Translations under genes and position numbers: made by a program
From: Stratiformator vulcanicus
GTDB taxonomy: Bacteria > Planctomycetota > Planctomycetia > Planctomycetales > Planctomycetaceae
DNA length: 64,000 nt
NCBI RefSeq assembly: GCF_007744515.1
Contig: NZ_CP036268.1
Location: 3,864,088-3,928,087 of the forward strand
Reading direction: 5' to 3'
The notes under the pieces: generated by a model
What the model was told of the DNA's origin: nothing
The model's input: only the letters and a program-made list of their open reading frames with translations
Database searches by the model: none
Part shown: positions 1 to 64,000 of the stretch, piece after piece
Layout: the number at the start of each line of letters is the position of its first letter
Numbering within the stretch: position 1 is the first letter of the stretch

Positions 1-565
1 CGCCCTCTGGGCCGATAAACGCGGTCGTCGTTGAAGTTTCTTTGATTCCGACAGGATCAGTCGATCCGTGCGGATCGAGCAACACGATTTGCTCTTCGGA
101 TGCCTGCTTCAGCAACTTCGGCAAGGCGATCGGTCGATCGATGACCATCAGTCGCGAGCGGCCCGACTGCTTGCAGGCGGCGATGACGTTCTGCCGGAGT
201 CGTTCCAGTTTGCTGTCGCGCGGATCGACGACACTGCGTTCGGTAATCAGCGGGATCACGCGGGCCACCCCGAGTTCCGTCGCCTTTTCGATGAGCCAAC
301 GGAACCGATCTCCTTTCGGCGGGGCGACCGCCAGCGTCAGACGCGGTTCGGGTTGCTCGGTCAACTGAACCGACTCAACCAAAATTCTGACCGACTTCTT
401 CGAAACGTCGGTGACATTTCCGAACGCCTCGCGGCCGGTGCCATCGAAGAGTTGAACAGTGCTACCGACGGTGCCGCGCATCACGGTGGCGAAATGCTGC
501 GACTCGCCTTTGTCGAGCCGGATTTCCCCGACTTCCAACTGCTCCACAAAGAATCGTTCCGACAC
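1..565 (-). CDS. rsmE: 16S rRNA (uracil-1498-N3)-methyltransferase RsmE, 3' end cut by window edge
   Basis: RsmE uses SAM to methylate N3 of U1498 in 16S rRNA of the assembled 30S subunit. I translated the minus strand from a GTG at 565-563. The product begins VSERFFVEQLEVGEIRLDKG and runs through the N-terminal PUA-like domain (QHFATVMRGTVGSTVQLFDG). It then enters the SPOUT domain: PPKGDRFRWLIEKATELGV, IPLITERSVV, KLERLRQNVIAACKQSGR. At the window edge it reaches FIGPEG, the start of the cofactor-binding knot motif. About 188 residues are visible, so roughly the last 50-60 are missing. No in-frame ATG lies close upstream, so GTG is the likely start. It is divergent from the ExeA-like gene at 685, with about 120 bp between them. 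The family match is clear; only the missing C-terminus cannot be checked. Confidence 0.9.
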   Translation of the reverse strand, partial: MSERFFVEQLEVGEIRLDKGESQHFATVMRGTVGSTVQLFDGTGREAFGNVTDVSKKSVRILVESVQLTEQPEPRLTLAVAPPKGDRFRWLIEKATELGVARVIPLITERSVVDPRDSKLERLRQNVIAACKQSGRSRLMVIDRPIALPKLLKQASEEQIVLLDPHGSTDPVGIKETSTTTAFIGPEG

Positions 566-684
566 ACTTGCTCCGCGCGCAGAGGATAAGCGTCTGATGA
601 CGCCCGCATTGTCTGCCGATAATAACATAAGCGCATTTCTTCGCCGCGCCGTTCGGCATCCCCATCTCGCAGCCGAGGCAGCCT

Positions 685-1521
685 GTGTATCGTCAGCATT
701 GGTCCGTTCAAGGCTCTCCGTTCGCGGACCGGCCCGACCCCGACTGCTATTACGCCGGCTTCGGCCACGACGAAGCGATGTCGCGGGTTCTGTATTGCAT
801 TGAAGAGCAGCACGGCGTTGCGGTCATCACCGGAGCGGCCGGATGCGGAAAAAGTCTGCTCCTGACGATCTTGGAGCAAGGCCTCGGACGGACCCGCAGA
901 ACCGTCTGCCGGCTCGGCGCGATCGGCGAGGGCGGTTTGATCGATGATCTGACCCGTCGCCTTCTCCCCTCTGACGAAGACCGCAGCCATCGCCGCCTCT
1001 ATGAGGAATTGGCAACGCGGAGCGAGGCTGCCATGCACACCGTCGTCCTGATCGACGACGTCGACCGCACTCCCAGTTTCGCCCGCGAAGCCAGTTCACT
1101 GATCAGGCTGCTCGAACAGTTCTCGGCGCGGATGACCGCTGTCGTGTCGGCAGCGAATGCGGAGGCGCTGCCGACTTCGCTGACCGCGGGTCGATTGAAA
1201 ATCGAGGTCGGCCCATTGGCCGCGCACGAGATCGAACCTTACGTTCGACAGCAGCTTGGAGACGATGCGAACGGCGAAATCTTTACGCCGGAGGGCTATC
1301 GGGTGATCGCCGAACTTTCCGGTCGCGTCCCCCGGACAATCAACTCCCTGTGCGAACTTGCCCTGATCATCGGCGCCAATCGTCGGGCCTTAGCCATCGA
1401 CGGCGAGATCGTCGAAGCCGCCGCGAAGGAACTGCGTTTATCGGTGACTAGTCACGAGTCGGCCAAACAACCCGCATCGCCGTCGCCCGTCAGCGAACAA
1501 CGCCGGGTGTTCGTGAATTGA
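685..1521 (+). CDS. ExeA/GspA-like AAA+ ATPase
   Basis: 278 residues with a GTG start (first codons read MYRQHWSVQGSPFADRPD). That N-terminus is typical of ExeA-type ATPases, which in other bacteria help the type II secretion secretin assemble or act as MuB/TniB-like ATPases. Walker A is GAAGCGKS near residue 52 and Walker B is TVVLIDDVDR near residue 115. Sensor and lid regions follow (GRVPRTINSLCELALI). There is no C-terminal peptidoglycan-binding domain and no membrane segment, so this is the short cytoplasmic form. The gene stands alone between divergent rsmE and convergent yhaN-like genes. T2SS/T4P-type ATPases lie 12 kb away (GspE-like at 13356, PilT at 15910), which makes an envelope-assembly role reasonable but unproven. 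Confidence 0.8.
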   Translation: MYRQHWSVQGSPFADRPDPDCYYAGFGHDEAMSRVLYCIEEQHGVAVITGAAGCGKSLLLTILEQGLGRTRRTVCRLGAIGEGGLIDDLTRRLLPSDEDRSHRRLYEELATRSEAAMHTVVLIDDVDRTPSFAREASSLIRLLEQFSARMTAVVSAANAEALPTSLTAGRLKIEVGPLAAHEIEPYVRQQLGDDANGEIFTPEGYRVIAELSGRVPRTINSLCELALIIGANRRALAIDGEIVEAAAKELRLSVTSHESAKQPASPSPVSEQRRVFVN

Positions 1522-1540
1522 CGTGCGCTCGGTCATCCTT

Positions 1541-1566
1541 ATCCGCTTACTACGTGCGCGGCTTGT
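1541..1566. repeat. Single arm of the palindromic repeat family C
   Basis: This 26-nt stretch begins ATCCGCTTACTACGTG and ends GCGGCTTGT. It matches one arm of the long palindromes at 21821-21900, 22827-22906 and 29561-29625. Here only one arm is present, followed by a short CGCGGCTTGTTGG echo. It sits between two convergent genes, so it may be the remnant of a bidirectional terminator. Confidence 0.75.
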
Positions 1567-1590
1567 AGGTCCGCGGCTTGTTGGGCTCGA

Positions 1591-4500
1591 TTAACCAGCC
1601 ATTCGCGGTGCGGGGGTTCGCTCGCGGGTGGGCAACCAAATTGGCTCGACGCCCCGGGATTGGAACAGGTGCGCGAGGTGCAGGTGACACGTGAAGTACA
1701 GGACCTGCCGACCTTGCCGGGCGAACTCGATGATCGTCTCAGCGGCTGCTTCGGTCCGCTCCTGATCGAAATTGACGAACACGTCGTCGATCAGAACCGG
1801 TAGTTCGATCCCTTCGTCCGCGAGCGTCGCGACGAGCGCGAGTCGGATCGACAGGAAAATCTGCTCTCGCGTTCCGCCGCTGAGACAATCGAGCGACCAC
1901 TCCTCACCGCGGTCATCGGTCACCAAAATATCTTTCGTGCCAATCGGCGATCGCAATTGGTGATACCGACCGCGTGTCATCTGCGACAGTAGATCAGAGG
2001 CCGCGGCCAGCACCGGCGGCTGACAGTTGCGCTCCAACTCACTGCGCATCGAGTTGAACGTCCGTTGGGCGAGGTTCGCGGCGAGGTAGTCTCCGGCGAC
2101 TTGGTCGAGTTGATGCTCGACGCGGGCGAGCTCGTAGTCGACTTCGCTTCGGTCATCGGCCGAGGTGAGCGTTTCAAGTTCGCGACCGATCTCGCCCCGG
2201 CGTTCCCGGGCTTCTTCGATCTTTGTGGATAAGTCTTCGAGTTCCATCGTCAGCAATTCGATGGCTTCGCTATTCTCTTTGGAATCGAACCGCTCCAGGT
2301 CTTCTTCGACGATGGCCAGTTGCGGCTCGTCGGAAGCAGCCGCTTCCAATTCTGCCTCGGCGATCGTCAGGAACTCTTCGGCCTCCTGACGCCGTTCGGC
2401 CAGACGATAGAGATTTTCATATTCTTCGCGGGTTGCAACACCCGCTTTGGTCAGCAGGACCTGCCGCTGGCGGGAAACCTCTTTGGCCCGCGCTTCGCAA
2501 TCGGCCGATTCGTCGGTCGCCCGGCGATATTCGTCGAGCAACGTCTGTCGCCGGTGAGCGTGATCGCGTGAGGAGGTCAGTTGTTCGGCCCAGCGATCGA
2601 GTACTTCGACCGGTCGAGTTCGATCCACATTCCAAAGATGCAATGCCCGTCCGACTCGTTCCAACTCTTTGCCGAATGACTGCAGAGTCGCGTCGAGCGA
2701 TTGGTGGCGCGACTTGGCTTCGGTCCAATTTCGCAGGGCAGCGGCAGCCGCCGAAATCGTTCGGCAATGCTCGAATGCCTCAGACGACTCGAGTGTTTCG
2801 GGAATTCCGAGAGACGACAGCGTTTCGCACCACGTGCGGCGTTCATCGTCCGATTCCTGTTGAATCCGACGATATCGAGCGCGCGCTTCGGCGAGTTTGC
2901 GGCGGCTCGCCGTCACACGTTTTTGCAGTTCCGGCAGGCGTTCCAAATCGGCCAGCCGGCGGTGTTCGGCGCGGATCAGCCCGCCCAAGTCGATCGATGG
3001 GTCGTCGAGCGACTGCAACGAGCGGCCTTGGGGAGTTCGGAAGAATCGTTCGATTTCCATTCGCAGTTCACGCTGCGAAACTTCTTCGCGACGCAAATCG
3101 TCATAGAGTCCGTCGGTCACTTTCCGCACGGCTTCTTCGTAGTGCAGCTTCATTTTGAACGCGAGGCCGCCGCAGGTGATGCCGAGCAGCATGTAGATCA
3201 GTCCGACGACCACGTTGGTGCTGAAACCAAAAATGGTCGTGCCGTTTTCTACGAACTGGGTGCTGATCCAAGCGATCAAACCCATCAGCACGAAGAAGGC
3301 ACCTCCGGCAGTAAATAGGCCGAACACCCAGTACATCCAAGCCGGAATCTCCAGTTCGGCCGCGAGTCCCTCGACCTGATCGCGGATCGTGCGGGTCTTG
3401 AGCAGTACGCCGTTTTCTTTGCGCTGAAGGTCGGCCAGCGCTTCGAGAGCGTCGATTCGCTGCTTCGTGGCCTCGACGGCTTCGTCGGGACTGGTGGTGC
3501 CGAGCGATTTCAGTCGTTGTTCCAGCGAAGCCTCGCGCCGACCGACCCGTTCTCTGAGCCGTTTGTAACGTCGACGGTAACTCGTCAAATAAGTCACCGA
3601 GTTCGTATAGGCTTCCGAGGCCTCTGAGAGAGTGCTCAGGCTCAAAGCTTCGTTATCGAGGGCGGCGAGTCGATCTTCTCCCCACTGCCGGGGCGTCCCG
3701 ACCCGAGCGACGTCGTAGCTGCTGCGGGCCTGCTTGAGGTCTTCGGCCGCGGCATCCCGCTTCTCCTGCGTGCTCGCGACCCAGCCGCGAAATCCGACCA
3801 TCAGCCGAATCGTTTCGCCGTGTTTTTCGATCTCCGCATCACCCGACAATTTGTCGGCCTGTCGCTTCAGGTCAGCGGCCCGAGCCTTAAGTTCATCTCG
3901 ATCACGCGTGAGCGTTTCCAGTTCTTTCGATAGCGCATCGAGTTGTCGAAGCCCGCCATCGGGAACGCCGGCGGAGCTCTTCAATCGATTCAGCTCATCG
4001 CGGTATTGGCGAACCTGCTTCCAAGGGCGGTAGACCTTGTCGAGGAAACGATGCCCGGACAATTCACTTCGGATTTCGCCCTGTCGTCGACGGTCACGCT
4101 CCAACGCGGCTTCGATCTGATCGCGCTCCGCCGTCAACCGCGCGTATTCCGTGCGCGAGTCGGTCCGCACGAACCGTCGTGACTGCAGGTCACGTTCCTG
4201 CTTCAGTAATTCAATCAGGCGTCCGGCCGGCTGGGAGCCCGGTGTGATGATCACACTGCGGGCACGCTCGGAAAGCGATGACGCGTCGATTAGGCGGCGA
4301 CCCTGATCGCCGAGGGAAAGGCCGTAGATTCGATCGGCGAAATCGGCCTCTTCGAGCGTTGCCAGTTCTTGGAGTTCGTATAAATCGATCGCGAAGACGG
4401 CTTCGTAGACCTCGCGAGAGACATTCCCGAGAGACCGATCGAGCCAACCGGCGTCGTGTGATCGGCCGTGCTCGTCGGCGATCACGATTCGATCAAAACC

Positions 4501-4761
4501 GCTCGAAGCATCGGAGCGGCGGATCGTGTGAGTCGAGCCCCCGGTGCGGAGCCTGAGTTGTCCTGAGCCCGGTTCCGGATAGGGACGGCCCCGGCGATCG
4601 GCCGACGGAAAGCCGTACAGCATTCCCCGGACGAACCGGCTGAGCGTCGTCTTTCCGGCTTCATTCGGGCCGTAGATGACGTTGACGTCTCCCTCCCGTA
4701 GCGACAGGGAGAGATCGCTCCACGCTCCGTACTGCTCGACATCGAGATTATTCAGTTGCAT
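1591..4761 (-). CDS. YhaN-like SMC/Rad50-type ATPase with internal membrane hairpin
   Basis: 1056 residues resembling the YhaN branch of the SbcC/Rad50 ATPases, which normally act with a YhaO/SbcD nuclease on DNA ends. The N-terminal half-ATPase has Walker A GPNEAGKTT at residues 31-39. Long charged coiled coils occupy about residues 170-450 and 540-900. Between them lie two membrane segments at about 473-497 and 508-532 (WMYWVFGLFTAGGAFFVLMG; VVVGLIYMLLGITCGGLAF). The C-terminal half-ATPase has the signature LSGGTREQ near residue 957 and Walker B VLIDDVFVNFD near 986. The ATPase parts look intact. A YhaO-like gene follows upstream on the same strand (4896), about 130 bp away, suggesting one transcription unit. 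The membrane hairpin in place of a zinc hook suggests action at the inner membrane. Confidence 0.85.
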   Translation of the reverse strand: MQLNNLDVEQYGAWSDLSLSLREGDVNVIYGPNEAGKTTLSRFVRGMLYGFPSADRRGRPYPEPGSGQLRLRTGGSTHTIRRSDASSGFDRIVIADEHGRSHDAGWLDRSLGNVSREVYEAVFAIDLYELQELATLEEADFADRIYGLSLGDQGRRLIDASSLSERARSVIITPGSQPAGRLIELLKQERDLQSRRFVRTDSRTEYARLTAERDQIEAALERDRRRQGEIRSELSGHRFLDKVYRPWKQVRQYRDELNRLKSSAGVPDGGLRQLDALSKELETLTRDRDELKARAADLKRQADKLSGDAEIEKHGETIRLMVGFRGWVASTQEKRDAAAEDLKQARSSYDVARVGTPRQWGEDRLAALDNEALSLSTLSEASEAYTNSVTYLTSYRRRYKRLRERVGRREASLEQRLKSLGTTSPDEAVEATKQRIDALEALADLQRKENGVLLKTRTIRDQVEGLAAELEIPAWMYWVFGLFTAGGAFFVLMGLIAWISTQFVENGTTIFGFSTNVVVGLIYMLLGITCGGLAFKMKLHYEEAVRKVTDGLYDDLRREEVSQRELRMEIERFFRTPQGRSLQSLDDPSIDLGGLIRAEHRRLADLERLPELQKRVTASRRKLAEARARYRRIQQESDDERRTWCETLSSLGIPETLESSEAFEHCRTISAAAAALRNWTEAKSRHQSLDATLQSFGKELERVGRALHLWNVDRTRPVEVLDRWAEQLTSSRDHAHRRQTLLDEYRRATDESADCEARAKEVSRQRQVLLTKAGVATREEYENLYRLAERRQEAEEFLTIAEAELEAAASDEPQLAIVEEDLERFDSKENSEAIELLTMELEDLSTKIEEARERRGEIGRELETLTSADDRSEVDYELARVEHQLDQVAGDYLAANLAQRTFNSMRSELERNCQPPVLAAASDLLSQMTRGRYHQLRSPIGTKDILVTDDRGEEWSLDCLSGGTREQIFLSIRLALVATLADEGIELPVLIDDVFVNFDQERTEAAAETIIEFARQGRQVLYFTCHLHLAHLFQSRGVEPIWLPTRERTPAPRMAG

Positions 4762-4895
4762 CCGTGCATCCTTGATGTGCTCCCGACGGGAGCGATCGAC
4801 TGTGTCTTACGGGCGTGCGATCAAGTCAGTCTGTCAGTTTCTGTACTGCATTTGTGCTGCATTTGTTCGAGCGAAACTCTGGTGCGAGCGAACGC

Positions 4896-6182
4896 TCACG
4901 CGGCCTTGTATTCTTGCTCCAAGAGGTGAGCCATCGCGCCGGCTCGCGATCGAGCGGTGTTCGGATCGACCGATTGAAGTAGCGTCCGAATCCGACGTTC
5001 GACGGCAGGGTCCCACCGAACCTCGCCGAGCAAACTATCGATCGGGTCCGAAATGTCGTCGCTCGAACTGTCGCGAACTAACTGAGCGAACTGCCGCACA
5101 CTTTCGGCACTAGCCCGATCGGCCAACATCGCCAGATCGCTCTGCACGGCGATCTCATGGGCTATCAAACGCGGGCCGGCTGGAGCATCCAATTCAGCCA
5201 ACTCGCGTTCGAGTTTTCGCATCAGCTTCGAGGATGACCAACGCCGTGTATCTGCTTCGGACGAGCGAATGGTCCATTTGATGATCCACAGCTTCTCGAA
5301 GCGTTCCGATCGCCATTCCGTCAGGCGCTCCATGGCCGTCAGAACGACATCATCGGTCGTCGAAGACTCATCAACCTGAATCGACACTTCAATTCGCCGA
5401 ACGGCCGAAGCTGCAATGAAGTTGATTTTCGGGGCGGACTCGGGACGAAGTTCCACGAGGCTCACGCCGCGCGATCCGTCTTGCTCCGGCTGCCAGGGAA
5501 GCACGGCTCCCGGCGTATGCGCGGCAACCCGGCTTCCTCGTCGCACTGAGCGATCGCCGGTGCGATCGGCGGGAAGGACGAGGTAGTCAGCGGCCAGGTC
5601 GTCTGCGCGGACGGCATTCTGAGACAGCTCCGAATGCTCCTCGCCGAAGTGAATATCGGACAGCAAGTCCTGGCGATGACTCCCCTCCGAGTGCAGGCAG
5701 ATGATGCGGGGAATACGGTAGGGATGGGAACTTCGCTCGTGTTGAGTCCGGTGATGGAGCCGTCCCGCCGCGTCCGATTCGATCGACGCGATCGGACGAC
5801 CATCGGCCGAGACATCGAGAACGACGCCCGGCTCGTGATCGAGCACCGTCAACCCGTCGATTCCCAGCAATGCGGCGGCGGTCTCGGATTGAGCCGTCTG
5901 TGTCGTCCAGACAACCGACTTGCCGGCCGCCCGCCACTGCTCGAGGCAGGCTCGCAGCCGAGTTTCGTCACCGAGCGACCAATCGGCCGGCACGGGCGAA
6001 TCGGTCACCAGCAAAAAGTCGGCCGATTGTTGCTCGGCCACTTGGAAAAGGTGCTCAAAGACTTCCCACGGGGCGGCGTGAACGATCTCACGCCCCTCTT
6101 GCGGTAGTTCCGGCAGGCTGTGGAGCCGTCCACCGGGAATTAAGCCCGATACATGGAGAAAGCGAACCGATTCGCGGTTCAT
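4896..6182 (-). CDS. YhaO/SbcD-like protein with degenerate nuclease motifs
   Basis: 428 residues. The fold signature is that of a YhaO/SbcD calcineurin-like phosphoesterase: start MNRESVRFLHVSGLIPGG where the family has FxHxxDxHLG, then DFLLVTDSP for the GDxxD block, SVVWTTQTAQSE for the GNHD block, DYLVLPADR for the GHxH block, and a late GSRGVSLVELRPESAP block followed by an extended C-terminal helical region. The key metal ligands (Asp-His of motif 1, Asp of motif 2, Asn-His of motif 3, His-x-His of the last motif) are replaced. From the family, intact motifs are needed for Mn-dependent nuclease activity, so I infer a catalytically dead partner of the YhaN-like ATPase next door. It is probably co-transcribed with that gene as the first gene of the pair. 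I am confident of the family from neighbour and blocks, less of the exact role. Confidence 0.7.
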   Translation of the reverse strand: MNRESVRFLHVSGLIPGGRLHSLPELPQEGREIVHAAPWEVFEHLFQVAEQQSADFLLVTDSPVPADWSLGDETRLRACLEQWRAAGKSVVWTTQTAQSETAAALLGIDGLTVLDHEPGVVLDVSADGRPIASIESDAAGRLHHRTQHERSSHPYRIPRIICLHSEGSHRQDLLSDIHFGEEHSELSQNAVRADDLAADYLVLPADRTGDRSVRRGSRVAAHTPGAVLPWQPEQDGSRGVSLVELRPESAPKINFIAASAVRRIEVSIQVDESSTTDDVVLTAMERLTEWRSERFEKLWIIKWTIRSSEADTRRWSSSKLMRKLERELAELDAPAGPRLIAHEIAVQSDLAMLADRASAESVRQFAQLVRDSSSDDISDPIDSLLGEVRWDPAVERRIRTLLQSVDPNTARSRAGAMAHLLEQEYKAA

Positions 6183-6398
6183 GGGTGGGAATCCTTTCCC
6201 TCCTGTTGCTCAAAAACGGCCGCCGGGCACTCGACTCGCACGCACGACCGATGTGAATGTGCGCGGAGTCTAGAGAGATCGTAAATTTTGCAAAACCCCG
6301 AAATCGGTCGAGGCGGCTGATAAGCCGAAAGCCGTGACATCTCTCGATCACCTTAGAGGTCGGTTGCGACCGCCACCCGACTCGGGGCATAGTCGGTT

Positions 6399-6821
6399 AT
6401 GACTGAAACGTCGCCAAAGGGTCTCGACCTCAATCCCCGGCTCGTCGGGCTGATCGCCCTCGGTTGCCTGCTCGGCGCCGGCGGAAGCTACCTCTTCCTG
6501 CCGCATAAGCCCTCGTTATACGCGGGCTTCATCCGCGTCGGACTGTTGATGTCCGCCCTCTGGCTGGCATTGCCATCGAAGAACCGCGAAGCCGCGTGGG
6601 CAAGGCTATCGCCCTTAGGCGTAGCGATCTGGGTGGCGACGCTGCTGCTCGTCGCGATCAGCCCGAAGCTCGGCGTGCCGCTATTGATCGTGCTGATGGT
6701 GATCCGCTTCATCCGTCGCCCGCTTCGCGGCTCCGCCGCAGCGAAACGCAAGAGCTCCGACGAAAATCGGCCGGACGATCAGCGCGGCTCTGAGACGGCC
6801 GTACGCACCGGCAACTCTTGA
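6399..6821 (+). CDS. Small integral membrane protein, unknown function
   Basis: 140 residues. Four hydrophobic segments are visible at about 14-33 (LVGLIALGCLLGAGGSYLFL), 42-58, 70-86 (GVAIWVATLLLVAISP) and 88-104 (GVPLLIVLMVIRFI). A basic, hydrophilic tail follows (RRPLRGSAAAKRKSSDENRP). I recognise no family. Its last 43 bases overlap the 3' end of the lipoprotein gene on the other strand (6779-7963), so the pair converge and transcripts would be antisense at their ends. The region upstream (6183-6398) also serves the divergent yhaO-like gene. Confidence 0.65.
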   Translation: MTETSPKGLDLNPRLVGLIALGCLLGAGGSYLFLPHKPSLYAGFIRVGLLMSALWLALPSKNREAAWARLSPLGVAIWVATLLLVAISPKLGVPLLIVLMVIRFIRRPLRGSAAAKRKSSDENRPDDQRGSETAVRTGNS

Positions 6822-7963
6822 TAGCTGGAGAGGTCGCCCTTGCGCTGCATCTCGTGGACATAGACGCGGGCGGTCAGCTTAACCAGTTCGGGCTTTCGCT
6901 CTTCCGGCACGCCGTCGAGTCGCGAGGCGATTCGCTCGACCCAGCCCGGTTGCCGCTGCATCGCCAGGTTCATCATGTGAACGAACAGGGCGACTTCGCG
7001 AAAGTTTCGATCGACAACGTAGTTCGTCACCGGCGAAACCAACTTCGCCGCCGTTTCCACCGCGCCAGACGCGAATGACACGAACATCGAACCACGGCAC
7101 CGCACGACGGTCTTGCCTTCGTCGTTTCGCATCAATCCCGTTTCGAGGTGGAACAGGGCGGTCGCTCGGATCGGCTTGACCAGCAGCGGGTGAGAGAACT
7201 GTCCGGTCCCCAGCACAAGGTGATCGGCCTCGCTGTGGAAGAGCAGTTCGAGATCGCCGACGGAGCCATCCCCGATGTCGGTGCGGTACACGCCGTCTTT
7301 TACTTGCGTCAGCCGCACTTTGGAGACACCCATCGCCCGCCACACGCTGACGGCGACGTCGGGATGCTCCAGGAAATAGCGATAAACTTCGGGATCGGCC
7401 TCGAATTCGATCAGCGGCAACCGGCGAAACATGCTGACGTCTCGCAGCACGCTATCGACCCGGCTGCGATTGCGTCGATCGAGCCGCTCGAGCGGCAGGC
7501 CTCGCAATGCCTGGGCTTGCGTCGCTTTATCGCCGTCTCCCTCGCGGATCACGTTGACGAGGTCGTCGATATTTCGCTGATGCGAATCCGACTTCCCGCC
7601 CACCAATCGCGTGGAAGCAGGAGGATTGTTCCGACGCTGTTCCGAATCGATTGACAAGACTTGGGAGAGCGACGCGGCGAATCCGGGCAGCGTCGCTTCG
7701 GACGCCGATTGTTGATTCGCGTTCGCAACAGTCTTCGAACTCGGCAAATTGCTGATGGTGTCGCCGATCTGCGAATCGATCGAAATCGGCTTGGCATCGG
7801 CAACTGCCTGCGGCATCAGACGCCGGGGCGGCGCAAATGTCTGATGCAGCGACTTCGCCGGCGCGGGCTCTGCCGGGCTATCATCCCCGCACGCGACCAC
7901 GCTTACCGACAGCACCGCGAAGCACAGTGGTATCCGGCCGAAGAATGATTGTTCGCCGGTCAT
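6779..7963 (-). CDS. Predicted lipoprotein, unknown function
   Basis: 394 residues from the ATG at 7963. I prefer this start to the longer frame because it opens a lipoprotein signal peptide: MTGEQSFFGRIPLCFAVLSV followed by SVVAC, with the lipobox cysteine near residue 25 and DDS after it. A Pro/Ala-rich, low-complexity linker runs to about residue 130. The remaining globular part has a regular alpha/beta composition (LELLFHSEADHLVLGTGQFS, GSMFVSFASGAVETAAKLVS) but no motif I recognise. It is likely anchored to a membrane. It converges with the membrane protein at 6399 and is followed upstream by a long intergenic stretch. Confidence 0.65.
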   Translation of the reverse strand: MTGEQSFFGRIPLCFAVLSVSVVACGDDSPAEPAPAKSLHQTFAPPRRLMPQAVADAKPISIDSQIGDTISNLPSSKTVANANQQSASEATLPGFAASLSQVLSIDSEQRRNNPPASTRLVGGKSDSHQRNIDDLVNVIREGDGDKATQAQALRGLPLERLDRRNRSRVDSVLRDVSMFRRLPLIEFEADPEVYRYFLEHPDVAVSVWRAMGVSKVRLTQVKDGVYRTDIGDGSVGDLELLFHSEADHLVLGTGQFSHPLLVKPIRATALFHLETGLMRNDEGKTVVRCRGSMFVSFASGAVETAAKLVSPVTNYVVDRNFREVALFVHMMNLAMQRQPGWVERIASRLDGVPEERKPELVKLTARVYVHEMQRKGDLSSYQELPVRTAVSEPR

Positions 7964-8473
7964 ACCATCGACTCCGGAGCGGGACGCGATGGCGATTCCG
8001 TCCGACCTGCGAGCGTCCCTGCCGCAAACCGACCCCGTCTCCGGATACATACCTTTCTACGATCGGCATGAGATGGCGTCCGACGACAACGGTTTTTCAG
8101 CCTTTGACGACATCGCACAACTCCGCAACTTCTGCGCGTGAAACCGGCATGAATTCGGCCGCAAATTCACCTTGCCGAGGCCTTCTTGGCGACCGAACAT
8201 TCGGAGGTCGACGATTCGCGACCGGAGCATCTCGCACGCGCATCGGGGGCGATTGAGCCATCACTTCCAACTCGATTTGATCATGAACCGATTCCTAACA
8301 TCGGGTGGCCGGGGACGGCGCTTTCGCCGCCCCCGGAACGATGAATCTCAAAGGCGCAATCGCTCAAGCAAGGTGCCGTCAAGGGCGAGTCCGCTGAGGA
8401 CACTGTAGGATTACCGCCCTCAGACGCTCGACGGGCGCGAGCAGACTCCCGCCGCACACTCTAACGAACTGCC
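7964..8473. other. Intergenic stretch upstream of lipoprotein gene and pncC
   Basis: About 510 bp between the divergent lipoprotein gene and pncC. The only structured item is the family E hairpin at 8305-8340. Short open frames here (for example 8172-8408) run through that hairpin, have biased Arg/Ser composition and no start context, so I treat them as non-coding. Promoters of both flanking genes must lie here, but I cannot place them. Confidence 0.5.
8305..8340. repeat. Family E hairpin repeat, copy 1
   Basis: A 36-nt element, GTGGCCGGGGACGGCG plus CTTT loop plus CGCCGCCCCCGGAACG. It folds as a hairpin of 6+5 bp with one A.C mismatch around the CTTT loop (8309-8336). Copies at 29711-29746 (same orientation, 36/36 identical) and 28125-28160 (inverted, two differences) show it is a dispersed repeat and not a simple terminator. 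Confidence 0.8.
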
Positions 8474-8998
8474 ATGAATCACAACTCATTTCCGACAGAG
8501 TTGGACAACCTCGCCGCAAACCTCTTGGAAGCACTCCGCGGAAGCGGGGATCGCCTCGTCCTTGCGGAGAGTTGCACCGGTGGATTGATCGCGACCGCGA
8601 TCACACGGCAGCCGGGTGCGTCACAGGTTTTCGCGGGATCGGCGGTCGTCTACCAAGAGGCGACCAAGTCGGCCTGGCTTGGTATCGCCCCCGATTTCAT
8701 CGACAGCCACGGGGTGGTCAGCCGGGAAGTCGCGCAGGCGATGGCCCGTGGCGTCTTGTCCTCAACCCCACACGCGACGGTGGCGCTGGCGGTCACCGGT
8801 CATCTCGGACCGAATGCCCCTGCCGGGCAGGACGGAGTTATCTTCATTGGAACAGGTTCGACAGACGGGCAAACCGCCGAGCGGTATGAGTGTCGAAGCC
8901 TTCCCCAAGACGATCCGCTTCAATTACGGCGAGACCGCCAAATCGAAGTCGCCGCGGCGGTGTTGAGGCGAGCCCGTTCGACGCTCGTGTTGCCATGA
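8474..8998 (+). CDS. pncC: Nicotinamide-nucleotide amidase (CinA C-terminal domain protein)
   Basis: 174 residues, the length of the stand-alone CinA C-terminal domain. PncC deamidates NMN to nicotinate mononucleotide, recycling the NMN released by DNA ligase and other reactions. Diagnostic blocks are LVLAESCTGGLIATAITRQP (the ESCTGG active-site segment near residue 33), FAGSAVVYQEATKSAWLGI, HGVVSREVAQAMARGV and TVALAVTGHLGPNAPAG, where most family members read VTGIAGPxG. The ATG start at 8474 lies in a plausible context. It stands alone, with a 420-bp gap to the sigma-54 activator downstream. The family is clear; the MoCF-like N-terminal domain of full-length CinA is absent. Confidence 0.88.
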   Translation: MNHNSFPTELDNLAANLLEALRGSGDRLVLAESCTGGLIATAITRQPGASQVFAGSAVVYQEATKSAWLGIAPDFIDSHGVVSREVAQAMARGVLSSTPHATVALAVTGHLGPNAPAGQDGVIFIGTGSTDGQTAERYECRSLPQDDPLQLRRDRQIEVAAAVLRRARSTLVLP

Positions 8999-9417
8999 GC
9001 AGCGGGTCGTGGCCGGCGCATAAAGAGAGCCCTCGAGGGCAAGCGAAGCTGGGTCATTGACGGCAAGATGGGGAGATAGCGGACTGCAGAGTGGGTCAGG
9101 CTGCAATCAGTGGAACCTTCCTCAGCCGGTCAAACTTCGCCTGTCAGCCCGAGGGCTCACTGGGTCAACCCGCAGAGGAGGAAATACCGTTCCGCAAACC
9201 CTGAGACATAGGTCAGAATCGCAAAGAATTGTGATAAAGCCGTATTCCCCCTGCTTCAGGACAACCCAAACAACCCATTCAACCCCGTCTGATCAGCAAT
9301 CGCTTGTATGCCTCTCCCGATTCGGCGCCGACAATTGCTTTTTCGGCGCCGAGGCGTCACGCTGTTCGTATTGTCAGAAACGTGTCGGCGCCGATCGGCG
9401 CCCCTTGACGGTCGATC
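8999..9417. other. Intergenic region upstream of the sigma-54 activator
   Basis: A 419-bp gap with no supportable gene. Open frames crossing it (for example 9057-9647) overlap the downstream gene in another frame. The last 100 bp hold the palindrome array annotated separately at 9322-9404. The rest shows nothing I recognise. Confidence 0.5.
9322..9404. promoter_or_regulatory. Helically phased palindrome array, candidate operator
   Basis: The perfect 10-bp palindrome TCGGCGCCGA occurs at 9322-9331, 9343-9352 and 9385-9394, and a partial copy TCGGCGCC abuts the last at 9395-9402. Spacings are exactly 21 and 42 bp, that is two and four turns of B-DNA, so all sites face the same side of the helix. 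The array ends 16 bp before the ATG of the sigma-54 activator gene at 9418. This geometry suits cooperative binding of a dimeric regulator, possibly autoregulation. The binding protein is unknown. Confidence 0.55.
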
Positions 9418-12400
9418 ATGTTTTCTCGAAGTCGACTCTGGATTCTGTTGCTCGCGCTGGTGACCCACGCCTATGCGATCGCCGTCTTGATCTACGTGGC
9501 ATCGACGCCCGACATCCGGATTCGTTGCCTGTTGGTCGACGATCAAGCGGAGCAGTCGCCCGGCGAACAAGCCGAGGGCGTGATTATCCGCGGAACCCCC
9601 GGCTTGGCCGTCGCACTTCCGGACGCCGGCAGGCCTCAACCGGGTGATCGCCTGCTCTCGCTGGCGGGCGTGCCGACTTATACGTTGATCGATATTTTCG
9701 AGGCCAATGAACGAACATTCGACATCAACGATCGCAAGAGTTGGCCGGTCGATGCTGAGACCGAGGAGGTCTGGGCGAAGTTCCTGATCAACCCGATTGT
9801 GGTCGAAGCGAACGGCCCGCGGATGTGGGTCCGCGCAAAGTACTTCTCACAGGCTGAGCAGCGGACGCGAACATCATATATTGAGGTGCAGTCGACCCCC
9901 TGGACCGACTTCGCCTTCACCCTCGCGTGGCTCATCCCGCACCTGACGCTCTCGGCAATCGCAGGCCTGGCGTGGTGGAATCGACCGTACGATCCGGTCG
10001 CCCGCATGTTCTTTCTAATGCTGACCGTCACGCTCGGAGCTTATCTCGGCGGCTTTCACTGGTGGACGATCGCGAACAGCGTCTGGCTCCTCGCGCCGTT
10101 CGCCGTCTACGGGATGCTTCTGCCCGCGGTGACGCTCCATTTCTTCCTGACGTTCCCGCAGCCCTATCCGCCGCTTCAGACTCCCGCCCGACGATTACTG
10201 GCGATTCCGTACGTCGTGGGATTGGGTGGCGCGTTCGTGATTGTCGCCGGGATCATTGCCGCGACGGTCGCGTCGGGAGCGGATTCGACGACCGAACAGG
10301 TCACGCAGAATGAGTACATCCTGAGATTGCTCCGCACGGGAGTCGAAGGCTTCCTCATCTTCGCCGGCAGCCTCTATCTGCTTAGTTGCGTGGCGCTCAT
10401 TCGCGGTTTCATCCGCACCTCGGAGTCTTCCGTCAAATCGCATTCCCGGCTGATCTTGATTGCCGCGGCTTTCGGTCTGATTCCGTTGGCCTACGTCATC
10501 GGACTGGCAGTCTTCGACCGTCCGACATTCGCCTTCGGCGGCGCTCGCATCCCCATGCTGCTAATCGGACTAGGATTCAATATCGCGTACATTGCCGGAA
10601 TCGGGCAGGAACGACTCCTGGTCATCGACGAGATTTTGGGCCGAGGCAGCCGCTATCTCGGCGTCACCGCAGCAATCAGCGTCGTGTTCGGACTGGTGAT
10701 CGGCTTGGTCAGCATGACCGGACATCAGGAGAACGCCGGCGACACGACCGAAGCGGCCATCCAAACGTCGTTGGTTGTGGCGGTCGTCGCGGTGGCTTTG
10801 CTTTGGATTCGTGACCGCCTGCAGGGCATTGTCGATCGACGTTTTTATCGCGATAAATATCAATTGGATGAGGCGATCGGCAACGTGAAAAGAGCCTTCG
10901 CTGGCGCGACCGATCCGGAGTCGATCGGTACGCAAATTCTTAAGTCGTGCCACGAAGGACTCGGCGTCTCGTCCGCGGCCCTTTATCGTCGGGATGCGTC
11001 AAGCCCGTACAACTACAAGCTCGCCGCGCAGAACGGCGTTCGTCAGTTTGCCTCGGAAGTCAAAGTGACGCCGCGATTCGTGAGCGAATTGCAATCGGGA
11101 GCCATTCAGCGGGTTCCGGCCGCATTAAACGACCCGACTCCTGTTCAAGCCGTCTTGAAGCAAATCCCGGCCGCCCGACTCGTGTATGGCCTGCCCGATT
11201 CCAACGGCGTTGCGACATTCGTTGCTCTGGGCGGCAAACCGAACGGCGGCTTCTCGGCCGAAGATTTAGCCTTTCTCGATGCGGTCGGGCAACTGACGTC
11301 CGCTCTGTTCGCGATCCGACTGCAACTCGATGACGAACTCGATCGACGTGACGAAACCATCGCGGTTCAAGCCCGGCAGATGGCCGCATTGCGATCTGAA
11401 CTCGAGCTCTCGTACGGACGCAGCCTGATCGTGGATCGTCAGGATTCCGAATTCCGACGCGACGTCATCCGTGGCGACAGTCCCGCGATCGCGGAGGTTT
11501 TAAATACGGTCAAAAAAGTTTCGCGGACAAATGCGACCGTGTTAATCCGCGGTGAGAGCGGCACCGGCAAGGAATTGCTCGCCCAGGTCCTGCACGAAAA
11601 TAGTTCCCGCAAAGATGGGCCGTTCGTGAAGGTGCATTGCGCATCGCTCGCCCCCTCGCTGCTGGAGAGCGAACTATTCGGTCACGTCAAAGGCGCTTTT
11701 ACTGGGGCCCATCGCGACAAAGTCGGACGCTTCGAATCCGCTGACGGCGGGACGTTATTTCTCGATGAGATCGGCGACATCTCCTTGGAAACACAGGTGA
11801 AGCTGCTTCGAGTTCTGCAGGAACGCTGCTTCGAGCCAGTCGGTGGGAGCGAATCGATCCGCGTCGATGTGCGGCTGATTACGGCGACCAATCGCGACCT
11901 GGAATCGCTGATCGAACTCGGGCAATTCCGAGATGATTTATATTACCGGCTTAACGTGATCAGCCTCACCGTCCCGCCGCTCCGCGATCGCAAGGAAGAC
12001 ATTTACGAGTTGGCTTATACCTTCTTGCATAGCACCGCCCGAAAGAGCGGGCACGCGGTACGAGGTATTTCCGAAGCGGCGTTTGCGATGTTGATGCGGC
12101 ATGACTGGCCCGGCAACGTGCGGGAACTTCAAAACGTCATGGAACGCGCCGTTGTCCTCGCGGACGGAGACGAAATTGGCCCCGCCGATCTTCCGGCCGA
12201 GATGGCCGCGCTGTCGCGACGAAATCGGATCCCGGCCCAACAACGCTCACTCAAAGTCGCTCGGCCGCCCGGTCAGCTCGAACATCGTTTCGACTCGACT
12301 GCGAGCCCGGCGAAAGAGGACGACGCATTACCGCCGACTGCGAGTTCAGACAGTGCAGGGGACACGTCGGAGCAGACTCAATTGGTCGAGGCACTTGAGG

Positions 12401-12492
12401 CTACAGGGGGGAACAAATCGGCCGCCGCCCGTCGCCTGGGCATCCCGCGCAGTACGTTCTTCAGCAAACTGAAAAAGTACGACATGACGTAA
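9418..12492 (+). CDS. Membrane-bound sigma-54-dependent transcriptional activator
   Basis: 1024 residues. Layout: an N-terminal membrane segment (about 5-25); a periplasmic region with a PDZ-like stretch ([16 protein letters not shown], near 80-95); a polytopic block of seven to eight hydrophobic segments (about 165-475); a GAF-like domain (about 495-645); a short coiled coil; an AAA+ sigma-54 interaction domain with Walker A GESGTGKE at 712-719, GAFTGA at 759-764 (the sigma-54 contact loop) and Walker [11 protein letters not shown]; and a Fis-type HTH at the C-terminus ([20 protein letters not shown]). All ATPase elements look intact. Known activators of this type remodel sigma-54 RNA polymerase closed complexes. 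The membrane part suggests sensing an envelope or ligand signal directly, without a separate kinase. Target genes are not evident in the window. The palindrome array just upstream may be its own control region. Confidence 0.88.
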
Positions 12493-12546
12493 TGAGAGCG
12501 GTCGACGCCGACCAAACAGCGTTGACCGAATAAGGCGACACCGCCA

Positions 12547-12566
12547 CTTGACCAGTGATGGTCAAG
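12547..12566. terminator. Hairpin between convergent genes
   Basis: CTTGACCA, a GTGA loop, then TGGTCAAG: a perfect 8-bp stem between the stop of the sigma-54 activator (12492) and the stop of the convergent CvpA-like gene (12587). There is no clear T-run on either strand, so its use as a bidirectional terminator is only suggested. Confidence 0.4.
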
Positions 12567-12586
12567 CACTGTCGGCCGACCTTGCA

Positions 12587-13267
12587 TTAGAAGTTCGGTC
12601 CGCTGCGGGCGGGAGCACTCTGCGAAGGAGCACCGGGGCCGATCATCGCCGGTCCCGACAAATTCCCTCGGCGGGACGCGTACCGGACTACGAAATCGGG
12701 CATCACGACCTCCGACGGGTTAATATCGACGGCGGCGCGAGGCACCTGCCAATCGACGGCCGTTCGTCCGTCAAAAATGCGCCCGTTGCGCGAGCCGAAC
12801 GGCTTCTCCGTGAGGTATTGGAAGAAGCCGAGAAATTGACGATCGGGCGCGGAGATATCGAACAGATTCCGCCGCAGCGGTTCGAACCCAAGAAATCGTT
12901 CCGGAAAAGGAGAAACGTGTACGGCGATCAGCAGCATGGCCGCGACGAGATACCCGGTCATCAGTCCGCCCACCCAGCGAATTCCTTCGTGGGCATAGGC
13001 GTGAACGGCGACGAAGCGGGGCGAAAGTGAATCGGCGGCGAAGCGGAATCCGAACGCCAGTCCCGCGAAAATACCGAGCAGCGCGACCATATCGGCCTGC
13101 ATTCCGAGCGCGCCGGATAGCGCCCCGGCGATCGGCTCAAAGAAGTTCATTGCGATGATCGCGGCGAACAGCGTGCTGAAAAACGTCGTGACTGCCCCAT
13201 GGGCACCGCCTGAGGCGACACACCAGGTCACCCCGGCAATCACGATCACAATCAGGATGTCGATCAT
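12587..13267 (-). CDS. CvpA-family membrane protein
   Basis: 226 residues from the ATG at 13267 (MIDILIVIVIAGVTWCVASG). I choose this start over the frame beginning 48 bp earlier because it opens directly on the first membrane helix. Four hydrophobic segments occur at about 3-20, 26-42, 58-78 and 97-118, in the arrangement of the CvpA (colicin V production) family. A hydrophilic Pro/Ser-rich C-terminal tail of about 100 residues follows. In other bacteria CvpA-like proteins support envelope stress tolerance and secretion, but the mechanism is unclear. It lies 89 bp downstream of the GspE-like gene on the same strand and may be co-transcribed with it. Assignment is by topology and the N-terminal pattern, so it is moderate. 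Confidence 0.6.
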   Translation of the reverse strand: MIDILIVIVIAGVTWCVASGGAHGAVTTFFSTLFAAIIAMNFFEPIAGALSGALGMQADMVALLGIFAGLAFGFRFAADSLSPRFVAVHAYAHEGIRWVGGLMTGYLVAAMLLIAVHVSPFPERFLGFEPLRRNLFDISAPDRQFLGFFQYLTEKPFGSRNGRIFDGRTAVDWQVPRAAVDINPSEVVMPDFVVRYASRRGNLSGPAMIGPGAPSQSAPARSGPNF

Positions 13268-13355
13268 GGACGAACCCCGCCGATCCGATTCGACGTGCCC
13301 GAATTGCTCGGACACAAGTTGTTATGAAGCTGAGGAAGGAACCGAAACATGGAAG

Positions 13356-15173
13356 CTATTTGACCACTCGCAGCAATTCATCGACCGAAGTGACTCCCCG
13401 CACGATCAGCCGGAGTCCCTCTTCCCGCATGCTGAGCATCCCGTTCTTGCGGGCCTCTGCTTTAATCGCATTCATTGAGGCTTTCTCGCGAACAAGATCG
13501 CTCAGTTCGTCGCTCATCTGCAGGAATTCGTAGACACCGATCCGCCCTCGGAACCCGGTGCCGCCACAAGTCTCGCAGTCATTCTCTCCTGCCGGCGGCT
13601 TGTAGAAGACGTCGACCTTCTTTGGTGGTATTCCGACTTTCTGCAAGAACTCCGGCTTCGGCTTATACGCCACCCGGCAATCGGGGCAGAGCCGACGCAC
13701 CAAACGCTGACCAATCAATCCGCTCAACGAGTTCGCCACCATGAACGGTTCGACGCCCAATTCCAGTAGGCGGAACAACGCCGTAATCGTGTCGTTGGCG
13801 TGGATCGTCGAGAGCACCATGTGTCCGGTATTCGCCGCCTGACAGGCGATCCCGGCCGTCTCGGCGTCACGAATTTCACCGACCAGCACGACGTCGGGGT
13901 CCTGCCGGAGCACGCTGCGAAGGGTTCCGGCGAAGGTCTGTCCCGCCTTCGTGTTGATCTCGATCTGGTTGACACCCTCCATCCGATATTCGACCGGGTC
14001 TTCGATCGTGATGATATTTTTGCCGTATCGATCAATCGAGTTGATGCCCGCGTAAAGGGTCGTCGACTTACCGGCACCAGTCGGGCCGCAGCACAGCATG
14101 AGGCCGTGCGGCTCACTGATGACGTTGCTGATTTTTTCGTATAGCCCTTTACGCATCCCAAGCTTCGCGAGTTGCGCGACCACGTTACCTTGGTCGAGCA
14201 ATCGCAGGCTGATTTTTTGGCCGTAGCGGGTGCCTTGAGTGGCAGAACGAAAGTCGACGAAGCGATCGGCGACCTCGGCCCGGAAACTTCCGTCCTGCGG
14301 ACGACGTTTCTCGGTGATGTCCATCGCGCCGAGGACTTTGAAGATGTTGATAACCGCGTTGCCCGTTTCCATGTCGAACGGCTCAGCGGGGAACATGACG
14401 CCGTCGATTCGCAGACGAATCGCCATTTCGCCGTCGGACGGCTCCAGGTGAACGTCGGTCGCGCGTCGTTGAATCGCGTCGTAGACCAGTTCTTTGGCAG
14501 CCTGATAGCCTCGAGAACTCTTCACCTGTCGGGACCGATCCTCTTCGCGATCGCCACCTTGCGAACTCTTGCCAATAAATTCGATGGGGACGTCGGCGAG
14601 GTCCACTCCCCCTTCACGCTCACCGAAGTGGACGCCGAATCGACCGAGCGTTTGATTGGCGACTTTCTTCAAGTGCCGCGGCGTCATCACGCGCCCCGAC
14701 GCGGGAACCTGCGCATTACGTTCGACGATATACATGCCAATCGGGACGCCCGCCACGATCAGGCAGGCCGCGCCTCCGAGCAGGATCGCGGGCATGATCA
14801 GGGCCAGAAGGAACGCCACCAGACCACTGACCACCACGATCGAATTCCAGAAATCGCGACGAACTTTGAGTGCGTCGGAATCTTCGTCGATCCAGGCGCT
14901 CAGCTTGACCCACAGGAAGAACAGCCCGAGGACCGGGATGAACGCAAACAGATTCACATAGAATCCGTTCAGACCGGGAGCATTGCCCCGGTAGAAGGCG
15001 GCCGGATGAGAAAGGGACGGTGCTTGCGGCGGCGGGGCAGGGGCCGACACTCCCGCCGGGGCGGGTGCGGGTTGCTGTGCGAGTGCTGATGCAGGCATCG
15101 CAAAACAATGCACGACGCAAACAAGCGTCAGGCAGATCGCAAAGAACGTCAGCGCGGTTCGGGATTTCGTCAT
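13356..15173 (-). CDS. GspE/PilB-type secretion ATPase with signal-peptide-like N-terminus
   Basis: 605 residues. The C-terminal two-thirds is a GspE/PulE/PilB ATPase, which powers assembly of type II secretion pseudopili or type IV pili. Signature blocks: DAIQRRATDVHLEPSDGEMA, Walker A GPTGAGKST near residue 366, the Asp box, Walker B VLVGEIRDAETA, and His-box GHMVLSTIHAND. The zinc-binding cysteines CPDC and CETCGGTG are in place. The N-terminal 150 residues are atypical: a hydrophobic signal-like segment (about 9-31, ending ASALAQQ), a Pro/Ala linker, then three more hydrophobic segments at about 73-90, 110-127 and 128-147, in place of the usual cytosolic MshEN domain. That would tether the ATPase to the inner membrane. 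PilT lies 740 bp upstream on the same strand with a DinB-like gene between. Confidence 0.88.
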   Translation of the reverse strand: MTKSRTALTFFAICLTLVCVVHCFAMPASALAQQPAPAPAGVSAPAPPPQAPSLSHPAAFYRGNAPGLNGFYVNLFAFIPVLGLFFLWVKLSAWIDEDSDALKVRRDFWNSIVVVSGLVAFLLALIMPAILLGGAACLIVAGVPIGMYIVERNAQVPASGRVMTPRHLKKVANQTLGRFGVHFGEREGGVDLADVPIEFIGKSSQGGDREEDRSRQVKSSRGYQAAKELVYDAIQRRATDVHLEPSDGEMAIRLRIDGVMFPAEPFDMETGNAVINIFKVLGAMDITEKRRPQDGSFRAEVADRFVDFRSATQGTRYGQKISLRLLDQGNVVAQLAKLGMRKGLYEKISNVISEPHGLMLCCGPTGAGKSTTLYAGINSIDRYGKNIITIEDPVEYRMEGVNQIEINTKAGQTFAGTLRSVLRQDPDVVLVGEIRDAETAGIACQAANTGHMVLSTIHANDTITALFRLLELGVEPFMVANSLSGLIGQRLVRRLCPDCRVAYKPKPEFLQKVGIPPKKVDVFYKPPAGENDCETCGGTGFRGRIGVYEFLQMSDELSDLVREKASMNAIKAEARKNGMLSMREEGLRLIVRGVTSVDELLRVVK

Positions 15174-15284
15174 TTCAGCAGTGCTATCGTTTTCCGGGTT
15201 CCCTCGCCGTCCGCATCCACGCAGTCACGGCCCGTTCACACACTGTACATTGCAGAGCCGACCGTCGCGAGCCGACCCGCAATC

Positions 15285-15770
15285 CTAAAATAGCGGGGTC
15301 CGACCCGTCATCCGCCGCCATGCCGACAATTGACCGAGATGAAACGCATAATGGGAGGTCATCAGGTGAGCGATCATGGTCCCGGCGGTCGGGAACGCAT
15401 CTTCGAGCATTTCCCCCGACCGGACCCGAGCTAATTCCGGCCCCTCGACGGCGTCGAGAGCTTTCACCGCGTTCGCGTGGCAGCGATTGAGCGTCTGGAG
15501 TAATTCCGGCTTGTCCGGCACCTCGTGGGAGTACTGCCCTGCCGTGGAACCGGGCCCAAAGTTCTTGAGCCAGGACTCTTCGAGAATGCCTGATTGCCCC
15601 AGTTGCTGTGGAATGAAGTCAGCGCCGATCGCCAGATGTCCCAAGATCCAGCGGGGCGGATTCACATTGGCGATCGGTTGCAGGTCGAGTTCGTTCTCTT
15701 CAATTCCCTCGGCGAGCCGCTCGGCCAGAGCGAGATTGAAATCAAAAATGTGCCGCGGAAGTTCAAGCAT
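15285..15770 (-). CDS. DinB-like metal-dependent hydrolase/transferase fold protein
   Basis: 161 residues, the normal size for DinB/YfiT four-helix proteins. The three-histidine metal site is visible: His in the RWILGHLAIGADF block, and two more in the C-terminal HLMTSHYAFHLGQLSAWRRM block. The family includes bacillithiol and mycothiol transferases and many members of unknown substrate. No activity can be inferred from sequence. It lies between pilT and the gspE-like gene on the same strand, but its fold gives no reason to link it to pilus function. Confidence 0.75.
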   Translation of the reverse strand: MLELPRHIFDFNLALAERLAEGIEENELDLQPIANVNPPRWILGHLAIGADFIPQQLGQSGILEESWLKNFGPGSTAGQYSHEVPDKPELLQTLNRCHANAVKALDAVEGPELARVRSGEMLEDAFPTAGTMIAHLMTSHYAFHLGQLSAWRRMTGRTPLF

Positions 15771-15909
15771 GACAGCACTGCCGCCTTGAAGAGGTTACGA
15801 ACGTTTCTGCCCGACCCATTCTTCGACGAGTTCGGGTGGGAATAGTTCCGCGACCGGCGGTCTATTCTCGAGTGAGAAGATAAATTCGAAACGGCAAAAC
15901 ATTGACCCA

Positions 15910-17043
15910 CTAGCTCGACTTCGTGGTGATCCCTTTCATCCACATCTTGAGTTGTTCGGGGTTTGGTGAGATTTCGAAGGCGGCCGCCCGGCTGACGATG
16001 TCCTGATCCAAGAAGTGTTGCAGGCTGTGGTTGAAGGCCTGCATCCCGTCTTCCCGCTCGTAGATCACGCTGTAGAGCTTCTCGTCTTCCTGCTCGGCGA
16101 CGAACTTCTTGACCGACGGGTTGAACCGCATGATTTCGACGATCGGGACGCGGGACGGTTCATCGACGATCGTTTTGAGCAGCTTCTGGCCGACGATCGC
16201 CCGCATATTCATTGCCATCGTGGCGCGAATCGCTCCGTGCATCATCGGAGGAAACAGGTCGAGAATACGGGCGATCGTACCCGGGGCGCTCGACGCGTGA
16301 ATCGTCCCGAACACGAGGTGACCGGTCTCGGCCGCGTGAATGGCGGTCTCGAATGTTTCCCGGTCACGCATTTCGCCCACGAGCATGATGTCGGGGTCTT
16401 CACGCACGGCGTGCTTCATCGCCACGTGAAAGTCGATCACGTCCATGCCGATCTCTCGCTGATTGATCAGGCAATTGTCGGACGTGTAGACGAATTCGAT
16501 CGGGTCTTCGATCGTCAAAATATGCTTGTTCATATTCTGATTGATCCAGTTGATCATCGACCCGATGGTGGTCGACTTGCCCGACCCGGTCACGCCGGCG
16601 AGCAACACCATGCCCTGGTCGAATTTGCACAGGGCCTCCATCACGGGGGGCAACCCGAGTTTTTCGAACGGCGGAATCGACCGCTCGACCTTTCGAGCGA
16701 CCATCCCAACCTTGCCCATCTGAATAAACAGGTTGACTCGAAATCGCCAATTCTCGCCGTCAATCTCGACCACCTTCGCGTAGTCGGCCCCGCCGTCGCG
16801 ATGAAAGATGTCGAGATTCCGCTGGTCCATCATCGGGAAGGTCAGCTTGGTCATCGCGTCGTCATCGATCGGCGGCATGTCGAGCGGCTTGAGCCCACCC
16901 TTGATGCGAAAGATCGGCGGACTGCCCACCTGCAGGTGGATGTCGGAGCACTTCAGCTTGACGGCCGCTTTGAAGATCTTGTCGATTTCGATCGGCTTGC
17001 CGATCTGGAAGGTCGACTTCGTCCACTCTCGATAATGGGGCAT
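15910..17043 (-). CDS. pilT: Type IV pilus retraction ATPase PilT
   Basis: 377 residues. PilT hydrolyses ATP to depolymerise type IV pili at the inner membrane, driving twitching motility and DNA uptake. Blocks in order: KAAVKLKCSDIHLQVGSPP (N-terminal PAS-like domain), Walker A GVTGSGKST near residue 153, the Asp box ILTIEDPIEFVY, Walker B DIMLVGEMRDRETF, and His box GHLVFGTIHASS. It lacks the cysteine zinc motif of GspE/PilB, as expected for PilT. The ATG at 17043 gives the expected length; the N-terminal 15 residues are an extra extension. No pilin, pilC or secretin genes are near; the prepilin-like proteins at 45421 and 46585 are DUF1559 type. Confidence 0.9.
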   Translation of the reverse strand: MPHYREWTKSTFQIGKPIEIDKIFKAAVKLKCSDIHLQVGSPPIFRIKGGLKPLDMPPIDDDAMTKLTFPMMDQRNLDIFHRDGGADYAKVVEIDGENWRFRVNLFIQMGKVGMVARKVERSIPPFEKLGLPPVMEALCKFDQGMVLLAGVTGSGKSTTIGSMINWINQNMNKHILTIEDPIEFVYTSDNCLINQREIGMDVIDFHVAMKHAVREDPDIMLVGEMRDRETFETAIHAAETGHLVFGTIHASSAPGTIARILDLFPPMMHGAIRATMAMNMRAIVGQKLLKTIVDEPSRVPIVEIMRFNPSVKKFVAEQEDEKLYSVIYEREDGMQAFNHSLQHFLDQDIVSRAAAFEISPNPEQLKMWMKGITTKSS

Positions 17044-17207
17044 CGCGTGCCGCTCCCGGACGGGCTGAGGGATTCAGGGGTCGTCTTGCTAGGATAAGCT
17101 AGTCGAAAGGCGTGGGGAAGTGCGTCGAGAACGACACAGCTCCGGAGTTGAACTTCCGCGGATTTCGATCATTTGGCCTCAGACAACATGAGCGAGGAGA
17201 AATACGA

Positions 17208-17816
17208 ATGCGTTACGAAGCGATTTCGCGGTTCAATGCCGTATTCCTCTTGATGATCGGAATGGCCACCGGGAGCGCCGCGAACGATCTCGTCCCGCTC
17301 GCCAATTCAAAAACGCTGTCGAGCGAAGAGCTAGAAGATTGGCTGAAAGACAATCCGACGCCGGAACAAACGCAATCGCTTTCCGAGAATTCGAGGACGA
17401 TCCGAATCAAGGTGCATCGAAAACAGTTCTTCCGATTGAGCGGCGACGATCGTGCGCAACCTGATCAAGGTCATCGAAAGCTGATCTCCGACATTTCGTG
17501 CGGAGGATTCTTTCAGGTCGGAACCGAAGGCTTGGCCATCGCGGAGGTCAATGACGCCAAACTGATCATCCGAGGCAAGATTGTCGAAGAGAAAAAGCAA
17601 TACGTCTTCGACTATAAGATATTCTTCTTTCGAACTTCAGTCGCCTTCACAGAGTCTCACCAGAGGCAGGGCCGCGTCATCCTGGAAAACGGGAAAGAGC
17701 ACCAACTGACAAAAAGTATTGGGAAACAAAGCGGGAGCGCTCGATCCTCCCTGATGCATCTATCGCTGCAGGCCGATTGGACCTCGGATGAAGCAAGAAC
17801 CTTGCCCAACGATTAA
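17208..17816 (+). CDS. Secreted protein of unknown function
   Basis: 202 residues. I start at the ATG at 17208, 7 bp after a purine-rich GAGGAGA Shine-Dalgarno-like sequence. This start also opens a signal peptide (MRYEAISRFNAVFLLMIGMA, then TGSAAND as the likely cleavage site). The upstream in-frame ATG at 17112 would bury that signal. The mature part is mixed alpha/beta with a lysine-rich KIVEEKKQYVFDYKIFFF stretch. No family is recognised. Its stop codon overlaps the end of the displaced hisF fragment on the other strand. Confidence 0.6.
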   Translation: MRYEAISRFNAVFLLMIGMATGSAANDLVPLANSKTLSSEELEDWLKDNPTPEQTQSLSENSRTIRIKVHRKQFFRLSGDDRAQPDQGHRKLISDISCGGFFQVGTEGLAIAEVNDAKLIIRGKIVEEKKQYVFDYKIFFFRTSVAFTESHQRQGRVILENGKEHQLTKSIGKQSGSARSSLMHLSLQADWTSDEARTLPND

Positions 17817-17887
17817 ATTTCATTTGACTCGCGCACCGCCACACCGCGCTCGGCCAGATACCGCTTCACGTCCGGGATGGGGTGTGT
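17813..17887 (-). pseudogene. Displaced 3' end of a hisF gene
   Basis: On the minus strand 17887-17831 encodes [19 protein letters not shown], the same 19 residues as 18858-18802 in intact hisF, then its own tail ESNEI and a stop at 17813. Eight of 57 bases differ from hisF and all eight are synonymous third positions. So the fragment comes from a hisF that diverged while functional, not from a fresh copy of the neighbour. Upstream of it (in its own reading direction) similarity stops abruptly and repeat A1 begins about 30 bp on. It has no start and cannot make HisF. Confidence 0.85.
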
Positions 17888-17919
17888 GCGATTTGAAAGA
17901 AGCGATGGCGAGAGTCCGT

Positions 17920-17952
17920 GAGCAAATCCCTTGCTTGCGCTGCGGGCTTGTG
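17920..17952 (+). repeat. Repeat A, copy 1
   Basis: Contains AATCCCTTGCTTGCGCTGCG followed by GGCTTGTG. The imperfect pairing of GCTTGCGC with GCGGGC makes a small hairpin. It is part of a longer 65-nt match to copy 3. Confidence 0.75.
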
Positions 17953-17976
17953 GGGGCGACGCAATTCGATTTTCTA

Positions 17977-18005
17977 ACAAGCCCGACGCGCGAGCGAGGG
18001 ATTTC
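17977..18005 (-). repeat. Repeat A, copy 2 (inverted)
   Basis: Reads ACAAGCCCGACGCGCGAGCG then AGGGATTT on the + strand, the inverse of copies 1 and 3. Copies 1-2 and 2-3 therefore form head-to-tail inverted pairs like REP doublets. Confidence 0.75.
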
Positions 18006-18085
18006 CTCAACGACTCTCCCGAACAAAAATTTCGCAATCCTTTATCAGCAGAGCGTGCGACTTGAAATGAGCGATGGGGAGATTA

Positions 18086-18120
18086 CGAGCGGAATCCCTT
18101 GCTGGCGCTGCGGGCTTGTG
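18086..18120 (+). repeat. Repeat A, copy 3
   Basis: Reads CGAGCGGAATCCCTTGCTGG then CGCTGCGGGCTTGTG. It ends 7 bp from the stop codon of the RAYT gene. Confidence 0.78.
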
Positions 18121-18127
18121 TGATGCG

Positions 18128-18601
18128 TCATTGCCCGTCACGGACGTAGCGGATCGCTGCTTCGAGGTGGTCTTCATCGTTGATGAACCGTCCGCTGCCG
18201 CCTTCGGTCCACCAATTTGTGCGTTTTGCGTCAAACTCGGACTTCAATCGCCGCGTGCACCACGCCTTGAACTCTTCGCGCACCTTTTTCGGTGGCACGG
18301 CAGCCGCGGTCACCACGACATGCGCGTGATTCGAGCGTGCGTTGACCGCATGCAGCATCCATTTCCGATGGTCGCAGTGATCACCGATCGTCCGCTCGAT
18401 CAGCGCTCGTTGCGATCGCGAAAGCAGCAACGGTTTCTCTTTCAGCCGAGCCGAAGAGTCTTCTCGCAGAATCGGCTGCGGCTCTTCAATTCGGAACACG
18501 CCTTTGTCGACCCATCCCCGATCATCCCCCGGCAGCCACGTCCCGTAGGTCGTCCACGTGATGAGGTACGCGAGTGCCTCACCGTGCGAGGGTATCGACA
18601 T
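18128..18601 (-). CDS. REP-associated transposase-like protein (RAYT), tyrosine position altered
   Basis: 157 residues in the HUH, Y1-type IS200-like family known as RAYTs, which nick single-stranded REP hairpins. Seen: YLITWTTYGTWLPGDDRGWV at the N-terminus (shared with the RAYT at 55450), the metal-binding HUH pair in NHAHVVV near residue 93, and FKAWCTRRLK where the second RAYT reads FKAYASRKLN. The residue at the nucleophile position is thus Trp, not Tyr. C-terminal blocks NWWTEGGSGRF and AAIRYVRDGQ are normal. It is flanked by repeat A copies 7 bp downstream and about 30 bp upstream. Either this subgroup uses another residue or the enzyme binds repeats without cleaving. There is no terminal inverted repeat typical of a self-moving IS. 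Confidence 0.85.
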   Translation of the reverse strand: MSIPSHGEALAYLITWTTYGTWLPGDDRGWVDKGVFRIEEPQPILREDSSARLKEKPLLLSRSQRALIERTIGDHCDHRKWMLHAVNARSNHAHVVVTAAAVPPKKVREEFKAWCTRRLKSEFDAKRTNWWTEGGSGRFINDEDHLEAAIRYVRDGQ

Positions 18602-18631
18602 ATGAGGACTCTTAAGACAAAGAAGACGTCA

Positions 18632-18663
18632 CACAAGCCCGACGCGCAAGCGAGGGATTCGCT
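18632..18663 (-). repeat. Repeat A, copy 4 (inverted)
   Basis: Reads CACAAGCCCGACGCGCAAGC then GAGGGATTCGCT on the + strand, 30 bp upstream of the RAYT start. Confidence 0.78.
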
Positions 18664-18743
18664 CATGGGCTTGCCCGCCACGGGGCACTGTACATTTAAA
18701 TCACCATTGTGGCAAAAACGCAATGTTATTCGGGATTCTAGGA

Positions 18744-18777
18744 GCGAAATCCCTTGCTAACGCTGCGGACTTGTGAG
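18744..18777 (+). repeat. Repeat A, copy 5
   Basis: Reads GAGCGAAATCCCTTGCTAAC then GCTGCGGACTTGTG. It lies immediately downstream of the hisF stop (18784) and could serve as its terminator hairpin, though two substitutions weaken the stem compared with copy 3. Confidence 0.72.
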
Positions 18778-18783
18778 GGGCAT

Positions 18784-19605
18784 TTATGACGCGACGGGCA
18801 TCCGCACGGCGACGCCGCGTTCGGCCAGATACCGTTTCACATCCGGGATGGGGTGCGTGCCGTAGTGGAAGATGCTCGCCGCCAGCGCCGCGTCGGCTCC
18901 GCCATCAGTCAGCACGTCGTAGAGGTGTTCCGGGGCACCAGCTCCCCCACTGGCGACGACCGGGATCGTCACTGCCGCGGCGACGGCTTTGGTCATCTCG
19001 ATGTCGTACCCGTTTTGCGTGCCGTCGGCATCCATACTGGTGAGTACGATCTCACCCGCCCCAAGTTCCTCCACGCGCTCCGCCCACGAAACTGCCTCCA
19101 ACCCCGTCCGCTTTCGCCCGCCATTAATGTGCACTTCCCATACTTCGGGCAGCTCACCATCGCGGACCTCGTCCGTGCTCTCGATACTCGACTCTCGCTT
19201 CTCGACTCTCTTCGGATCGATATTCACCACGATGCACTGGCTGCCGAACCTGAGCGCCGCCTGCCGGACGAAATCGGGATTCTTCACGGCTGCGGAGTTG
19301 ATTGAGACCTTGTCAGCCCCCGCGTTGAGCAGCCGACGGATGTCGTCGAGCGTGCGAATTCCGCCGCCGACGGTCAGCGGCATGAAGACCTGATCGGCGG
19401 TCCGCTCGACGACATCAAGAATGATGTCCCGCTCTTCGTGGCTCGCCGTGATGTCGAGAAAAACGAGTTCATCCGCCCCCTGCTGCTCATAGCCGGCGGC
19501 GACCTCCACCGGATCGCCCGCATCACGCAGATTGACGAAGTTGATGCCTTTGACGACCCGCCCCGCGTGAACGTCAAGGCAGGGAACAATGCGTTTGGCG
19601 AGCAT
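18784..19605 (-). CDS. hisF: Imidazole glycerol phosphate synthase cyclase subunit HisF
   Basis: 273 residues. HisF joins PRFAR with ammonia from HisH to give imidazole glycerol phosphate and AICAR in histidine synthesis. The N-terminus [20 protein letters not shown] places catalytic Asp11. Asp130 is in [11 protein letters not shown]. Phosphate loops [13 protein letters not shown] and [14 protein letters not shown] are intact. Most HisF proteins are about 253-258 residues; this one carries an extra stretch at about 134-152 ([20 protein letters not shown]) after Asp130. The DNA for part of this stretch is a run of CTCGACTCTC-like units matching the microrepeat just upstream of the gene. It stands alone, without hisH or hisA. 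Confidence 0.95.
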
Positions 19606-19610
19606 GTGCG

Positions 19611-19640
19611 AGTCGAGTGTCGAGAGTCGAGAGTCGAGGG
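19611..19640. repeat. GAGTCGA microrepeat upstream of hisF
   Basis: A purine-rich run built from degenerate GAGTCGAG / CGAGAGTCGA units, starting 5 bp upstream of the hisF start codon. The same units in inverse sense (CTCGACTCTC) occur inside hisF at about 19178-19212 and again at about 32310-32352. On the hisF coding strand it is pyrimidine-rich, so there is no Shine-Dalgarno here. Confidence 0.65.
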
Positions 19641-19699
19641 ACCGACTCCCCCGGGAGGCCCATCATAGTTTAGCCGCGCCCGACAGGAAGCGCGGCCGC

Positions 19700-20176
19700 C
19701 TACTCATCCGACTCCTCCTCACTTTCCGGCATCCAAAACGCAATGGTGCAAAACGCGAGGATCACGCTCCACGTCAAAATTTGAACGGCGGCAAGCAGCG
19801 TCAATTCGGATAACAGAGGTAAGACTGATCCGTACGGCACTCCGAACGCGACAACGAACATCGCGGTGCTGATCACAATCCCCGAGACAATCACGCTCCA
19901 GGAATTCAGCAATCCGAATCGGCTCAGCACCCACGCCGTCGGTATGCCGATCACCCACAGGCCGAACATCGACGGGAAGATTCCGATAAAGCCGAACATC
20001 ATCCCGAAGAAAATGGTCTTTTCGGCATCGAATGCATCTGCGAGGCCGTATTGCTGCCCTGTACCAACACAACTCAACAGAAACTCGCCAGCCGCGATGA
20101 TAAACCCGCCGCCAAAACTGGCGAATGGGGCGACCCCGAACGCACCGTAGAGTCGAATTCGACTTGTTGCCGCCAT
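19700..20176 (-). CDS. Four-helix membrane protein, unknown function
   Basis: 158 residues with four hydrophobic segments at about 8-34, 54-85 (long, with a Pro-Ser break), 91-112 and 122-147. It ends in an acidic tail MPESEEESDE. A GGGFIIAAGEFLL segment and a WVIGIPTAWVLSRFG loop are notable but do not match a family I know. It lies between hisF and tRNA-Arg on its own. Only membrane location can be inferred. Confidence 0.6.
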   Translation of the reverse strand: MAATSRIRLYGAFGVAPFASFGGGFIIAAGEFLLSCVGTGQQYGLADAFDAEKTIFFGMMFGFIGIFPSMFGLWVIGIPTAWVLSRFGLLNSWSVIVSGIVISTAMFVVAFGVPYGSVLPLLSELTLLAAVQILTWSVILAFCTIAFWMPESEEESDE

Positions 20177-20362
20177 GGTTGCTCAGTCCGAAACCTGGAC
20201 GCGATGAGAGGGTCCACCCAATTTGATACGCAAATGGACCTGCGATTCAACGAATGGGGTCGGTTCGTCACGATTCGCCCCTGTCCGCCATGCTTGAGGC
20301 GCGGCGAACCCTCAGCCTACCTTTCGCCTCTGAGGTATCGGCAGATATGATACCCGCAACAC

Positions 20363-20436
20363 GCCCCCGTAGCTCAGCTGGATAGAGCAGCGGACTTCTA
20401 ATCCGCAGGTCGTAGGTTCGAATCCTACCGGGGGTG
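20363..20436 (+). tRNA. tRNA-Arg, anticodon UCU
   Basis: A 74-nt cloverleaf. Acceptor GCCCCCG pairs with CGGGGGT (first pair G.U). The D-arm is GCTCAGCTGGATAGAGC. The anticodon stem GCGGA/TCCGC has loop CTTCTAA, anticodon TCT. The T-arm is GTAGG-TTCGAAT-CCTAC. Discriminator is G and no CCA is encoded. It reads AGA/AGG arginine codons. Confidence 0.95.
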
Positions 20437-20536
20437 CTTGCAGAGGTGAGGGTTGAGTGGTGAGAGGTGAGGGGAAGAAGGGCGGCTGCTTTCGCCTGCT
20501 TATCGGTGACAGGACTCGGGGACGATCGACGGTTCA

Positions 20537-21808
20537 ATGCGTATCGCGATCGTGACTGCGGGTGGGGCCGGGATGTTTTGTGGGTCGTGCATGCACGACA
20601 ACACCTGGGCGCGGGCCCTACGCGATGCGGGAGAAGATGTCACGCTGATCCCGCTTTACACACCGATCCGCGTTGATGAGGAGAACCTCAGCACCGACCG
20701 GGTCTTTCTGGGCGGCATCAATCTCTATCTCGACTCGCAGTACCACTGGTGGCAACGCGTGCCGCGCTGGATGAAGGGGATGCTTGACTCCCCACGGCTG
20801 CTGAACTTCGCATCACGGCTCGGCGTCAGCAATGATGCGAAACAGCTCGGCGAATTGACGCTTGTGACGCTGGCCGGCAGCGAAGGCCCCCTCAAGCGGG
20901 AGATCGAACCTTTCGTCGATTTTCTCATCCGCGACATTCAGCCCGATGTCGTAATTCTGAGCAACGCACTGCTCGCCGGTGTCGTCCCGGCACTGCGTGA
21001 AAAATATAAGGGCCGCCTCGCCTGTGTCTTGCAGGGGGATGACATTTTCGTCGATGCGCTCCTGCCCGACTACCGGTCACGCGTGCTTGAACGACTAGCT
21101 GAACTCGGCACCTATTTCGACCTGTTCTTCACGCACAGTCGCTACTACGCCGACTACATGGCGACTTACCTTTCGCTGCCGCGGGAGAAGTTTCGGACGC
21201 TGCCATTGGGAATCGATTTGTCGCCCCATCACGGCCTGCCGCGCGAGCAGCCGGGAGAACCGTTTACGGTGGGATATTTCGCGCGGATCTGTCGGGAGAA
21301 AGGCCTCCAAAATCTGATCCCCGCCTTTCGAGCGTTTCGCGAGCAACATCCGACCGCACGGCTCGTCGCCGGGGGTTATTTGAATCCCCACGACAAACCG
21401 TTCTTCGAGTCGATTCGCAAAGACGCCGCCGACCTCGGCGATGCTTTTCATTACGCCGGATCTCCTGAGACGCTGGCGGAAAAGATCGAGCTGCTCCGGT
21501 CTTTCGATGTGCTGTCCGTCCCGACCGATTACCATGAGCCGAAGGGGCTTTACGTCATCGAAGCGTTGGCCAACGGGGTTCCGGTGGTCCAACCAAGGCA
21601 CGGCGCGTTTCCCGAATTAGTCGAAGCAACCGGTGGCGGACTCCTCTATGCACCGGGCGATCTCGAAGAACATGCGGCCCACCTGAGCCGACTCGCTTCC
21701 GAGCCGGAACTCCGCCACGGACACGCCTCCCGAGGCCACGCGAACGTCCGCGAACACTACGGGCCGGATGCACTCGTGCGGGCAACGCGCGAGGCGCTGA
21801 GCCAATAA
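20537..21808 (+). CDS. Family 4 glycosyltransferase
   Basis: 423 residues with the two-Rossmann GT-B layout. The N-terminal acceptor domain starts MRIAIVTAGGAGMFCGSCMH. The donor domain includes FTVGYFARICREKGLQNLIP (typical GT4 strand-turn after the linker) and the nucleotide-sugar site FDVLSVPTDYHEPKGLYVIE, where the EPKGLYVIEA block is a variant of the usual E-x7-E motif, and NGVPVVQPRHGAFPEL. A retaining transferase using a nucleotide-sugar donor is expected; the sugar and acceptor cannot be told. The start has no overlapping upstream gene; the tRNA-Arg and a GAGGTGAG-type microrepeat (about 20441-20475) lie just upstream. It converges on an SGNH hydrolase across palindrome C. Confidence 0.82.
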   Translation: MRIAIVTAGGAGMFCGSCMHDNTWARALRDAGEDVTLIPLYTPIRVDEENLSTDRVFLGGINLYLDSQYHWWQRVPRWMKGMLDSPRLLNFASRLGVSNDAKQLGELTLVTLAGSEGPLKREIEPFVDFLIRDIQPDVVILSNALLAGVVPALREKYKGRLACVLQGDDIFVDALLPDYRSRVLERLAELGTYFDLFFTHSRYYADYMATYLSLPREKFRTLPLGIDLSPHHGLPREQPGEPFTVGYFARICREKGLQNLIPAFRAFREQHPTARLVAGGYLNPHDKPFFESIRKDAADLGDAFHYAGSPETLAEKIELLRSFDVLSVPTDYHEPKGLYVIEALANGVPVVQPRHGAFPELVEATGGGLLYAPGDLEEHAAHLSRLASEPELRHGHASRGHANVREHYGPDALVRATREALSQ

Positions 21809-21820
21809 ATATCGACCACG

Positions 21821-21900
21821 ACAAGCCGCGCACGTAGTAAGCGGATCGAGCGCGGGTTGATGCCCGCTTGGTTGATCCGCTTACTACGTGCGCGGCTTGT
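21821..21900. repeat. Palindrome C, copy 1 (27-bp perfect arms)
   Basis: Arms 21821-21847 (begins ACAAGCCGCGCACGTAGTAA) and 21874-21900 are perfect reverse complements over 27 bp. The 26-nt spacer holds a second small hairpin (GCGGG-TTGAT-GCCCGC). It lies between convergent genes (stops at 21808 and 21915), a position suited to bidirectional termination. A near-identical copy with the same spacer is at 22827-22906. Confidence 0.9.
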
Positions 21901-21914
21901 TGAGTGCGCGTCCT

Positions 21915-22787
21915 TTATGGGCTTGAGCGCTCGACTGCGACGATCTCACCGAGAAGTTCGGCCATCCGCCGGTGACCTTGGGGTGAGAGATGAATGGAAT
22001 CGAGCGTTGCCCCGCCGGAGCGGAGGATCGTCGCGAAGTCATGCTTTGGGATGAGTCGGGCACCATACCTCGAGGCAAGCCGACGTTGGCTCCGCCCGTA
22101 CTCGACCATCAGCGGCGGGAGGGGGAGTTCGAACATCAGAATCTGCCGCCCATCGGCGACGCACTTCGCCAGCAACAATTCAAGATTTCTGTCAAAGTCG
22201 CTCAGCGTTGTACTGCCGAGCAGATCGTTGCCTCCGATCTCAATCACGACGAGATCCGCGTCTTCAATGCCGTCAGCTTGCTCGATCGCCAATTCGGCGG
22301 TCGCGCCCGCTTGAGAAAGATTATTCACGTCCAGTCGCGTCGACCCAGCGAGTAACTGCGGCCAGAGGATCGACTCACCTCCGACCCCGGCGGTCACGGA
22401 ATCACCTATGATTGCCACTCGGCTTCCGTGGGGAAGGGCCAGCGCAGGTCGCACGTGATAGGGCGCCTCGACGGCAATAAGCACGACCCAAAACGCAGCG
22501 AGCAGCATCGTCGAATGCTTCGGACTGATCCGTCGAGCGATAAACTTGCGAGTCCGAAAGAACGCCCACAGCAGCGTGAGCAGACCGATCATCCAACCGG
22601 CGTACAGAGGCGTCGGCGTTGAACTGAGGGCGACCAGCAGTAAACCGATCACCGCAAGCAGGCCGACCCATCGATTGACGATCGATCGCTCGGAGCGGGA
22701 GGCGCCGCAGGCCGCGAGAATCAGGGCCGCGCCGACAAAGAAGATTCGGCCACCCACAATCCAAACGATCAACCAGTCGCTCGCCAC
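21915..22787 (-). CDS. SGNH/GDSL hydrolase with N-terminal membrane domain
   Basis: 290 residues. Three to four hydrophobic segments in the first 110 residues (about 5-26, 38-56, 58-75, 94-108) anchor a C-terminal SGNH esterase domain. The catalytic blocks are visible: block I VAIIGDSVTAGVGG (nucleophile Ser), Gly in the region SQAGAT, block III EIGGNDLL (Asn), and block V DSIHLSPQGH (Asp and His). These enzymes remove acyl groups from lipids or polysaccharides. The topology places the active site near the membrane face, side undetermined. The gene is framed on both sides by palindrome C copies, so it forms a neat 1.1-kb cassette. Confidence 0.82.
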   Translation of the reverse strand: MASDWLIVWIVGGRIFFVGAALILAACGASRSERSIVNRWVGLLAVIGLLLVALSSTPTPLYAGWMIGLLTLLWAFFRTRKFIARRISPKHSTMLLAAFWVVLIAVEAPYHVRPALALPHGSRVAIIGDSVTAGVGGESILWPQLLAGSTRLDVNNLSQAGATAELAIEQADGIEDADLVVIEIGGNDLLGSTTLSDFDRNLELLLAKCVADGRQILMFELPLPPLMVEYGRSQRRLASRYGARLIPKHDFATILRSGGATLDSIHLSPQGHRRMAELLGEIVAVERSSP

Positions 22788-22826
22788 GTGATCGCGTTCC
22801 CGCTGGTCGCTCTATTGTAGCGCGTC

Positions 22827-22906
22827 ACAAGCCGCGCACAAAGTAAGCGGATCGAGCGCGGGTTGATGCCCGTTTGGTTGATCCGCTTACTTCGTGCGCG
22901 GCTTGT
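22827..22906. repeat. Palindrome C, copy 2
   Basis: Arms 22827-22853 and 22880-22906 pair over 27 bp with one mismatch. The spacer is nearly identical to that of copy 1 (one C-to-T change). It lies between the SGNH gene start and the stop of the DksA-like gene, in the path of transcription from the latter's downstream side. Confidence 0.88.
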
Positions 22907-22931
22907 CAAATTTCCCTCGAAGAGATCTATC

Positions 22932-23369
22932 TTACTCGACTTCGAGATCACGCAGGGACACTTCGCGATCGCCGGCGGCATTGCGATCGATGGCGGACCA
23001 GTCGCGCTCGGCGGCGATTTCTTCTTCGGTCAGCCCCTGCTCCTCGATCATCCGCTGGGCTTCGACCGAGTAGCGGGTGAAGGGGAGAGCTTCAAGCCGG
23101 GCGATCGGGATCGGTGCCCCGGTCATTTCGCAAATGCCGTAGCGACCGAGCTGAAACTTCTTGACGGCCGTCTCGATCGCGACGATCTCTTCGCTGTGGT
23201 GAGCGGCGAGCATCGTGCCGAGTTCGGCCATCGAGTTCGAGGTGGCGACATCGCCTTCATCCCCGCTGGAGTCGTTGCGGGTCTCGTCGTTGGCGAGCAT
23301 CCCGCGGAGCTCATTGCGACGGGTGACCAGACTCCGTCGAAGCCGTTCCAACCGTTCTTTCCGAGTCAT
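22932..23369 (-). CDS. DksA/TraR-like regulator without the zinc cysteines
   Basis: 145 residues. Coiled-coil N-terminal half (MTRKERLERLRRSLVTRRNE to about 70), then the TraR/DksA C-terminal block GRYGICEMTGAPIPIARLEA followed by LPFTRYSVEAQR. Classical DksA binds RNA polymerase through its secondary channel with ppGpp and holds zinc by CxxC...CxxC. Here the pattern is CxxT...SxxA, so only one of four ligands remains. Non-classical DksA proteins known from other bacteria fold without zinc. An acidic DEGDVA-type segment at the coiled-coil tip region is present. It stands alone between palindrome C and a 350-bp gap. Confidence 0.8.
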   Translation of the reverse strand: MTRKERLERLRRSLVTRRNELRGMLANDETRNDSSGDEGDVATSNSMAELGTMLAAHHSEEIVAIETAVKKFQLGRYGICEMTGAPIPIARLEALPFTRYSVEAQRMIEEQGLTEEEIAAERDWSAIDRNAAGDREVSLRDLEVE

Positions 23370-23723
23370 AATCCCACTCTCCGGCTGTGACTGTTCGCGG
23401 TCGAGCTATCGTTTTCCGCCGAACTGAATTGTCTGACTGATCTGCAACAAGGCACAGCCGATTCCGTCGTTCGAACGAACTCCGAACCGATTGAATTCGA
23501 AAAGTCCGGAAAAGTTCCCCCGACCGGCAAAGGCGGAGAGGGCCTCCGAGCTACCTACAGGGCAATCCCTGCTATTGTGCCACCCACGTTACGTCAAAAC
23601 GCTCAAACGTGTTGGCAAGTTTTGATCGGTGCGGCACAAAAGTCAATCCGGGCAAATTGATCCGGAGCTCGGCCAACACAACCGTAAATCAAATAGAGAT
23701 AAGAGTTTACAGCTTAAATCTGA
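23370..23723. other. Intergenic region upstream of the DksA-like gene
   Basis: 354 bp between the DksA-like start and the stop of the small membrane gene. AT content rises after 23580. Beyond an inverted TCAAAAC...GTTTTGA pair near 23595-23627 I see nothing specific. No gene is supported; an open frame on the + strand (23629-23835) runs antisense into the small gene. Confidence 0.45.
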
Positions 23724-23903
23724 TCAAAGACCGAACGAGAGCACGTACAGAATCAGGAAGACACCGACCATGAAAATCATTGTTTTGACAAAAAACGACA
23801 GGGCCCGTTTGAGAATGACATTGGGCAATTCATAGCGGCTCGCGTTGTAGACGAGACAGATGGCAGCCGCGAGCGGCAGAAGATAGATCAATTTATTGTC
23901 CAT
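23724..23903 (-). CDS. 59-residue membrane protein, unknown function
   Basis: Translated by hand on the minus strand: starts MDNKLIYLLPLAAAICLVYN and ends FLILYVLSFGL, 59 residues plus stop. Two hydrophobic helices (about 5-20 and 38-58) flank a short polar loop ASRYELPNVILKRA. The ATG at 23903 is 6 bp beyond the stop of the 312-residue membrane protein on the same strand, so the two form a tight operon and probably a functional pair. It is below the usual length cut-off of gene callers. No family is recognised. Confidence 0.7.
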   Translation of the reverse strand: MDNKLIYLLPLAAAICLVYNASRYELPNVILKRALSFFVKTMIFMVGVFLILYVLSFGL

Positions 23904-23909
23904 TTGGTC

Positions 23910-24848
23910 TCATCCCGAAGCGGAATCGGCCGTTGCCGGCTCCGCGGCTGATTCGGAATCGTCCGGCTCATCTCCATCGGACGACTTCGGCTCATCTTTT
24001 TTGGCTTTGTACCCGGGCTGAAGCTCTGGCTCGTCACCGCGTCCGTAGGCGGGACCTTCGAAGGCATCCCAGACCGCGAAAATGTTGAGCAGGCCCGCGA
24101 TCCACGTAAATACGAACGCGATTTCGAGGCCGCTGCCGAATCGCAGATGGAGCCGGTCTTCAAGCTCATCGTCGAGCGGGACCTGATACCAATTCAAGAT
24201 CGACCGCGGGATCACGCCGTCAAGTTCGACCTTCCGAACGTTCGGCTGCTCCGCAAAAGTGCGGGGGACACGCAACTCGATCTCACGATCGGCCGATGCC
24301 CGGACCGGTTCCTCGAGCCGTTTCAGCCCGTCGAGCGGAATCTCGATCGGCTCGCCCTCGGCATCGAAGCCGGTGAACACGCCTTTCTCGCCTTCGAATC
24401 CGAGACGAATACGTCCTCGGATTTCCGCGCCGGTCGATTCTTCTCCGTCGAGAAAATCGATGTCGATCTCCCCGCGGAACGGAGCATCGATCGGATCAAC
24501 GAGCACGCTTTGAGGAATGTTCTCTCGGCTCACGAACCGCCGCTGCTGAAGCATTGCCCCCCAGGCGGGAAGCCCCGCGAAGAACTGGGCGCCGTAACCT
24601 TGCAGCACGCGTCGGCCCAGTCTCTGCCGCGGTTGCAGCTTCATTACGGCTTCGGTGCTGTCGACGTAAACGATCTTCCAACCGCCGAGCGCCTGTCCCC
24701 ACAGGAACAACGTCATGATGCAGCCGCAGTAGACGGCCGCTTTCACGAACCGCCCCTGATACAGATGCCCCAGGCCCGGGAAGGCCAGCGCGAGCAGCCC
24801 GGCGAGCCAGCGGTTTTTCAGATCGACCTTCCGGTCCGTCTCGGTCAT
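23910..24848 (-). CDS. Membrane protein resembling DUF6677
   Basis: 312 residues. The N-terminus KNRWLAGLLALAFPGLGHLY followed by QGRFVKAAVYCGCIMTLFLW is a two-helix TM2/DUF6677-like motif found in planctomycete membrane proteins. A soluble middle part (about 85-240) contains strand-rich segments and a third membrane helix sits at about 246-266 (GLEIAFVFTWIAGLLNIFAV). The C-terminus is disordered and acidic (DEPKSSDGDEPDDSESAAEP). It is followed 6 bp later by the 59-residue membrane protein. Function is unknown; I infer an inner-membrane complex. The DUF assignment is from memory of the pattern. Confidence 0.6.
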   Translation of the reverse strand: MTETDRKVDLKNRWLAGLLALAFPGLGHLYQGRFVKAAVYCGCIMTLFLWGQALGGWKIVYVDSTEAVMKLQPRQRLGRRVLQGYGAQFFAGLPAWGAMLQQRRFVSRENIPQSVLVDPIDAPFRGEIDIDFLDGEESTGAEIRGRIRLGFEGEKGVFTGFDAEGEPIEIPLDGLKRLEEPVRASADREIELRVPRTFAEQPNVRKVELDGVIPRSILNWYQVPLDDELEDRLHLRFGSGLEIAFVFTWIAGLLNIFAVWDAFEGPAYGRGDEPELQPGYKAKKDEPKSSDGDEPDDSESAAEPATADSASG

Positions 24849-25132
24849 ACGATCGGGTGCAAAGAGAGCGACTGTCAGGGTGCAGGAAGAACGGTCACCG
24901 GGCGAGCGGTGCTGTGCGGTCGAAGCCGGGCCGCATCATCCTTCGCGACCGACCAGTGGGGCAGTCTAAGTGGAAGTGAAAGCAGAGACTAGCCCACGGC
25001 ATCAACGTCGTTGGGGAAGGCTGTTCGGATTTGAATATCTCGACGATAGCAATTGCCCGGCACGACGTTCTCGCATCCCTGTTCGCTGGGAACGACGCGG
25101 CGCTGGAAAACCAAGTCAAATCGGCCGGGCAA

Positions 25133-25188
25133 TTCAGAACGACCAGTACAGTACGACCAGATCAGAACGGCCAGTTCAGAACGGCCAG
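25133..25188. repeat. Four 14-bp tandem repeats overlapping a stop codon
   Basis: Exact 14-bp period: TTCAGAACGACCAG, TACAGTACGACCAG, ATCAGAACGGCCAG, TTCAGAACGGCCAG. The last copy encodes the final residues and stop of the SLC13 transporter (its C-terminus IWPF-stop lies in 25176-25190). The period is not a multiple of three, so copy number changes would not extend the protein cleanly. Confidence 0.85.
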
Positions 25189-26975
25189 ATAAATGGCGTC
25201 AGCACGAGCGTGATCGCAGCCACGATCAGCGACAGCGGGCCGCCGAGCCGCAAGAAGTCGCTGAATCGATATCCGCCGGGGCCGAACACCATGAGGTTCG
25301 TCTGATAGCCGATCGGCGTCGCGAATGTCGCCGCGGCTGAGACCACGACCGCGATCGCGAACGGCTTGTGACTGACGCCAAGCCCGGTCGCCCCGGCCAT
25401 GGCGATTGGGAAGAACAAGACGGCTGCCGCTTTCGCCGTGATGAGGTTCGTGAAAATCATCGTGAGAAAATAGACGATCGCCAAGACCACCCACGGGTTG
25501 TCGCCAGCCGCTCTAATCAGCACTTCCGCGATCACTCGGGCACCCCCGGTCTTGTCGAGGGCCGCCCCCAAACCGAGACCCGCCGCCATCGTGATTAGAA
25601 CCGACCAATCGATCGACCGCCGGGCGTCGGCAATCCGGCAGCACCGGAACACGACCAGCAGACCGCCCGCCAGGAGCGCGGCGGTCATCATGGGGAGGAG
25701 CCCGGCCGTTACGACGGCCACCATCGCAACCATCACCAGCCGGGCCAGCCACGCCTTGTCGTGTCGTGGAGGAGTGGAGTCTTCAACTTCACTGACGAGA
25801 AAGAAATCGCGACTATTACGGCGGGAGGTCAGAAACCCCGGCGGCGCCTCCAGCAGCAACGTGTCGCCCGGCAACAGCTCGATGTCCCCGATCTTCTGAC
25901 GCAGCCGCTGCCCGTTACGAGCCACCGCAATCACGACCGCGTTGTAGTGCGAGCGGAACCGCGCCTCTCGAATCGACATCCGCAAGAAGGGACAAGTGTT
26001 GGAGACGACGGCTTCGACCATGACCCGTTTGTCGGTCGGCGCATTCAATTTGAATGTCTGATCGGTTGCCGGAACGAGACCGGGAATTTTGCGAAGGTCG
26101 ACCACCGAATCAACAATCCCGACGAACACCAATCGGTCGTTGGCCTCGAGGCATTCCGTCGGGGCGACCGCGACGAGCGTGCGGTCACCACGCTCGATCT
26201 CCGAGAGATACATTTGCGACAGGTGCCGCAGGCCGGCTTCTTCGATCGACTTGCCCACCAGCGGACTACCCGGCTCGACCGTCATTTCAACGGTGTATTC
26301 CCGCGGGTCATCTCCGAACGTGATCGCGGGACGACGTTCGGTCAATATTTTCTGACCGGCGAACAGGAGATACAGCAGGCCAAATATCGTTGCCGGAAAA
26401 CCGACCCAAGCGACCTCAAACATCGACAGACCGGCGCCGGTCCCGAGGTCGTTAAGCCGCTCATAGTCCCTGAGCAGTCCATGCACAACGAGCGTGGTAC
26501 TCGTGCCGATCAGCGTGCAAAGCCCGCCCAGAATCGCCGCGAACGACAGCGGCATCAGCAGGTAAGTCACGCTGATCCGATTCTTGCGGGCCCAGTCGGC
26601 AACGATGGGCATCATCATGGCCACGACCGGGGTGTTATTCAAAAAGGCGCTCATCACCGCCGAGGGCGTCAGGATCCGCAGTTGGGCCACGATCAACGAG
26701 GTGGGCCGACCGATCCATTGCTGACCAATGAAGCTCAAACCGCCGGTCTGCTTAAGCCCTTCGGCCACAACGAAGAGCGCCGCCACCGCGATCAGACCTT
26801 CATTGGCCATCTCTTCGAGGGCGTCTTTCGGGGCGATAACACCGCAGGCCAGCAGGACCGTCAGACCCGCCGTGAGTACCGCATCGGGCGCCGCTCGCAA
26901 GAACGTGAGCGCGGAGACGACCGCCGCCAGAACGACGAAGACCGCCGGAATATGGAACGCCTCCGGAAGCATCAC
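25176..26975 (-). CDS. SLC13/DASS-type anion transporter with two RCK-C domains
   Basis: 599 residues. Two membrane halves (about 1-205 and 405-599) each carry the DASS hairpin signature: SAFLNNTPVVAMMMPIVADW in the first and NLITAKAAAVLFFPIAMA in the second, with later SAAATFATPIGYQTNLMVFG. Between them two RCK-C (TrkA-C) domains (about 225-300 and 310-390) include GSPLVGKSIEEAGLRHLSQM and GDTLLLEAPPGF. Such proteins import sulfate, sulfonates or dicarboxylates coupled to sodium. The start codon overlaps the stop of the PAP-phosphatase-like gene by 4 bp (ATGA), so the two are translationally coupled. That partnership favours sulfate as substrate. Confidence 0.85.
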   Translation of the reverse strand: MMLPEAFHIPAVFVVLAAVVSALTFLRAAPDAVLTAGLTVLLACGVIAPKDALEEMANEGLIAVAALFVVAEGLKQTGGLSFIGQQWIGRPTSLIVAQLRILTPSAVMSAFLNNTPVVAMMMPIVADWARKNRISVTYLLMPLSFAAILGGLCTLIGTSTTLVVHGLLRDYERLNDLGTGAGLSMFEVAWVGFPATIFGLLYLLFAGQKILTERRPAITFGDDPREYTVEMTVEPGSPLVGKSIEEAGLRHLSQMYLSEIERGDRTLVAVAPTECLEANDRLVFVGIVDSVVDLRKIPGLVPATDQTFKLNAPTDKRVMVEAVVSNTCPFLRMSIREARFRSHYNAVVIAVARNGQRLRQKIGDIELLPGDTLLLEAPPGFLTSRRNSRDFFLVSEVEDSTPPRHDKAWLARLVMVAMVAVVTAGLLPMMTAALLAGGLLVVFRCCRIADARRSIDWSVLITMAAGLGLGAALDKTGGARVIAEVLIRAAGDNPWVVLAIVYFLTMIFTNLITAKAAAVLFFPIAMAGATGLGVSHKPFAIAVVVSAAATFATPIGYQTNLMVFGPGGYRFSDFLRLGGPLSLIVAAITLVLTPFIWPF

Positions 26976-27958
26976 ACGCCCGCCTTACGCACCGCGGCCA
27001 GTACGGCTTCATGAGCGGTCCCGTTCGACGCGACCACGCCGCGATTGGCCGAGAGGCCAGCCCCTTTCGTGAAATCGAGAGGCTTGCCGTCGACATCGGT
27101 CACGGTTCCCCCGGCTTCCTCGACTACAAGGACGCCCCCCGCGTGATCCCAAATTCGTTCGACGTATCCGGGCCGCGTCGGCAATCGAAGGTAGAGGTCT
27201 GCCTCCCCCCGGGCGACCGTCGCGTACTTCGCCTGACTGTCGAGCCGCACGGGATCGGAGCTGATTCCGAGTTCCTCGGCGATCTGCGCCGAGTGCCCGT
27301 GCGAACTGTGACCCGACTCGACCGATTCACAAAGTCGAAGTTGAGAGGTCTCCGAAGTCGACGAGACACGAACGTCTGCGGTCTCGTCGGAGTCGATCGC
27401 CATTACCGAAATGCCGGCTCCGCGTTCGGCCACAGAGATCGCGCCGACCGGTCCGTCCGCGCGGTCTGGATCGAACACCAGATTCGGGCAGCCGAGCAAC
27501 CCGAGGACGATCTCGCCCTCCACGATCAGAGCAAGGGCGACCGCATATTGGCCACCGCGCAAAAACCCCTTTGTGCCGTCGATCGGGTCGAGCGTCCAGA
27601 ACCGTGGTGAGAATTCGGTCGCGTGCCCTTCGTCGATCCACTCGCAAACCTGTGCGGCATCGGCTTCGATCCCGACGGCCGTCACCTCCGCGGCGATTCG
27701 GCCGCGGAACTCAGCCATCTCCGCCTTCTGTAACGCCGCCGCGTCTTCTTCGGCGATGATCGGATCGTCGGGAAATGACCGGCGAATCGCTCGACAGACG
27801 ATGGCCTGACTGGCGAAGTCGGCGATCGTCACCGGGCTGCGATCCGATTTATCGAGCTTTGCCGGATCGACGGCGGAACGCACATTTCGGCAGGCCAGGC
27901 AGGCCGTGCGCACAGCCTCGAGCGCTACTTCTCGCTCGCGTTGATAACGACTCGACAT
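26972..27958 (-). CDS. 3'(2'),5'-bisphosphate nucleotidase (HAL2/CysQ-like)
   Basis: 328 residues of the inositol-monophosphatase superfamily. Metal and substrate motifs: IIAEEDAAAL (first Glu), WTLDPIDGTKGFLRGGQYAV (DPIDGT signature, the KGF extension typical of HAL2/CysQ), and WDHAGGVLVVEEAGG near the C-terminus. These enzymes hydrolyse PAP to AMP, removing an inhibitor produced by sulfate activation and sulfotransferases. It is the upstream gene of a coupled pair with the SLC13 transporter. PAP turnover together with sulfate uptake is consistent, although inositol phosphatase activity cannot be excluded by sequence alone. Confidence 0.85.
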   Translation of the reverse strand: MSSRYQREREVALEAVRTACLACRNVRSAVDPAKLDKSDRSPVTIADFASQAIVCRAIRRSFPDDPIIAEEDAAALQKAEMAEFRGRIAAEVTAVGIEADAAQVCEWIDEGHATEFSPRFWTLDPIDGTKGFLRGGQYAVALALIVEGEIVLGLLGCPNLVFDPDRADGPVGAISVAERGAGISVMAIDSDETADVRVSSTSETSQLRLCESVESGHSSHGHSAQIAEELGISSDPVRLDSQAKYATVARGEADLYLRLPTRPGYVERIWDHAGGVLVVEEAGGTVTDVDGKPLDFTKGAGLSANRGVVASNGTAHEAVLAAVRKAGV

Positions 27959-28124
27959 GCTTAGTCCGTGACTCGAAATGGGAAGACTCGCGCGAAGTGT
28001 ATCCGATGATGCCGCCGATGTAGACCGAACGTGAGTGGCGCTGCGAAAGCGGATGACACATCGAAGTTGATGATCGTTCGATCGCGCGAAAAATGACTAA
28101 CGCCGTTGAGGAATCAAGATTTCT

Positions 28125-28160
28125 CGTTCCGGGGGCGGCGAAAACGCGGTCCCCGGCCAC
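28125..28160. repeat. Family E hairpin repeat, inverted copy
   Basis: Reads CGTTCCGGGGGCGGCG, AAAA-rich loop, CGCGGTCCCCGGCCAC on the + strand. It is the inverse of the copies at 8305 and 29711 with two differences. It lies just downstream of the lpxB stop (28215), where it could end transcription. Confidence 0.8.
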
Positions 28161-28214
28161 CCGCCGCCGGCGACCGCCGAAGTGGACGACGCACTTCGAA
28201 AGCCGAGATAGCTC

Positions 28215-29384
28215 TTAGGCTGCGACTCTTGACTGCGGTTGCATTCCGCCAAGCCGCTCGAGAATCGCATCGGCCGCCCGAGAGGTCGCTCCCGGTTCGG
28301 CGGCGCCGGCGGCAAGCTGACTCAGTTCGCGCCGAGACCGGTCGAGGTCCTGCGGACAGGCCAACCAGCGATCGACCGCGTCGGCAATCACTTCGGCGTG
28401 CCAATTATCGTCCGAGGCGAAGCGGAACTCCGGCATGACCTCCCGGCCCGCGATCAGATTGACGAGCGTGATAAACCGGCATTGCAGAAAGATCTTGTCG
28501 AGAACGGCCCACAACATGTTGTACCGGAACACGACCACCGCCGGTGTGCGACGGGCCATGACTTCGAGACTGACCGACCCCGAAACGATCAGGCAGCATT
28601 CCGCCAGTTCGATGATTTCGGATGTCTTCCCGACCGAAAATTCGACCGGGAACGGATTTTCGAGGTCTTCGTAGGCCGCCTGACAGATTGTGCGATGTTC
28701 CTCGCGATAGTTTGCGACTCGGAAGTTGACGTTGGGATGCTTCGCGGCGAGCCGCTGCATCACGTCGAGCATGATCGGCCAATTGCGTGCAATTTCCTGC
28801 CCCCGCGACCCCGGCAGGATGCCAACGGTGCGACGCTCGTCCGTGGAGCGCTCCACCAGAAAATCCTCATCGAGTTGCTTCTCGGCGACAGCATCGAAGA
28901 ACGGATGTCCGACGAAAACCGCATCGACGCCGCGATCCGCATACCATTCGGCCTCGAATGAAAGCCCGCAAAGCACGCGGTCGACGGTGCGGCGAATCTT
29001 GCCGATCCGCCAGCCGCCCCAGGCCCACATCTGCGGCGGCATGTAATAAATGACTGGAATTCCGAGCTTCTTCGCCGCTTTGGCCACCACGAAATTGAAT
29101 CCCGGAAAGTCGACCAGAATTAGGGCGTCGGGTTTTCGCTCTCGCATCAACTGCTTCGCCAGCCGGGCAAGTCGGATGAATTGCCCCAGCAACGGGATGA
29201 TTTTGAACAGCCCCATCACGGCGAGATCGGTCAGTTGAAAGTCCTGCCGCTGCCCGGCGGCGGCCATCTGCGGACCTCCGTAGCCGGAGAATTCCGCATT
29301 CGGAACCCGCTTTCGCAGTTCAGCGATCAGGTGCGCGGCGTGTTCATCGCCGCTCGGCTCGCCGACCGAGAAGAAAAAATGCAT
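28215..29384 (-). CDS. lpxB: Lipid-A-disaccharide synthase
   Basis: 389 residues from the ATG at 29384 (MHFFFSVGEPSGDEHAAHLI), the normal family start; an ATG 12 bp upstream (29396) is also possible, and the frame continues further without support. LpxB condenses UDP-diacylglucosamine with lipid X to form the lipid A disaccharide at the inner membrane. Signature blocks: SVGEPSGDEHAAHL, SGYGGPQM, VDFPGFNF, YYMPPQMWAWGGWR, ILPGSRGQEI and the C-terminal CCLIVSGSVSLEVM. Its presence supports an LPS-containing outer membrane. No other lpx genes are within the window. Confidence 0.92.
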   Translation of the reverse strand: MHFFFSVGEPSGDEHAAHLIAELRKRVPNAEFSGYGGPQMAAAGQRQDFQLTDLAVMGLFKIIPLLGQFIRLARLAKQLMRERKPDALILVDFPGFNFVVAKAAKKLGIPVIYYMPPQMWAWGGWRIGKIRRTVDRVLCGLSFEAEWYADRGVDAVFVGHPFFDAVAEKQLDEDFLVERSTDERRTVGILPGSRGQEIARNWPIMLDVMQRLAAKHPNVNFRVANYREEHRTICQAAYEDLENPFPVEFSVGKTSEIIELAECCLIVSGSVSLEVMARRTPAVVVFRYNMLWAVLDKIFLQCRFITLVNLIAGREVMPEFRFASDDNWHAEVIADAVDRWLACPQDLDRSRRELSQLAAGAAEPGATSRAADAILERLGGMQPQSRVAA

Positions 29385-29490
29385 AGTGCCATCCATGGCA
29401 GGGCTGCGACCGCGGTCGCGGAAATCTCCAAGTCGCAATTCTCGACAACCGCCCGAGTCGGTCAATACCAGCCCGCGGGAGGAGCCAAAA

Positions 29491-29533
29491 GAGTGGCCCG
29501 GACAACGTCCGGGCGGCGAAGCCGCCAGAGCAA
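29491..29533 (+). repeat. Family D repeat, single unit
   Basis: GAGTGGCCCGGACAACGTCC then GGGCGGCGAAGCCGCCAGAG. Two consecutive hairpins (CCCGGAC-AAC-GTCCGGG and GGCGGC-GAA-GCCGCC) are visible. The same unit occurs in tandem inverted form at 41483-41907. Confidence 0.8.
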
Positions 29534-29560
29534 TCAGCGGAGCCGGAAAGGCTAACTCAT

Positions 29561-29625
29561 ACAAGCCGCGCACGAAGTAAGCGGATCAACCCGTGCGATA
29601 TCCGCTTACTTTGTGCGCGGCTTGT
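29561..29625. repeat. Palindrome C, copy 3 (short spacer)
   Basis: Arms beginning ACAAGCCGCGCACGAAGTAA (29561) and ending GTGCGCGGCTTGT (29625). The spacer is shorter and different from copies 1 and 2 (AACCCGTGCGAT-like), so only the arms are conserved. That suggests the arms are the functional part. Confidence 0.85.
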
Positions 29626-29710
29626 CGAGCGGCGAAACAGCAATCGCAGCCTAGACATCGTCCAGAAGTCTTTTCACATCGCCATCCGGTGTCATGAAAC
29701 AAGCGGCAGG

Positions 29711-29746
29711 GTGGCCGGGGACGGCGCTTTCGCCGCCCCCGGAACG
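29711..29746. repeat. Family E hairpin repeat, copy 2
   Basis: Identical over 36 nt to the copy at 8305-8340, 21 kb away. Flanks show no similarity, so the repeat moves or spreads as a unit of about this size. Confidence 0.8.
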
Positions 29747-29985
29747 CGATATCTCAGACTCGTGATTCCAATAGACAAGCGTCGCCGGAGACAAGCTCGC
29801 TGTGGGCATCGTGAAGACGCCGTAGAAAGCCACCCGTTCGGGGTCCTGATTCACTCAGACTGATGTACTATCCGAAATAGCAGGGGGCCAAATCAATATT
29901 CGGTCGATCAGCTACTCTCCGGACCGCCGCCTACGCTTCAGGCTTGCCGATCAGCCGAATCGAATCCGCCTCATGAGAGTCGCCG

Positions 29986-31323
29986 CTACGAACTCTCGGC
30001 ACCGCACAGTTCGGGCCGGGGCGACGCGTCAGAAGCCTTTTCGAACTCCTCTTCCGCTTCGGCCGCCTCGCGTTCGCGGAGGGCTTCCATCTGGTAGTAG
30101 GACAGGTCGGTGTCCTCGACCTTCGCGCCCGTGAAGAGATAGACGATCCCAGTGCCGAGCGAGAGCGTCGCCGCCAAGGCGAAGGTTTGCGTGAACCCGC
30201 CGCCGGGAAAGAAATCGATGAGGAACCCGATCAGCGGAGCGAAGACTAGCGTGCCGGCTTCGATGCTCCCCAGCGCCATGTTCGTTCCGGTGCCCCGAAA
30301 CGGCTTCGGGTAGGCCTCGGTAATCATGGACACGACGGCCGGGAAGAGCAGGGCGTGACCGAAACCGGTGAAGACGGCCGGGATCAGGAACATCCATTGA
30401 TTGGTCACGAAGATTAGCGTCGTCTGCCCGACGGCATAACCGGCCAGTCCGTACAGAATCATGCGGTGCCGTCCCATCGATCGGCTCCAGCGCCGAGTCA
30501 ATACCCGAAAGGCAAAGGCCGACGCCGCGTATCCCACAAAGAACGGCCCGATGCCGCCGAGGTCGTAGAACGTCGCGTAACGCGTCAGGAAGACGGTCGT
30601 GATACAGAACGTCATGCCCATCATCAGGGCGACCAGAGTCGTCGACACCGGCTGGTACTTGAAGACAAGCCGATAGGCGGGCAGCGTCTCATGCGGTGGC
30701 TCATGCACATCCCGCCGGGTCAGCAGGGCGACCGTAAAGACGTAAGTCGCGGTGAGGGCCGTCGCGATTCCGAACAGCAGGGCGAAGCGGAATCCGCCAT
30801 CGAAGCCTTCGAAGACGAAGTCGCCGATCGTTGTTCCCAGAATCAGCCCGAGAAAGCCCGATGTCCCGAGCGTGCCGATCGCTTCGGTCCGGCGGTGAAA
30901 GGGAACCTGATTCTGAATGTGGACGTTCGAGCCGGTAAAGGCCCCGGCGAGTCCGATCGAGAAGAAGATGCGGGAGACATAGATCGGCCAGCCCACGCTG
31001 TTGGAGAGCAGCAGCCCTAACGCACCCACGAAGAACGCGATCGCCGTGGCAATCCAGACCCGGCGGAGCCCGAAGTGATCGATCGCCTGCCCGAGAAACA
31101 ACCGTGACAGCAGCGCCCCGGCGAGTCCGACACTGACGATATTACCCGCCGTCTGATCGGTTCCGCCCAGAAAGACCACAAGCTCCGCGAAGCGAAACGT
31201 CACCGCATTAGCCGTCACGACCGTCAAGTGGCCGATGTACGCGATCCAGAACGTGCGCGTGTAAATCGACTCCTCGGCAGCGAAGCGATCAGCAGGTTCG
31301 GCGGCGGCAGGTGGGGCGGACAT
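29986..31323 (-). CDS. Major facilitator superfamily transporter
   Basis: 445 residues from the ATG at 31323 (MSAPPAAAEPADRFAAEESI); an upstream in-frame extension to 31416 is Arg/Pro-rich and unlikely. Twelve membrane segments are visible, starting FWIAYIGHLTVVTANAVTFR. The MFS loop 2-3 motif reads GQAIDHFGLRRVWI. A symmetrical loop in the second half reads RRWSRSMGRHRMIL. A hydrophilic, Glu-rich C-terminus follows (LREREAAEAEEEFEK). Substrate is unknown. It is a single gene with intergenic gaps on both sides. Confidence 0.82.
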   Translation of the reverse strand: MSAPPAAAEPADRFAAEESIYTRTFWIAYIGHLTVVTANAVTFRFAELVVFLGGTDQTAGNIVSVGLAGALLSRLFLGQAIDHFGLRRVWIATAIAFFVGALGLLLSNSVGWPIYVSRIFFSIGLAGAFTGSNVHIQNQVPFHRRTEAIGTLGTSGFLGLILGTTIGDFVFEGFDGGFRFALLFGIATALTATYVFTVALLTRRDVHEPPHETLPAYRLVFKYQPVSTTLVALMMGMTFCITTVFLTRYATFYDLGGIGPFFVGYAASAFAFRVLTRRWSRSMGRHRMILYGLAGYAVGQTTLIFVTNQWMFLIPAVFTGFGHALLFPAVVSMITEAYPKPFRGTGTNMALGSIEAGTLVFAPLIGFLIDFFPGGGFTQTFALAATLSLGTGIVYLFTGAKVEDTDLSYYQMEALREREAAEAEEEFEKASDASPRPELCGAESS

Positions 31324-31466
31324 ACGTGGTGGAGGACTCAAGGAGGGACCGCGAGGTTCGCGATGAGTCCGATTGTAGAGGGAGGTCGGACCGCAGCACA
31401 GTTTGCTGCGTGACAAATCGCTGGGTTCGACTCATATCCATCGACGCCAGCGCGAGGCAAAATCAC

Positions 31467-32309
<843 letters not shown>

Positions 32310-32369
32310 GAGTCGAGGGGCTAGGGGCGAGAGAAGAGAGTCGAGAGAACAGAGACCATTCAGAGAAAA

Positions 32370-33428
32370 TCACCCATCACGCGACAGGGCGAGCCGGGCG
32401 TCGTCCGCCCCCGGAGGGCCGTCCGATGGCAACACATCCGCGGCGTCATTCGGTCGATCATCACTGGCAAACAACTCGGCGATCACGTCTTCGAGCGGGC
32501 GTTCGTTGACGCTGACATCATCAATCTGCGCCCGATCGAGCAGGTCGGACAGCACCCGCGCGACATCGGCTCGTTCGACTTCAATTTTCACCCGCGGCGG
32601 TGTCGCCTCAAGGAGCGTTCCGTAGCGGGACAGGTCGCCCGGAATCGGTCCACCGAACAGGACCTCAACCACCTTGTGCTTGCTGAAGCGATCCACAATG
32701 TCGGCGATCGGACCGTCGTGCTTGATGACGCCCTTGTTAATGACAATCGCCCGCTTGCACAGCGCCTCGACGTCTTTCATGTAGTGACTGGTCAGCAGGA
32801 CGGTGAGCTTTCGCTCGGACTGATAATGCTTGAGAAACTCCTGGACCTTCCGCTGCGAAATTACGTCGAGTCCGATGGTCGGCTCGTCCAGCAGCAGTAA
32901 TTCGGGACTGTGCAAAAGAGCCGCGATCAGCTCCATCCTCATGCGTTCGCCGAGCGACAGCTCGCGCACCGGCTGCCCGATCAGTTCACGGACTTCCAGC
33001 ATCGCCGTCAGCTCATCAACGCGGCGGTCGAAGTCCTGAGTGGGGATGCGATAGATCTCGCGGTGCAGCCGGAACGACTCTTGGGCGGGGAGGTCCCACC
33101 AAAGCTGATTCTTTTGTCCCATGACCAGCGAGAACCGGCGCCGGAAGGCGACCTCGCGCTTCCAGGGGACGTGGCCGAGGACCGTGGCCTCGCCGCCGGT
33201 GGGATAGATCAGCCCCGAAAGCAGCTTGAGCGTTGTCGTTTTGCCGGCACCGTTCGGGCCGAGGAACGCGACGAGTTCGCCCTTCTCGACGGTCAACGAC
33301 ACTTCGCGCACGGCATTGACGGTGCGATACGATCGCCGGAACAACCCGCCGACCGAGGCGAGCAGCCCTTCTTTCTTTTGATAAACCCGGTACTGCTTCT
33401 TCAGACCGCGGACGTCAACTGCGTTCAT
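32370..33428 (-). CDS. ABC transporter ATP-binding protein
   Basis: 352 residues. Walker [11 protein letters not shown] near residue 55, Q-loop [20 protein letters not shown], signature [12 protein letters not shown] (variant of LSGGQ), Walker [13 protein letters not shown] and H-loop LTSHYMKD. The [11 protein letters not shown] block is typical of ATPases paired with the ABC-2 permease type next door. A C-terminal extension of about 120 residues (DUF4162-like region, then a Pro/Asp-rich tail) follows. It is the first gene of the two-gene exporter operon. Confidence 0.9.
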
Positions 33429-33466
33429 AGCCGCAGTCTAGGCTCGACACGTAAGCGGGTCGAGCA

Positions 33467-33492
33467 ACGCCCGCCGAATGTTCGGCGGGCGT
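33467..33492. terminator. Strong palindrome downstream of the protease gene
   Basis: ACGCCCGCCGAA-TG-TTCGGCGGGCGT, a 12-bp perfect inverted repeat beginning 27 bp after the stop of the ctp-type protease (33519, minus strand). No T-run follows, so it is a hairpin of likely but unproven terminator function. Confidence 0.5.
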
Positions 33493-33518
33493 GATCTCAA
33501 ATCGCGATCGCTCAGCCA

Positions 33519-35609
33519 TTAGTCGTTCGCTGGAACTCGAACGTTGGACTGAACCGTCTTGGCCGGGTTGAGCAGGTCGACGTAGTCGACGCCGATCTGC
33601 AACACCTCATCGTTGTAATAGCCGTCGGGAAAGATCGGCTTGTCAGAGCCGGTGAGCTCTTCGTCTTCCGACTCTTTCTCCTGATCATCTTCGCGCTCGT
33701 CGGCCTCACGCTCGGCTCGGCGGGCCGCTTCGTTGAGAGAGGCCGTCTTCCGATTCTTCCGGGCTTCGATCCGGTCGATCCTTCGCAGCAGCTTTGCGAA
33801 TTCAGGATCGGCGGCGACCCGTGCCTGGCTTCGATTCTTCAACGTTCCGATCATGTCCCCGCTGACCAGCCCGAGCGACTCGGCATCGGTATTGGGATCG
33901 ATCTTGCTGAACGCGAGTGCGTTGTCGAGGTATTGCTCGCCCAACTCCAGGTGATCGAAGATCGAAGGCAGTACGACGTCGGACGGAATGCCGCGGTTCT
34001 GAGTGCTCGCGCCGTTGACGCGGTAGAATTGCTGGATCGTCAACTTAAGCGCACCGCTTTCGTCCCGGCTGAGGAAGCGGAACAGCCGCGGCGGGACCGG
34101 CATCACGTTTTGAACCGTTCCCTTACCATGCGTCGTCGTGTCACCGACCACGATGCCGCGGTCGTAATCGCGAATGGCCGCGGCGAAGATTTCAGAAGCC
34201 GATGCCGACAGCCGATTCGTCAGCACGACGAGCGGGCCGGCATAAGCAACGCCCGGGTCGACATCTTCGTGCGACTTGGTCGGCTCGCCCGGCTCTTTGA
34301 CCTGAACGACCGGGCCTTTGTCGATGAACAAACCGGTGACCTCGATCGCCTCGGTCAGCGCGCCGCCGCCGTTGGAACGCAGATCGACGACGACCAGATC
34401 GACGCCACCTTGTTGATCAAAGCTGTTCAAGACTTCTAAGACGTCGCGAGACGTGCTCTTGAAGCCGTCACGCTGAGCCTGAGCTCCGCGGAAGTCGCGA
34501 TAGAACGACGGGATGTTGACCACGCCGACCTTCACCGATTGGCCGCCCAGCCGCTTGCCCGTATCGATAATTTCACCGCGGACGGCAGCCGATTTGATTT
34601 CAACGGTCTGGCGAGTCAGGTCATAGGTCTCGATTCCGCCCGACTTCTTTTTAACCCGAAGCCGAACCACCGTGTCCTTCTTGCCGCGGATCAATTTCAC
34701 GACCTTGTTGAGCTTCATCTCAACCACATCGACGAACTCATCCTCGCCGCCTTGGGCCACGCCGATGATCTGGTCTCCGGCCTTGAGGCGACCGTCCGCA
34801 GCGGCGGCTCCGCCACCGATGATTTCCGCCACGGTCGTGTAGCCGTCTTCGTATCGCAGCGCCGCCCCGATCCCTTCGAGGCTCAACTCCATGCTGATGC
34901 GGAAGTCTTCCAGAGTTGCCTGCGACATGTAGCTGGAGTGCGGATCGAACGCGTGGGCCAGAGCCGACAGATAGGACTCCAGAATCTCTTCACGGTCGAT
35001 CTGCCCACGTGTGACGAGCAGATTGTGATATCGCTTCTTGAGACGGTCACGAATCTCCGTCTCATCGGTATCTTCGAGCTTGAGGATCAACACGTCCTGC
35101 TTGACCCGCTTTCGCCACCGCTCGTTCAGTTCCGCGGGAGAACGGGCCCACTCGAGCGCGTCAGGGTCAATGATGATCGTTTCTTCTTTCGTGAAATCGA
35201 AGTCGGACTCGGCCAATTGCTCCGCGTAGGCGACACGATTCTTCATCCGTTCGAGGAACCGGCCGTAAACGACGAACGCGAATGACGAATCGCCCCGGCT
35301 GACGAGATCGTCGAGCTGAGTGCGGAACTTGCCGAATTCATCGATGTCCGATTGAAGAAAGTACGACTTCAGCGGGTCGACCTGATCGATGAAATGATCG
35401 AAAAACTGCTTCGATGCCTCATCGTCGATTTCGGCCCGCTTGATGTGGTAGCGTTCCAACATGCTGGCCACGAGCTTGACGGTCGTCGTCTCGTCGCCGC
35501 GATTGCCCTGTGCGAAGATCGTTGTGGCCGTTGCGACGATCATCGCGACGGCCAGCGTCGCAGCGATTTGAGCTCGAAACTGAGATTGCATGTCCGATTT
35601 CCTATCCAC
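33519..35609 (-). CDS. Carboxy-terminal processing (tail-specific) protease, S41 family
   Basis: 696 residues. Order of parts: a signal peptide (RAQIAATLAVAMIVATATTI then FAQG near residue 33); an N-terminal helical domain with FDPHSSYMSQATLEDF; a PDZ domain with GIGAALRYEDGYTTVAEII and GRLKAGDQIIGVAQ; and the S41 catalytic core with VDLVVVDLRSNGGGALTEAI, the Ser in NRLSASASEIF (near residue 470) and the Lys in GDTTTHGKGTVQ (near 495). A long DUF3340-like C-terminal domain ends with an acidic coiled stretch (EREADEREDDQEKESEDEE). This matches Prc/Tsp, a periplasmic endoprotease that trims C-termini and degrades envelope proteins. Two starts (35609 or the ATG six codons on) are equally plausible. 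It is a monocistronic gene. Confidence 0.92.
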   Translation of the reverse strand: MDRKSDMQSQFRAQIAATLAVAMIVATATTIFAQGNRGDETTTVKLVASMLERYHIKRAEIDDEASKQFFDHFIDQVDPLKSYFLQSDIDEFGKFRTQLDDLVSRGDSSFAFVVYGRFLERMKNRVAYAEQLAESDFDFTKEETIIIDPDALEWARSPAELNERWRKRVKQDVLILKLEDTDETEIRDRLKKRYHNLLVTRGQIDREEILESYLSALAHAFDPHSSYMSQATLEDFRISMELSLEGIGAALRYEDGYTTVAEIIGGGAAAADGRLKAGDQIIGVAQGGEDEFVDVVEMKLNKVVKLIRGKKDTVVRLRVKKKSGGIETYDLTRQTVEIKSAAVRGEIIDTGKRLGGQSVKVGVVNIPSFYRDFRGAQAQRDGFKSTSRDVLEVLNSFDQQGGVDLVVVDLRSNGGGALTEAIEVTGLFIDKGPVVQVKEPGEPTKSHEDVDPGVAYAGPLVVLTNRLSASASEIFAAAIRDYDRGIVVGDTTTHGKGTVQNVMPVPPRLFRFLSRDESGALKLTIQQFYRVNGASTQNRGIPSDVVLPSIFDHLELGEQYLDNALAFSKIDPNTDAESLGLVSGDMIGTLKNRSQARVAADPEFAKLLRRIDRIEARKNRKTASLNEAARRAEREADEREDDQEKESEDEELTGSDKPIFPDGYYNDEVLQIGVDYVDLLNPAKTVQSNVRVPAND

Positions 35610-36061
35610 GTTCGTGCGGCCGCTCGGGCGCGTGTCCGTCCACTGAGGCGATTTAACGGGAAGTGTTTTTGCAGAAACCCGATCGAAGACGAACCATTCG
35701 AGCCGTCAACGAAAGGCACCCTGCCACGGCACCGCGAGGCTGCAAGAATGCGTGCTCCGCGGGAAAGCACCGAGTACTGGGTATTTCAGTGAGTCTAGTG
35801 ACGTAGGCAAAATTCGACAATATCGGTCCTGCGTCACCCATTCGAAGACCAGAGCGTCAGACTTCTCAGTCTCGAGGGATCAATTTGGCAGAATCGCTGC
35901 CGTTCCATTGCTCCGCCTTGAGTGCTGAAGTCGTGACGAAATCCATCGAGACTTCCCGACGGCACCCCGTGCTACGTTCAAAACCGACGGACCGTTGGCT
36001 GCGGTTCGGCAGCCGACAGAATCATCGGCCTCCAATTGAATTGACGCAGTTGCGCGATTAG
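35610..36061. other. Intergenic region upstream of the protease gene
   Basis: 452 bp between the protease start and the stop of the GGDEF-like gene. No gene, tRNA or repeat from the families above is visible. It presumably holds the promoter of the protease gene. Confidence 0.45.
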
Positions 36062-36979
36062 CTACGGCGTGGCGACCACCGGTCGACTGCCGTCGTGAAG
36101 GTGAACGAGGTTCCGACCGCGGCGTTCAGATCGCGTGAGCGCCTCAATCGCGCGATCGATCACAAGGCGGGCGTTCTCGCTTGGCCGACAGGGACCGTAG
36201 CCGAAACTGGCGGTCGCAAAGACTTCGGGACCTTCGGCCCCCGATCGAAACACGCAATGTCGGACGGAGTCTCGAATTGTCGCCACCCGTCCGGAGACTT
36301 TGTCTCGATCAAGACCGCCGAATAACACTGCCAAAGTCAGTCCATCGAATTCGAACACAACATCCTCGTCGCGGACCGAACGGATCACAGCGCGACTGAG
36401 CTGACCAAAGACGTATCGCACCCCGGCGTCGCCCAGCCGTTTCGCTAATGAATCGGCACGATCAAGCCTGACCAACAGCAGCCCGGCTTCGGCATTTGCC
36501 TCATCACAGGCTGAGACCAACAAGCCCAAGTTGAGGTCGAAGGTCTCCCGCGAGGGAAGTTCATCCCCGGCTGACTCCTCAAGCTGCCATTCGATTTCGA
36601 TCTCTCCCGGGGCGTCCGGTTCCGGCTCTGCCGGAGCTTCGGCACCGATACCCAGGCCGGTCGCGGCCCGCCCCATGGCCGAGATCAACTCGGTCCGCGC
36701 GGCCTCAAAGCGATCGACTTCCGGCGAACCGGCGAATAGATCGGCGTGCTTCGTCAACGCATCACACGCCGCCCGCGCAGAATCGAGCCGCTCAACCGCC
36801 AACTTGCAAAGGCGATTCAACTTCTGCGACGTTTTCAGCAACGCAGCCAACGGATCTCGCCGCCCCAGCAGATAGCCGAGGGAAAAACCGGTCGCGGCCG
36901 ACGTGAGCACCGCCACGCCGAGCGCCACGAGTGCGGCACCGGTTCCGATGTGTTGGAGATCGGCGAATACAACCGTCAC
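36062..36979 (-). CDS. Membrane-anchored degenerate GGDEF-domain protein
   Basis: 305 residues from a GTG at 36979 (MTVVFADLQHIGTGAALVAL); a TTG at 37045 would add 22 residues with no clear role. One membrane segment at about 10-32, a helical region, an acidic Pro-rich linker (APAEPEPDAPGEIEIEW), then a C-terminal domain laid out like a diguanylate cyclase: GLLLVRLDRADSLAKRLGDA, YVFGQLSRAVIRSVRDEDVV, FEFDGLTLAVLFGG, and ATASFGYGPCRPSENARLVI with DRAIEALTRSERRGRN. Where active enzymes read GG(D/E)EF it reads FDGLTL, so cyclase activity is unlikely. It may act as a binding or scaffolding module. Start choice is uncertain. Confidence 0.65.
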   Translation of the reverse strand: MTVVFADLQHIGTGAALVALGVAVLTSAATGFSLGYLLGRRDPLAALLKTSQKLNRLCKLAVERLDSARAACDALTKHADLFAGSPEVDRFEAARTELISAMGRAATGLGIGAEAPAEPEPDAPGEIEIEWQLEESAGDELPSRETFDLNLGLLVSACDEANAEAGLLLVRLDRADSLAKRLGDAGVRYVFGQLSRAVIRSVRDEDVVFEFDGLTLAVLFGGLDRDKVSGRVATIRDSVRHCVFRSGAEGPEVFATASFGYGPCRPSENARLVIDRAIEALTRSERRGRNLVHLHDGSRPVVATP

Positions 36980-37248
36980 GGGATTGCACGGACTTGGAGG
37001 TTTACTGTCGAGATATGGGAGGCGGTCGAGTCTTTCGCGACGCAACGCGCAGGCTCATCGCATCAGAAACCTAGCTCGGCAAACGGGCCGACGGGTACAC
37101 ATTGGCCCGACGAAAAGCTTCTTAGGAATTGCGGTCGCATCGATTGAACCGATCGCAGCATTATTGATGACTCGGACTCGGGCGCAGTTACCGGCACAAC
37201 TGGTCGGCTACGCCCGCGAATCGATGCAGTTCGCGATCGACGGGGGGC

Positions 37249-38601
37249 TTAGCGAAATTTCAGCCCGTCGGTGAATCGATTCTCGGTCTCCGCAAAGTCG
37301 GCCCCGGTCTTCTGATCGACCGAAAAGAGCAGGGCGACCTGCCGACCGTCCGGAGCCGTCAGCATAACGTAATTCCAGTTCATGGTCAGTTCGCCGACCG
37401 TACCCGTGGTAGGAACGCGAATCGCCTTCACGCCGTCGGGGCGGGTGTAGGTGGTCACCTCGCCGAGCGAGCCGAGCCGATCACCGAGTGCTTTTTGAAC
37501 GTCGATCACAAATTCATCGGGCGAGGTCTGCGTTCCCGATTCGACCTTTCGCACGCCAGAGATATTGCACTGGGCGTCGAGCGATCCGTCTCGCAGCAGT
37601 CGCACAATGACGACCCCGGACGCCGAATGAAATAACCGCCAGTCACGCTCGCAGCTCAGTCGCGCCTCGGACGGGACAGCCAGTTCAAGTTTCACCAAGT
37701 CGGCCGGAGGATTCAGCGGCACCTCGGCGGCAGGAGCCAATTCGACCGATTTCGAACGGTCTAGCAGAGACTGAGTGAGAGTCGCCTCGGTCGTGACACT
37801 CATTCCCGGTGAGACCGGCCCGATCTCACGCTTCTCCGTCCGCGTGATCACGGCGGACCGCACATATTGCCCGGTGAGATCGAAATCGAATTTGCCGTGC
37901 AAACGGACGTCGCACCCGGCTCCGCGGTCCGCTCCTTTGAGTCGGCCGGCGAAGATCACCTCCGCAATTCCGCCTTTCACGCCGCGGAGTCGGCAGCGGA
38001 CATTCCCTTCGAGAACCGCTTCGATCCCAACGAGACTCTGCGTCGCCCAAGGCTCGGGCGTCCAAGACTCGCCGGGCGCGACCTCCTCGCTGGGCAATAG
38101 GGCCAACAGCGCGAGCCCGTCGAGCGGGGTGCGGAGCAGATCGGCCTCACCATGGGTCAATCGGCCTTCGGGGCTGTATCCGAGAATTCCGTCCGCCCGC
38201 AACTGGGCCACGATCGGACGGCGGTTCTCCCGCAACGATGTCTTCGTCGACTTTTCGCCGACTTTGACCGTCGAAGCTGCTTGATCAAAGAGCCGATACG
38301 ACCGAAGCGAGAGCGCGTCCCGCCCGGTTCCGACAATGCGTCTTTCCCCATAACCGAACGTGGCGCTGAGGGTCATGGGCAGCGTGCCGTCATCCCCGCC
38401 GGCGGTTTGCAGATCACCGCTGATCTCAGTCTTGAGTTCGACCTGCCAGCAGCGGTCGTCGTTTTCGCGAAGTTCGAGGCGGACCGGCTTCGATGGTTGC
38501 GTCGGACCCTCGTCGCCGAGGCTCAAATTGGCGTTGCAACACGCCATCACAGCGATTGAAGCGAGAACGGCCGACCGGCCGAAGTTGAAGCGGAATGACA
38601 T
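37249..38601 (-). CDS. Secreted protein of unknown function
   Basis: 450 residues with a signal peptide (MSFRFNFGRSAVLASIAVMA then CCNANLSLGDE; the CC could be a lipobox, but its context is poor). The middle part (about 30-270) is strand-rich with repeated RxEKRE-type segments and acts like a DUF3108/YceI-type beta domain. The C-terminal part ends GELTMNWNYVMLTAPDGRQV then ALLFSVDQKTGADF, similar in outline to PsbP/DcrB-like domains. No catalytic motif was found. It stands alone upstream of the translation cluster on the opposite strand. Confidence 0.6.
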   Translation of the reverse strand: MSFRFNFGRSAVLASIAVMACCNANLSLGDEGPTQPSKPVRLELRENDDRCWQVELKTEISGDLQTAGGDDGTLPMTLSATFGYGERRIVGTGRDALSLRSYRLFDQAASTVKVGEKSTKTSLRENRRPIVAQLRADGILGYSPEGRLTHGEADLLRTPLDGLALLALLPSEEVAPGESWTPEPWATQSLVGIEAVLEGNVRCRLRGVKGGIAEVIFAGRLKGADRGAGCDVRLHGKFDFDLTGQYVRSAVITRTEKREIGPVSPGMSVTTEATLTQSLLDRSKSVELAPAAEVPLNPPADLVKLELAVPSEARLSCERDWRLFHSASGVVIVRLLRDGSLDAQCNISGVRKVESGTQTSPDEFVIDVQKALGDRLGSLGEVTTYTRPDGVKAIRVPTTGTVGELTMNWNYVMLTAPDGRQVALLFSVDQKTGADFAETENRFTDGLKFR

Positions 38602-38982
38602 CGAACTTCCCCTATCTTATTGCGTCCGATCAGGTTCGCTAATCGCGCCCGCTGCCGATGTAAAATTGCAACGGAGGCGAGGTATAGCGAAATACATACC
38701 GGTACGGCAGACGGATTTTCGATTCGCCCGTCCCCGTTTCGAAACCGCGCCGAAGTCGATACCGGGTATCAAATCTGCGATCGACTGCTTCTTGACGTAT
38801 TGACGGAACCTCGATACACAAAGAGAATTGTGTCGATGCGTTCGTCGGACGCTCGACCGCGGCGCTCGCGGTACCATTATCGCGACGGACGGGCTGACTG
38901 TTTTTCAAATTCGGATTTTTCCGCAGAGCCGATGTCGGCTCCCCGGGTGATCCGTTCCTGTTTCGAGGGCGAATGAGGCTGG
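38602..38982. other. Leader region of the infC cluster
   Basis: 381 bp between divergent genes. It must hold the infC promoter and possibly a long 5' leader. In several bacteria this operon is autoregulated by L20 or IF-3. I looked for an L20-binding fold and could not identify one. No gene is supported. Confidence 0.45.
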
Positions 38983-39510
38983 ATGTCGAAAGGTACTCAA
39001 GAGAATCAAGGACAACGACTGAACGATCAAATCCGGATCACGCCGGTGCGGGTGGTCGATCAGGATGGCGAAATGCTTGGCGTGATCCCGACTGAAGACG
39101 CACTGCAGCGTGCTCAGGATGCGGGACTCGATCTGGTCGAGGTCGCTCCTGCGGAGCGGCCGCCGGTTTGCCGAATCATGGATTTCGGCAAATTCAAGTA
39201 TCAGCAAAAGAAGCGGCTCCAAAAAGGTAAGACCACCCATCACGGTCAGATCAAAGAGATTCGGCTCCGTCCGAAGACCGGTCAGGCCGACATCGATGTC
39301 CGCTTGAAGCGGGCGGTCAAATTTTTGGAAGATCGCGACAAAGTCAAAATCACGATTATGTTCCGCGGGCGCGAAAACGCGCACCACGACCTTGGTCGCG
39401 ATATTCTGCTCGGGCTGATCGAGCAGCTCAATACCGTCGCAAAGGTCGAGAAGCCGCCGGGGATGGAAGGCGGTCGAATGATGTCGACCGTACTCGCCCC
39501 GAAGAATTAG
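38983..39510 (+). CDS. infC: Translation initiation factor IF-3
   Basis: 175 residues. IF-3 binds the 30S subunit, blocks premature 50S joining and proofreads the start codon. N-domain: [60 protein letters not shown] (family signature). C-domain: [20 protein letters not shown] and [20 protein letters not shown]. The start is ATG at 38983, not the AUU used for autoregulation in enterobacteria. It is the first gene of infC-rpmI-rplT-pheS; about 200 bp separate it from rpmI. Confidence 0.97.
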
Positions 39511-39708
39511 ACTCACTATCAGCGGTAGCAGGGCCATTGGAATCGCGGTTTGACGCGACCGACGGCGTTATAACGATCAGACGAACGAATTTTTGGGCGC
39601 GGCTCGCTGGCATCAATGCCGTGGGTACCGATATACTTCTCGCCCTTCCTTCCGGAAATACTGAGAGAAAGCGTTCCCGCCCTTGTGGCAGGATCGATTG
39701 CAATACCG

Positions 39709-39909
39709 ATGCACAAGCGCAAAACCCACAAAGGCATGAAGAAGCGGTTCAAGGTGACCGCTTCGGGCAAGCTCAAACACCGCTCGGCGAACCGCCACCA
39801 CCGCATGGGTAAGAAGGCGGGCGAGCGGAAGTTGCGGCTGCGCCATGGCGAAGTCGTGAGCGGCCCGATCGCCAAGAAGATCGTCGAAGCCCTTCAACCG
39901 GGCATGTAG
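39709..39909 (+). CDS. rpmI: 50S ribosomal protein L35
   Basis: 66 residues from the ATG at 39709 ([20 protein letters not shown]). The frame stays open 93 bp upstream, but that part has no L35 similarity. The typical basic blocks [20 protein letters not shown] and a C-terminal helix ending EALQPGM are present. Second gene of the infC cluster. Confidence 0.96.
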
Positions 39910-39980
39910 GTTCATCTCCGACCCGAGGATTGCTCCGGGTCGCGTAAATTCATTTTGAGATTCTGGAATCGAGTAGCGTT

Positions 39981-40343
39981 ATGCGTGTTCGGATCGGCAA
40001 AGCACGCCGCCAAAAGAAGAAGCGGCTGTTCAACGAAGCCAAGGGTAACCGCGGCGGACGCTCGAAATTGCTGCGCACCGTCAAAGAGACGGTCATCCGT
40101 TCCCGCGCTTTCGCCTACCGCGACCGCAAGGTCCGCAAGCGAGATTTCCGTCGGCTCTGGATCACCCGCATCACCGCCGCAGTCCGCATGCGGGGTATGA
40201 GCTACTCGCAGTTCATCTACGGCTTGAAGAAGGCCGAAATCGAACTCGACCGCAAGAGCCTCAGCGAGTTGGCGATCAACAATCCGGCGATCTTCGACGA
40301 GATCGTGGAGATCGTTCGCTCTGCCGCTAAGCAGGCGGCGTAA
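39981..40343 (+). CDS. rplT: 50S ribosomal protein L20
   Basis: 120 residues, the family length. [20 protein letters not shown] begins the long basic N-terminal extension that threads into 23S rRNA; the globular domain has [20 protein letters not shown] and [18 protein letters not shown]20 is essential for early 50S assembly and often represses its own operon. It is 71 bp downstream of rpmI and 36 bp upstream of pheS. Confidence 0.97.
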
Positions 40344-40379
40344 TTCCCGCCGAGGCAGGAGCCTTTCGCGGAGACGGCG

Positions 40380-41381
40380 ATGGACATTGCGGCTTCCTTC
40401 GATGAATACGAGCAGGCCGCACTGGCGGCCATCGCCGGCGCCTCGTCCACCGACGAGCTCGAGGCGGCGCGTGTCGAATTCCTCGGTAAGAAAAAAGGCC
40501 GGCTCAAAGACCTGCAATCGGTGCTCGGCAAAGTCGCCCCCGAAGACCGGCCAGCCGTTGGCAAGCAGTTCAACGAGGTCAAGCAGCGAGTCAGCGGGCA
40601 GCTCGAAGCCCGCAAGGTTGAACTCGCAAAGCCTGCTGCGGAGGTCGAAGGCCTCGACGTCACGCTGCCGGGAAATCGATTATCGCGCGGCTCGCTGCAC
40701 CCGCTCACGCAGACGATCGAAGAATTCAAAGAGATCATGACCCGGCTCGGGTTCTCGGTGGTCGAAGGACCCGAACTCGAAGACGAGCAGCACAACTTCG
40801 TCGCCCTGAATATCCCGCCGGAGCACCCGGCCCGTGACCCGCTCGACAACTTCTATCTGGCGACCGCCGAAGCCGCCGCCGGCGGGCAGACGCTGCTTCG
40901 CAGTCAGACCTCGACGGTGCAGATCCGCACGATGGAGCACACGCCGCCTCCGGTGCGGATCGTCTCGATCGGCCGCGTCTATCGACCGGACGAACACGAT
41001 GACACCCACCTGAGCATGTTTCACCAAATGGAAGGGTTAATGGTCGGGGAGAGCGTCACGATGGCGCAGCTCAAGACCGTCCTCTCCAAATTCGCCGATG
41101 CTTACCTCGGCGGCGACGTCGCCGTCCGCTTCCGACCATCCTTCTTTCCTTTCACCGAGCCGTCGGTCGAAGTCGACATGTACTGGGACGGCCAGTGGAT
41201 TGAGATCGGCGGCGCCGGCGTCGTCGATCCAAACGTCATGAGAGCGGTCGGGTACGACCCCGAAGCCGTCACCGGTTTCGCCTTCGGCCTGGGCGTCGAG
41301 CGCTTCGCCATGCGACGCTACAACGTCTCCGACATCCGCCAGTTCGTCAAAAACGACCTGCGATTCCTCGGCCAGTTTTAG
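40380..41381 (+). CDS. pheS: Phenylalanyl-tRNA synthetase alpha subunit
   Basis: 333 residues. PheS carries the class II catalytic core of the alpha2beta2 enzyme that charges tRNA-Phe. N-terminal coiled coil (about 1-90), then motif 1 region [20 protein letters not shown], motif 2 [20 protein letters not shown] with HQMEG, the phenylalanine pocket [18 protein letters not shown], and motif 3 [20 protein letters not shown]. pheT, usually next, does not follow; a repeat island and an oxyR-like gene on the other strand come instead. The beta subunit must be elsewhere. Confidence 0.96.
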
Positions 41382-41443
41382 GGCGCGGGAAGGGCGAGAC
41401 GGGCGAAGAGGAGAGGTGAAGGAGCGGGTGCATTAGGGTAACG

Positions 41444-41477
41444 CGGGTAGCCCGGCCTTTCATGGCCGGGCTACCCG
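41444..41477. terminator. Hairpin F: 14-bp stem downstream of pheS
   Basis: CGGGTAGCCCGGCC, loop TTTCAT, GGCCGGGCTACCCG: a perfect 14-bp stem followed by GTTTAAG. Its position 63 bp after the pheS stop fits the operon terminator. An inverted, slightly decayed copy with the complementary loop is at 41918-41946, so it is also a repeat. Confidence 0.7.
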
Positions 41478-41482
41478 TTTAA

Positions 41483-41907
41483 GAGTGGCCCGGACATCGT
41501 CCGGGTCGCGAAGCGACAAGAGCACTCAGGCAGAGATGTCCTTACCAGTCCGGCGTCCAATGTTAATTGTGGCCGGCAACTGAATGCTCTGGCGGCTGCG
41601 CCGCACGGACGTTGTCCGTGCCACTCGGGATTTATTAATTGCACTCCCGTCGTCGGCCTTCAACGATCTCATATTGTTCTCAAACAGTAAATCAAAGTGT
41701 GGCCCGGACAACGTCCGGGTCGCGCAGCGACAAGAGCATCTGGGCAGAGATGTCCCTACCAGTCCGGCGTCCAATGTTAATTATGGCCGGTAGCTGAATA
41801 CTCTGGCGGCTGCGCCGCACGGACGTTGTCCGTGCCACTCGAAATTCATTAATTTCACTCTCGCAGTCGGCCTCCAACTCTCTCTTAATGTTCTCGAACG
41901 GCATCTT
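41483..41907. repeat. Tandem duplication of a family D inverted-repeat unit
   Basis: Unit 1 (41483-41695) and unit 2 (41696-41907) match along their whole length with scattered substitutions. Each begins with AGTGGCCCGGACAACGTCCG-type sequence and, after about 100 nt, contains the inverse GGCGGCTGCGCCGCACGGAC followed by GTTGTCCGTGCCACTC. Each is thus a REP-like doublet that can fold back. A single half-unit is at 29491-29533. Confidence 0.82.
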
Positions 41908-41917
41908 GTGCCTGTCG

Positions 41918-41946
41918 GCACCCGGCCATGAAAGGCCGGGCTACCC
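41918..41946. repeat. Hairpin F, inverted copy
   Basis: GGCACCCGGCCATGAAAGGC then CGGGCTACCC. The loop ATGAAA is the complement of the loop of the copy at 41444, so the two flank the tandem D units in opposite orientation. The left arm has decayed. Confidence 0.7.
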
Positions 41947-42195
41947 AAGTCTTGCTGGTAGCTGACAGCCGATAGCTGACAGCTCTTAAAAAAAAACGGA
42001 CGCGCGCCCGGCAGTTTTGCCGCGGCAACATCCGCCGCATGGGGATAACGCAGTCAGATGACTGCTCCCACCGGCGGGGCGAACAGAGGCGGTGCGCACC
42101 GTGTGTTCCTCCAACCATGGAAAGATGGTTGCGCAGCTCTACAAAATATTGCCTGACGCGTAACAACCACAGCCCGATGGTTGTTGTCTCAAAAA

Positions 42196-43098
42196 TTAAC
42201 CGTCGCCATGTCGGGTCGCCTTCTCAGCTGCATACACCCGCAGCCGGTCCTTAAAGGCCTCCAGCAGTCGGCTTTGAAATCGATAGGGGTTCCAGACCGC
42301 CGCAATCGTTCGGGTCGGCTTCTTTCCGCTGAGCGAGCGGTAAACACGACGTCCGCTCCCATCAACATCGCGGGCCATCGCCGGGATCATCGAAATGCCG
42401 TGCGACAGCGCGACCAGCTCTTGCACCATCGCCAATTGGCTGGTCCGCTCGACCGAGACGGGATGAAAATTCCGATTTCGGCAGAACGAGACGATGTTGT
42501 CCGACAGGCAGTGCGCTTCGTCGAGAAGCACGAAGGGAAGCGGTTCAATATCGGTCAGGCGAATACTTGTCTTCTGAATTAAGTCATGACCGGGCGGCAG
42601 GACCAGAAAGAGTTCTTCGGCAAACAATTCTTCGATTTCGATGTACTTAGCCGGGAAGGGTAAGGCGACGACGGCCAAATCGACTTCTCCCTGTGTGATC
42701 GCTTTAAGAAGTAAGTCAGTCGTCTGCTCACGAACGATCACTGAGGCCCCCGGAAATTCTTCCGCGAACCGGCCGAGTAATTCCGGCAAGAAATAGGGCG
42801 CGATCGTCGGAATGGCCCCGATCCGAATTCGACCACTGCGCCCGTCGTCGGAGATTTCAGCTTTCGTCTCATCGACTAACGTTAATACCTGCCGGGCCCT
42901 TGACTGCAAAAGTTGCCCCGCATCGGTCAGCGTCACTGCTCGGGCTCGGCGATCAAAAAGCGGTTGGCCAAGTTCTTCCTCGAGCTTTTGAATCGATCGG
43001 CTCAGAGCCGGCTGCGAGATGCCGAGTTCAGCCGCGGTCCTCGTGAAGTTCTCCCTCGTCGACAAGGCCAAGAAATAGCGAAGTTGATCAAATTCCAT
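42196..43098 (-). CDS. oxyR: OxyR-like LysR-family regulator
   Basis: 300 residues from the ATG at 43098 ([20 protein letters not shown]); an upstream start at 43116 would add six residues. LysR winged HTH at about 1-60 ([20 protein letters not shown]), linker helix, then the two-lobed effector domain (about 90-300). The redox pair of OxyR is present with exact spacing: [13 protein letters not shown] places Cys197 and Cys206, as Cys199 and Cys208 in the E. coli protein. In OxyR peroxide oxidises these to a disulfide and switches on catalase and peroxiredoxin genes. No such gene is adjacent: the nearest gene, a sulfatase, is divergent across 240 bp. Regulation of distant targets is likely. Confidence 0.82.
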
Positions 43099-43339
43099 GC
43101 TTCCACTCGCCCACACCTATGCATGCAAAACATTCGGCACACTATATGAATGCACTGGAGATATCGAGCACCGATGGCATAATGATTGATCGAACGACTA
43201 AACTTACTTGCCAAGATGTACGCAGAGAAATACTGATCAGATCAGACTTCGCACGATTTCAAGTCGGCCCGACGGCTATTATGACCCGGCTTCCTCATGA
43301 AGATTTCTTACCTCGCGCCACAAACAAGATCGCTCGCCC

Positions 43340-44737
43340 ATGTTTCGATCGCTTTGCCTAATTGCCGCTTTGGCCGTGATGCTTCCGCTTCCCGTCGACG
43401 CGGCCGATCCCAAGCCCAACTTTGTGATCATCTTCGCCGATGACCAAGGTTATGGCGACCTCGGTTGTTTTGGTTCCGAGACGATTCAGACGCCGAACAT
43501 CGATCGCATGGCTGATGAAGGCCGCCGCTTCACCAGCTTTATGGTCGCCTCGCCGGTCTGCACGCCGTCCCGCGCGGCACTGCTGACCGGCTGCTATCCA
43601 AAGCGAGTCGGGATGCACCGACACGTGCTGTTCCCACATTCCGCGAAGGGGCTGCATCCCGATGAATACACAATCGCGGACCATCTCAGCGGGCTCGGTT
43701 ACGCCACAGCCTGCTTCGGAAAGTGGCATTTGGGCCATCACCCCGAAACGCTGCCGCAGCAGAACGGGTTCGATACGTATCTCGGCATTCCTTATTCGAA
43801 TGACATGAATCATCCGGACAATAAAGGGAAGCCGAAATTAAGTTCGGATGAACTGTGGCGAAATCAGTCGACTGCCGTCACGAAATGGAACACGCCCTTA
43901 ATGCGTAATGAAGAAATCGTCGAACTGCCGGTCGACCAGCGGACCGTCACGCGGCGTTATACCGACGAAGCAATCGACTTCATTACCAAGAATATAGATC
44001 GACCGTTCTTCGTTTATCTCCCGCACACCATGCCGCACATCCCGCTCTACGTCCCCGAGGACGTCTACGATCCCGACCCGCAGAACGCTTACAAGTGTGT
44101 CATTGAGCATATCGACCAAGAGGTAGGCCGATTGATGAGCCAACTGCGCGATCTCAGTTTGTCGGACAACACCTATGTCATTTACACGTCGGACAACGGC
44201 CCTTGGCTTCAGTTTAAAAATCACGGCGGATCGGCCGGACCGTTAAGGGCGGGGAAGGGGACCACCTTCGAAGGGGGTCAACGGGTTCCTTGCATCATGT
44301 GGGGACCGTCTCGAATTCCGGCCGGCACAGTCTGCGATGAACTGGTCACGACAATGGATCTGCTGCCGACGATCGCTGCGCTAACCGATTCCACGCTGCC
44401 CGAGGAGAATAAAATTGACGGCCTCGACGTTTCGGAAACTCTTTTTTCGGATTCAGCAAGTCCGCGGACGGAGTTCGTCCATTATTCGTCCCGTGGAAAT
44501 ATCGAAGGCCTCCGGCAGGGCGACTGGAAACTTCTCATCAAGCCCGCTAAGGGCAAACAGAACTCGCTGAAGTCACCGAACGTGATGCTGTTCAACCTGT
44601 CCGAAGATATCGGCGAGCAGCACAATCTCGTCGCCGATCACCCGGACATCGTCGCCCGGCTAAAAAAGCGAATGCGCGAGCTCGATACCGAAATCGAAAC
44701 CAACGCCCGCGAACCCTGGCGCCTGCGGTCACCTTAA
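43340..44737 (+). CDS. Secreted formylglycine-dependent sulfatase
   Basis: 465 residues with a signal peptide (MFRSLCLIAALAVMLPLPVD, then AADPKP). The sulfatase signature is VASPVCTPSRAALLTG: Cys74 in C-x-P-S-R is converted to formylglycine by the maturase. Metal-site residues IIFADDQGYGDLG and the later YTSDNGPWLQF, and the second signature GKWHLGHHPETLPQQNGFD, are all present. It cleaves sulfate esters, probably of sulfated polysaccharides, outside the cytoplasm; planctomycetes carry many. It is divergent from the oxyR-like gene. The substrate is unknown. The ATG start gives a clean signal peptide. Confidence 0.93.
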   Translation: MFRSLCLIAALAVMLPLPVDAADPKPNFVIIFADDQGYGDLGCFGSETIQTPNIDRMADEGRRFTSFMVASPVCTPSRAALLTGCYPKRVGMHRHVLFPHSAKGLHPDEYTIADHLSGLGYATACFGKWHLGHHPETLPQQNGFDTYLGIPYSNDMNHPDNKGKPKLSSDELWRNQSTAVTKWNTPLMRNEEIVELPVDQRTVTRRYTDEAIDFITKNIDRPFFVYLPHTMPHIPLYVPEDVYDPDPQNAYKCVIEHIDQEVGRLMSQLRDLSLSDNTYVIYTSDNGPWLQFKNHGGSAGPLRAGKGTTFEGGQRVPCIMWGPSRIPAGTVCDELVTTMDLLPTIAALTDSTLPEENKIDGLDVSETLFSDSASPRTEFVHYSSRGNIEGLRQGDWKLLIKPAKGKQNSLKSPNVMLFNLSEDIGEQHNLVADHPDIVARLKKRMRELDTEIETNAREPWRLRSP

Positions 44738-44916
44738 TTGGCATTTCAACTGCAGAGCCATAAACCCGCGAAGGCATCTATTACTAATTCGTTTCGAACG
44801 CACCAAGCGGAGACCTCAGTAACCGGTCACCGCGATGTATCGAGGCGGAGGTTTGGATCGTACTCGAGTCCGTTTGGCGGGAGATCGGGCACCGGTGAGG
44901 CTCTGGATTCCGAACG

Positions 44917-45288
44917 CTATAGACTCTCTGCGAGCGATTTCGCCTTAGAAAGCAAATTGAGCACATTTGGCCCCGGCTTCTCGATGGCTTCAATGTCGCG
45001 CCCGACCGCCTCCAACTGATCGATCTGCTGCTTGGAGCGATCGCTCAGTTTCGGATGCGAGTCATACACGAGTTGAAACCCGGTATCGGTATTATCCCAC
45101 GCCCCTTGAGCATCGCTTTGGTACTGTTGCACATAGTCAAGTACCTGCTGCTTGGTCGCTGCCAAGTATTGTTCGGCCGTATCAAAAGTGGGCGTAACCG
45201 GAACCTTCGAGGTGTCATAGGGGTCGGGACTTCCGTCGCAACCCATGGTTCCGCAACTGATGACGGAAAGAAGCAATAAACAAACCAT
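44917..45288 (-). CDS. Small lipoprotein linked to DUF1559 genes
   Basis: 123 residues from the ATG at 45288 (MVCLLLLSVISCGTMGCDGS, lipobox GTMGC with Cys near residue 17). The frame extends to 45375 but that part is basic and hides the signal. The mature part is mainly helical (AEQYLAATKQQVLDYVQQYQ; LEAVGRDIEAIEKPGPN). It lies about 130 bp downstream of the DUF1559 gene on the same strand, an arrangement common in planctomycetes. Function unknown. Confidence 0.65.
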   Translation of the reverse strand: MVCLLLLSVISCGTMGCDGSPDPYDTSKVPVTPTFDTAEQYLAATKQQVLDYVQQYQSDAQGAWDNTDTGFQLVYDSHPKLSDRSKQQIDQLEAVGRDIEAIEKPGPNVLNLLSKAKSLAESL

Positions 45289-45420
45289 TCTCACAGCGAC
45301 TTGTCTCCGGCGTCTTTGGAACGAAGTGGGCGAAGCGAATATACGCGTGCGTATCTCCAAAAGAAATGAGGACACCCGACTCGATGTCGAGCGTCCTCGT
45401 TGAGTTTCGAACGAGTGGGC

Positions 45421-46524
45421 TTAGAAATCTCCCACGCTATTCCCGTCATTCATCAGGGAAAGGTACTGATAGACGCCGAGACCGTTTAACTCTCCACGCA
45501 GTGCTTTCTTGTCGTACGTGCCTTTATCAAAACAGTTGTCGCCCGCATCCCAGAATTTTGCTTCGTCAGCAGAATCGGGTTCAACAGATTCGATGTTGTC
45601 GGAAATGAAATGGACCGATCCGTCGGCCAGGACGAACTGGGCGCCGCCGGAGTGGTTGCTGTGAAACGAATAGTAATTCGGATCACGGATCGTCTTTAAT
45701 TCTGCGGCCGTCGGTGGAGTTGCGGAGGCGTCCCACCCGCTGTCAGTCCATTTCACCGTACGGACCGTGGCATCCGGGTTTGGTGGATAAAACGCGATTC
45801 GTCCCAATTGCCACCCGGTATTGTTTGTTCCGTCAGTTCCGAACGCCCGCTGATGGTCCGAACGTTCCCAAGTGACTTCGCCGACGAGCAGCGTGTTCGA
45901 GGTACCGTCGGTCATATTCTCCCAAGAAACTTCGAACGGTCGTTGCTTGTGCTGATCGACAGCCGGGTTCGCATAAGGGGAGTAGGCGGCGGCGGAAGAC
46001 ATGGCCTGTCCCCAATGGGAACTGCAAGCCCCTTCCTCGCGGTTGACGCCAGAGGGCCATGCCCCCGCATTCATGCAGTAGCTGGAGACGGTGTGTTGAT
46101 AGCTGTCTCCCGGCGTGACATCAGTCTTAGGCGCGATATCGGACGGGCAGCGGTATGTCGGCACAAATGCCGTTTGCAATTGGTTAGGCCACTGATCGAA
46201 TCGGTCGGACAGATTGACCTGCGATGCAACAGCCGCCTGGTCGAGATAGGGCAGTATCTCGCCGCTCCAGCCTACGTTTCGGCTGGCATCGTTAAGGCCG
46301 GGGGCCTCACGAATCTTTCCGTAGGGGAGCCGATTCTTGACGTCATAGAAATTATGAAACGCTAGACCGATCTGCTTGAGATTGTTCTGGCACGATGAGC
46401 GACGGGCCGCTTCCCGAGCCTGCTGAACTGCCGGCAATAACAAGGCGATCAAAATGGCAATGATCGCGATGACCACGAGTAACTCGATGAGCGTAAATCC
46501 CTTTCGGGTTTTGCGAGTGTTCAT
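45421..46524 (-). CDS. DUF1559 prepilin-like protein 1
   Basis: 367 residues. The N-terminus is a class III/pseudopilin signal: [20 protein letters not shown] followed by [20 protein letters not shown]. Cleavage before Phe by a prepilin peptidase is expected. The globular DUF1559 domain contains the typical H-x-G-G motif near the end ([20 protein letters not shown]). DUF1559 is greatly expanded in planctomycetes; function is unknown, possibly pseudopilins of a secretion or adhesion system. It is 60 bp downstream of a second DUF1559 gene on the same strand; the two share N-terminal and C-terminal ends but diverge in the middle. Confidence 0.9.
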
Positions 46525-46584
46525 TGTCCGCTCCCTGAGCGATTTGAAGTGACTGGTCCTGATGCTGCCACAGACGGTACCGGC

Positions 46585-47691
46585 TTAGAATTTTCCGAGC
46601 GGTCGACCGTCATTTCTTGCCGTCAAACGCTGATACACACCCATCGCGGCCTCAAAGTTGGCGCCGCTGTCCCAAGTTGCGGGGTTGGTGGGATCGTTAC
46701 TGCTTTGGTTATCGTAAATGGTGCCAAGAGAGAACCCGGACACTGTCCCATGCGCCGATTCCAAACTCCTCAGCGAATCGTCGATGTTTTCATTGAGAAA
46801 ATGGACCGAGCCATCGGCGATGAGAAAATGTGCTCCGCCGGGATGCACGCTTCTCCAACCCATCTTGCTTCCCCGGTACCCATTCGCGGGCGCGTACCAG
46901 AATTCGATCACGTTGAGACCATGGACGCTCCCCCCCAATACCTCGGGGGCATCAATGTTTCCAAGATCGGTGTAGGTCAATCCGTTTTGGCTGCGGTACG
47001 AAGCAGACCCGTACCATCTTGATCCCCCTGACGTTCGGAAGTCCGTTTCGCCGACGGCAATGGTGCTCGATAAACCATCCGTAAAATCTCGAATTTTGAT
47101 CACGTCGTTGAACATGAACATCCCGCACCATCGCGCGTCCGACTTCTTCGCACCGAATTGGCGGTCCGGTTTCGGGAAGTTGTAGTCGCCTCCGAAACCG
47201 ATACCAAAGTTCCCGCGGTAGGTGGCCACGGCTTCGTTTCCGGCCGTCGTCTTCTTGGGAGCTTGCGTCGACGGGCAAATTACGGTTCGGATCACCGTAT
47301 CGGTCAGATCGGAGTTGTTCGGATGACGGGGCGACACATCGAAATCCAATTGAACCGCCAGAGCCTCCTGCTCGAGATAGGGCAGGAGGCCGGCACCCCA
47401 AGCCCAACCGACCGCGCCGCCCGAACCGACACCGTTCTGGTTGTAGTGCGTTCCCTGGCCCTCAGTAATGTATCCGATCGGGAAGGAGCCGTAGACATCG
47501 TGGTAGTTGTGAAGTGCGAGACCGATTTGCTTCAAATTATTCTTGCACTGCGAGCGCCTTGCGGCTTCCCGTGCCTGCTGGACCGCGGGCAAAAGCAGGG
47601 CTATGAGGATCGCGATAATCGCGATGACGACCAACAACTCGATCAGCGTGAAACCGCGATGTTCGCGGCTCGTGCCTGAATGACAGAGCAT
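46585..47691 (-). CDS. DUF1559 prepilin-like protein 2
   Basis: 368 residues from the ATG at 47691 ([20 protein letters not shown]); the frame opens 72 bp earlier but a leader that long does not fit a prepilin. The prepilin helix [20 protein letters not shown] and the C-terminal motif [20 protein letters not shown] are present. It is the first gene of the series DUF1559-DUF1559-lipoprotein. The PilT and GspE-like ATPases at 13-17 kb could serve such pseudopilins, but no direct link is visible. Confidence 0.88.
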
Positions 47692-48181
47692 CTTCGGTCT
47701 CCGAGTGATATGACTGACGGTCACAGACGACCGCGGATCGAATGATCCAAAATGAATGCCCAAGCCTGCGCCGATAGAATTAGCACACGCCGAGACTAAG
47801 TAGAAATACTCGTGAAACGCGGCAGAAAGCCCCGTCGTAATGTGTGACTGGCTCTACATTTCATTGTTTAGACGGGTCAGCACATCAGTATAATCTTATG
47901 AAACTGGCTTTCTCATCAATTTTTTACAAATTGGCAAGATTCGGTGATTCCCCCGGAGAGGTGTGAACGCACCATCACATCACTTCTCGAAATTTAAGTG
48001 AAATACCCTAAACCCTCTCGGCGAGACAGTGTAACTTGGCCAGTGTAGACCTCTCGGCCCAGCCAGAGATAGTACATTGATGCGAGCCGTGCACATCGAC
48101 GCCACCGCGTCCAGCAATCCGCGAACGACGTACGCCTTGGCGTTTGCCACCGGCCATCCGGTTAATCCACTTCTGTGATCC
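47692..48181. other. Intergenic region between DUF1559 gene and mgtE
   Basis: 490 bp, AT-richer than its surroundings around 47860-47940. It should hold the promoter of the DUF1559 series. I found no gene or repeat in it. A frame at 47980-48342 (minus) is out of frame with mgtE and has a Ser/Pro/Arg-biased product, so it is rejected. Confidence 0.45.
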
Positions 48182-49519
48182 TCAAACCAGCTTCGACAGC
48201 AGCAATGTCGCCAGCCCCAGTACGAAGAAGAAGCCGCACATGTCGGTGACGGTGGTGAGGATCGGGCCGGAGGCGACGGCGGGGTCGACGTCGAATCGCT
48301 TGAGGATGAGCGGGACGAGGCCACCGATGCTGACGGCGACAACGGTGTTTAGAAACAGGGCTGAGCCGACCACCAGTCCCAGGAAGACATTCCCCTTCCA
48401 TAAATAAGCTACGATTCCGATTAAGAGTCCGAGGGCGGAGCCGTTAATTAAGCCGACGGCGAGTTCTTTCCCCCACACCCACATTAATTCGGCCGGGCGG
48501 ACGAGGCCGAGCGCGAGTTCGCGGCCGCTCACCGCGACCGCCTGATTCCCACTGCAGCCGCTCATGTCCGAGATGATCGGCAAGAAGACCGCCAACGCGA
48601 TCACCGAGGCCAGCGTGTCCTGATAGAGCGCAATCACACTCGCCGCGATGATATTTAAGAAAATATTGACGCTCAGCCAGGCGAGACGCCGCGATGACCG
48701 CCGAAACAGCGGCATCGAACGGACTTCTTCTTTAATCAGCCCCTGCGTATTTAAGTAAGCGAGGTCCTTGCGTTCGCCAAGACGTTCTTCGACCGCAGAG
48801 GCCCGCACGACCCCGAGCATCCGGCCGGCCCCATCGACGGCGGGAACGCCGATGAAGTTATGCTCGTCGAAAAACGTTTCCAGCTCTTCCAGCGTCATGT
48901 CGTCACGTACGGCGAGCGGATTCCGGATCATCAGATCGAGAACCGGTTTCGCTCGCCGCGACAGCAGCAGATCGCGCAGGCGGAGGACCCCCGTCAGTCG
49001 CTCGTCCGCGTCGACGATGAAGGCGTACTGCACGTCATAATCGCGATAGCGGTCGGCGTTCTCCCGCATATCGTCGATGACGTCCTGCACCGTCGAAGAC
49101 TCGTCGTAGCGGACGAGTTCGGTGATCATCAAACCGCCGGCGACGTCATCTGAGTACTGGGCCAGCTCGCGGGCCGACTCGGCTTCCTCAGGATCCATCT
49201 CCTCAAGAATTGCCTCGGCGTCGTCCTTCTCCAGCTCATTAATGACGTCGGCCCGGGTATCGCTGGGCAACGCCTCCAGCAGGTCGGCGGCGAACTCGGG
49301 CGGCAGCCCGGCCACGACATCAACCGTCTGCTCCCACGGCAGCCGTTCGACGAACTCCGCCGCATCATCGATGTCGAGGCCGCCAAGCACCTCGGCCTGC
49401 TGGTCTTCCGGCAGACGGGAAAATTCGAGCCGGGCGTCTTCGGGCAGCGGCTCGGCCACAACGGCGGCGGGCTCTTCGGTCGAAGGATCGAGAGGCACGT
49501 CAGAGTGATCGTAAGACAT
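48182..49519 (-). CDS. mgtE: Magnesium transporter MgtE
   Basis: 445 residues. N-domain with repeated helical blocks (RLPEDQQAEVLGGLDIDDAA; EFVERLPWEQTVDVVAGLPP; MDPEEAESARELAQYSDDVA then GGLM), two CBS domains (about 135-255: YRDYDVQYAFIVDADERLTG and DEHNFIGVPAVDGAGRMLGV), then five membrane helices with the pore signature ISDMSGCSGNQAVAVSGREL and SGPILTTVTDMCGFFF. In this family cytosolic Mg2+ bound by the N and CBS domains closes the channel. No M-box riboswitch was recognised in the 80 bp upstream. It is a single gene. Confidence 0.93.
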   Translation of the reverse strand: MSYDHSDVPLDPSTEEPAAVVAEPLPEDARLEFSRLPEDQQAEVLGGLDIDDAAEFVERLPWEQTVDVVAGLPPEFAADLLEALPSDTRADVINELEKDDAEAILEEMDPEEAESARELAQYSDDVAGGLMITELVRYDESSTVQDVIDDMRENADRYRDYDVQYAFIVDADERLTGVLRLRDLLLSRRAKPVLDLMIRNPLAVRDDMTLEELETFFDEHNFIGVPAVDGAGRMLGVVRASAVEERLGERKDLAYLNTQGLIKEEVRSMPLFRRSSRRLAWLSVNIFLNIIAASVIALYQDTLASVIALAVFLPIISDMSGCSGNQAVAVSGRELALGLVRPAELMWVWGKELAVGLINGSALGLLIGIVAYLWKGNVFLGLVVGSALFLNTVVAVSIGGLVPLILKRFDVDPAVASGPILTTVTDMCGFFFVLGLATLLLSKLV

Positions 49520-49598
49520 AAAGGCGATTCGGTCGGAGGTCGGTGATCGCCAAAGTCTACCGAATCACCTCACAATGCCGAATCAGCGCGCCGAATCA

Positions 49599-50309
49599 TT
49601 ATCGCGAGAAATCGTTGTCCGGCGGGAAAGGATTCGAGCGTCGCGGCCGGGACTTCAATGCCAGCTCGAATTTCAGTTCGGCCAAGTCGCTCCTGAGGAC
49701 GGCAATATGGTCTTCGATTTCGATGTCGGCGAACTCTTCTTCGAGGCTTTCAGAGCGGAGCTCTCTTTGGGTCGTCTGGAGTTGTTCTTCGTAGGCCCGC
49801 GCCTGAGCCTCCATGGCCTGAACGTTTAATTCCGCCTGATTCGCCAACATTTCGATCCTGTCGATTTTGCTTGGCTCACTCCATCCACTGAAATCTGACG
49901 GACGGTCGGGTTCACGTGCGTTCGACTCGTTCTCTCTTGCCGCCGCAAGGTTCTTCCTTACGCGGATCAGTTCTTCCTCAGCTTTTCGCTGCGTTCGAAG
50001 TGATTTCTCGACGTCTTTTCGAACGCGGTTCAGCTGACTCTCTCTACCCTCGTTCGCGAGTCGCCGTAGCTCCGCTCGGATTTCCTTCCGCCGCTCCGCC
50101 AGTTCAATCCGGTGCTGCAGTAGTTCACGGCGTTGCTTGAGACGAGCGAGGTAGAGCTTCTCAGACGAATCGATCTCAGTCCGTTCTTCACCCGCGACGG
50201 AATCGTCGGCCAGGAGTGGTTCGGGCGGTACGACGCAAAACCCGACCATGAGCACCGCAATCAAGCCGCTGCGAACAGAATGCGAGCGCAGTATTGGGAC
50301 GACAGGCAT
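49599..50309 (-). CDS. Exported coiled-coil protein 1, unknown function
   Basis: 236 residues. A signal peptide (RSGLIAVLMVGFCVVPPEPL then LADD) precedes an almost wholly helical, highly charged protein: KQRRELLQHRIELAERRKEI, then a longer coiled coil and a short Pro/Ser-rich break near residue 137. The C-terminal SDLAELKFELALKSR block parallels ELRLDLIELEDED of the coiled-coil protein at 51110. Both are divergently placed next to a proS copy (this one next to the truncated copy at 50536), so they look like the paralogous halves of a duplicated block. No catalytic feature. Probably periplasmic. Confidence 0.6.
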   Translation of the reverse strand: MPVVPILRSHSVRSGLIAVLMVGFCVVPPEPLLADDSVAGEERTEIDSSEKLYLARLKQRRELLQHRIELAERRKEIRAELRRLANEGRESQLNRVRKDVEKSLRTQRKAEEELIRVRKNLAAARENESNAREPDRPSDFSGWSEPSKIDRIEMLANQAELNVQAMEAQARAYEEQLQTTQRELRSESLEEEFADIEIEDHIAVLRSDLAELKFELALKSRPRRSNPFPPDNDFSR

Positions 50310-50472
50310 CGCCGGAATCCTCTGGTGAAGGGAAGGGGACGTACTTTGCCGAGAACCGGCACCGTCCCACGCTACCCGATCTCTGAACGGATGCCAAGGT
50401 TGAGCCTCGAATAATTGAGCTCATGGCACGCAAGCGAGGTGACGTGAACGTCGCTTGTCGCGATTCCTTTGA

Positions 50473-51036
<564 letters not shown>

Positions 51037-51109
51037 TAATAGTCACCGGAACGTGTTAAGCGTCAAAAAGTGCACTCAAGGTTCCGGGTCGAATTCGGTG
51101 GTGCACCTC

Positions 51110-51805
51110 TCAGTCTTCGTCTTCCAACTCAATTAAGTCCAATCGCAACTCGGCGACGTGCGCGTCGCGTTCCGCCGCGATCAACTCGACTTCGAGCTCG
51201 CTCGCACTTCGCTCCTGTTCCCGCTCGACGAGTTCCATCCGGGCCTCGATCAATTCGGATTCCCGCTCAACGACCTCCGATTCGGACGCGGCACCGCGTT
51301 CGTGAAGTGACCGCGCCCGCCCGAGTTTTTCCTGCTGTAATTGGACGCGTTGCTCCAACAGTTCGAGTGTGCTCCCCGCAAACTCGCGTCGCAGCCGAAG
51401 CAGCTCAATTCGAATCTCTGCTTCGCGCTCGGCAGCATCGATCCGACGTTCGAGGAGTTCGAGTCTTTCTTCGATCCGCTCGTCCTCGAACTCATCCTCA
51501 AACTCGTCACGCTCTCCGTATTCCGACTCAAGCTCTCGTTCGCGTTCGTCTATCTCTTCTCGCTCTGAGTACTCCAACTCGCGTTCCTGTTCCCGATCGT
51601 CTTCTTCCTCTCGCTCTCCGTATTGCGACTCAAGTTCTCGTTCGCGGTCGTCTATTTCTTCTTGCTCTGCGAATTCCAATTCACGTTCTTGCTCGCGATC
51701 GTCCGCCTCGAGTCGCCCCTGTGGTCCAAGCAGGACGCCGGTGCCCAAAAGGGCGACCGCGGCCATCGAGGCGAAAGAAACGATTCCGAATCGACCGACT
51801 ATCAT
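51110..51805 (-). CDS. Exported coiled-coil protein 2 with 34-residue repeats
   Basis: 231 residues. Signal-like N-terminus (GIVSFASMAAVALLGTGVLL then GPQGRLEADD). Residues about 36-103 are two tandem 34-residue units starting DDREQERELE, with only conservative changes (FAEQEEIDDR / YSEREEIDER). The rest is a coiled coil; LGRARSLHERGAASESEVVE resembles the helical hairpin of HlyD-type membrane fusion proteins. Composition is extreme: Glu, Arg and Leu dominate. It sits divergently upstream of intact proS and has its own terminator. Probably periplasmic; no function can be assigned. Partner paralogue at 49599 lacks the 34-residue units. Confidence 0.65.
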   Translation of the reverse strand: MIVGRFGIVSFASMAAVALLGTGVLLGPQGRLEADDREQERELEFAEQEEIDDRERELESQYGEREEEDDREQERELEYSEREEIDERERELESEYGERDEFEDEFEDERIEERLELLERRIDAAEREAEIRIELLRLRREFAGSTLELLEQRVQLQQEKLGRARSLHERGAASESEVVERESELIEARMELVEREQERSASELEVELIAAERDAHVAELRLDLIELEDED

Positions 51806-52032
51806 GGCATTCTCTCCGTGAAATTTGGCGACGAGTTTTGTTCGGTCACATCAGCACATCGTACCACGACTTGTGCGGAATGCCTTCACTTTTCTGACCC
51901 CTCCGCCCAATTCGTCGCCTGTTCGATGAACCGCCGAGGGCCTTGTCCGAGGTCGCCGTTGTGAGCCGATTCTGATCCGCCTAGACTCTGCGATCTAGTC
52001 GCTGAAAACGGATCACCCCGACGGACCGACCG

Positions 52033-53547
52033 ATGCCCAAAGCTCCCAAGAATGCTCTCCCCGTCACGCGGGAGCAGAACTATCCCGAGTGGTACCAGCA
52101 GGTGATAAAGGCCGCCGACATGGCGGAGGCATCGCCGGTGCGGGGGTGCATGGTCATCAAGCCGTGGGGCTATGGGCTGTGGGAGAACATCCAGAAGGCC
52201 CTCGACGCCAAGTTCAAAGCGACGGGGCACGTCAACGCGTACTTCCCGCTGTTCATCCCCATGAGCTTTCTGGAGAAGGAAGCCGAGCACGTCGAGGGCT
52301 TCGCCAAAGAGTGCGCGGTCGTCACGCACCACCGGTTGGAGCCCAAGCCCGACGGCAGCGGTCTGCGGCCGGCTGGGGAATTGGAAGAACCGCTTATCGT
52401 GCGGCCGACGAGCGAGACGATCATCGGCTCGATGTATGCCAAGTGGGTGCAGTCGTACCGCGACCTGCCGATCCTGATCAACCAGTGGGCCAACGTCGTG
52501 CGCTGGGAGATGCGGACCCGGCTGTTCCTCCGCACGGCGGAATTCCTGTGGCAGGAGGGGCATACCGCTCATGCGACCGAAGCGGAGGCCCTCGAAGAGA
52601 CGCGAAAGATGCTCGACGTGTACGCCGACTTCGCCGAGAACTGGATGGCAATGCCGGTCATCAAGGGGGAGAAGACTGCCGATGAGCGGTTTCCCGGGGC
52701 CGTCAGCACGTTGTGCATTGAAGCCATGATGCAGGACCGCAAAGCGCTGCAGGCGGGAACGAGTCACTACCTCGGGCAGAATTTCTCCAAGGCGCAGGAA
52801 ATCGAATTCCAGAATGCCGAGGGCGAGCAGGAATATGCCTACACGACGAGTTGGGGCGTCTCGACGCGGCTGATCGGCGGGCTGATCATGACCCACGCCG
52901 ACGATGACGGCATGGTACTGCCGCCGAAGTTGGCGCCGTCGCAAGTCGTGATCCTTCCGATCTATCGCAGCGATGAGGAACGGGCAGAGGTACTCGACTA
53001 TGTGAAGTCATTGGCCGAAGAGTTGCGACAACAGCGTTACGGCGATGAACCCATCCGGGTCGAAATCGACGATCGCGATCTCCGCGGTGGCGAAAAGAAG
53101 TGGCAGTGGGTGAAGAAGGGTGTGCCGATTCGCTTAGAAATCGGGCCGAAGGACATCGCGAAGAACGCGGTCTTTCGCGGCATCCGCGACACCGGCGAGA
53201 CGGCGGGGGTCAGTCGTGACGAATGTGTCGCCACGATCCACGGTACGCTCGATGCCATCCAATCACGCATGTTCGCCAAGGCACTCGCCTTCCAAGAACA
53301 AAATACGAAAACGATGACCGACCTCGACGAATTTAAGTCCTTCTTCAAAGGAGACGACGATTCTTCGACGGTCGGCGGCTTTGTCATCGCCCACTTCATC
53401 GAAGGCTGCCCGGTGATGGAAAAGATATTAAAAGATTTAAAGGTCACACCGCGTTGCGTCCCGCTCGACTTCGAAGACGAACCAGGCCAATGCCTCTTCA
53501 GCGGCGAGCCGACGAACAAGCGGGCGATCTTCGCGAAAGCGTATTGA
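52033..53547 (+). CDS. proS: Prolyl-tRNA synthetase, archaeal/eukaryote type (ProS type 3)
   Basis: 504 residues. Class II synthetase that charges tRNA-Pro. The N-terminal motif region reads [35 protein letters not shown]. Then LIVRPTSETIIGSMYAKWVQ (motif 2 area) and QWANVVRWEMRTRLFLRTAE. There is no editing insertion between motifs 2 and 3, as expected for type 3. Motif 3 region: TSWGVSTRLIGGLIMTHADD. The anticodon-binding domain (about 300-400) and a C-terminal zinc-like domain (VTPRCVPLDFEDEPGQCLFS) follow. A truncated copy of its 5' end lies 1.5 kb upstream. The intact gene is presumably the functional one. Downstream is a microrepeat region. Confidence 0.95.
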   Translation: MPKAPKNALPVTREQNYPEWYQQVIKAADMAEASPVRGCMVIKPWGYGLWENIQKALDAKFKATGHVNAYFPLFIPMSFLEKEAEHVEGFAKECAVVTHHRLEPKPDGSGLRPAGELEEPLIVRPTSETIIGSMYAKWVQSYRDLPILINQWANVVRWEMRTRLFLRTAEFLWQEGHTAHATEAEALEETRKMLDVYADFAENWMAMPVIKGEKTADERFPGAVSTLCIEAMMQDRKALQAGTSHYLGQNFSKAQEIEFQNAEGEQEYAYTTSWGVSTRLIGGLIMTHADDDGMVLPPKLAPSQVVILPIYRSDEERAEVLDYVKSLAEELRQQRYGDEPIRVEIDDRDLRGGEKKWQWVKKGVPIRLEIGPKDIAKNAVFRGIRDTGETAGVSRDECVATIHGTLDAIQSRMFAKALAFQEQNTKTMTDLDEFKSFFKGDDDSSTVGGFVIAHFIEGCPVMEKILKDLKVTPRCVPLDFEDEPGQCLFSGEPTNKRAIFAKAY

Positions 53548-53548
53548 T

Positions 53549-53742
53549 TGGGAAGACGGAAGATGGAATTCAGAAGACAGAATTCAGAAGACAGAAGACA
53601 GAAGTTGGAAGTTAACAATTAAGATTTAGAAGCCGAGACTTCGGCGTCAATTAAAAACGACTGGGTCTTCCGTTTCTCGATGAATCGCTATAACTATTTT
53701 GTTTACCGACTTCTAACTTCTAACTTCTGTCTTCTAACTTCC
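53549..53742. repeat. Purine and pyrimidine microrepeat arms
   Basis: 53549-53615 is a purine run of GAAGACAGAATTCAGAAGAC-type units. 53709-53742 is its inverse, ACTTCTAACTTCTAACTTCT followed by GTCTTCTAACTTC. The two arms could pair across about 95 nt. A further pyrimidine run CACCTCTAACCTCTCACCCC abuts the next start codon (53763-53784), leaving that gene without a Shine-Dalgarno sequence. Confidence 0.7.
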
Positions 53743-53784
53743 GACACCCCCCACCCACCAATCACCTCTAACCTCTCACCCCTC

Positions 53785-55350
53785 ATGTACCAATCACTTG
53801 AATCGAAAACGATGGGCGACGTCGATGTCGTCTATCACAACGGGCTATATCACCTGTTTCATCTGGTGCTGCCGAACCACGATTTTATCGCGCACGCCGT
53901 CAGTCCCGATGGGCTCAACTGGAAGCGAATTCAGAACGCGATCTTTATCGGGCATCCCGGCAGTTGGGATGATCACATGCTGTGGACGATGCACGTGACC
54001 CGCGACCCTTGGGACAAAGATAGCTGGCGGATGTTTTATACGGGGCTCTCTTCCAGCGAAGAGGGCAACGTGCAGCGGGTCGGAATCGCCCGCAGTCGCG
54101 ATCTCGTCCATTGGAAAAAGCTGCCTTCGCATTGGATTCCCGAGGTACAGGGCTGCGGCGATGAAGATGCCGCGGAGGCCCCGGCGATGATTCAAGGCGG
54201 CGTCGATCAGGACAGCCCGATCCCAATTTCAGCGCAGTCGCCGCATTATGAATCAACGCTCGAAGAAGGCCGCCGATGGGTGAGCTTTCGCGACCCCTAC
54301 TTCGTTCAGGAAGGCGATACCGGGCACCTTGTCGTAGCCGCGCGCGTTCCTCACGGCCCGGTGATTCGCCGGGGTTGTGTCGCGCATTATGTCGAGGTCG
54401 CAAAGGACACGTTCGAGCCCCGACCACCATTGCACCATCCCGGCGTTTATGACGATGTCGAGGTTCCAAATATTTTTAAGCTCGGCAAATTCTTTTACCT
54501 CGTCGGCAGTATTCGCGAAGACGCCAAGGTCCGCTACTGGTATTCGGAATCACCTACCGGCCCGTGGAAGAACTTTTATGACAACGTTCTTTTGCCCGGC
54601 GGCAACTACGCCGCCCGCATCAGCTTCGATAACGACGGTCCGATGGTCTGGAATTTTTTCGCGAACGACGAGACCCGAAAAAAAGCGAACTTAATGCCGC
54701 CGCCGAAACGCATTCGACAGGCAAAAGACGTACAATTAAGAATCGAACCATTCGAAGGATTTAATACCCGAGTCGAAGAAGTCGCATCTGCGAAAGAGGT
54801 CTGCTCCATCCATCGAATGACGAAAGACAAGAACGCCTCTGCGGATATTGATGACGACGGCAAGGGAATGTCGCTGCAATCGACCTCCGGTTTCGAGGCG
54901 TTCTTTATCGATGGCGAACTGGAGTCGTTCCGGCTCACCGCCGACCTCACCCTCGACGGCGACGGCAAGTGCGGGTTCCTGTTCCGCTTCGATCAGGAAT
55001 CGTCGAGCGGGTATCACCTCTCGCTCGACTTGTTAAAGGGCGTCGCTCAACTGCGTCGCTGGGGAGTGAATCCCGGCGGATTAACAGAACATGCCTTCCG
55101 CTTCTTTACGATTCAAGCAAGCTACTGGCGCACCTTCGAGAACAAGTCGTGCTCTGTGATCTTAACTGTGATGCAGAATTACATCGAGTTCTGCATCGAC
55201 GGCAAAGTGCTGCTCAGTTGTGCCGATCGTCTTTATGACAGCGGCTCACTCGGCATCTATGTCGAGTCAGCTTGCCTGCGGGTCGACAATATCAAGCTCG
55301 AAAGAATCATCCCCCCCTCAGCGCCGACTGACAATCTGGCTGCAACGTAG
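53785..55350 (+). CDS. GH32/GH43-like five-bladed propeller glycosidase with C-terminal lectin-like domain
   Basis: 521 residues from the ATG at 53785 (MYQSLESKTMGDVDVVYHNG); the frame opens 105 bp upstream inside the pyrimidine microrepeat, so that part is not credible. No signal peptide is seen. N-terminal propeller: GDVDVVYHNGLYHLFHLVLP (first Asp position), SWDDHMLWTMHVTRDP, WVSFRDPYFVQEGDTGHLVV (RDP motif of clan GH-F/J), VYDDVEVPNIFKLGKFFYLV (Glu candidate). The C-terminal part (about 390-510: KCGFLFRFDQESSSGYHLSL) is a concanavalin-like domain as in GH32. Hydrolysis of fructan or arabino-type sugars is possible; substrate is unknown. Confidence 0.72.
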   Translation: MYQSLESKTMGDVDVVYHNGLYHLFHLVLPNHDFIAHAVSPDGLNWKRIQNAIFIGHPGSWDDHMLWTMHVTRDPWDKDSWRMFYTGLSSSEEGNVQRVGIARSRDLVHWKKLPSHWIPEVQGCGDEDAAEAPAMIQGGVDQDSPIPISAQSPHYESTLEEGRRWVSFRDPYFVQEGDTGHLVVAARVPHGPVIRRGCVAHYVEVAKDTFEPRPPLHHPGVYDDVEVPNIFKLGKFFYLVGSIREDAKVRYWYSESPTGPWKNFYDNVLLPGGNYAARISFDNDGPMVWNFFANDETRKKANLMPPPKRIRQAKDVQLRIEPFEGFNTRVEEVASAKEVCSIHRMTKDKNASADIDDDGKGMSLQSTSGFEAFFIDGELESFRLTADLTLDGDGKCGFLFRFDQESSSGYHLSLDLLKGVAQLRRWGVNPGGLTEHAFRFFTIQASYWRTFENKSCSVILTVMQNYIEFCIDGKVLLSCADRLYDSGSLGIYVESACLRVDNIKLERIIPPSAPTDNLAAT

Positions 55351-55361
55351 TTCGACGACAT

Positions 55362-55444
55362 GGCGAGCCGGAAGCGTAAGCGCCCGGAGAATCGTCGCTT
55401 GCCACTGTGTCGTGATCTCCGGGCGCTGACGCTTCCGGCTCGCC
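55362..55444. repeat. Repeat B inverted pair, left of RAYT 2
   Basis: Forward unit 55362-55390 (GGCGAGCCGGAAGCGTAAGC then GCCCGGAGA) and inverted unit 55416-55444 (TCTCCGGGCGCTGACGCTTC then CGGCTCGCC) with 25 nt between. The pair can form a 29-bp stem with one or two mismatches. It ends 6 bp from the RAYT stop codon. Confidence 0.88.
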
Positions 55445-55449
55445 GTTAC

Positions 55450-56007
55450 TCAAGTGAAACGCCCTCGCTCTGAGCACCAGACGACCAGTGGATTGGGCTG
55501 CTTATAGAGCACGTAATTGATCGCATCCTGAACGGCTTTCGCGTCGTTCAGTTTTCGCTTTGAACCTTTCGTCGTCCACCACGTGTCCGACTGAGGGCGT
55601 TCATAGTTGGCGTTGAGCTTGCGACTGGCATACGCCTTGAAGTCGGAGAGCAACTTCTTCGGATCAGGATCGTTCTCGACCTGTACGACGAGATGAAAAT
55701 GATTCGGCATGATTGAGGCGGCGAGAAGTGACCATGCTCTGTAAGCGGCCGTTTCCTGAAATTGGGCAAGAATCAACTCGGCCTTTTCACCATCGAGCAG
55801 GATCGGCGGGCCTTTTAAGTTGTCCATTGCTGAGCGGTATAGCCCGGGAAGGTCACGATCATAAGGCCTCAGAGGCTGATCGTGCTCGCGACGTGAAATC
55901 GAAGGCGACTCCCCCGGACGACGATCACGGACACTGGTGACAAAGCCGCGCCGGTCGCCGGGGAGCCATGTGCCGTACGTTGTGTTGGTCAGGAGCCAGT
56001 GGCGCAT
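55450..56007 (-). CDS. REP-associated tyrosine transposase (RAYT) 2
   Basis: 185 residues, HUH/Y1 family. N-terminus MRHWLLTNTTYGTWLPGDRR. HUH pair in ASIMPNHFHLVVQVE near residue 103. Candidate nucleophile Tyr in FKAYASRKLN near residue 129; here, unlike RAYT 1, it is present. C-terminal block QSDTWWTTKGSKRKLNDAKA and INYVLYKQPNPLVVW. The gene is bracketed by repeat B pairs: 6 bp after its stop and about 20 bp before its start. Together they form a compact 740-bp unit (55362-56101). RAYT genes are normally vertically kept single copies that process their own REPs; this is consistent with repeat B being its substrate. Confidence 0.9.
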   Translation of the reverse strand: MRHWLLTNTTYGTWLPGDRRGFVTSVRDRRPGESPSISRREHDQPLRPYDRDLPGLYRSAMDNLKGPPILLDGEKAELILAQFQETAAYRAWSLLAASIMPNHFHLVVQVENDPDPKKLLSDFKAYASRKLNANYERPQSDTWWTTKGSKRKLNDAKAVQDAINYVLYKQPNPLVVWCSERGRFT

Positions 56008-56025
56008 GGGGATCTCTATATTTTA

Positions 56026-56101
56026 TCTCCGGGCGCTGACGCTTCCGGCTCGCCATTCGCATAGAAATTTCCAAGCGAGCCGGAAGCGTCAGCGCCCGGA
56101 G
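56026..56101. repeat. Repeat B inverted pair, right of RAYT 2
   Basis: Inverted unit 56026-56054 (TCTCCGGGCGCTGACGCTTC then CGGCTCGCC), then forward unit 56075-56101 (GCGAGCCGGAAGCGTCAGCG then CCCGGAG). Mirror arrangement of the left pair. The forward unit stops 1 bp before the stop codon of the next gene (56103). Confidence 0.88.
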
Positions 56102-56102
56102 C

Positions 56103-56372
56103 TTAAATCTTCCCCTTTTCAATTTCCTCGACGACTTTCGCCAGTACGGTGGGGTCGTCGCTGGCGACGACGTGATCGATGCGGCTTTGCGGGACTTTGA
56201 GCCGTTCCATCACCCCGGTCGCCGTCTCCCACGACTTCGCCCGTTTCTTACCGGTCGCCAGATAGAGCGTCGTCACCAACTCGGCCAGCTTTTGCTTATC
56301 GATATCTTCGCGGTTGTCGTAGTATCGCTGAATGACCTTCTTTTGGTGCTTAGAGTATTCGCGATCGGCCAT
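56103..56372 (-). CDS. Small conserved-looking protein, unknown function
   Basis: 89 residues, MADREYSKHQKKVIQRYYDN then helical, charged sequence with ELVTTLYLATGKKRAKSWET. No membrane segment or signal. The protein is well formed and the start (ATG at 56372) lies in a purine-poor context. Its stop codon is 1-2 bp from repeat B, which shows the REP/RAYT unit inserted exactly at the gene's 3' end without damage, or that the gene's tail was formed by it. It is about 90 bp downstream of argG on the same strand. Confidence 0.65.
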   Translation of the reverse strand: MADREYSKHQKKVIQRYYDNREDIDKQKLAELVTTLYLATGKKRAKSWETATGVMERLKVPQSRIDHVVASDDPTVLAKVVEEIEKGKI

Positions 56373-56412
56373 GATTTTTTCTCGGGTAGTTGCTTCTTTT
56401 CGCGGGAATATA

Positions 56413-56447
56413 CGAGCGGAATCCCTTGCTTGCGCTGCGGGCTTGTG
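56413..56447 (+). repeat. Repeat A, distant copy 6
   Basis: CGAGCGGAATCCCTTGCTTG then CGCTGCGGGCTTGTG, nearly identical to the copy at 18086-18120, 38 kb away. It sits between argG (stop 56463) and the 89-residue gene, just 400 bp from the RAYT 2 unit, so the two REP families mix in the same intergenic zone. Confidence 0.82.
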
Positions 56448-56462
56448 ATTATCTCCCCAGCA

Positions 56463-57677
56463 TTAATAGTCGCGGGGGTTGATACGGCCTTGCACGCGGC
56501 TGGGGAGGCCGACGATTCTTAAGAAACCTTCCGCATCGGTTTGATCATACGAGCCGCCACCTTCCATGCTGGCAATCTCTTCATCGTAGAGGCTGAGCGG
56601 GCTGCTGCGGCTGGAGGCGAGGATGTTGCCTTTGTAAAGGTTGACGGTCACTTCACCCGTCACCGGTTTTTGGGCCTCTTCGATGAAGGCGAGCAGGGCG
56701 TCGAACTTAGCCGTGTACCACAGGCCATAATAGACCATCTCGGCGACTTCCGGCGCGATGCGATCGCGCAGGTGGGCGAGGTCGCGATCGACGGTGAGCT
56801 GTTCCAAGAGGCGGTGCGTTTCATAAAGGACCGTCATGCCCGGGGCTTCATAAACGCCGCGACTCTTCATCCCGACGAAGCGGTTCTCGATAATGTCGAT
56901 CCGCCCGACGCCGTTGCGACCGGCCCGTTCATTAAGAACTTGGACAATCTCAAAAGCTGAGAGCTTCTCGCCATCGACCGAGACCGGCACGCCCGACTCG
57001 AAGCCGACGGTGATCTGCTCCGGCTGATCGGGCGCCTCCTGCGGCGAGACGGTCATGCCGAAGTCGACGACCTCGTAACCGTCGACGGTCAGCTCTTCGA
57101 GTTTGCCGGCTTCGTAGCTGATGTGAAGGCAATTTTCATCAGAGCTATAGGGCTTCGCGATCGAGGCCTTGACGGGGATGCCTTTTTGTTCGCAGTAGTC
57201 GATCATCTCCGTCCGGCCGGGGAACTTCTCTCGGAAGGCTGGAATTCGCCACGGGGCGATGATTTTGACGGCGGGGTCGAGGGCCTCGGCCGCGAGTTGG
57301 AAGCGACATTGATCGTTGCCCTTGCCGGTCGCTCCGTGAGCATAGGCTTCGGCTCCGACTTCGCGGGCGACCTGCAGGCAGACCTTAGAGATCAGCGGCC
57401 GGGCGATCGAGGTGCCGAGCAGATAGATGCCCTCGTACCGCGCCTGCCACTGCAGCACGGGGAAGGCGAAGTCGCGGCACAGTTCCTCCTGCACGTCGAC
57501 GAGGCGGGCCGACTTCGCGCCGCAGTCGTGAGCCTTCTGCATGATCGCCTCGCGATCTTCACAGGGCTGACCGACGTCGACGTAGACGCAATGGACGTCA
57601 TAGCCCTCATCCTGGAGCCAACCGAGAATGACGGACGTATCGAGGCCGCCCGAATAGGCGAGAACGCAACTGGGCAT
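56463..57677 (-). CDS. argG: Argininosuccinate synthase
   Basis: 404 residues. ArgG joins citrulline and aspartate with ATP, the penultimate step of arginine synthesis. The PP-loop is MPSCVLAYSGGLDTSVILGW. Further family blocks: AYAHGATGKGNDQCRFQLAA, APWRIPAFREKFPGRTEMID, and NRFVGMKSRGVYEAPGMTVL. The ATG at 57677 gives the family length. Repeat A follows its stop after 16 bp and may serve as terminator. It stands apart from other arg genes. Confidence 0.96.
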   Translation of the reverse strand: MPSCVLAYSGGLDTSVILGWLQDEGYDVHCVYVDVGQPCEDREAIMQKAHDCGAKSARLVDVQEELCRDFAFPVLQWQARYEGIYLLGTSIARPLISKVCLQVAREVGAEAYAHGATGKGNDQCRFQLAAEALDPAVKIIAPWRIPAFREKFPGRTEMIDYCEQKGIPVKASIAKPYSSDENCLHISYEAGKLEELTVDGYEVVDFGMTVSPQEAPDQPEQITVGFESGVPVSVDGEKLSAFEIVQVLNERAGRNGVGRIDIIENRFVGMKSRGVYEAPGMTVLYETHRLLEQLTVDRDLAHLRDRIAPEVAEMVYYGLWYTAKFDALLAFIEEAQKPVTGEVTVNLYKGNILASSRSSPLSLYDEEIASMEGGGSYDQTDAEGFLRIVGLPSRVQGRINPRDY

Positions 57678-57848
57678 CGTAATTTTCCTTCAGAGGCAGC
57701 AATCAAAGAGCGGGCAGTATATCACGATGAGTTCGGACTTCACTTGAATCGACCGAATCGTTTGGACAGGATTGTCGTCGATCGATGGGAGGCCTCCCCC
57801 GACGCACGAGTGAGGCAATGCCGGAGTGGTTCACCAGAGAGTTCGCAC

Positions 57849-58601
57849 GTGCCAGAGTTCATATTCCGGGGGGTGAACCCCGACGGTCGACAGGTCAAAG
57901 CCAAGGCAAAAGCGTCGTCGCGGCAGTCACTCAAAGAAAAACTTGAATCCAAGGGCTGGACTCAGGTAGCCATCAAAGCGAACGAGACGGTCCCGTCGCC
58001 GCCAAAACCTCGTCCGAAGCCCGTTGCGGAAGATGACCCGTTCGGCGATTTTAGTTCCGACGACCTCTACGGCGGCCCCGCCGATGTCGCCGAACCGCCT
58101 TCCAGGCAGCGGCGCAGTAAAAATCAGCGCAGTGAGGAGGGACGCCCTAAGAAGAGAAAGAAAAAGCGAAAATCGTCGGGAGAATATGCGTCGTGGGGAG
58201 CCCGGTTCATCGCCTATTTTATTGACCTGTTCCTGATCTACATTCTGATTTTCGTCGTCTTTTTCGGACTCGGCATGATTGCCGGAATGCTGGGCGACGA
58301 CGAGAACGCCGTCGATTCATTGATCGGAGTCATCGCAGGCTTCGGCCCCATTGTTATGGCGTGGCTCTACTTCGCGGTGCAGCAAGCCTCGGAGGTTCGG
58401 GCCACATTAGGCAAGCGGTGCCTCGGCATTCAGGTCGTGAACTCCGCGGGCGGGACGATCACCTTCGGACAGGCGACGGGCCGATTCTTCGGCAGAATTC
58501 TGTCGGGATTCTTTATGATCGGCTATCTCATGCCGCTGTGGGACGCCGACAGCCAGTCGCTGCATGACAAACTCGCGAGCACTTACGTTGTCGATAGCTG
58601 A
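57849..58601 (+). CDS. RDD-family membrane protein with GspF-like N-terminal motif
   Basis: 250 residues from a GTG at 57849 (PEFIFRGVNPDGRQVKAKAK follows the start). The frame is open far upstream, but that part overlaps argG antisense and is not credible. The first 45 residues follow the pattern of the GspF/PilC N-terminus (F-x-Y-x-G-x-D-x-x-G, then A-x-S-x-x-x-L-x-x-x-L-x-x-x-G-W). A Pro/Lys-rich linker ends in KKRKKKRKSS, then the RDD domain: SWGARFIAYFIDLFLIYILI (Arg-Asp signature), two further helices and GKRCLGIQVVNSAGG with the conserved C-terminal D-x-x-x-Q-S-L-H-D-K-L-A block. Function is unknown; RDD proteins can be transporters. Confidence 0.7.
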   Translation: MPEFIFRGVNPDGRQVKAKAKASSRQSLKEKLESKGWTQVAIKANETVPSPPKPRPKPVAEDDPFGDFSSDDLYGGPADVAEPPSRQRRSKNQRSEEGRPKKRKKKRKSSGEYASWGARFIAYFIDLFLIYILIFVVFFGLGMIAGMLGDDENAVDSLIGVIAGFGPIVMAWLYFAVQQASEVRATLGKRCLGIQVVNSAGGTITFGQATGRFFGRILSGFFMIGYLMPLWDADSQSLHDKLASTYVVDS

Positions 58602-58645
58602 CGTGCGATGGTGAGGGCGAACTCGGCTGCCTATACTCCAGGAGC

Positions 58646-59575
58646 TTGCCGAACGCTGCCCTCCGCCAAATCGATTTAGCCCGCCGTCCGCCTTTGTCCT
58701 GGCACCTGCTTTACCCGCTGCTTAGCAGTGTGCTGTACGTCTTCGCGACGCTGTTTATCAAGCGGAGTGGCGATCTCGGCGTCGGCGTCATTCGGGCGAC
58801 GGTCGTCACCAATGTTGTCACCGGCGTGCTGGCGCTCTCTTTGATTCCGCTGGGAGGGACGATTCCCAGCCTGCTGGCCTTGTATCAGCCGCTGACGGTC
58901 GCAGCGCTGTTCGTCCTTGGGCAGGTTTTGATCTTCTGGTCGCTGCAAATCGGAGACGTTTCGGTCGCAACGCCGGCGTTGGGGGCCAAGCCGGTTCTTG
59001 TGGCCCTCTTGGCGGCGTTCGTGTTCGGTCGCGAAGTCGGCTGGCAGATCTGGCTCGCGGCGGTGCTCAGCGTAGTCGCCATTTCTCTGCTTTATGCGGT
59101 CGGGCGCGTGCCCAAGCGACGCATCCCCGAAACGCTGCTGCTTTCACTCGGCGCGGCGGGGGCCTATGCGATGGCCGATGTGCTGCTGCAGCAGTGGGCC
59201 CCGGCGTGGGATGGAGCCGGCCGCATTACGCCGATCCTGTTCGGCTTCGTCGCGCTATTGTCGCTTCCGGCCCTGCCGTGGATGAAGCCGGTCAAGAAAG
59301 ATGAATTCGCAGATTATCGCCCCTGGTTGATCGCCGGCGCGATGTTCTTCGGGGTGCAGGCGATGCCGCTCACGTACGCGCTGGCGACGTTCGACGATGC
59401 GTCAGCGATCAACGTCGTTTACAGCGCCCGCGGGCTGTGGAGCGTCGTCTTCGTGTGGATGCTCGGGCATCACTTCTTCAACGATGAACGCGGCCTGGGC
59501 ATGGCGGTCCTGCAGTCGCGTCTTGCCGGGGCCGTGCTGATGACGGTCGCAGTGGTCCTGGCGCTGTTTCGCTGA
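58646..59575 (+). CDS. EamA/DMT-type transporter
   Basis: 309 residues with ten hydrophobic segments in two five-helix halves, the drug/metabolite transporter layout. YPLLSSVLYVFATLFIKRSG opens the first half; GAAGAYAMADVLLQQWAPAW opens the second. The motif AINVVYSARGLWSVVFVWML before the last helices is typical. The start is given as TTG at 58646, next to a GGAG; the exact start is unsure. It follows the RDD gene by 44 bp on the same strand, so co-transcription is likely. Substrate unknown. Confidence 0.75.
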   Translation: MPNAALRQIDLARRPPLSWHLLYPLLSSVLYVFATLFIKRSGDLGVGVIRATVVTNVVTGVLALSLIPLGGTIPSLLALYQPLTVAALFVLGQVLIFWSLQIGDVSVATPALGAKPVLVALLAAFVFGREVGWQIWLAAVLSVVAISLLYAVGRVPKRRIPETLLLSLGAAGAYAMADVLLQQWAPAWDGAGRITPILFGFVALLSLPALPWMKPVKKDEFADYRPWLIAGAMFFGVQAMPLTYALATFDDASAINVVYSARGLWSVVFVWMLGHHFFNDERGLGMAVLQSRLAGAVLMTVAVVLALFR

Positions 59576-59634
59576 GTAAACTCCGTGAGAAAGCGGCCGC
59601 ACAGCTCGAGCTTCTTCAGTTGGCAAAACACGAC

Positions 59635-60810
59635 ATGACCGATCTTCCGAAGTCCGTCGGCATTTTAATGTTCGCAGCGGTTTGCCTGGCAGGCACGCTC
59701 GCATCGGCAAGTGAACCATTTCTCCGGCAGCAAAAGCTGTTTAAGGAACAGCAAGGGGGCTACTACGCCTACCGCATCCCGTCGTTGCTCGTGACGCGGT
59801 CGGGTGTCGTGCTCGCTTTTTGCGAAGGCAGAAAGATTGGTCGCAGTGACGCCGGTGATATCGACCTGTTGCTGAGACGATCGGAAGACAACGGCCGCAC
59901 GTGGTCACGACCCGAAATCGTCTTCGAAGAAGGCGGAGATTTGCCGATCACGATCGGAAACCCGTGCCCCGTCGTCGATCAATCGACCGGAATCATTTGG
60001 CTTCCGTTCTGTCGCAATAACGAACGGGTCATGCTCACGCACAGCACCGACGACGGACAAACATGGGCAAAGCCACGCGACCTCGGAAGCGAGGTCCTAC
60101 AAGAAGACTGGAAGTGGGTCGCGACCGGACCCGGCGTTGGGATTCAACTCGCTGCCAGTCCTCACGCCGGTCGAATGCTCATTCCCTGCGACCATCGGGA
60201 CCGTGTGCGGGTGCCCGATGACACCCGCACACGAAGTTTCAGCCATGCCATGATCTCCGACGATCACGGCGAGACGTGGCGGTTGGGCGGGGTGACTGAA
60301 AGTGGTCCGAATGAATGCCAAGCCGTCGAACTGAACGATAGCCGAGTCCTGCTGAGTGCGCGGATGGCTCAAAAGCGGACGGGTTATCGCGGCATCAGCT
60401 ATTCGAAAGACGGCGGCGACTCGTGGTCAAAAATTGAATATGACCGTGAACTACCCGACCCGGTCTGCCAAGCGTCGATCATTAGAATCTCGCCGCTCGA
60501 TACCGATGGCGACGCCACCGACGAGGTCGAATTGCTGTTCTCAAACCCCGCCGTAGTGCCGCCGACCGGTCGATTACATCTGCCGTCACGAAAACTCATG
60601 ACGGTCAGATTATCGCGAGACAGCGGGGAGACTTGGACGGAATCGCGTGTCCTCCATCGCGGCCCGGCGGGTTACTCGTGTTTAGCCGAGCTGCAGGACG
60701 GTTCGATCGGTTGCCTCTACGAAAACGGCGACAAGCATTACCGCCAACGGCTGACCTTCGCTCGTTTCAACCGCGATTGGCTGACCGAGTCGGAAGACTC
60801 TGTCGAGTAA
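59635..60810 (+). CDS. Secreted sialidase (exo-alpha-sialidase, GH33-like)
   Basis: 391 residues from the ATG at 59635 (MTDLPKSVGILMFAAVCLAG then TLASASE, a signal peptide); a TTG 15 bp upstream is an alternative. The YRIPSLL motif near residue 42 carries the catalytic-site Arg. Five Asp-boxes are seen: SEDNGRTW, STDDGQTW, SDDHGETW, SKDGGDSW, SRDSGETW. The later catalytic Glu (GPNECQAVEL) and Arg (SARMAQ) regions and the Tyr in SIGCLYENGD complete a six-bladed propeller. It would release terminal sialic acid outside the cytoplasm; some relatives act on other sugars. The EamA gene precedes it at 60 bp. Confidence 0.85.
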   Translation: MTDLPKSVGILMFAAVCLAGTLASASEPFLRQQKLFKEQQGGYYAYRIPSLLVTRSGVVLAFCEGRKIGRSDAGDIDLLLRRSEDNGRTWSRPEIVFEEGGDLPITIGNPCPVVDQSTGIIWLPFCRNNERVMLTHSTDDGQTWAKPRDLGSEVLQEDWKWVATGPGVGIQLAASPHAGRMLIPCDHRDRVRVPDDTRTRSFSHAMISDDHGETWRLGGVTESGPNECQAVELNDSRVLLSARMAQKRTGYRGISYSKDGGDSWSKIEYDRELPDPVCQASIIRISPLDTDGDATDEVELLFSNPAVVPPTGRLHLPSRKLMTVRLSRDSGETWTESRVLHRGPAGYSCLAELQDGSIGCLYENGDKHYRQRLTFARFNRDWLTESEDSVE

Positions 60811-60816
60811 TGGGCA

Positions 60817-61041
60817 TCACTTACTCAGGCGAATGAACGCGAGCAGCGGCAAAGCCAGCAGCGACACACCGCACATCGTGGCTATGCCGATTGGGGGGGC
60901 AACATCGTCTGCCGGCGAGCGGAGGAAATCGAAATGTGAGTTCCGCCCACTCGCGTCCAATTGGGATGACCGCAGCCCATCGTTGGGTTGAGTTTGCATC
61001 GGCGACAGTATGATGGTGCCGCAGTTCATTCCCAACGTCAC
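60817..61041 (-). CDS. Possible small tail-anchored membrane protein
   Basis: 74 residues from 61041, or 60 from the internal ATG at 60999 ([20 protein letters not shown]). The C-terminus is one hydrophobic helix ([20 protein letters not shown]) with Lys at the end, preceded by a polar, low-complexity region. It opens divergently from the GNAT-nitrilase gene and ends against the sialidase stop. No family match; it may be a chance frame. Confidence 0.35.
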
Positions 61042-61067
61042 CTGATCTTAACGGCCCCACCTTTGGC

Positions 61068-62627
61068 ATGGATACGCTCAATCTCGCCGACTACGAGTCG
61101 GAAATCGTCGTCCGGCAGATCACGATGGACGATTTCGACGCCTTGGTCGATATGCAGCAGCGCTGCTTTCCGGGCATGAAGCCTTGGACGCGGGAGCAGC
61201 TTGAAAGCCAACTCCGCGTCTTCGCAGCGGGGCAGCTTTGCGTCGAAGTCGACGGCAAGGTCGCCGCCTCCTCGAGCAGCCTGATCGTTGACTACAGCCC
61301 GTCGATGAAGTGGCACGACTGGTCGGCCGTCTCCGACAACGGGAACATCAGAAACCACGTAAAAAAGGGCGATACGCTCTACGGGATCGAGATCATGGTC
61401 GATCCCGAGTTCCGCGGCATGAAGCTCTCTCGCCGGCTTTACGATGCCCGCAAGGAGCTTTGCCGGGAGTGGAACCTCGCCCGAATTTTCATCGGCGGAC
61501 GGATTCCCGGCTACCACGAACACGCCGACAAACATTCCGCCCGCGAGTACGTTGAACGCGTGATGAACGGCGAGTTCTTCGATCCGGTCCTCACGGCGCA
61601 ACTCGCCAACGGCTTTACGCTGAAAGGATTAATTCCGAATTATATGCCGTCCGACAAAGCCTCGTGCGGATACGCGACGTTCCTCGAATGGCCGAACCTC
61701 GATTACGAACATGGTGCAAAGCGTCGCTATCATCACGTCGTCGAACCGATTCGCATTTGCGTGGTGCAATATGAAATGCGATCGGTCAAGAGCTTCGAGG
61801 AGTTCGCCCAAAGCTGCGAATTCTTTCTCGACGTCGCCTCGGACTACCGCTCCGACTTCATTCTGTTTCCGGAGTTATTTACCACGCAACTTCTCTCCTG
61901 CGTCGAAGCAACCCGGCCGGGGCTCGCGGCCCGTAAACTCGCCGAATTTACGCCGCAGTATCTCGAGTTTTTCGGCGAGATGGCGATTAAATATAACTTA
62001 AATGTGATCGGCGGTTCGCAGTTCGTCGTCGAAGACGATGTGCTCTATAACGTCGCCTATTTGTTCGGCCGCAACGGGTCGATCGGCAAGCAATATAAAT
62101 TGCATATTACGCCCAGTGAGCGGAAGTGGTGGGGCGTCAGTCCCGGCGACACCGTCGAAGTCTTCGAGACCGACTGCGGGCCGATCGCGATTCAGGTTTG
62201 CTACGATATTGAATTCCCCGAACTGGCCCGCATCGCGGCCAAGAAGGGGGCTCAGATCATCTTCGTCCCCTTTAATACCGACACGCGACACGGCTATTTA
62301 AGAATCCGCAATTGCGCGATGGCCCGCTGCGTCGAAAACCATGTTTACACCGCGATCTCCGGCTGCACGGGTAACCTCCCTTTTGTGGAGAACGCCGATA
62401 TCCACTACGCCCAGTCGGGTATTTTCACACCCGCGGATGCCGAGTTCGCCCGCGACGCGATTGCCGCAGAGTGCAATCCGAACGTCGAAACCGTGATTAT
62501 CCACGACCTCGACTTAGAAATGCTCCGCCGACATCGTGAATACGGCTCTGTCCGCAATTGGAACGACCGGCGCGGCGATTTATACAAAGTTCGCTACTGG
62601 GAGAACGGAGTGGAATCGGATGTTTAG
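61068..62627 (+). CDS. GNAT acetyltransferase fused to carbon-nitrogen hydrolase
   Basis: 519 residues. N-terminal GNAT domain (about 10-205): [40 protein letters not shown] (acetyl-CoA loop R-G-x-x-x-S) and [21 protein letters not shown]-terminal nitrilase-like domain (about 225-500) with the Glu-Lys-Cys triad: LFPELFTTQ (Glu), [19 protein letters not shown] (Lys) and [20 protein letters not shown] (Cys). The two-domain layout resembles Bacillus YhcX. Substrates are unknown; amidase plus N-acetyltransferase activity on one metabolite is plausible. ATG at 61068. Its stop overlaps that of the convergent polyketide synthase by 4 bp. Confidence 0.85.
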
Positions 62628-63733
62628 GCCGCGTCGATTAACGCCGCCTCAATCGTCAGTCCGGGGCCGAAGCCCAGTGCCACGATCGGCCCGGTCCGGC
62701 CCTCGTGACGCATGCGGTCGAGAATGAACAGCAGCGTCGGCGACGACATATTGCCGTGATCGGCCAGCACGCGCGCACTTGTTGCAACCGCGTCCAATCC
62801 CAGCCCGAGCGTCTCAGCAGTGGCAGCGAGAATACGGGGTCCGCCGGGATGGACGGCCCAACCGGCGATTTCATCTCTCGACACTCCTTGGCGGCCGAGC
62901 CACTCATCCATCCACGGCGCTAAATGACGACCAATCAGGTCGGGCACTTGCGACGAGAGGGTCATTTCGAATCCGAAGTTGCCGATCTTCCAGGTCATCG
63001 CGTCGGCGGTGTTCGGGATGACGAAGGAGCCGGACGAGCGAAGTCGCAATTGCGTGAGGCCGTCGGACTGTTTCGGCGACCCCGCGGTGCAGACGACGGC
63101 GGCGGAACCATCCGCGAATAGAGAATTGGCGACGATCCGATCGGGGTTCCAGCCGTATTGATAGTGCAGGGAACACAACTCCGTCGCACACAATAACACG
63201 ACCGCTTTCGGATCAGCCGCCGCGTAGGCTTGCGCGGTCCGCAGCCCGTTGAGCGCTCCATGGCAGCCCATAAAGCCGAGGTGCGTGCGGGCCACGTCGG
63301 GCGGCAACGGCAATTCATTAAACAGCTCAAGATCGAATCCCGGGGCAGAAAATCCGCTGCATGAAACGGTCACAAGATGCGTGATCCGCTTCGGCTCGAT
63401 CCCCGCCGCTTCAAGGGCCGCCCGAGACGATTGCGTGGCTAAGCCGACCGCCTCCTCGGCGTACCGCTGCATCCGTTGCTCGGTGCTCGGACCGTCGAGA
63501 CACTGTTCCGACCTCGGCGGGAGAAATTCCTGCAGTTCCTGGGTCCCTTCGCCAGTCGTTCCGAGCAGCACGCTCCCCCGGTGCTCGACACCCGACTTGC
63601 GATAAAGTGCAGCGAGGACGCGCTCCTGACCGGCACGCTCGCAGGAAATCCCCTTCGCATATTCGAGCGCGGTCTCTTGTGAGGCGCTGTTGGGAGGGAC
63701 GGCGGTACCGAAGGAAAGCAGATTTAAAGTCAT
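62624..63733 (-). CDS. Type III polyketide synthase (chalcone/stilbene synthase-like)
   Basis: 369 residues from the ATG at 63733 ([20 protein letters not shown]); the frame extends 96 bp more but without support. Thiolase-fold homodimeric enzyme that condenses malonyl-CoA units onto an acyl-CoA starter. The Cys-His-Asn triad is visible: Cys125 in [12 protein letters not shown], His295 in [10 protein letters not shown], Asn328 in DHGNMSSPT. Features [33 protein letters not shown] and the final [12 protein letters not shown] are typical. Products in other bacteria are alkylresorcinols, pyrones or phloroglucinols; the product here cannot be told. No tailoring gene is adjacent within the window. 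Expected in the cytoplasm. Confidence 0.92.
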
Positions 63734-64000
63734 AGCGGCGGGCAATCGAACCGGAAGGCGAGGAGGTTCCTCAGGAACCGACCGCGGGTGCGGCCGAAAG
63801 CTGAAGGTGTGACAGCAGAGGCTTCGCAACCTGCGGAAAACTGGAAAGGAGTCGAACCGAGCAGCCCGTCAGCCATGGGCTACGTAGTCCGGTGGCGATC
63901 GGATGACACAATCGCTGCTTCGACACGACCGCGCGGCGATAATCCCGGTGCCATCGGCTGGCCAATTGGCTCGACCACCGCTCGCAGGCATCGTCGACCA
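63734..64000. other. Upstream region of the polyketide synthase gene, to the window edge
   Basis: 267 bp. The short open frame at 63771-63965 (minus) has no recognisable features. No repeat or RNA gene is visible. It should contain the polyketide synthase promoter. Confidence 0.4.

Follow-up and report, generated by a model that had tools for sequence, protein, structure and literature searches.

A class 3 TnpA_Y1 gene flanked by its likely substrate repeats in a planctomycete genome, and two repeat foot types that mostly follow two clades of the enzyme

In the window, that is, the whole 64,000-nucleotide stretch from 3,864,088 to 3,928,087 of a single-contig 5.23-Mb planctomycete genome (G000), a 740-bp unit at 55362-56101 consists of an inverted pair of repeat B, the minus-strand open reading frame of RAYT 2 and another inverted B pair. 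We consider it quite likely that this unit is a REPtron, a domesticated class 3 Y1 HUH transposase gene embedded in its own substrate repeats. When its relatives were collected, the protein tree and the flanking repeats pointed to a split of class 3 into two clades that are mostly tracked by two foot types of the repeat, and this split is what is new here.

Anatomy of the unit and its neighbours

The features of the unit are as follows.

55363..55389, plus strand: repeat B copy 1, with foot GCGAG and a single C>A change in its loop
55417..55443, minus strand: repeat B copy 2, forming the left inverted pair with copy 1
55450..56007, minus strand: RAYT 2, class 3 TnpA_Y1 by its features (HUH endonuclease fold), 185 aa, ATG start, H103-F-H105, Y165, Q170
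56027..56053, minus strand: repeat B copy 3
56075..56101, plus strand: repeat B copy 4, forming the right inverted pair with copy 3, with 1 base between it and the 89-aa gene's stop codon

The bracketing of RAYT 2 by two inverted B pairs, as claimed in the preliminary description, was borne out, since the four copies could be placed in the real window and none was found in 100 shuffles of it. In the pairs at RAYT 2 the complementarity is 97% over 29 nt and 94% over 34 nt, and their folding was calculated as about -41 to -43 kcal/mol (DNA parameters). The tight fit between two genes also agrees with the coordinates, as a single base separates the end of the right B copy (56101) from the 89-aa gene's stop codon, which begins at 56103. 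On the left side there are 11 bp from the previous stop, that of the 556-aa gene ending at 55350, to the unit, and the genes on either side are convergent.

This position has a bearing on one alternative explanation, namely that the B hairpins are retained because they serve some different function, for example in RNA stability or in ending transcription where genes converge, and that the gene is an inactive passenger. The unit does lie exactly between converging genes, and one base past a stop codon the right B pair is able to fold into a 27-bp hairpin. However, the RAYT 2 gene is intact with all its catalytic residues present, the B copies are mostly single and have unrelated flanks, and the association of clade with foot over about 100 loci, described below, would not be expected for a passenger, and we therefore regard this explanation as improbable.

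As to the neighbours themselves, homologues of the 89-aa gene (window 56103-56372, minus strand) were found in 39 of the 40 planctomycete genomes searched, with 36-69% identity, and a search of it against Pfam and NCBIfam gave zero matches at E 0.001. The 556-aa protein (window 53680-55350, plus strand) has weak GH32 N-terminal and beta-1,2-mannobiose phosphorylase-like matches, which are below the NCBIfam cut-off. In relatives, neither the upstream gene nor argG was found in the fetched flanks of the 89-aa homologue, so that the neighbours are not adjacent there and no syntenic empty site was available.

RAYT 2 and its class

The Y1_Tnp profile (PF01797) matched RAYT 2 with 34.3 bits against a curated cut-off of 23 (E 2.9e-8), and the NCBIfam RAYT model NF047646 gave 50.8 bits, which is below its equivalog cut-off of 80. 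H103, H105, Y165 and Q170 were invariant in an alignment of 30 homologues, and a profile search of the PDB returned IS200-type TnpA matches (E 1.6e-7). When the AlphaFold2 model of RAYT 2 (mean pLDDT 89.6) was compared with solved structures, ISDra2, IS608 and S. tokodaii TnpA were matched with VIA Z of 13-14.6, mostly at 1.6-2.1 A, and E. coli TnpA_REP with its REP hairpin (4er8) was matched with a Z of 11.7 and at Foldseek rank 1. Fold matches to Thg1 and parvovirus NS1 (Z 8-10) were discounted, as they reflect a ferredoxin-like or HUH fold in common. RAYT 2 has the HUH motif, one catalytic Tyr on the following helix and the HUH fold, which are the marks of the Y1 HUH superfamily.

The motif Y----Q (Y165 to Q170) is found in RAYT 2 and also in RAYT 1 and three further Y1 proteins of this genome (L005, L006 and L007), and in most RAYT 2-type relatives it is Y---Q, one residue shorter. 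The unit has several flanking hairpins that recur in the genome, as in class 3, and the foot of B is GCGAG, which is neither the CnGA given for class 3 nor the GTAG or GTGG of class 2 RAYT/TnpA_REP. Because its Y----Q spacing, its planctomycete host and the hairpins around the gene agree with the description of He et al. 2018, RAYT 2 together with B is, judged by these features and not by clustering, a REPtron of class 3 TnpA_Y1 and not an E. coli-type RAYT. Thus the earlier reading as a REP/RAYT unit stands in the form of a REPtron, but the class 3 identity of both proteins and at least three further class 3 paralogues had been missed.

Repeat B in the genome

The genome-wide repeat census was done by pattern searches with the reversed pattern as control. 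The 27-bp repeat B was found at 28 sites at up to 3 mismatches, 15 of them exact, and the reversed control gave 0. As many as 24 of the 28 copies have no gene with them. Over exactly 27 bp (GCGAG...CGGAG) the dispersed copies show identity or near-identity, and their flanks are unrelated, the sole likeness beyond these borders being an AG bias directly upstream. Single sites account for 22 of the 28, which is not the pattern of mostly close inverted pairs expected of a REPIN population, and because there are only three inverted B pairs in the genome, two of these at RAYT 2, the model of REPIN-pair mobility fits B poorly. A sub-family of five copies (GGGAGCGTNAGCGACCGGAG or GAGAGCG...) matches the REPs of L040 and L041, which come from Gemmataceae MAGs and are the closest relatives of RAYT 2, both being flanked by B-like REPs.

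RAYT 1, repeat A and the other Y1 genes

Y1_Tnp profile matches were found at 11 loci of the genome, and RAYT 2 is present as a single copy. In a full-length alignment with 30 invariant columns were placed RAYT 2 (L004), RAYT 1 (L009), L005, L006 and L007, and a weaker sixth match lies at 4,816,620; the number of class 3 genes in the genome is at least five. RAYT 1 and its repeats in the window are as follows.

17926..18118: three copies of repeat A 3' of RAYT 1, at 17926 (minus), 17978 (plus) and 18094 (minus)
18128..18601, minus strand: RAYT 1, 157 aa, by its features a class 3 TnpA_Y1 from the sister clade, with repeat A on both sides
18634..18773: two copies of repeat A 5' of RAYT 1, at 18634 (plus) and 18749 (minus, 2 mismatches)

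Repeat A has 165 copies genome-wide (reversed control 0). Two RAYTs had been noted in the window, each with a private repeat family and with repeat A also next to unit 2. The two genes are indeed there, 37 kb apart, but the whole genome has the 11 Y1_Tnp genes; the families are distinct genome-wide (165 copies against 28), but "private" is too strong a word, as B-like repeats occur in 8 of 58 relatives; and the A copy near unit 2 exists (56421-56445, 320 bp off), but it is a chance neighbour, one of the 165 and beyond another gene.

Among the other loci, the partner of L006 is an ATAG-type repeat with 55 copies and that of L005 is CAAGCCCGAGGCGC. L007 (G000:C1:4056594-4059818) has none of those short repeats and has a direct repeat of about 130 bp on each side, with the letters GAGCGGATCAGAGCCG ... 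CCCTGATCCGCTTCCT. Three loci, L008, L010 and L011 (G000:C1 near 2963456, 1104369 and 4716641), have the Y-motif YIHxNPVRR and are flanked by terminal inverted repeats about 29-34 bp long, an arrangement that resembles the TIR-flanked RAYT genes described before (PMC3733652).

With five or more class 3 paralogues in the same genome, and with B-like repeats in genomes without RAYT 2, it could be asked if B is moved mainly by another Y1 protein and RAYT 2 merely lies inside a B cluster. We hold this to be very unlikely, as RAYT 2 has 4 of the 28 B copies and 2 of the 3 inverted pairs, B-like REPs flank its nearest relatives L040 and L041, and no B at up to 6 mismatches was found beside the other ten Y1 genes of the genome.

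Two clades and two foot types

The proteins compared came from 80 loci with named organisms, 59 relatives and 40 fetched regions, which together gave 135 distinct Y1 proteins, and 107 of these were placed in the class 3 tree. Repeated hairpins lying no more than 350 bp from a gene were taken as its cognate REPs, with a strand rule applied; a hairpin finder without this rule gave mixed feet and was replaced by the stranded version. At about a dozen loci where several hairpins overlap, the automatic labels were wrong, and about two dozen loci were curated by hand. Before the hairpins GC was tied with AG because shifted registers of one unit were counted. For this reason the NNAG foot rests on the recurring words CGAG, CAAG and TGAG and on the tree and not on the dinucleotide tally; among the best units ending in AG the feet were CGAG in 29, CAAG in 11 and TGAG in 6.

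The RAYT 2-type branch has 54 rows (SH-aLRT 98), and G stands at foot position -3 (NGAG) in 48 of its 48 labelled loci, mostly as GGCGAG or GGTGAG. In the 53 RAYT 1-type rows, N[A/C/T]AG feet were found at 38 of 44 labelled loci and G at -3 at 6 of 44. Fisher's test of clade against foot gave p 7e-20 with the curated labels, and with fully automatic labels, where G was found at 49 of 51 against 9 of 46 loci, it gave p 8e-16. As Fisher's test treats related genes as independent, the change counts on the tree are the better guide: the foot label changed 5 times (curated) or 10 times (automatic) compared to about 36 times with group G shuffled. Hence the pairing of enzyme and repeat proposed from this one genome holds, as a match of clade to repeat type, far beyond it. 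The six RAYT 1-type loci with GAG feet are exceptions, and G at -3 is not exclusive to the RAYT 2 clade. A natural exception to the rule is L135 of genome G032, which is RAYT 1-type and has the B-like REP CGAGCCGGAAGCGTCAGCGACGGG.

What is conserved in the REP

Covariation was examined in 25 REPs of the RAYT 2 side with 20-nt hairpins, counting stem pairs only; in one row, L103, the foot is shifted and the stem is correct. It was found that 96% of stem cells were paired compared to 65% when shuffled, a percentage that is partly circular because the structure came from the same sequences. The two-sided changes are the informative part, and there were 52 of these against 16 in the shuffled set. 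The stem covariation score was 0.73 against 0.19 shuffled and 0.10-0.19 in slid controls. The foot and the tetraloop, most commonly GTNA, stay fixed in RAYT 2-side REPs while the stem drifts, and because the stems covary, foot and loop look like the conserved signal of the REP. The loop letter (GTNA versus GCNA), weighed as a further determinant of the choice, has the same leaning as the foot, but it is mixed in the RAYT 1 clade.

In the proteins, Met100 and Ala76 of RAYT 2 stand in clade-specific columns that have Arg in 52-53 of the 53 RAYT 1-type proteins, and residue 100 is three positions ahead of the HUH motif. From this position and the fixation by clade, our guess would be that these columns read the foot. 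It may be, and we put this forward tentatively, that there is a one-letter code at foot position -3 which goes back to an ancient split, that Met100/Ala76 versus Arg beside the HUH motif set the choice, and that REP populations could thereby coexist without cross-talk.

Layout and mobility

When the REPs around the gene were compared among 51 RAYT 2-type loci, their order and orientation were found to be widely variable, and the layout of unit 2 (< > gene > <) was seen at only 1 of the 51. On that count the symmetric layout was rejected as a functional feature, and the symmetry of the B pairs, to which the preliminary description had drawn attention, is not a feature of the family. The variation in layout speaks against the gene and its repeats moving as one element. 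The explanation that would need such movement is an autonomous IS200/IS605-like insertion sequence with B hairpins as its ends. It finds some support in the inner two B copies, which are on the same strand on either side of RAYT 2 like the LE and RE hairpins of IS608, and in the Y----Q motif of class 3, which is related to that of class 1 transposases (PMC6006769). But RAYT 2 is a single copy in the genome, the flanking REPs vary freely in orientation and number in the 51 relatives, and 24 of the 28 B copies are without the gene, and this explanation is therefore unlikely.

The single-copy RAYT 2 gene is probably domesticated. From co-occurrence, which is an association, we infer B, and not A, to be the substrate of RAYT 2. 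It would bind single-stranded B hairpins, for example where they are exposed on the lagging strand, the target being a foot GCGAG directly 5' of a stem of 8 positions closed by a GTNA tetraloop, and would nick B by means of Tyr165 with the HFH metal site. It would then copy or move B elsewhere, which would explain the scattered 27-bp copies. B would be told from A chiefly by having G and not A at foot position -3, with the loop and the bases close to it contributing, and the sequence of the stem would be free to drift through compensatory change.

Distribution of B and RAYT 2 across genomes

At the level of genomes the association was examined in 59 genomes. An excess of GGYGAGCN{6,7}CGTNAG was found in 7 of 12 genomes with a RAYT 2-type gene against 5 of 47 without (p 0.001), and the other 5 of the 12 had no excess of the GAG pattern. 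At least 20 HAGCCCGNNGCGCNAGC sites were found in 8 of 16 genomes with a RAYT 1-type gene against 1 of 43 without (p 4e-5). The association of gene with foot is thus clear but loose.

With up to 3 mismatches allowed, repeat B itself is present in G000 and in the eight relatives mentioned above, and no intact B-flanked RAYT 2 was found among these eight, so that the expectation that B would be limited to genomes with RAYT 2 was not confirmed. What counts against the link of B with RAYT 2 is that G001, G012, G020 and G027 have B and no RAYT 2 was found with it. G001, a complete genome, has 13 B copies and no RAYT 2 was detected in it; G012 has 47, and the REP around its own RAYT 2-type gene is a different one; and in G020 and G027 B is present and no RAYT 2 was found. 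RAYT genes may be missing from assemblies with many contigs because repeats break contigs, but this does not apply to G001. The finding that had been named as one that would refute the pairing, B mainly in genomes without RAYT 2, was therefore approached, but G026 appears to hold a relic, and orphan REPs are a known pattern: REPs without a RAYT, decay of RAYTs, and orthologous RAYTs with changed REPs are reported for other bacteria by Nunvar et al. 2013 (PMC3686654).

In G026, which has 16 B copies, a fragment of the RAYT 2 N-terminus, VWLLTNTCYGNWLLG (L197, C115:2524-2708), lies directly behind a decayed inverted B pair; the match is weak (E 0.1) but well placed, and the fragment is a probable decayed relic of RAYT 2. 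G029 (98% complete, 350 contigs) has 393 GAG-type hairpin sites against 13 in the control, and no RAYT 2-type gene was found in it. G051 has 357 copies of a B' repeat, GCGAGCCGGGAGCGTGAGCGACCGGAG, and the listed sites often lie in tight inverted pairs at a distance of 33-38 bp; hairpins other than B' flank the two RAYT 2-type genes of this genome.

Comparison with known systems

In vitro work has resolved the choice of REPs by RAYTs for no more than three enzymes, all of class 2 (PMC8266576), and in a search of open-licence papers nothing was found on RAYT in Planctomycetota or Gemmata or on REPs in Rhodopirellula. Here a single genome has at least five class 3 enzymes, and two of them, 37 kb apart, come from two clades and have repeats that differ at a defined foot letter and in the loop. 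RAYT 1 and RAYT 2 are thus a natural pair for studying the choice of REPs, and there are more than 90 natural enzyme-substrate pairs against which any rule of specificity can be checked. Because the A and B families are distinct and the pairing of clade and foot holds widely, the specificity of REP and RAYT can be tested in this genome, as had been suggested.

Class 3 TnpA_Y1 was set up with 24 proteins, which were likened to both ISs and REPtrons (He et al. 2018, PMC6006769); in that paper the foot is given as CnGA and the proteins are treated as one coherent class and left for experiment. Unit 2 adds a member to this class, which has been described but little studied, and what is new is that two foot types track the clades. 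It resembles the class 3 of that account in the planctomycete host, the Y----Q motif, the extended N-terminal conservation and the several flanking hairpins recurring in the genome. Unlike that account, with its CnGA foot and one class, the foot here is NNAG and there are two clades, one with CGAG or TGAG and the other with CAAG, TAG or CAG types.

Compared to the class 2 TnpA_REP/RAYT of E. coli and Pseudomonas (4ER8; PMC8266576), the HUH-Y1 fold, the hairpin with a 5' tetranucleotide ending in AG, the embedding of the gene in its own REPs and the separate REP families per enzyme in one genome are shared, whereas RAYT 2 differs in its NGAG foot, which is not GTAG or GTGG, in having Y----Q and not the class 2 Y-motif, and in its RAYT model score of 50.8 against the cut-off of 80. 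The IS200/IS605 TnpA proteins (IS608, ISDra2) are the nearest solved folds (VIA-align Z 14.2-14.3) and have the same type of Y1 motif, but unlike them RAYT 2 is a single copy with multiple REPs in variable orientation and no sign of movement as a unit. The orthogroups of Pseudomonas and Stenotrophomonas, in the part of PMC3686654 that bears on them, lack any described difference in foot between sister clades and belong to another protein class and phylum; what unit 2 and its relatives have in common with them is that REPs outlive a lost RAYT, that RAYT orthologues can have different REPs, and that two RAYTs with different REPs are found in one strain.
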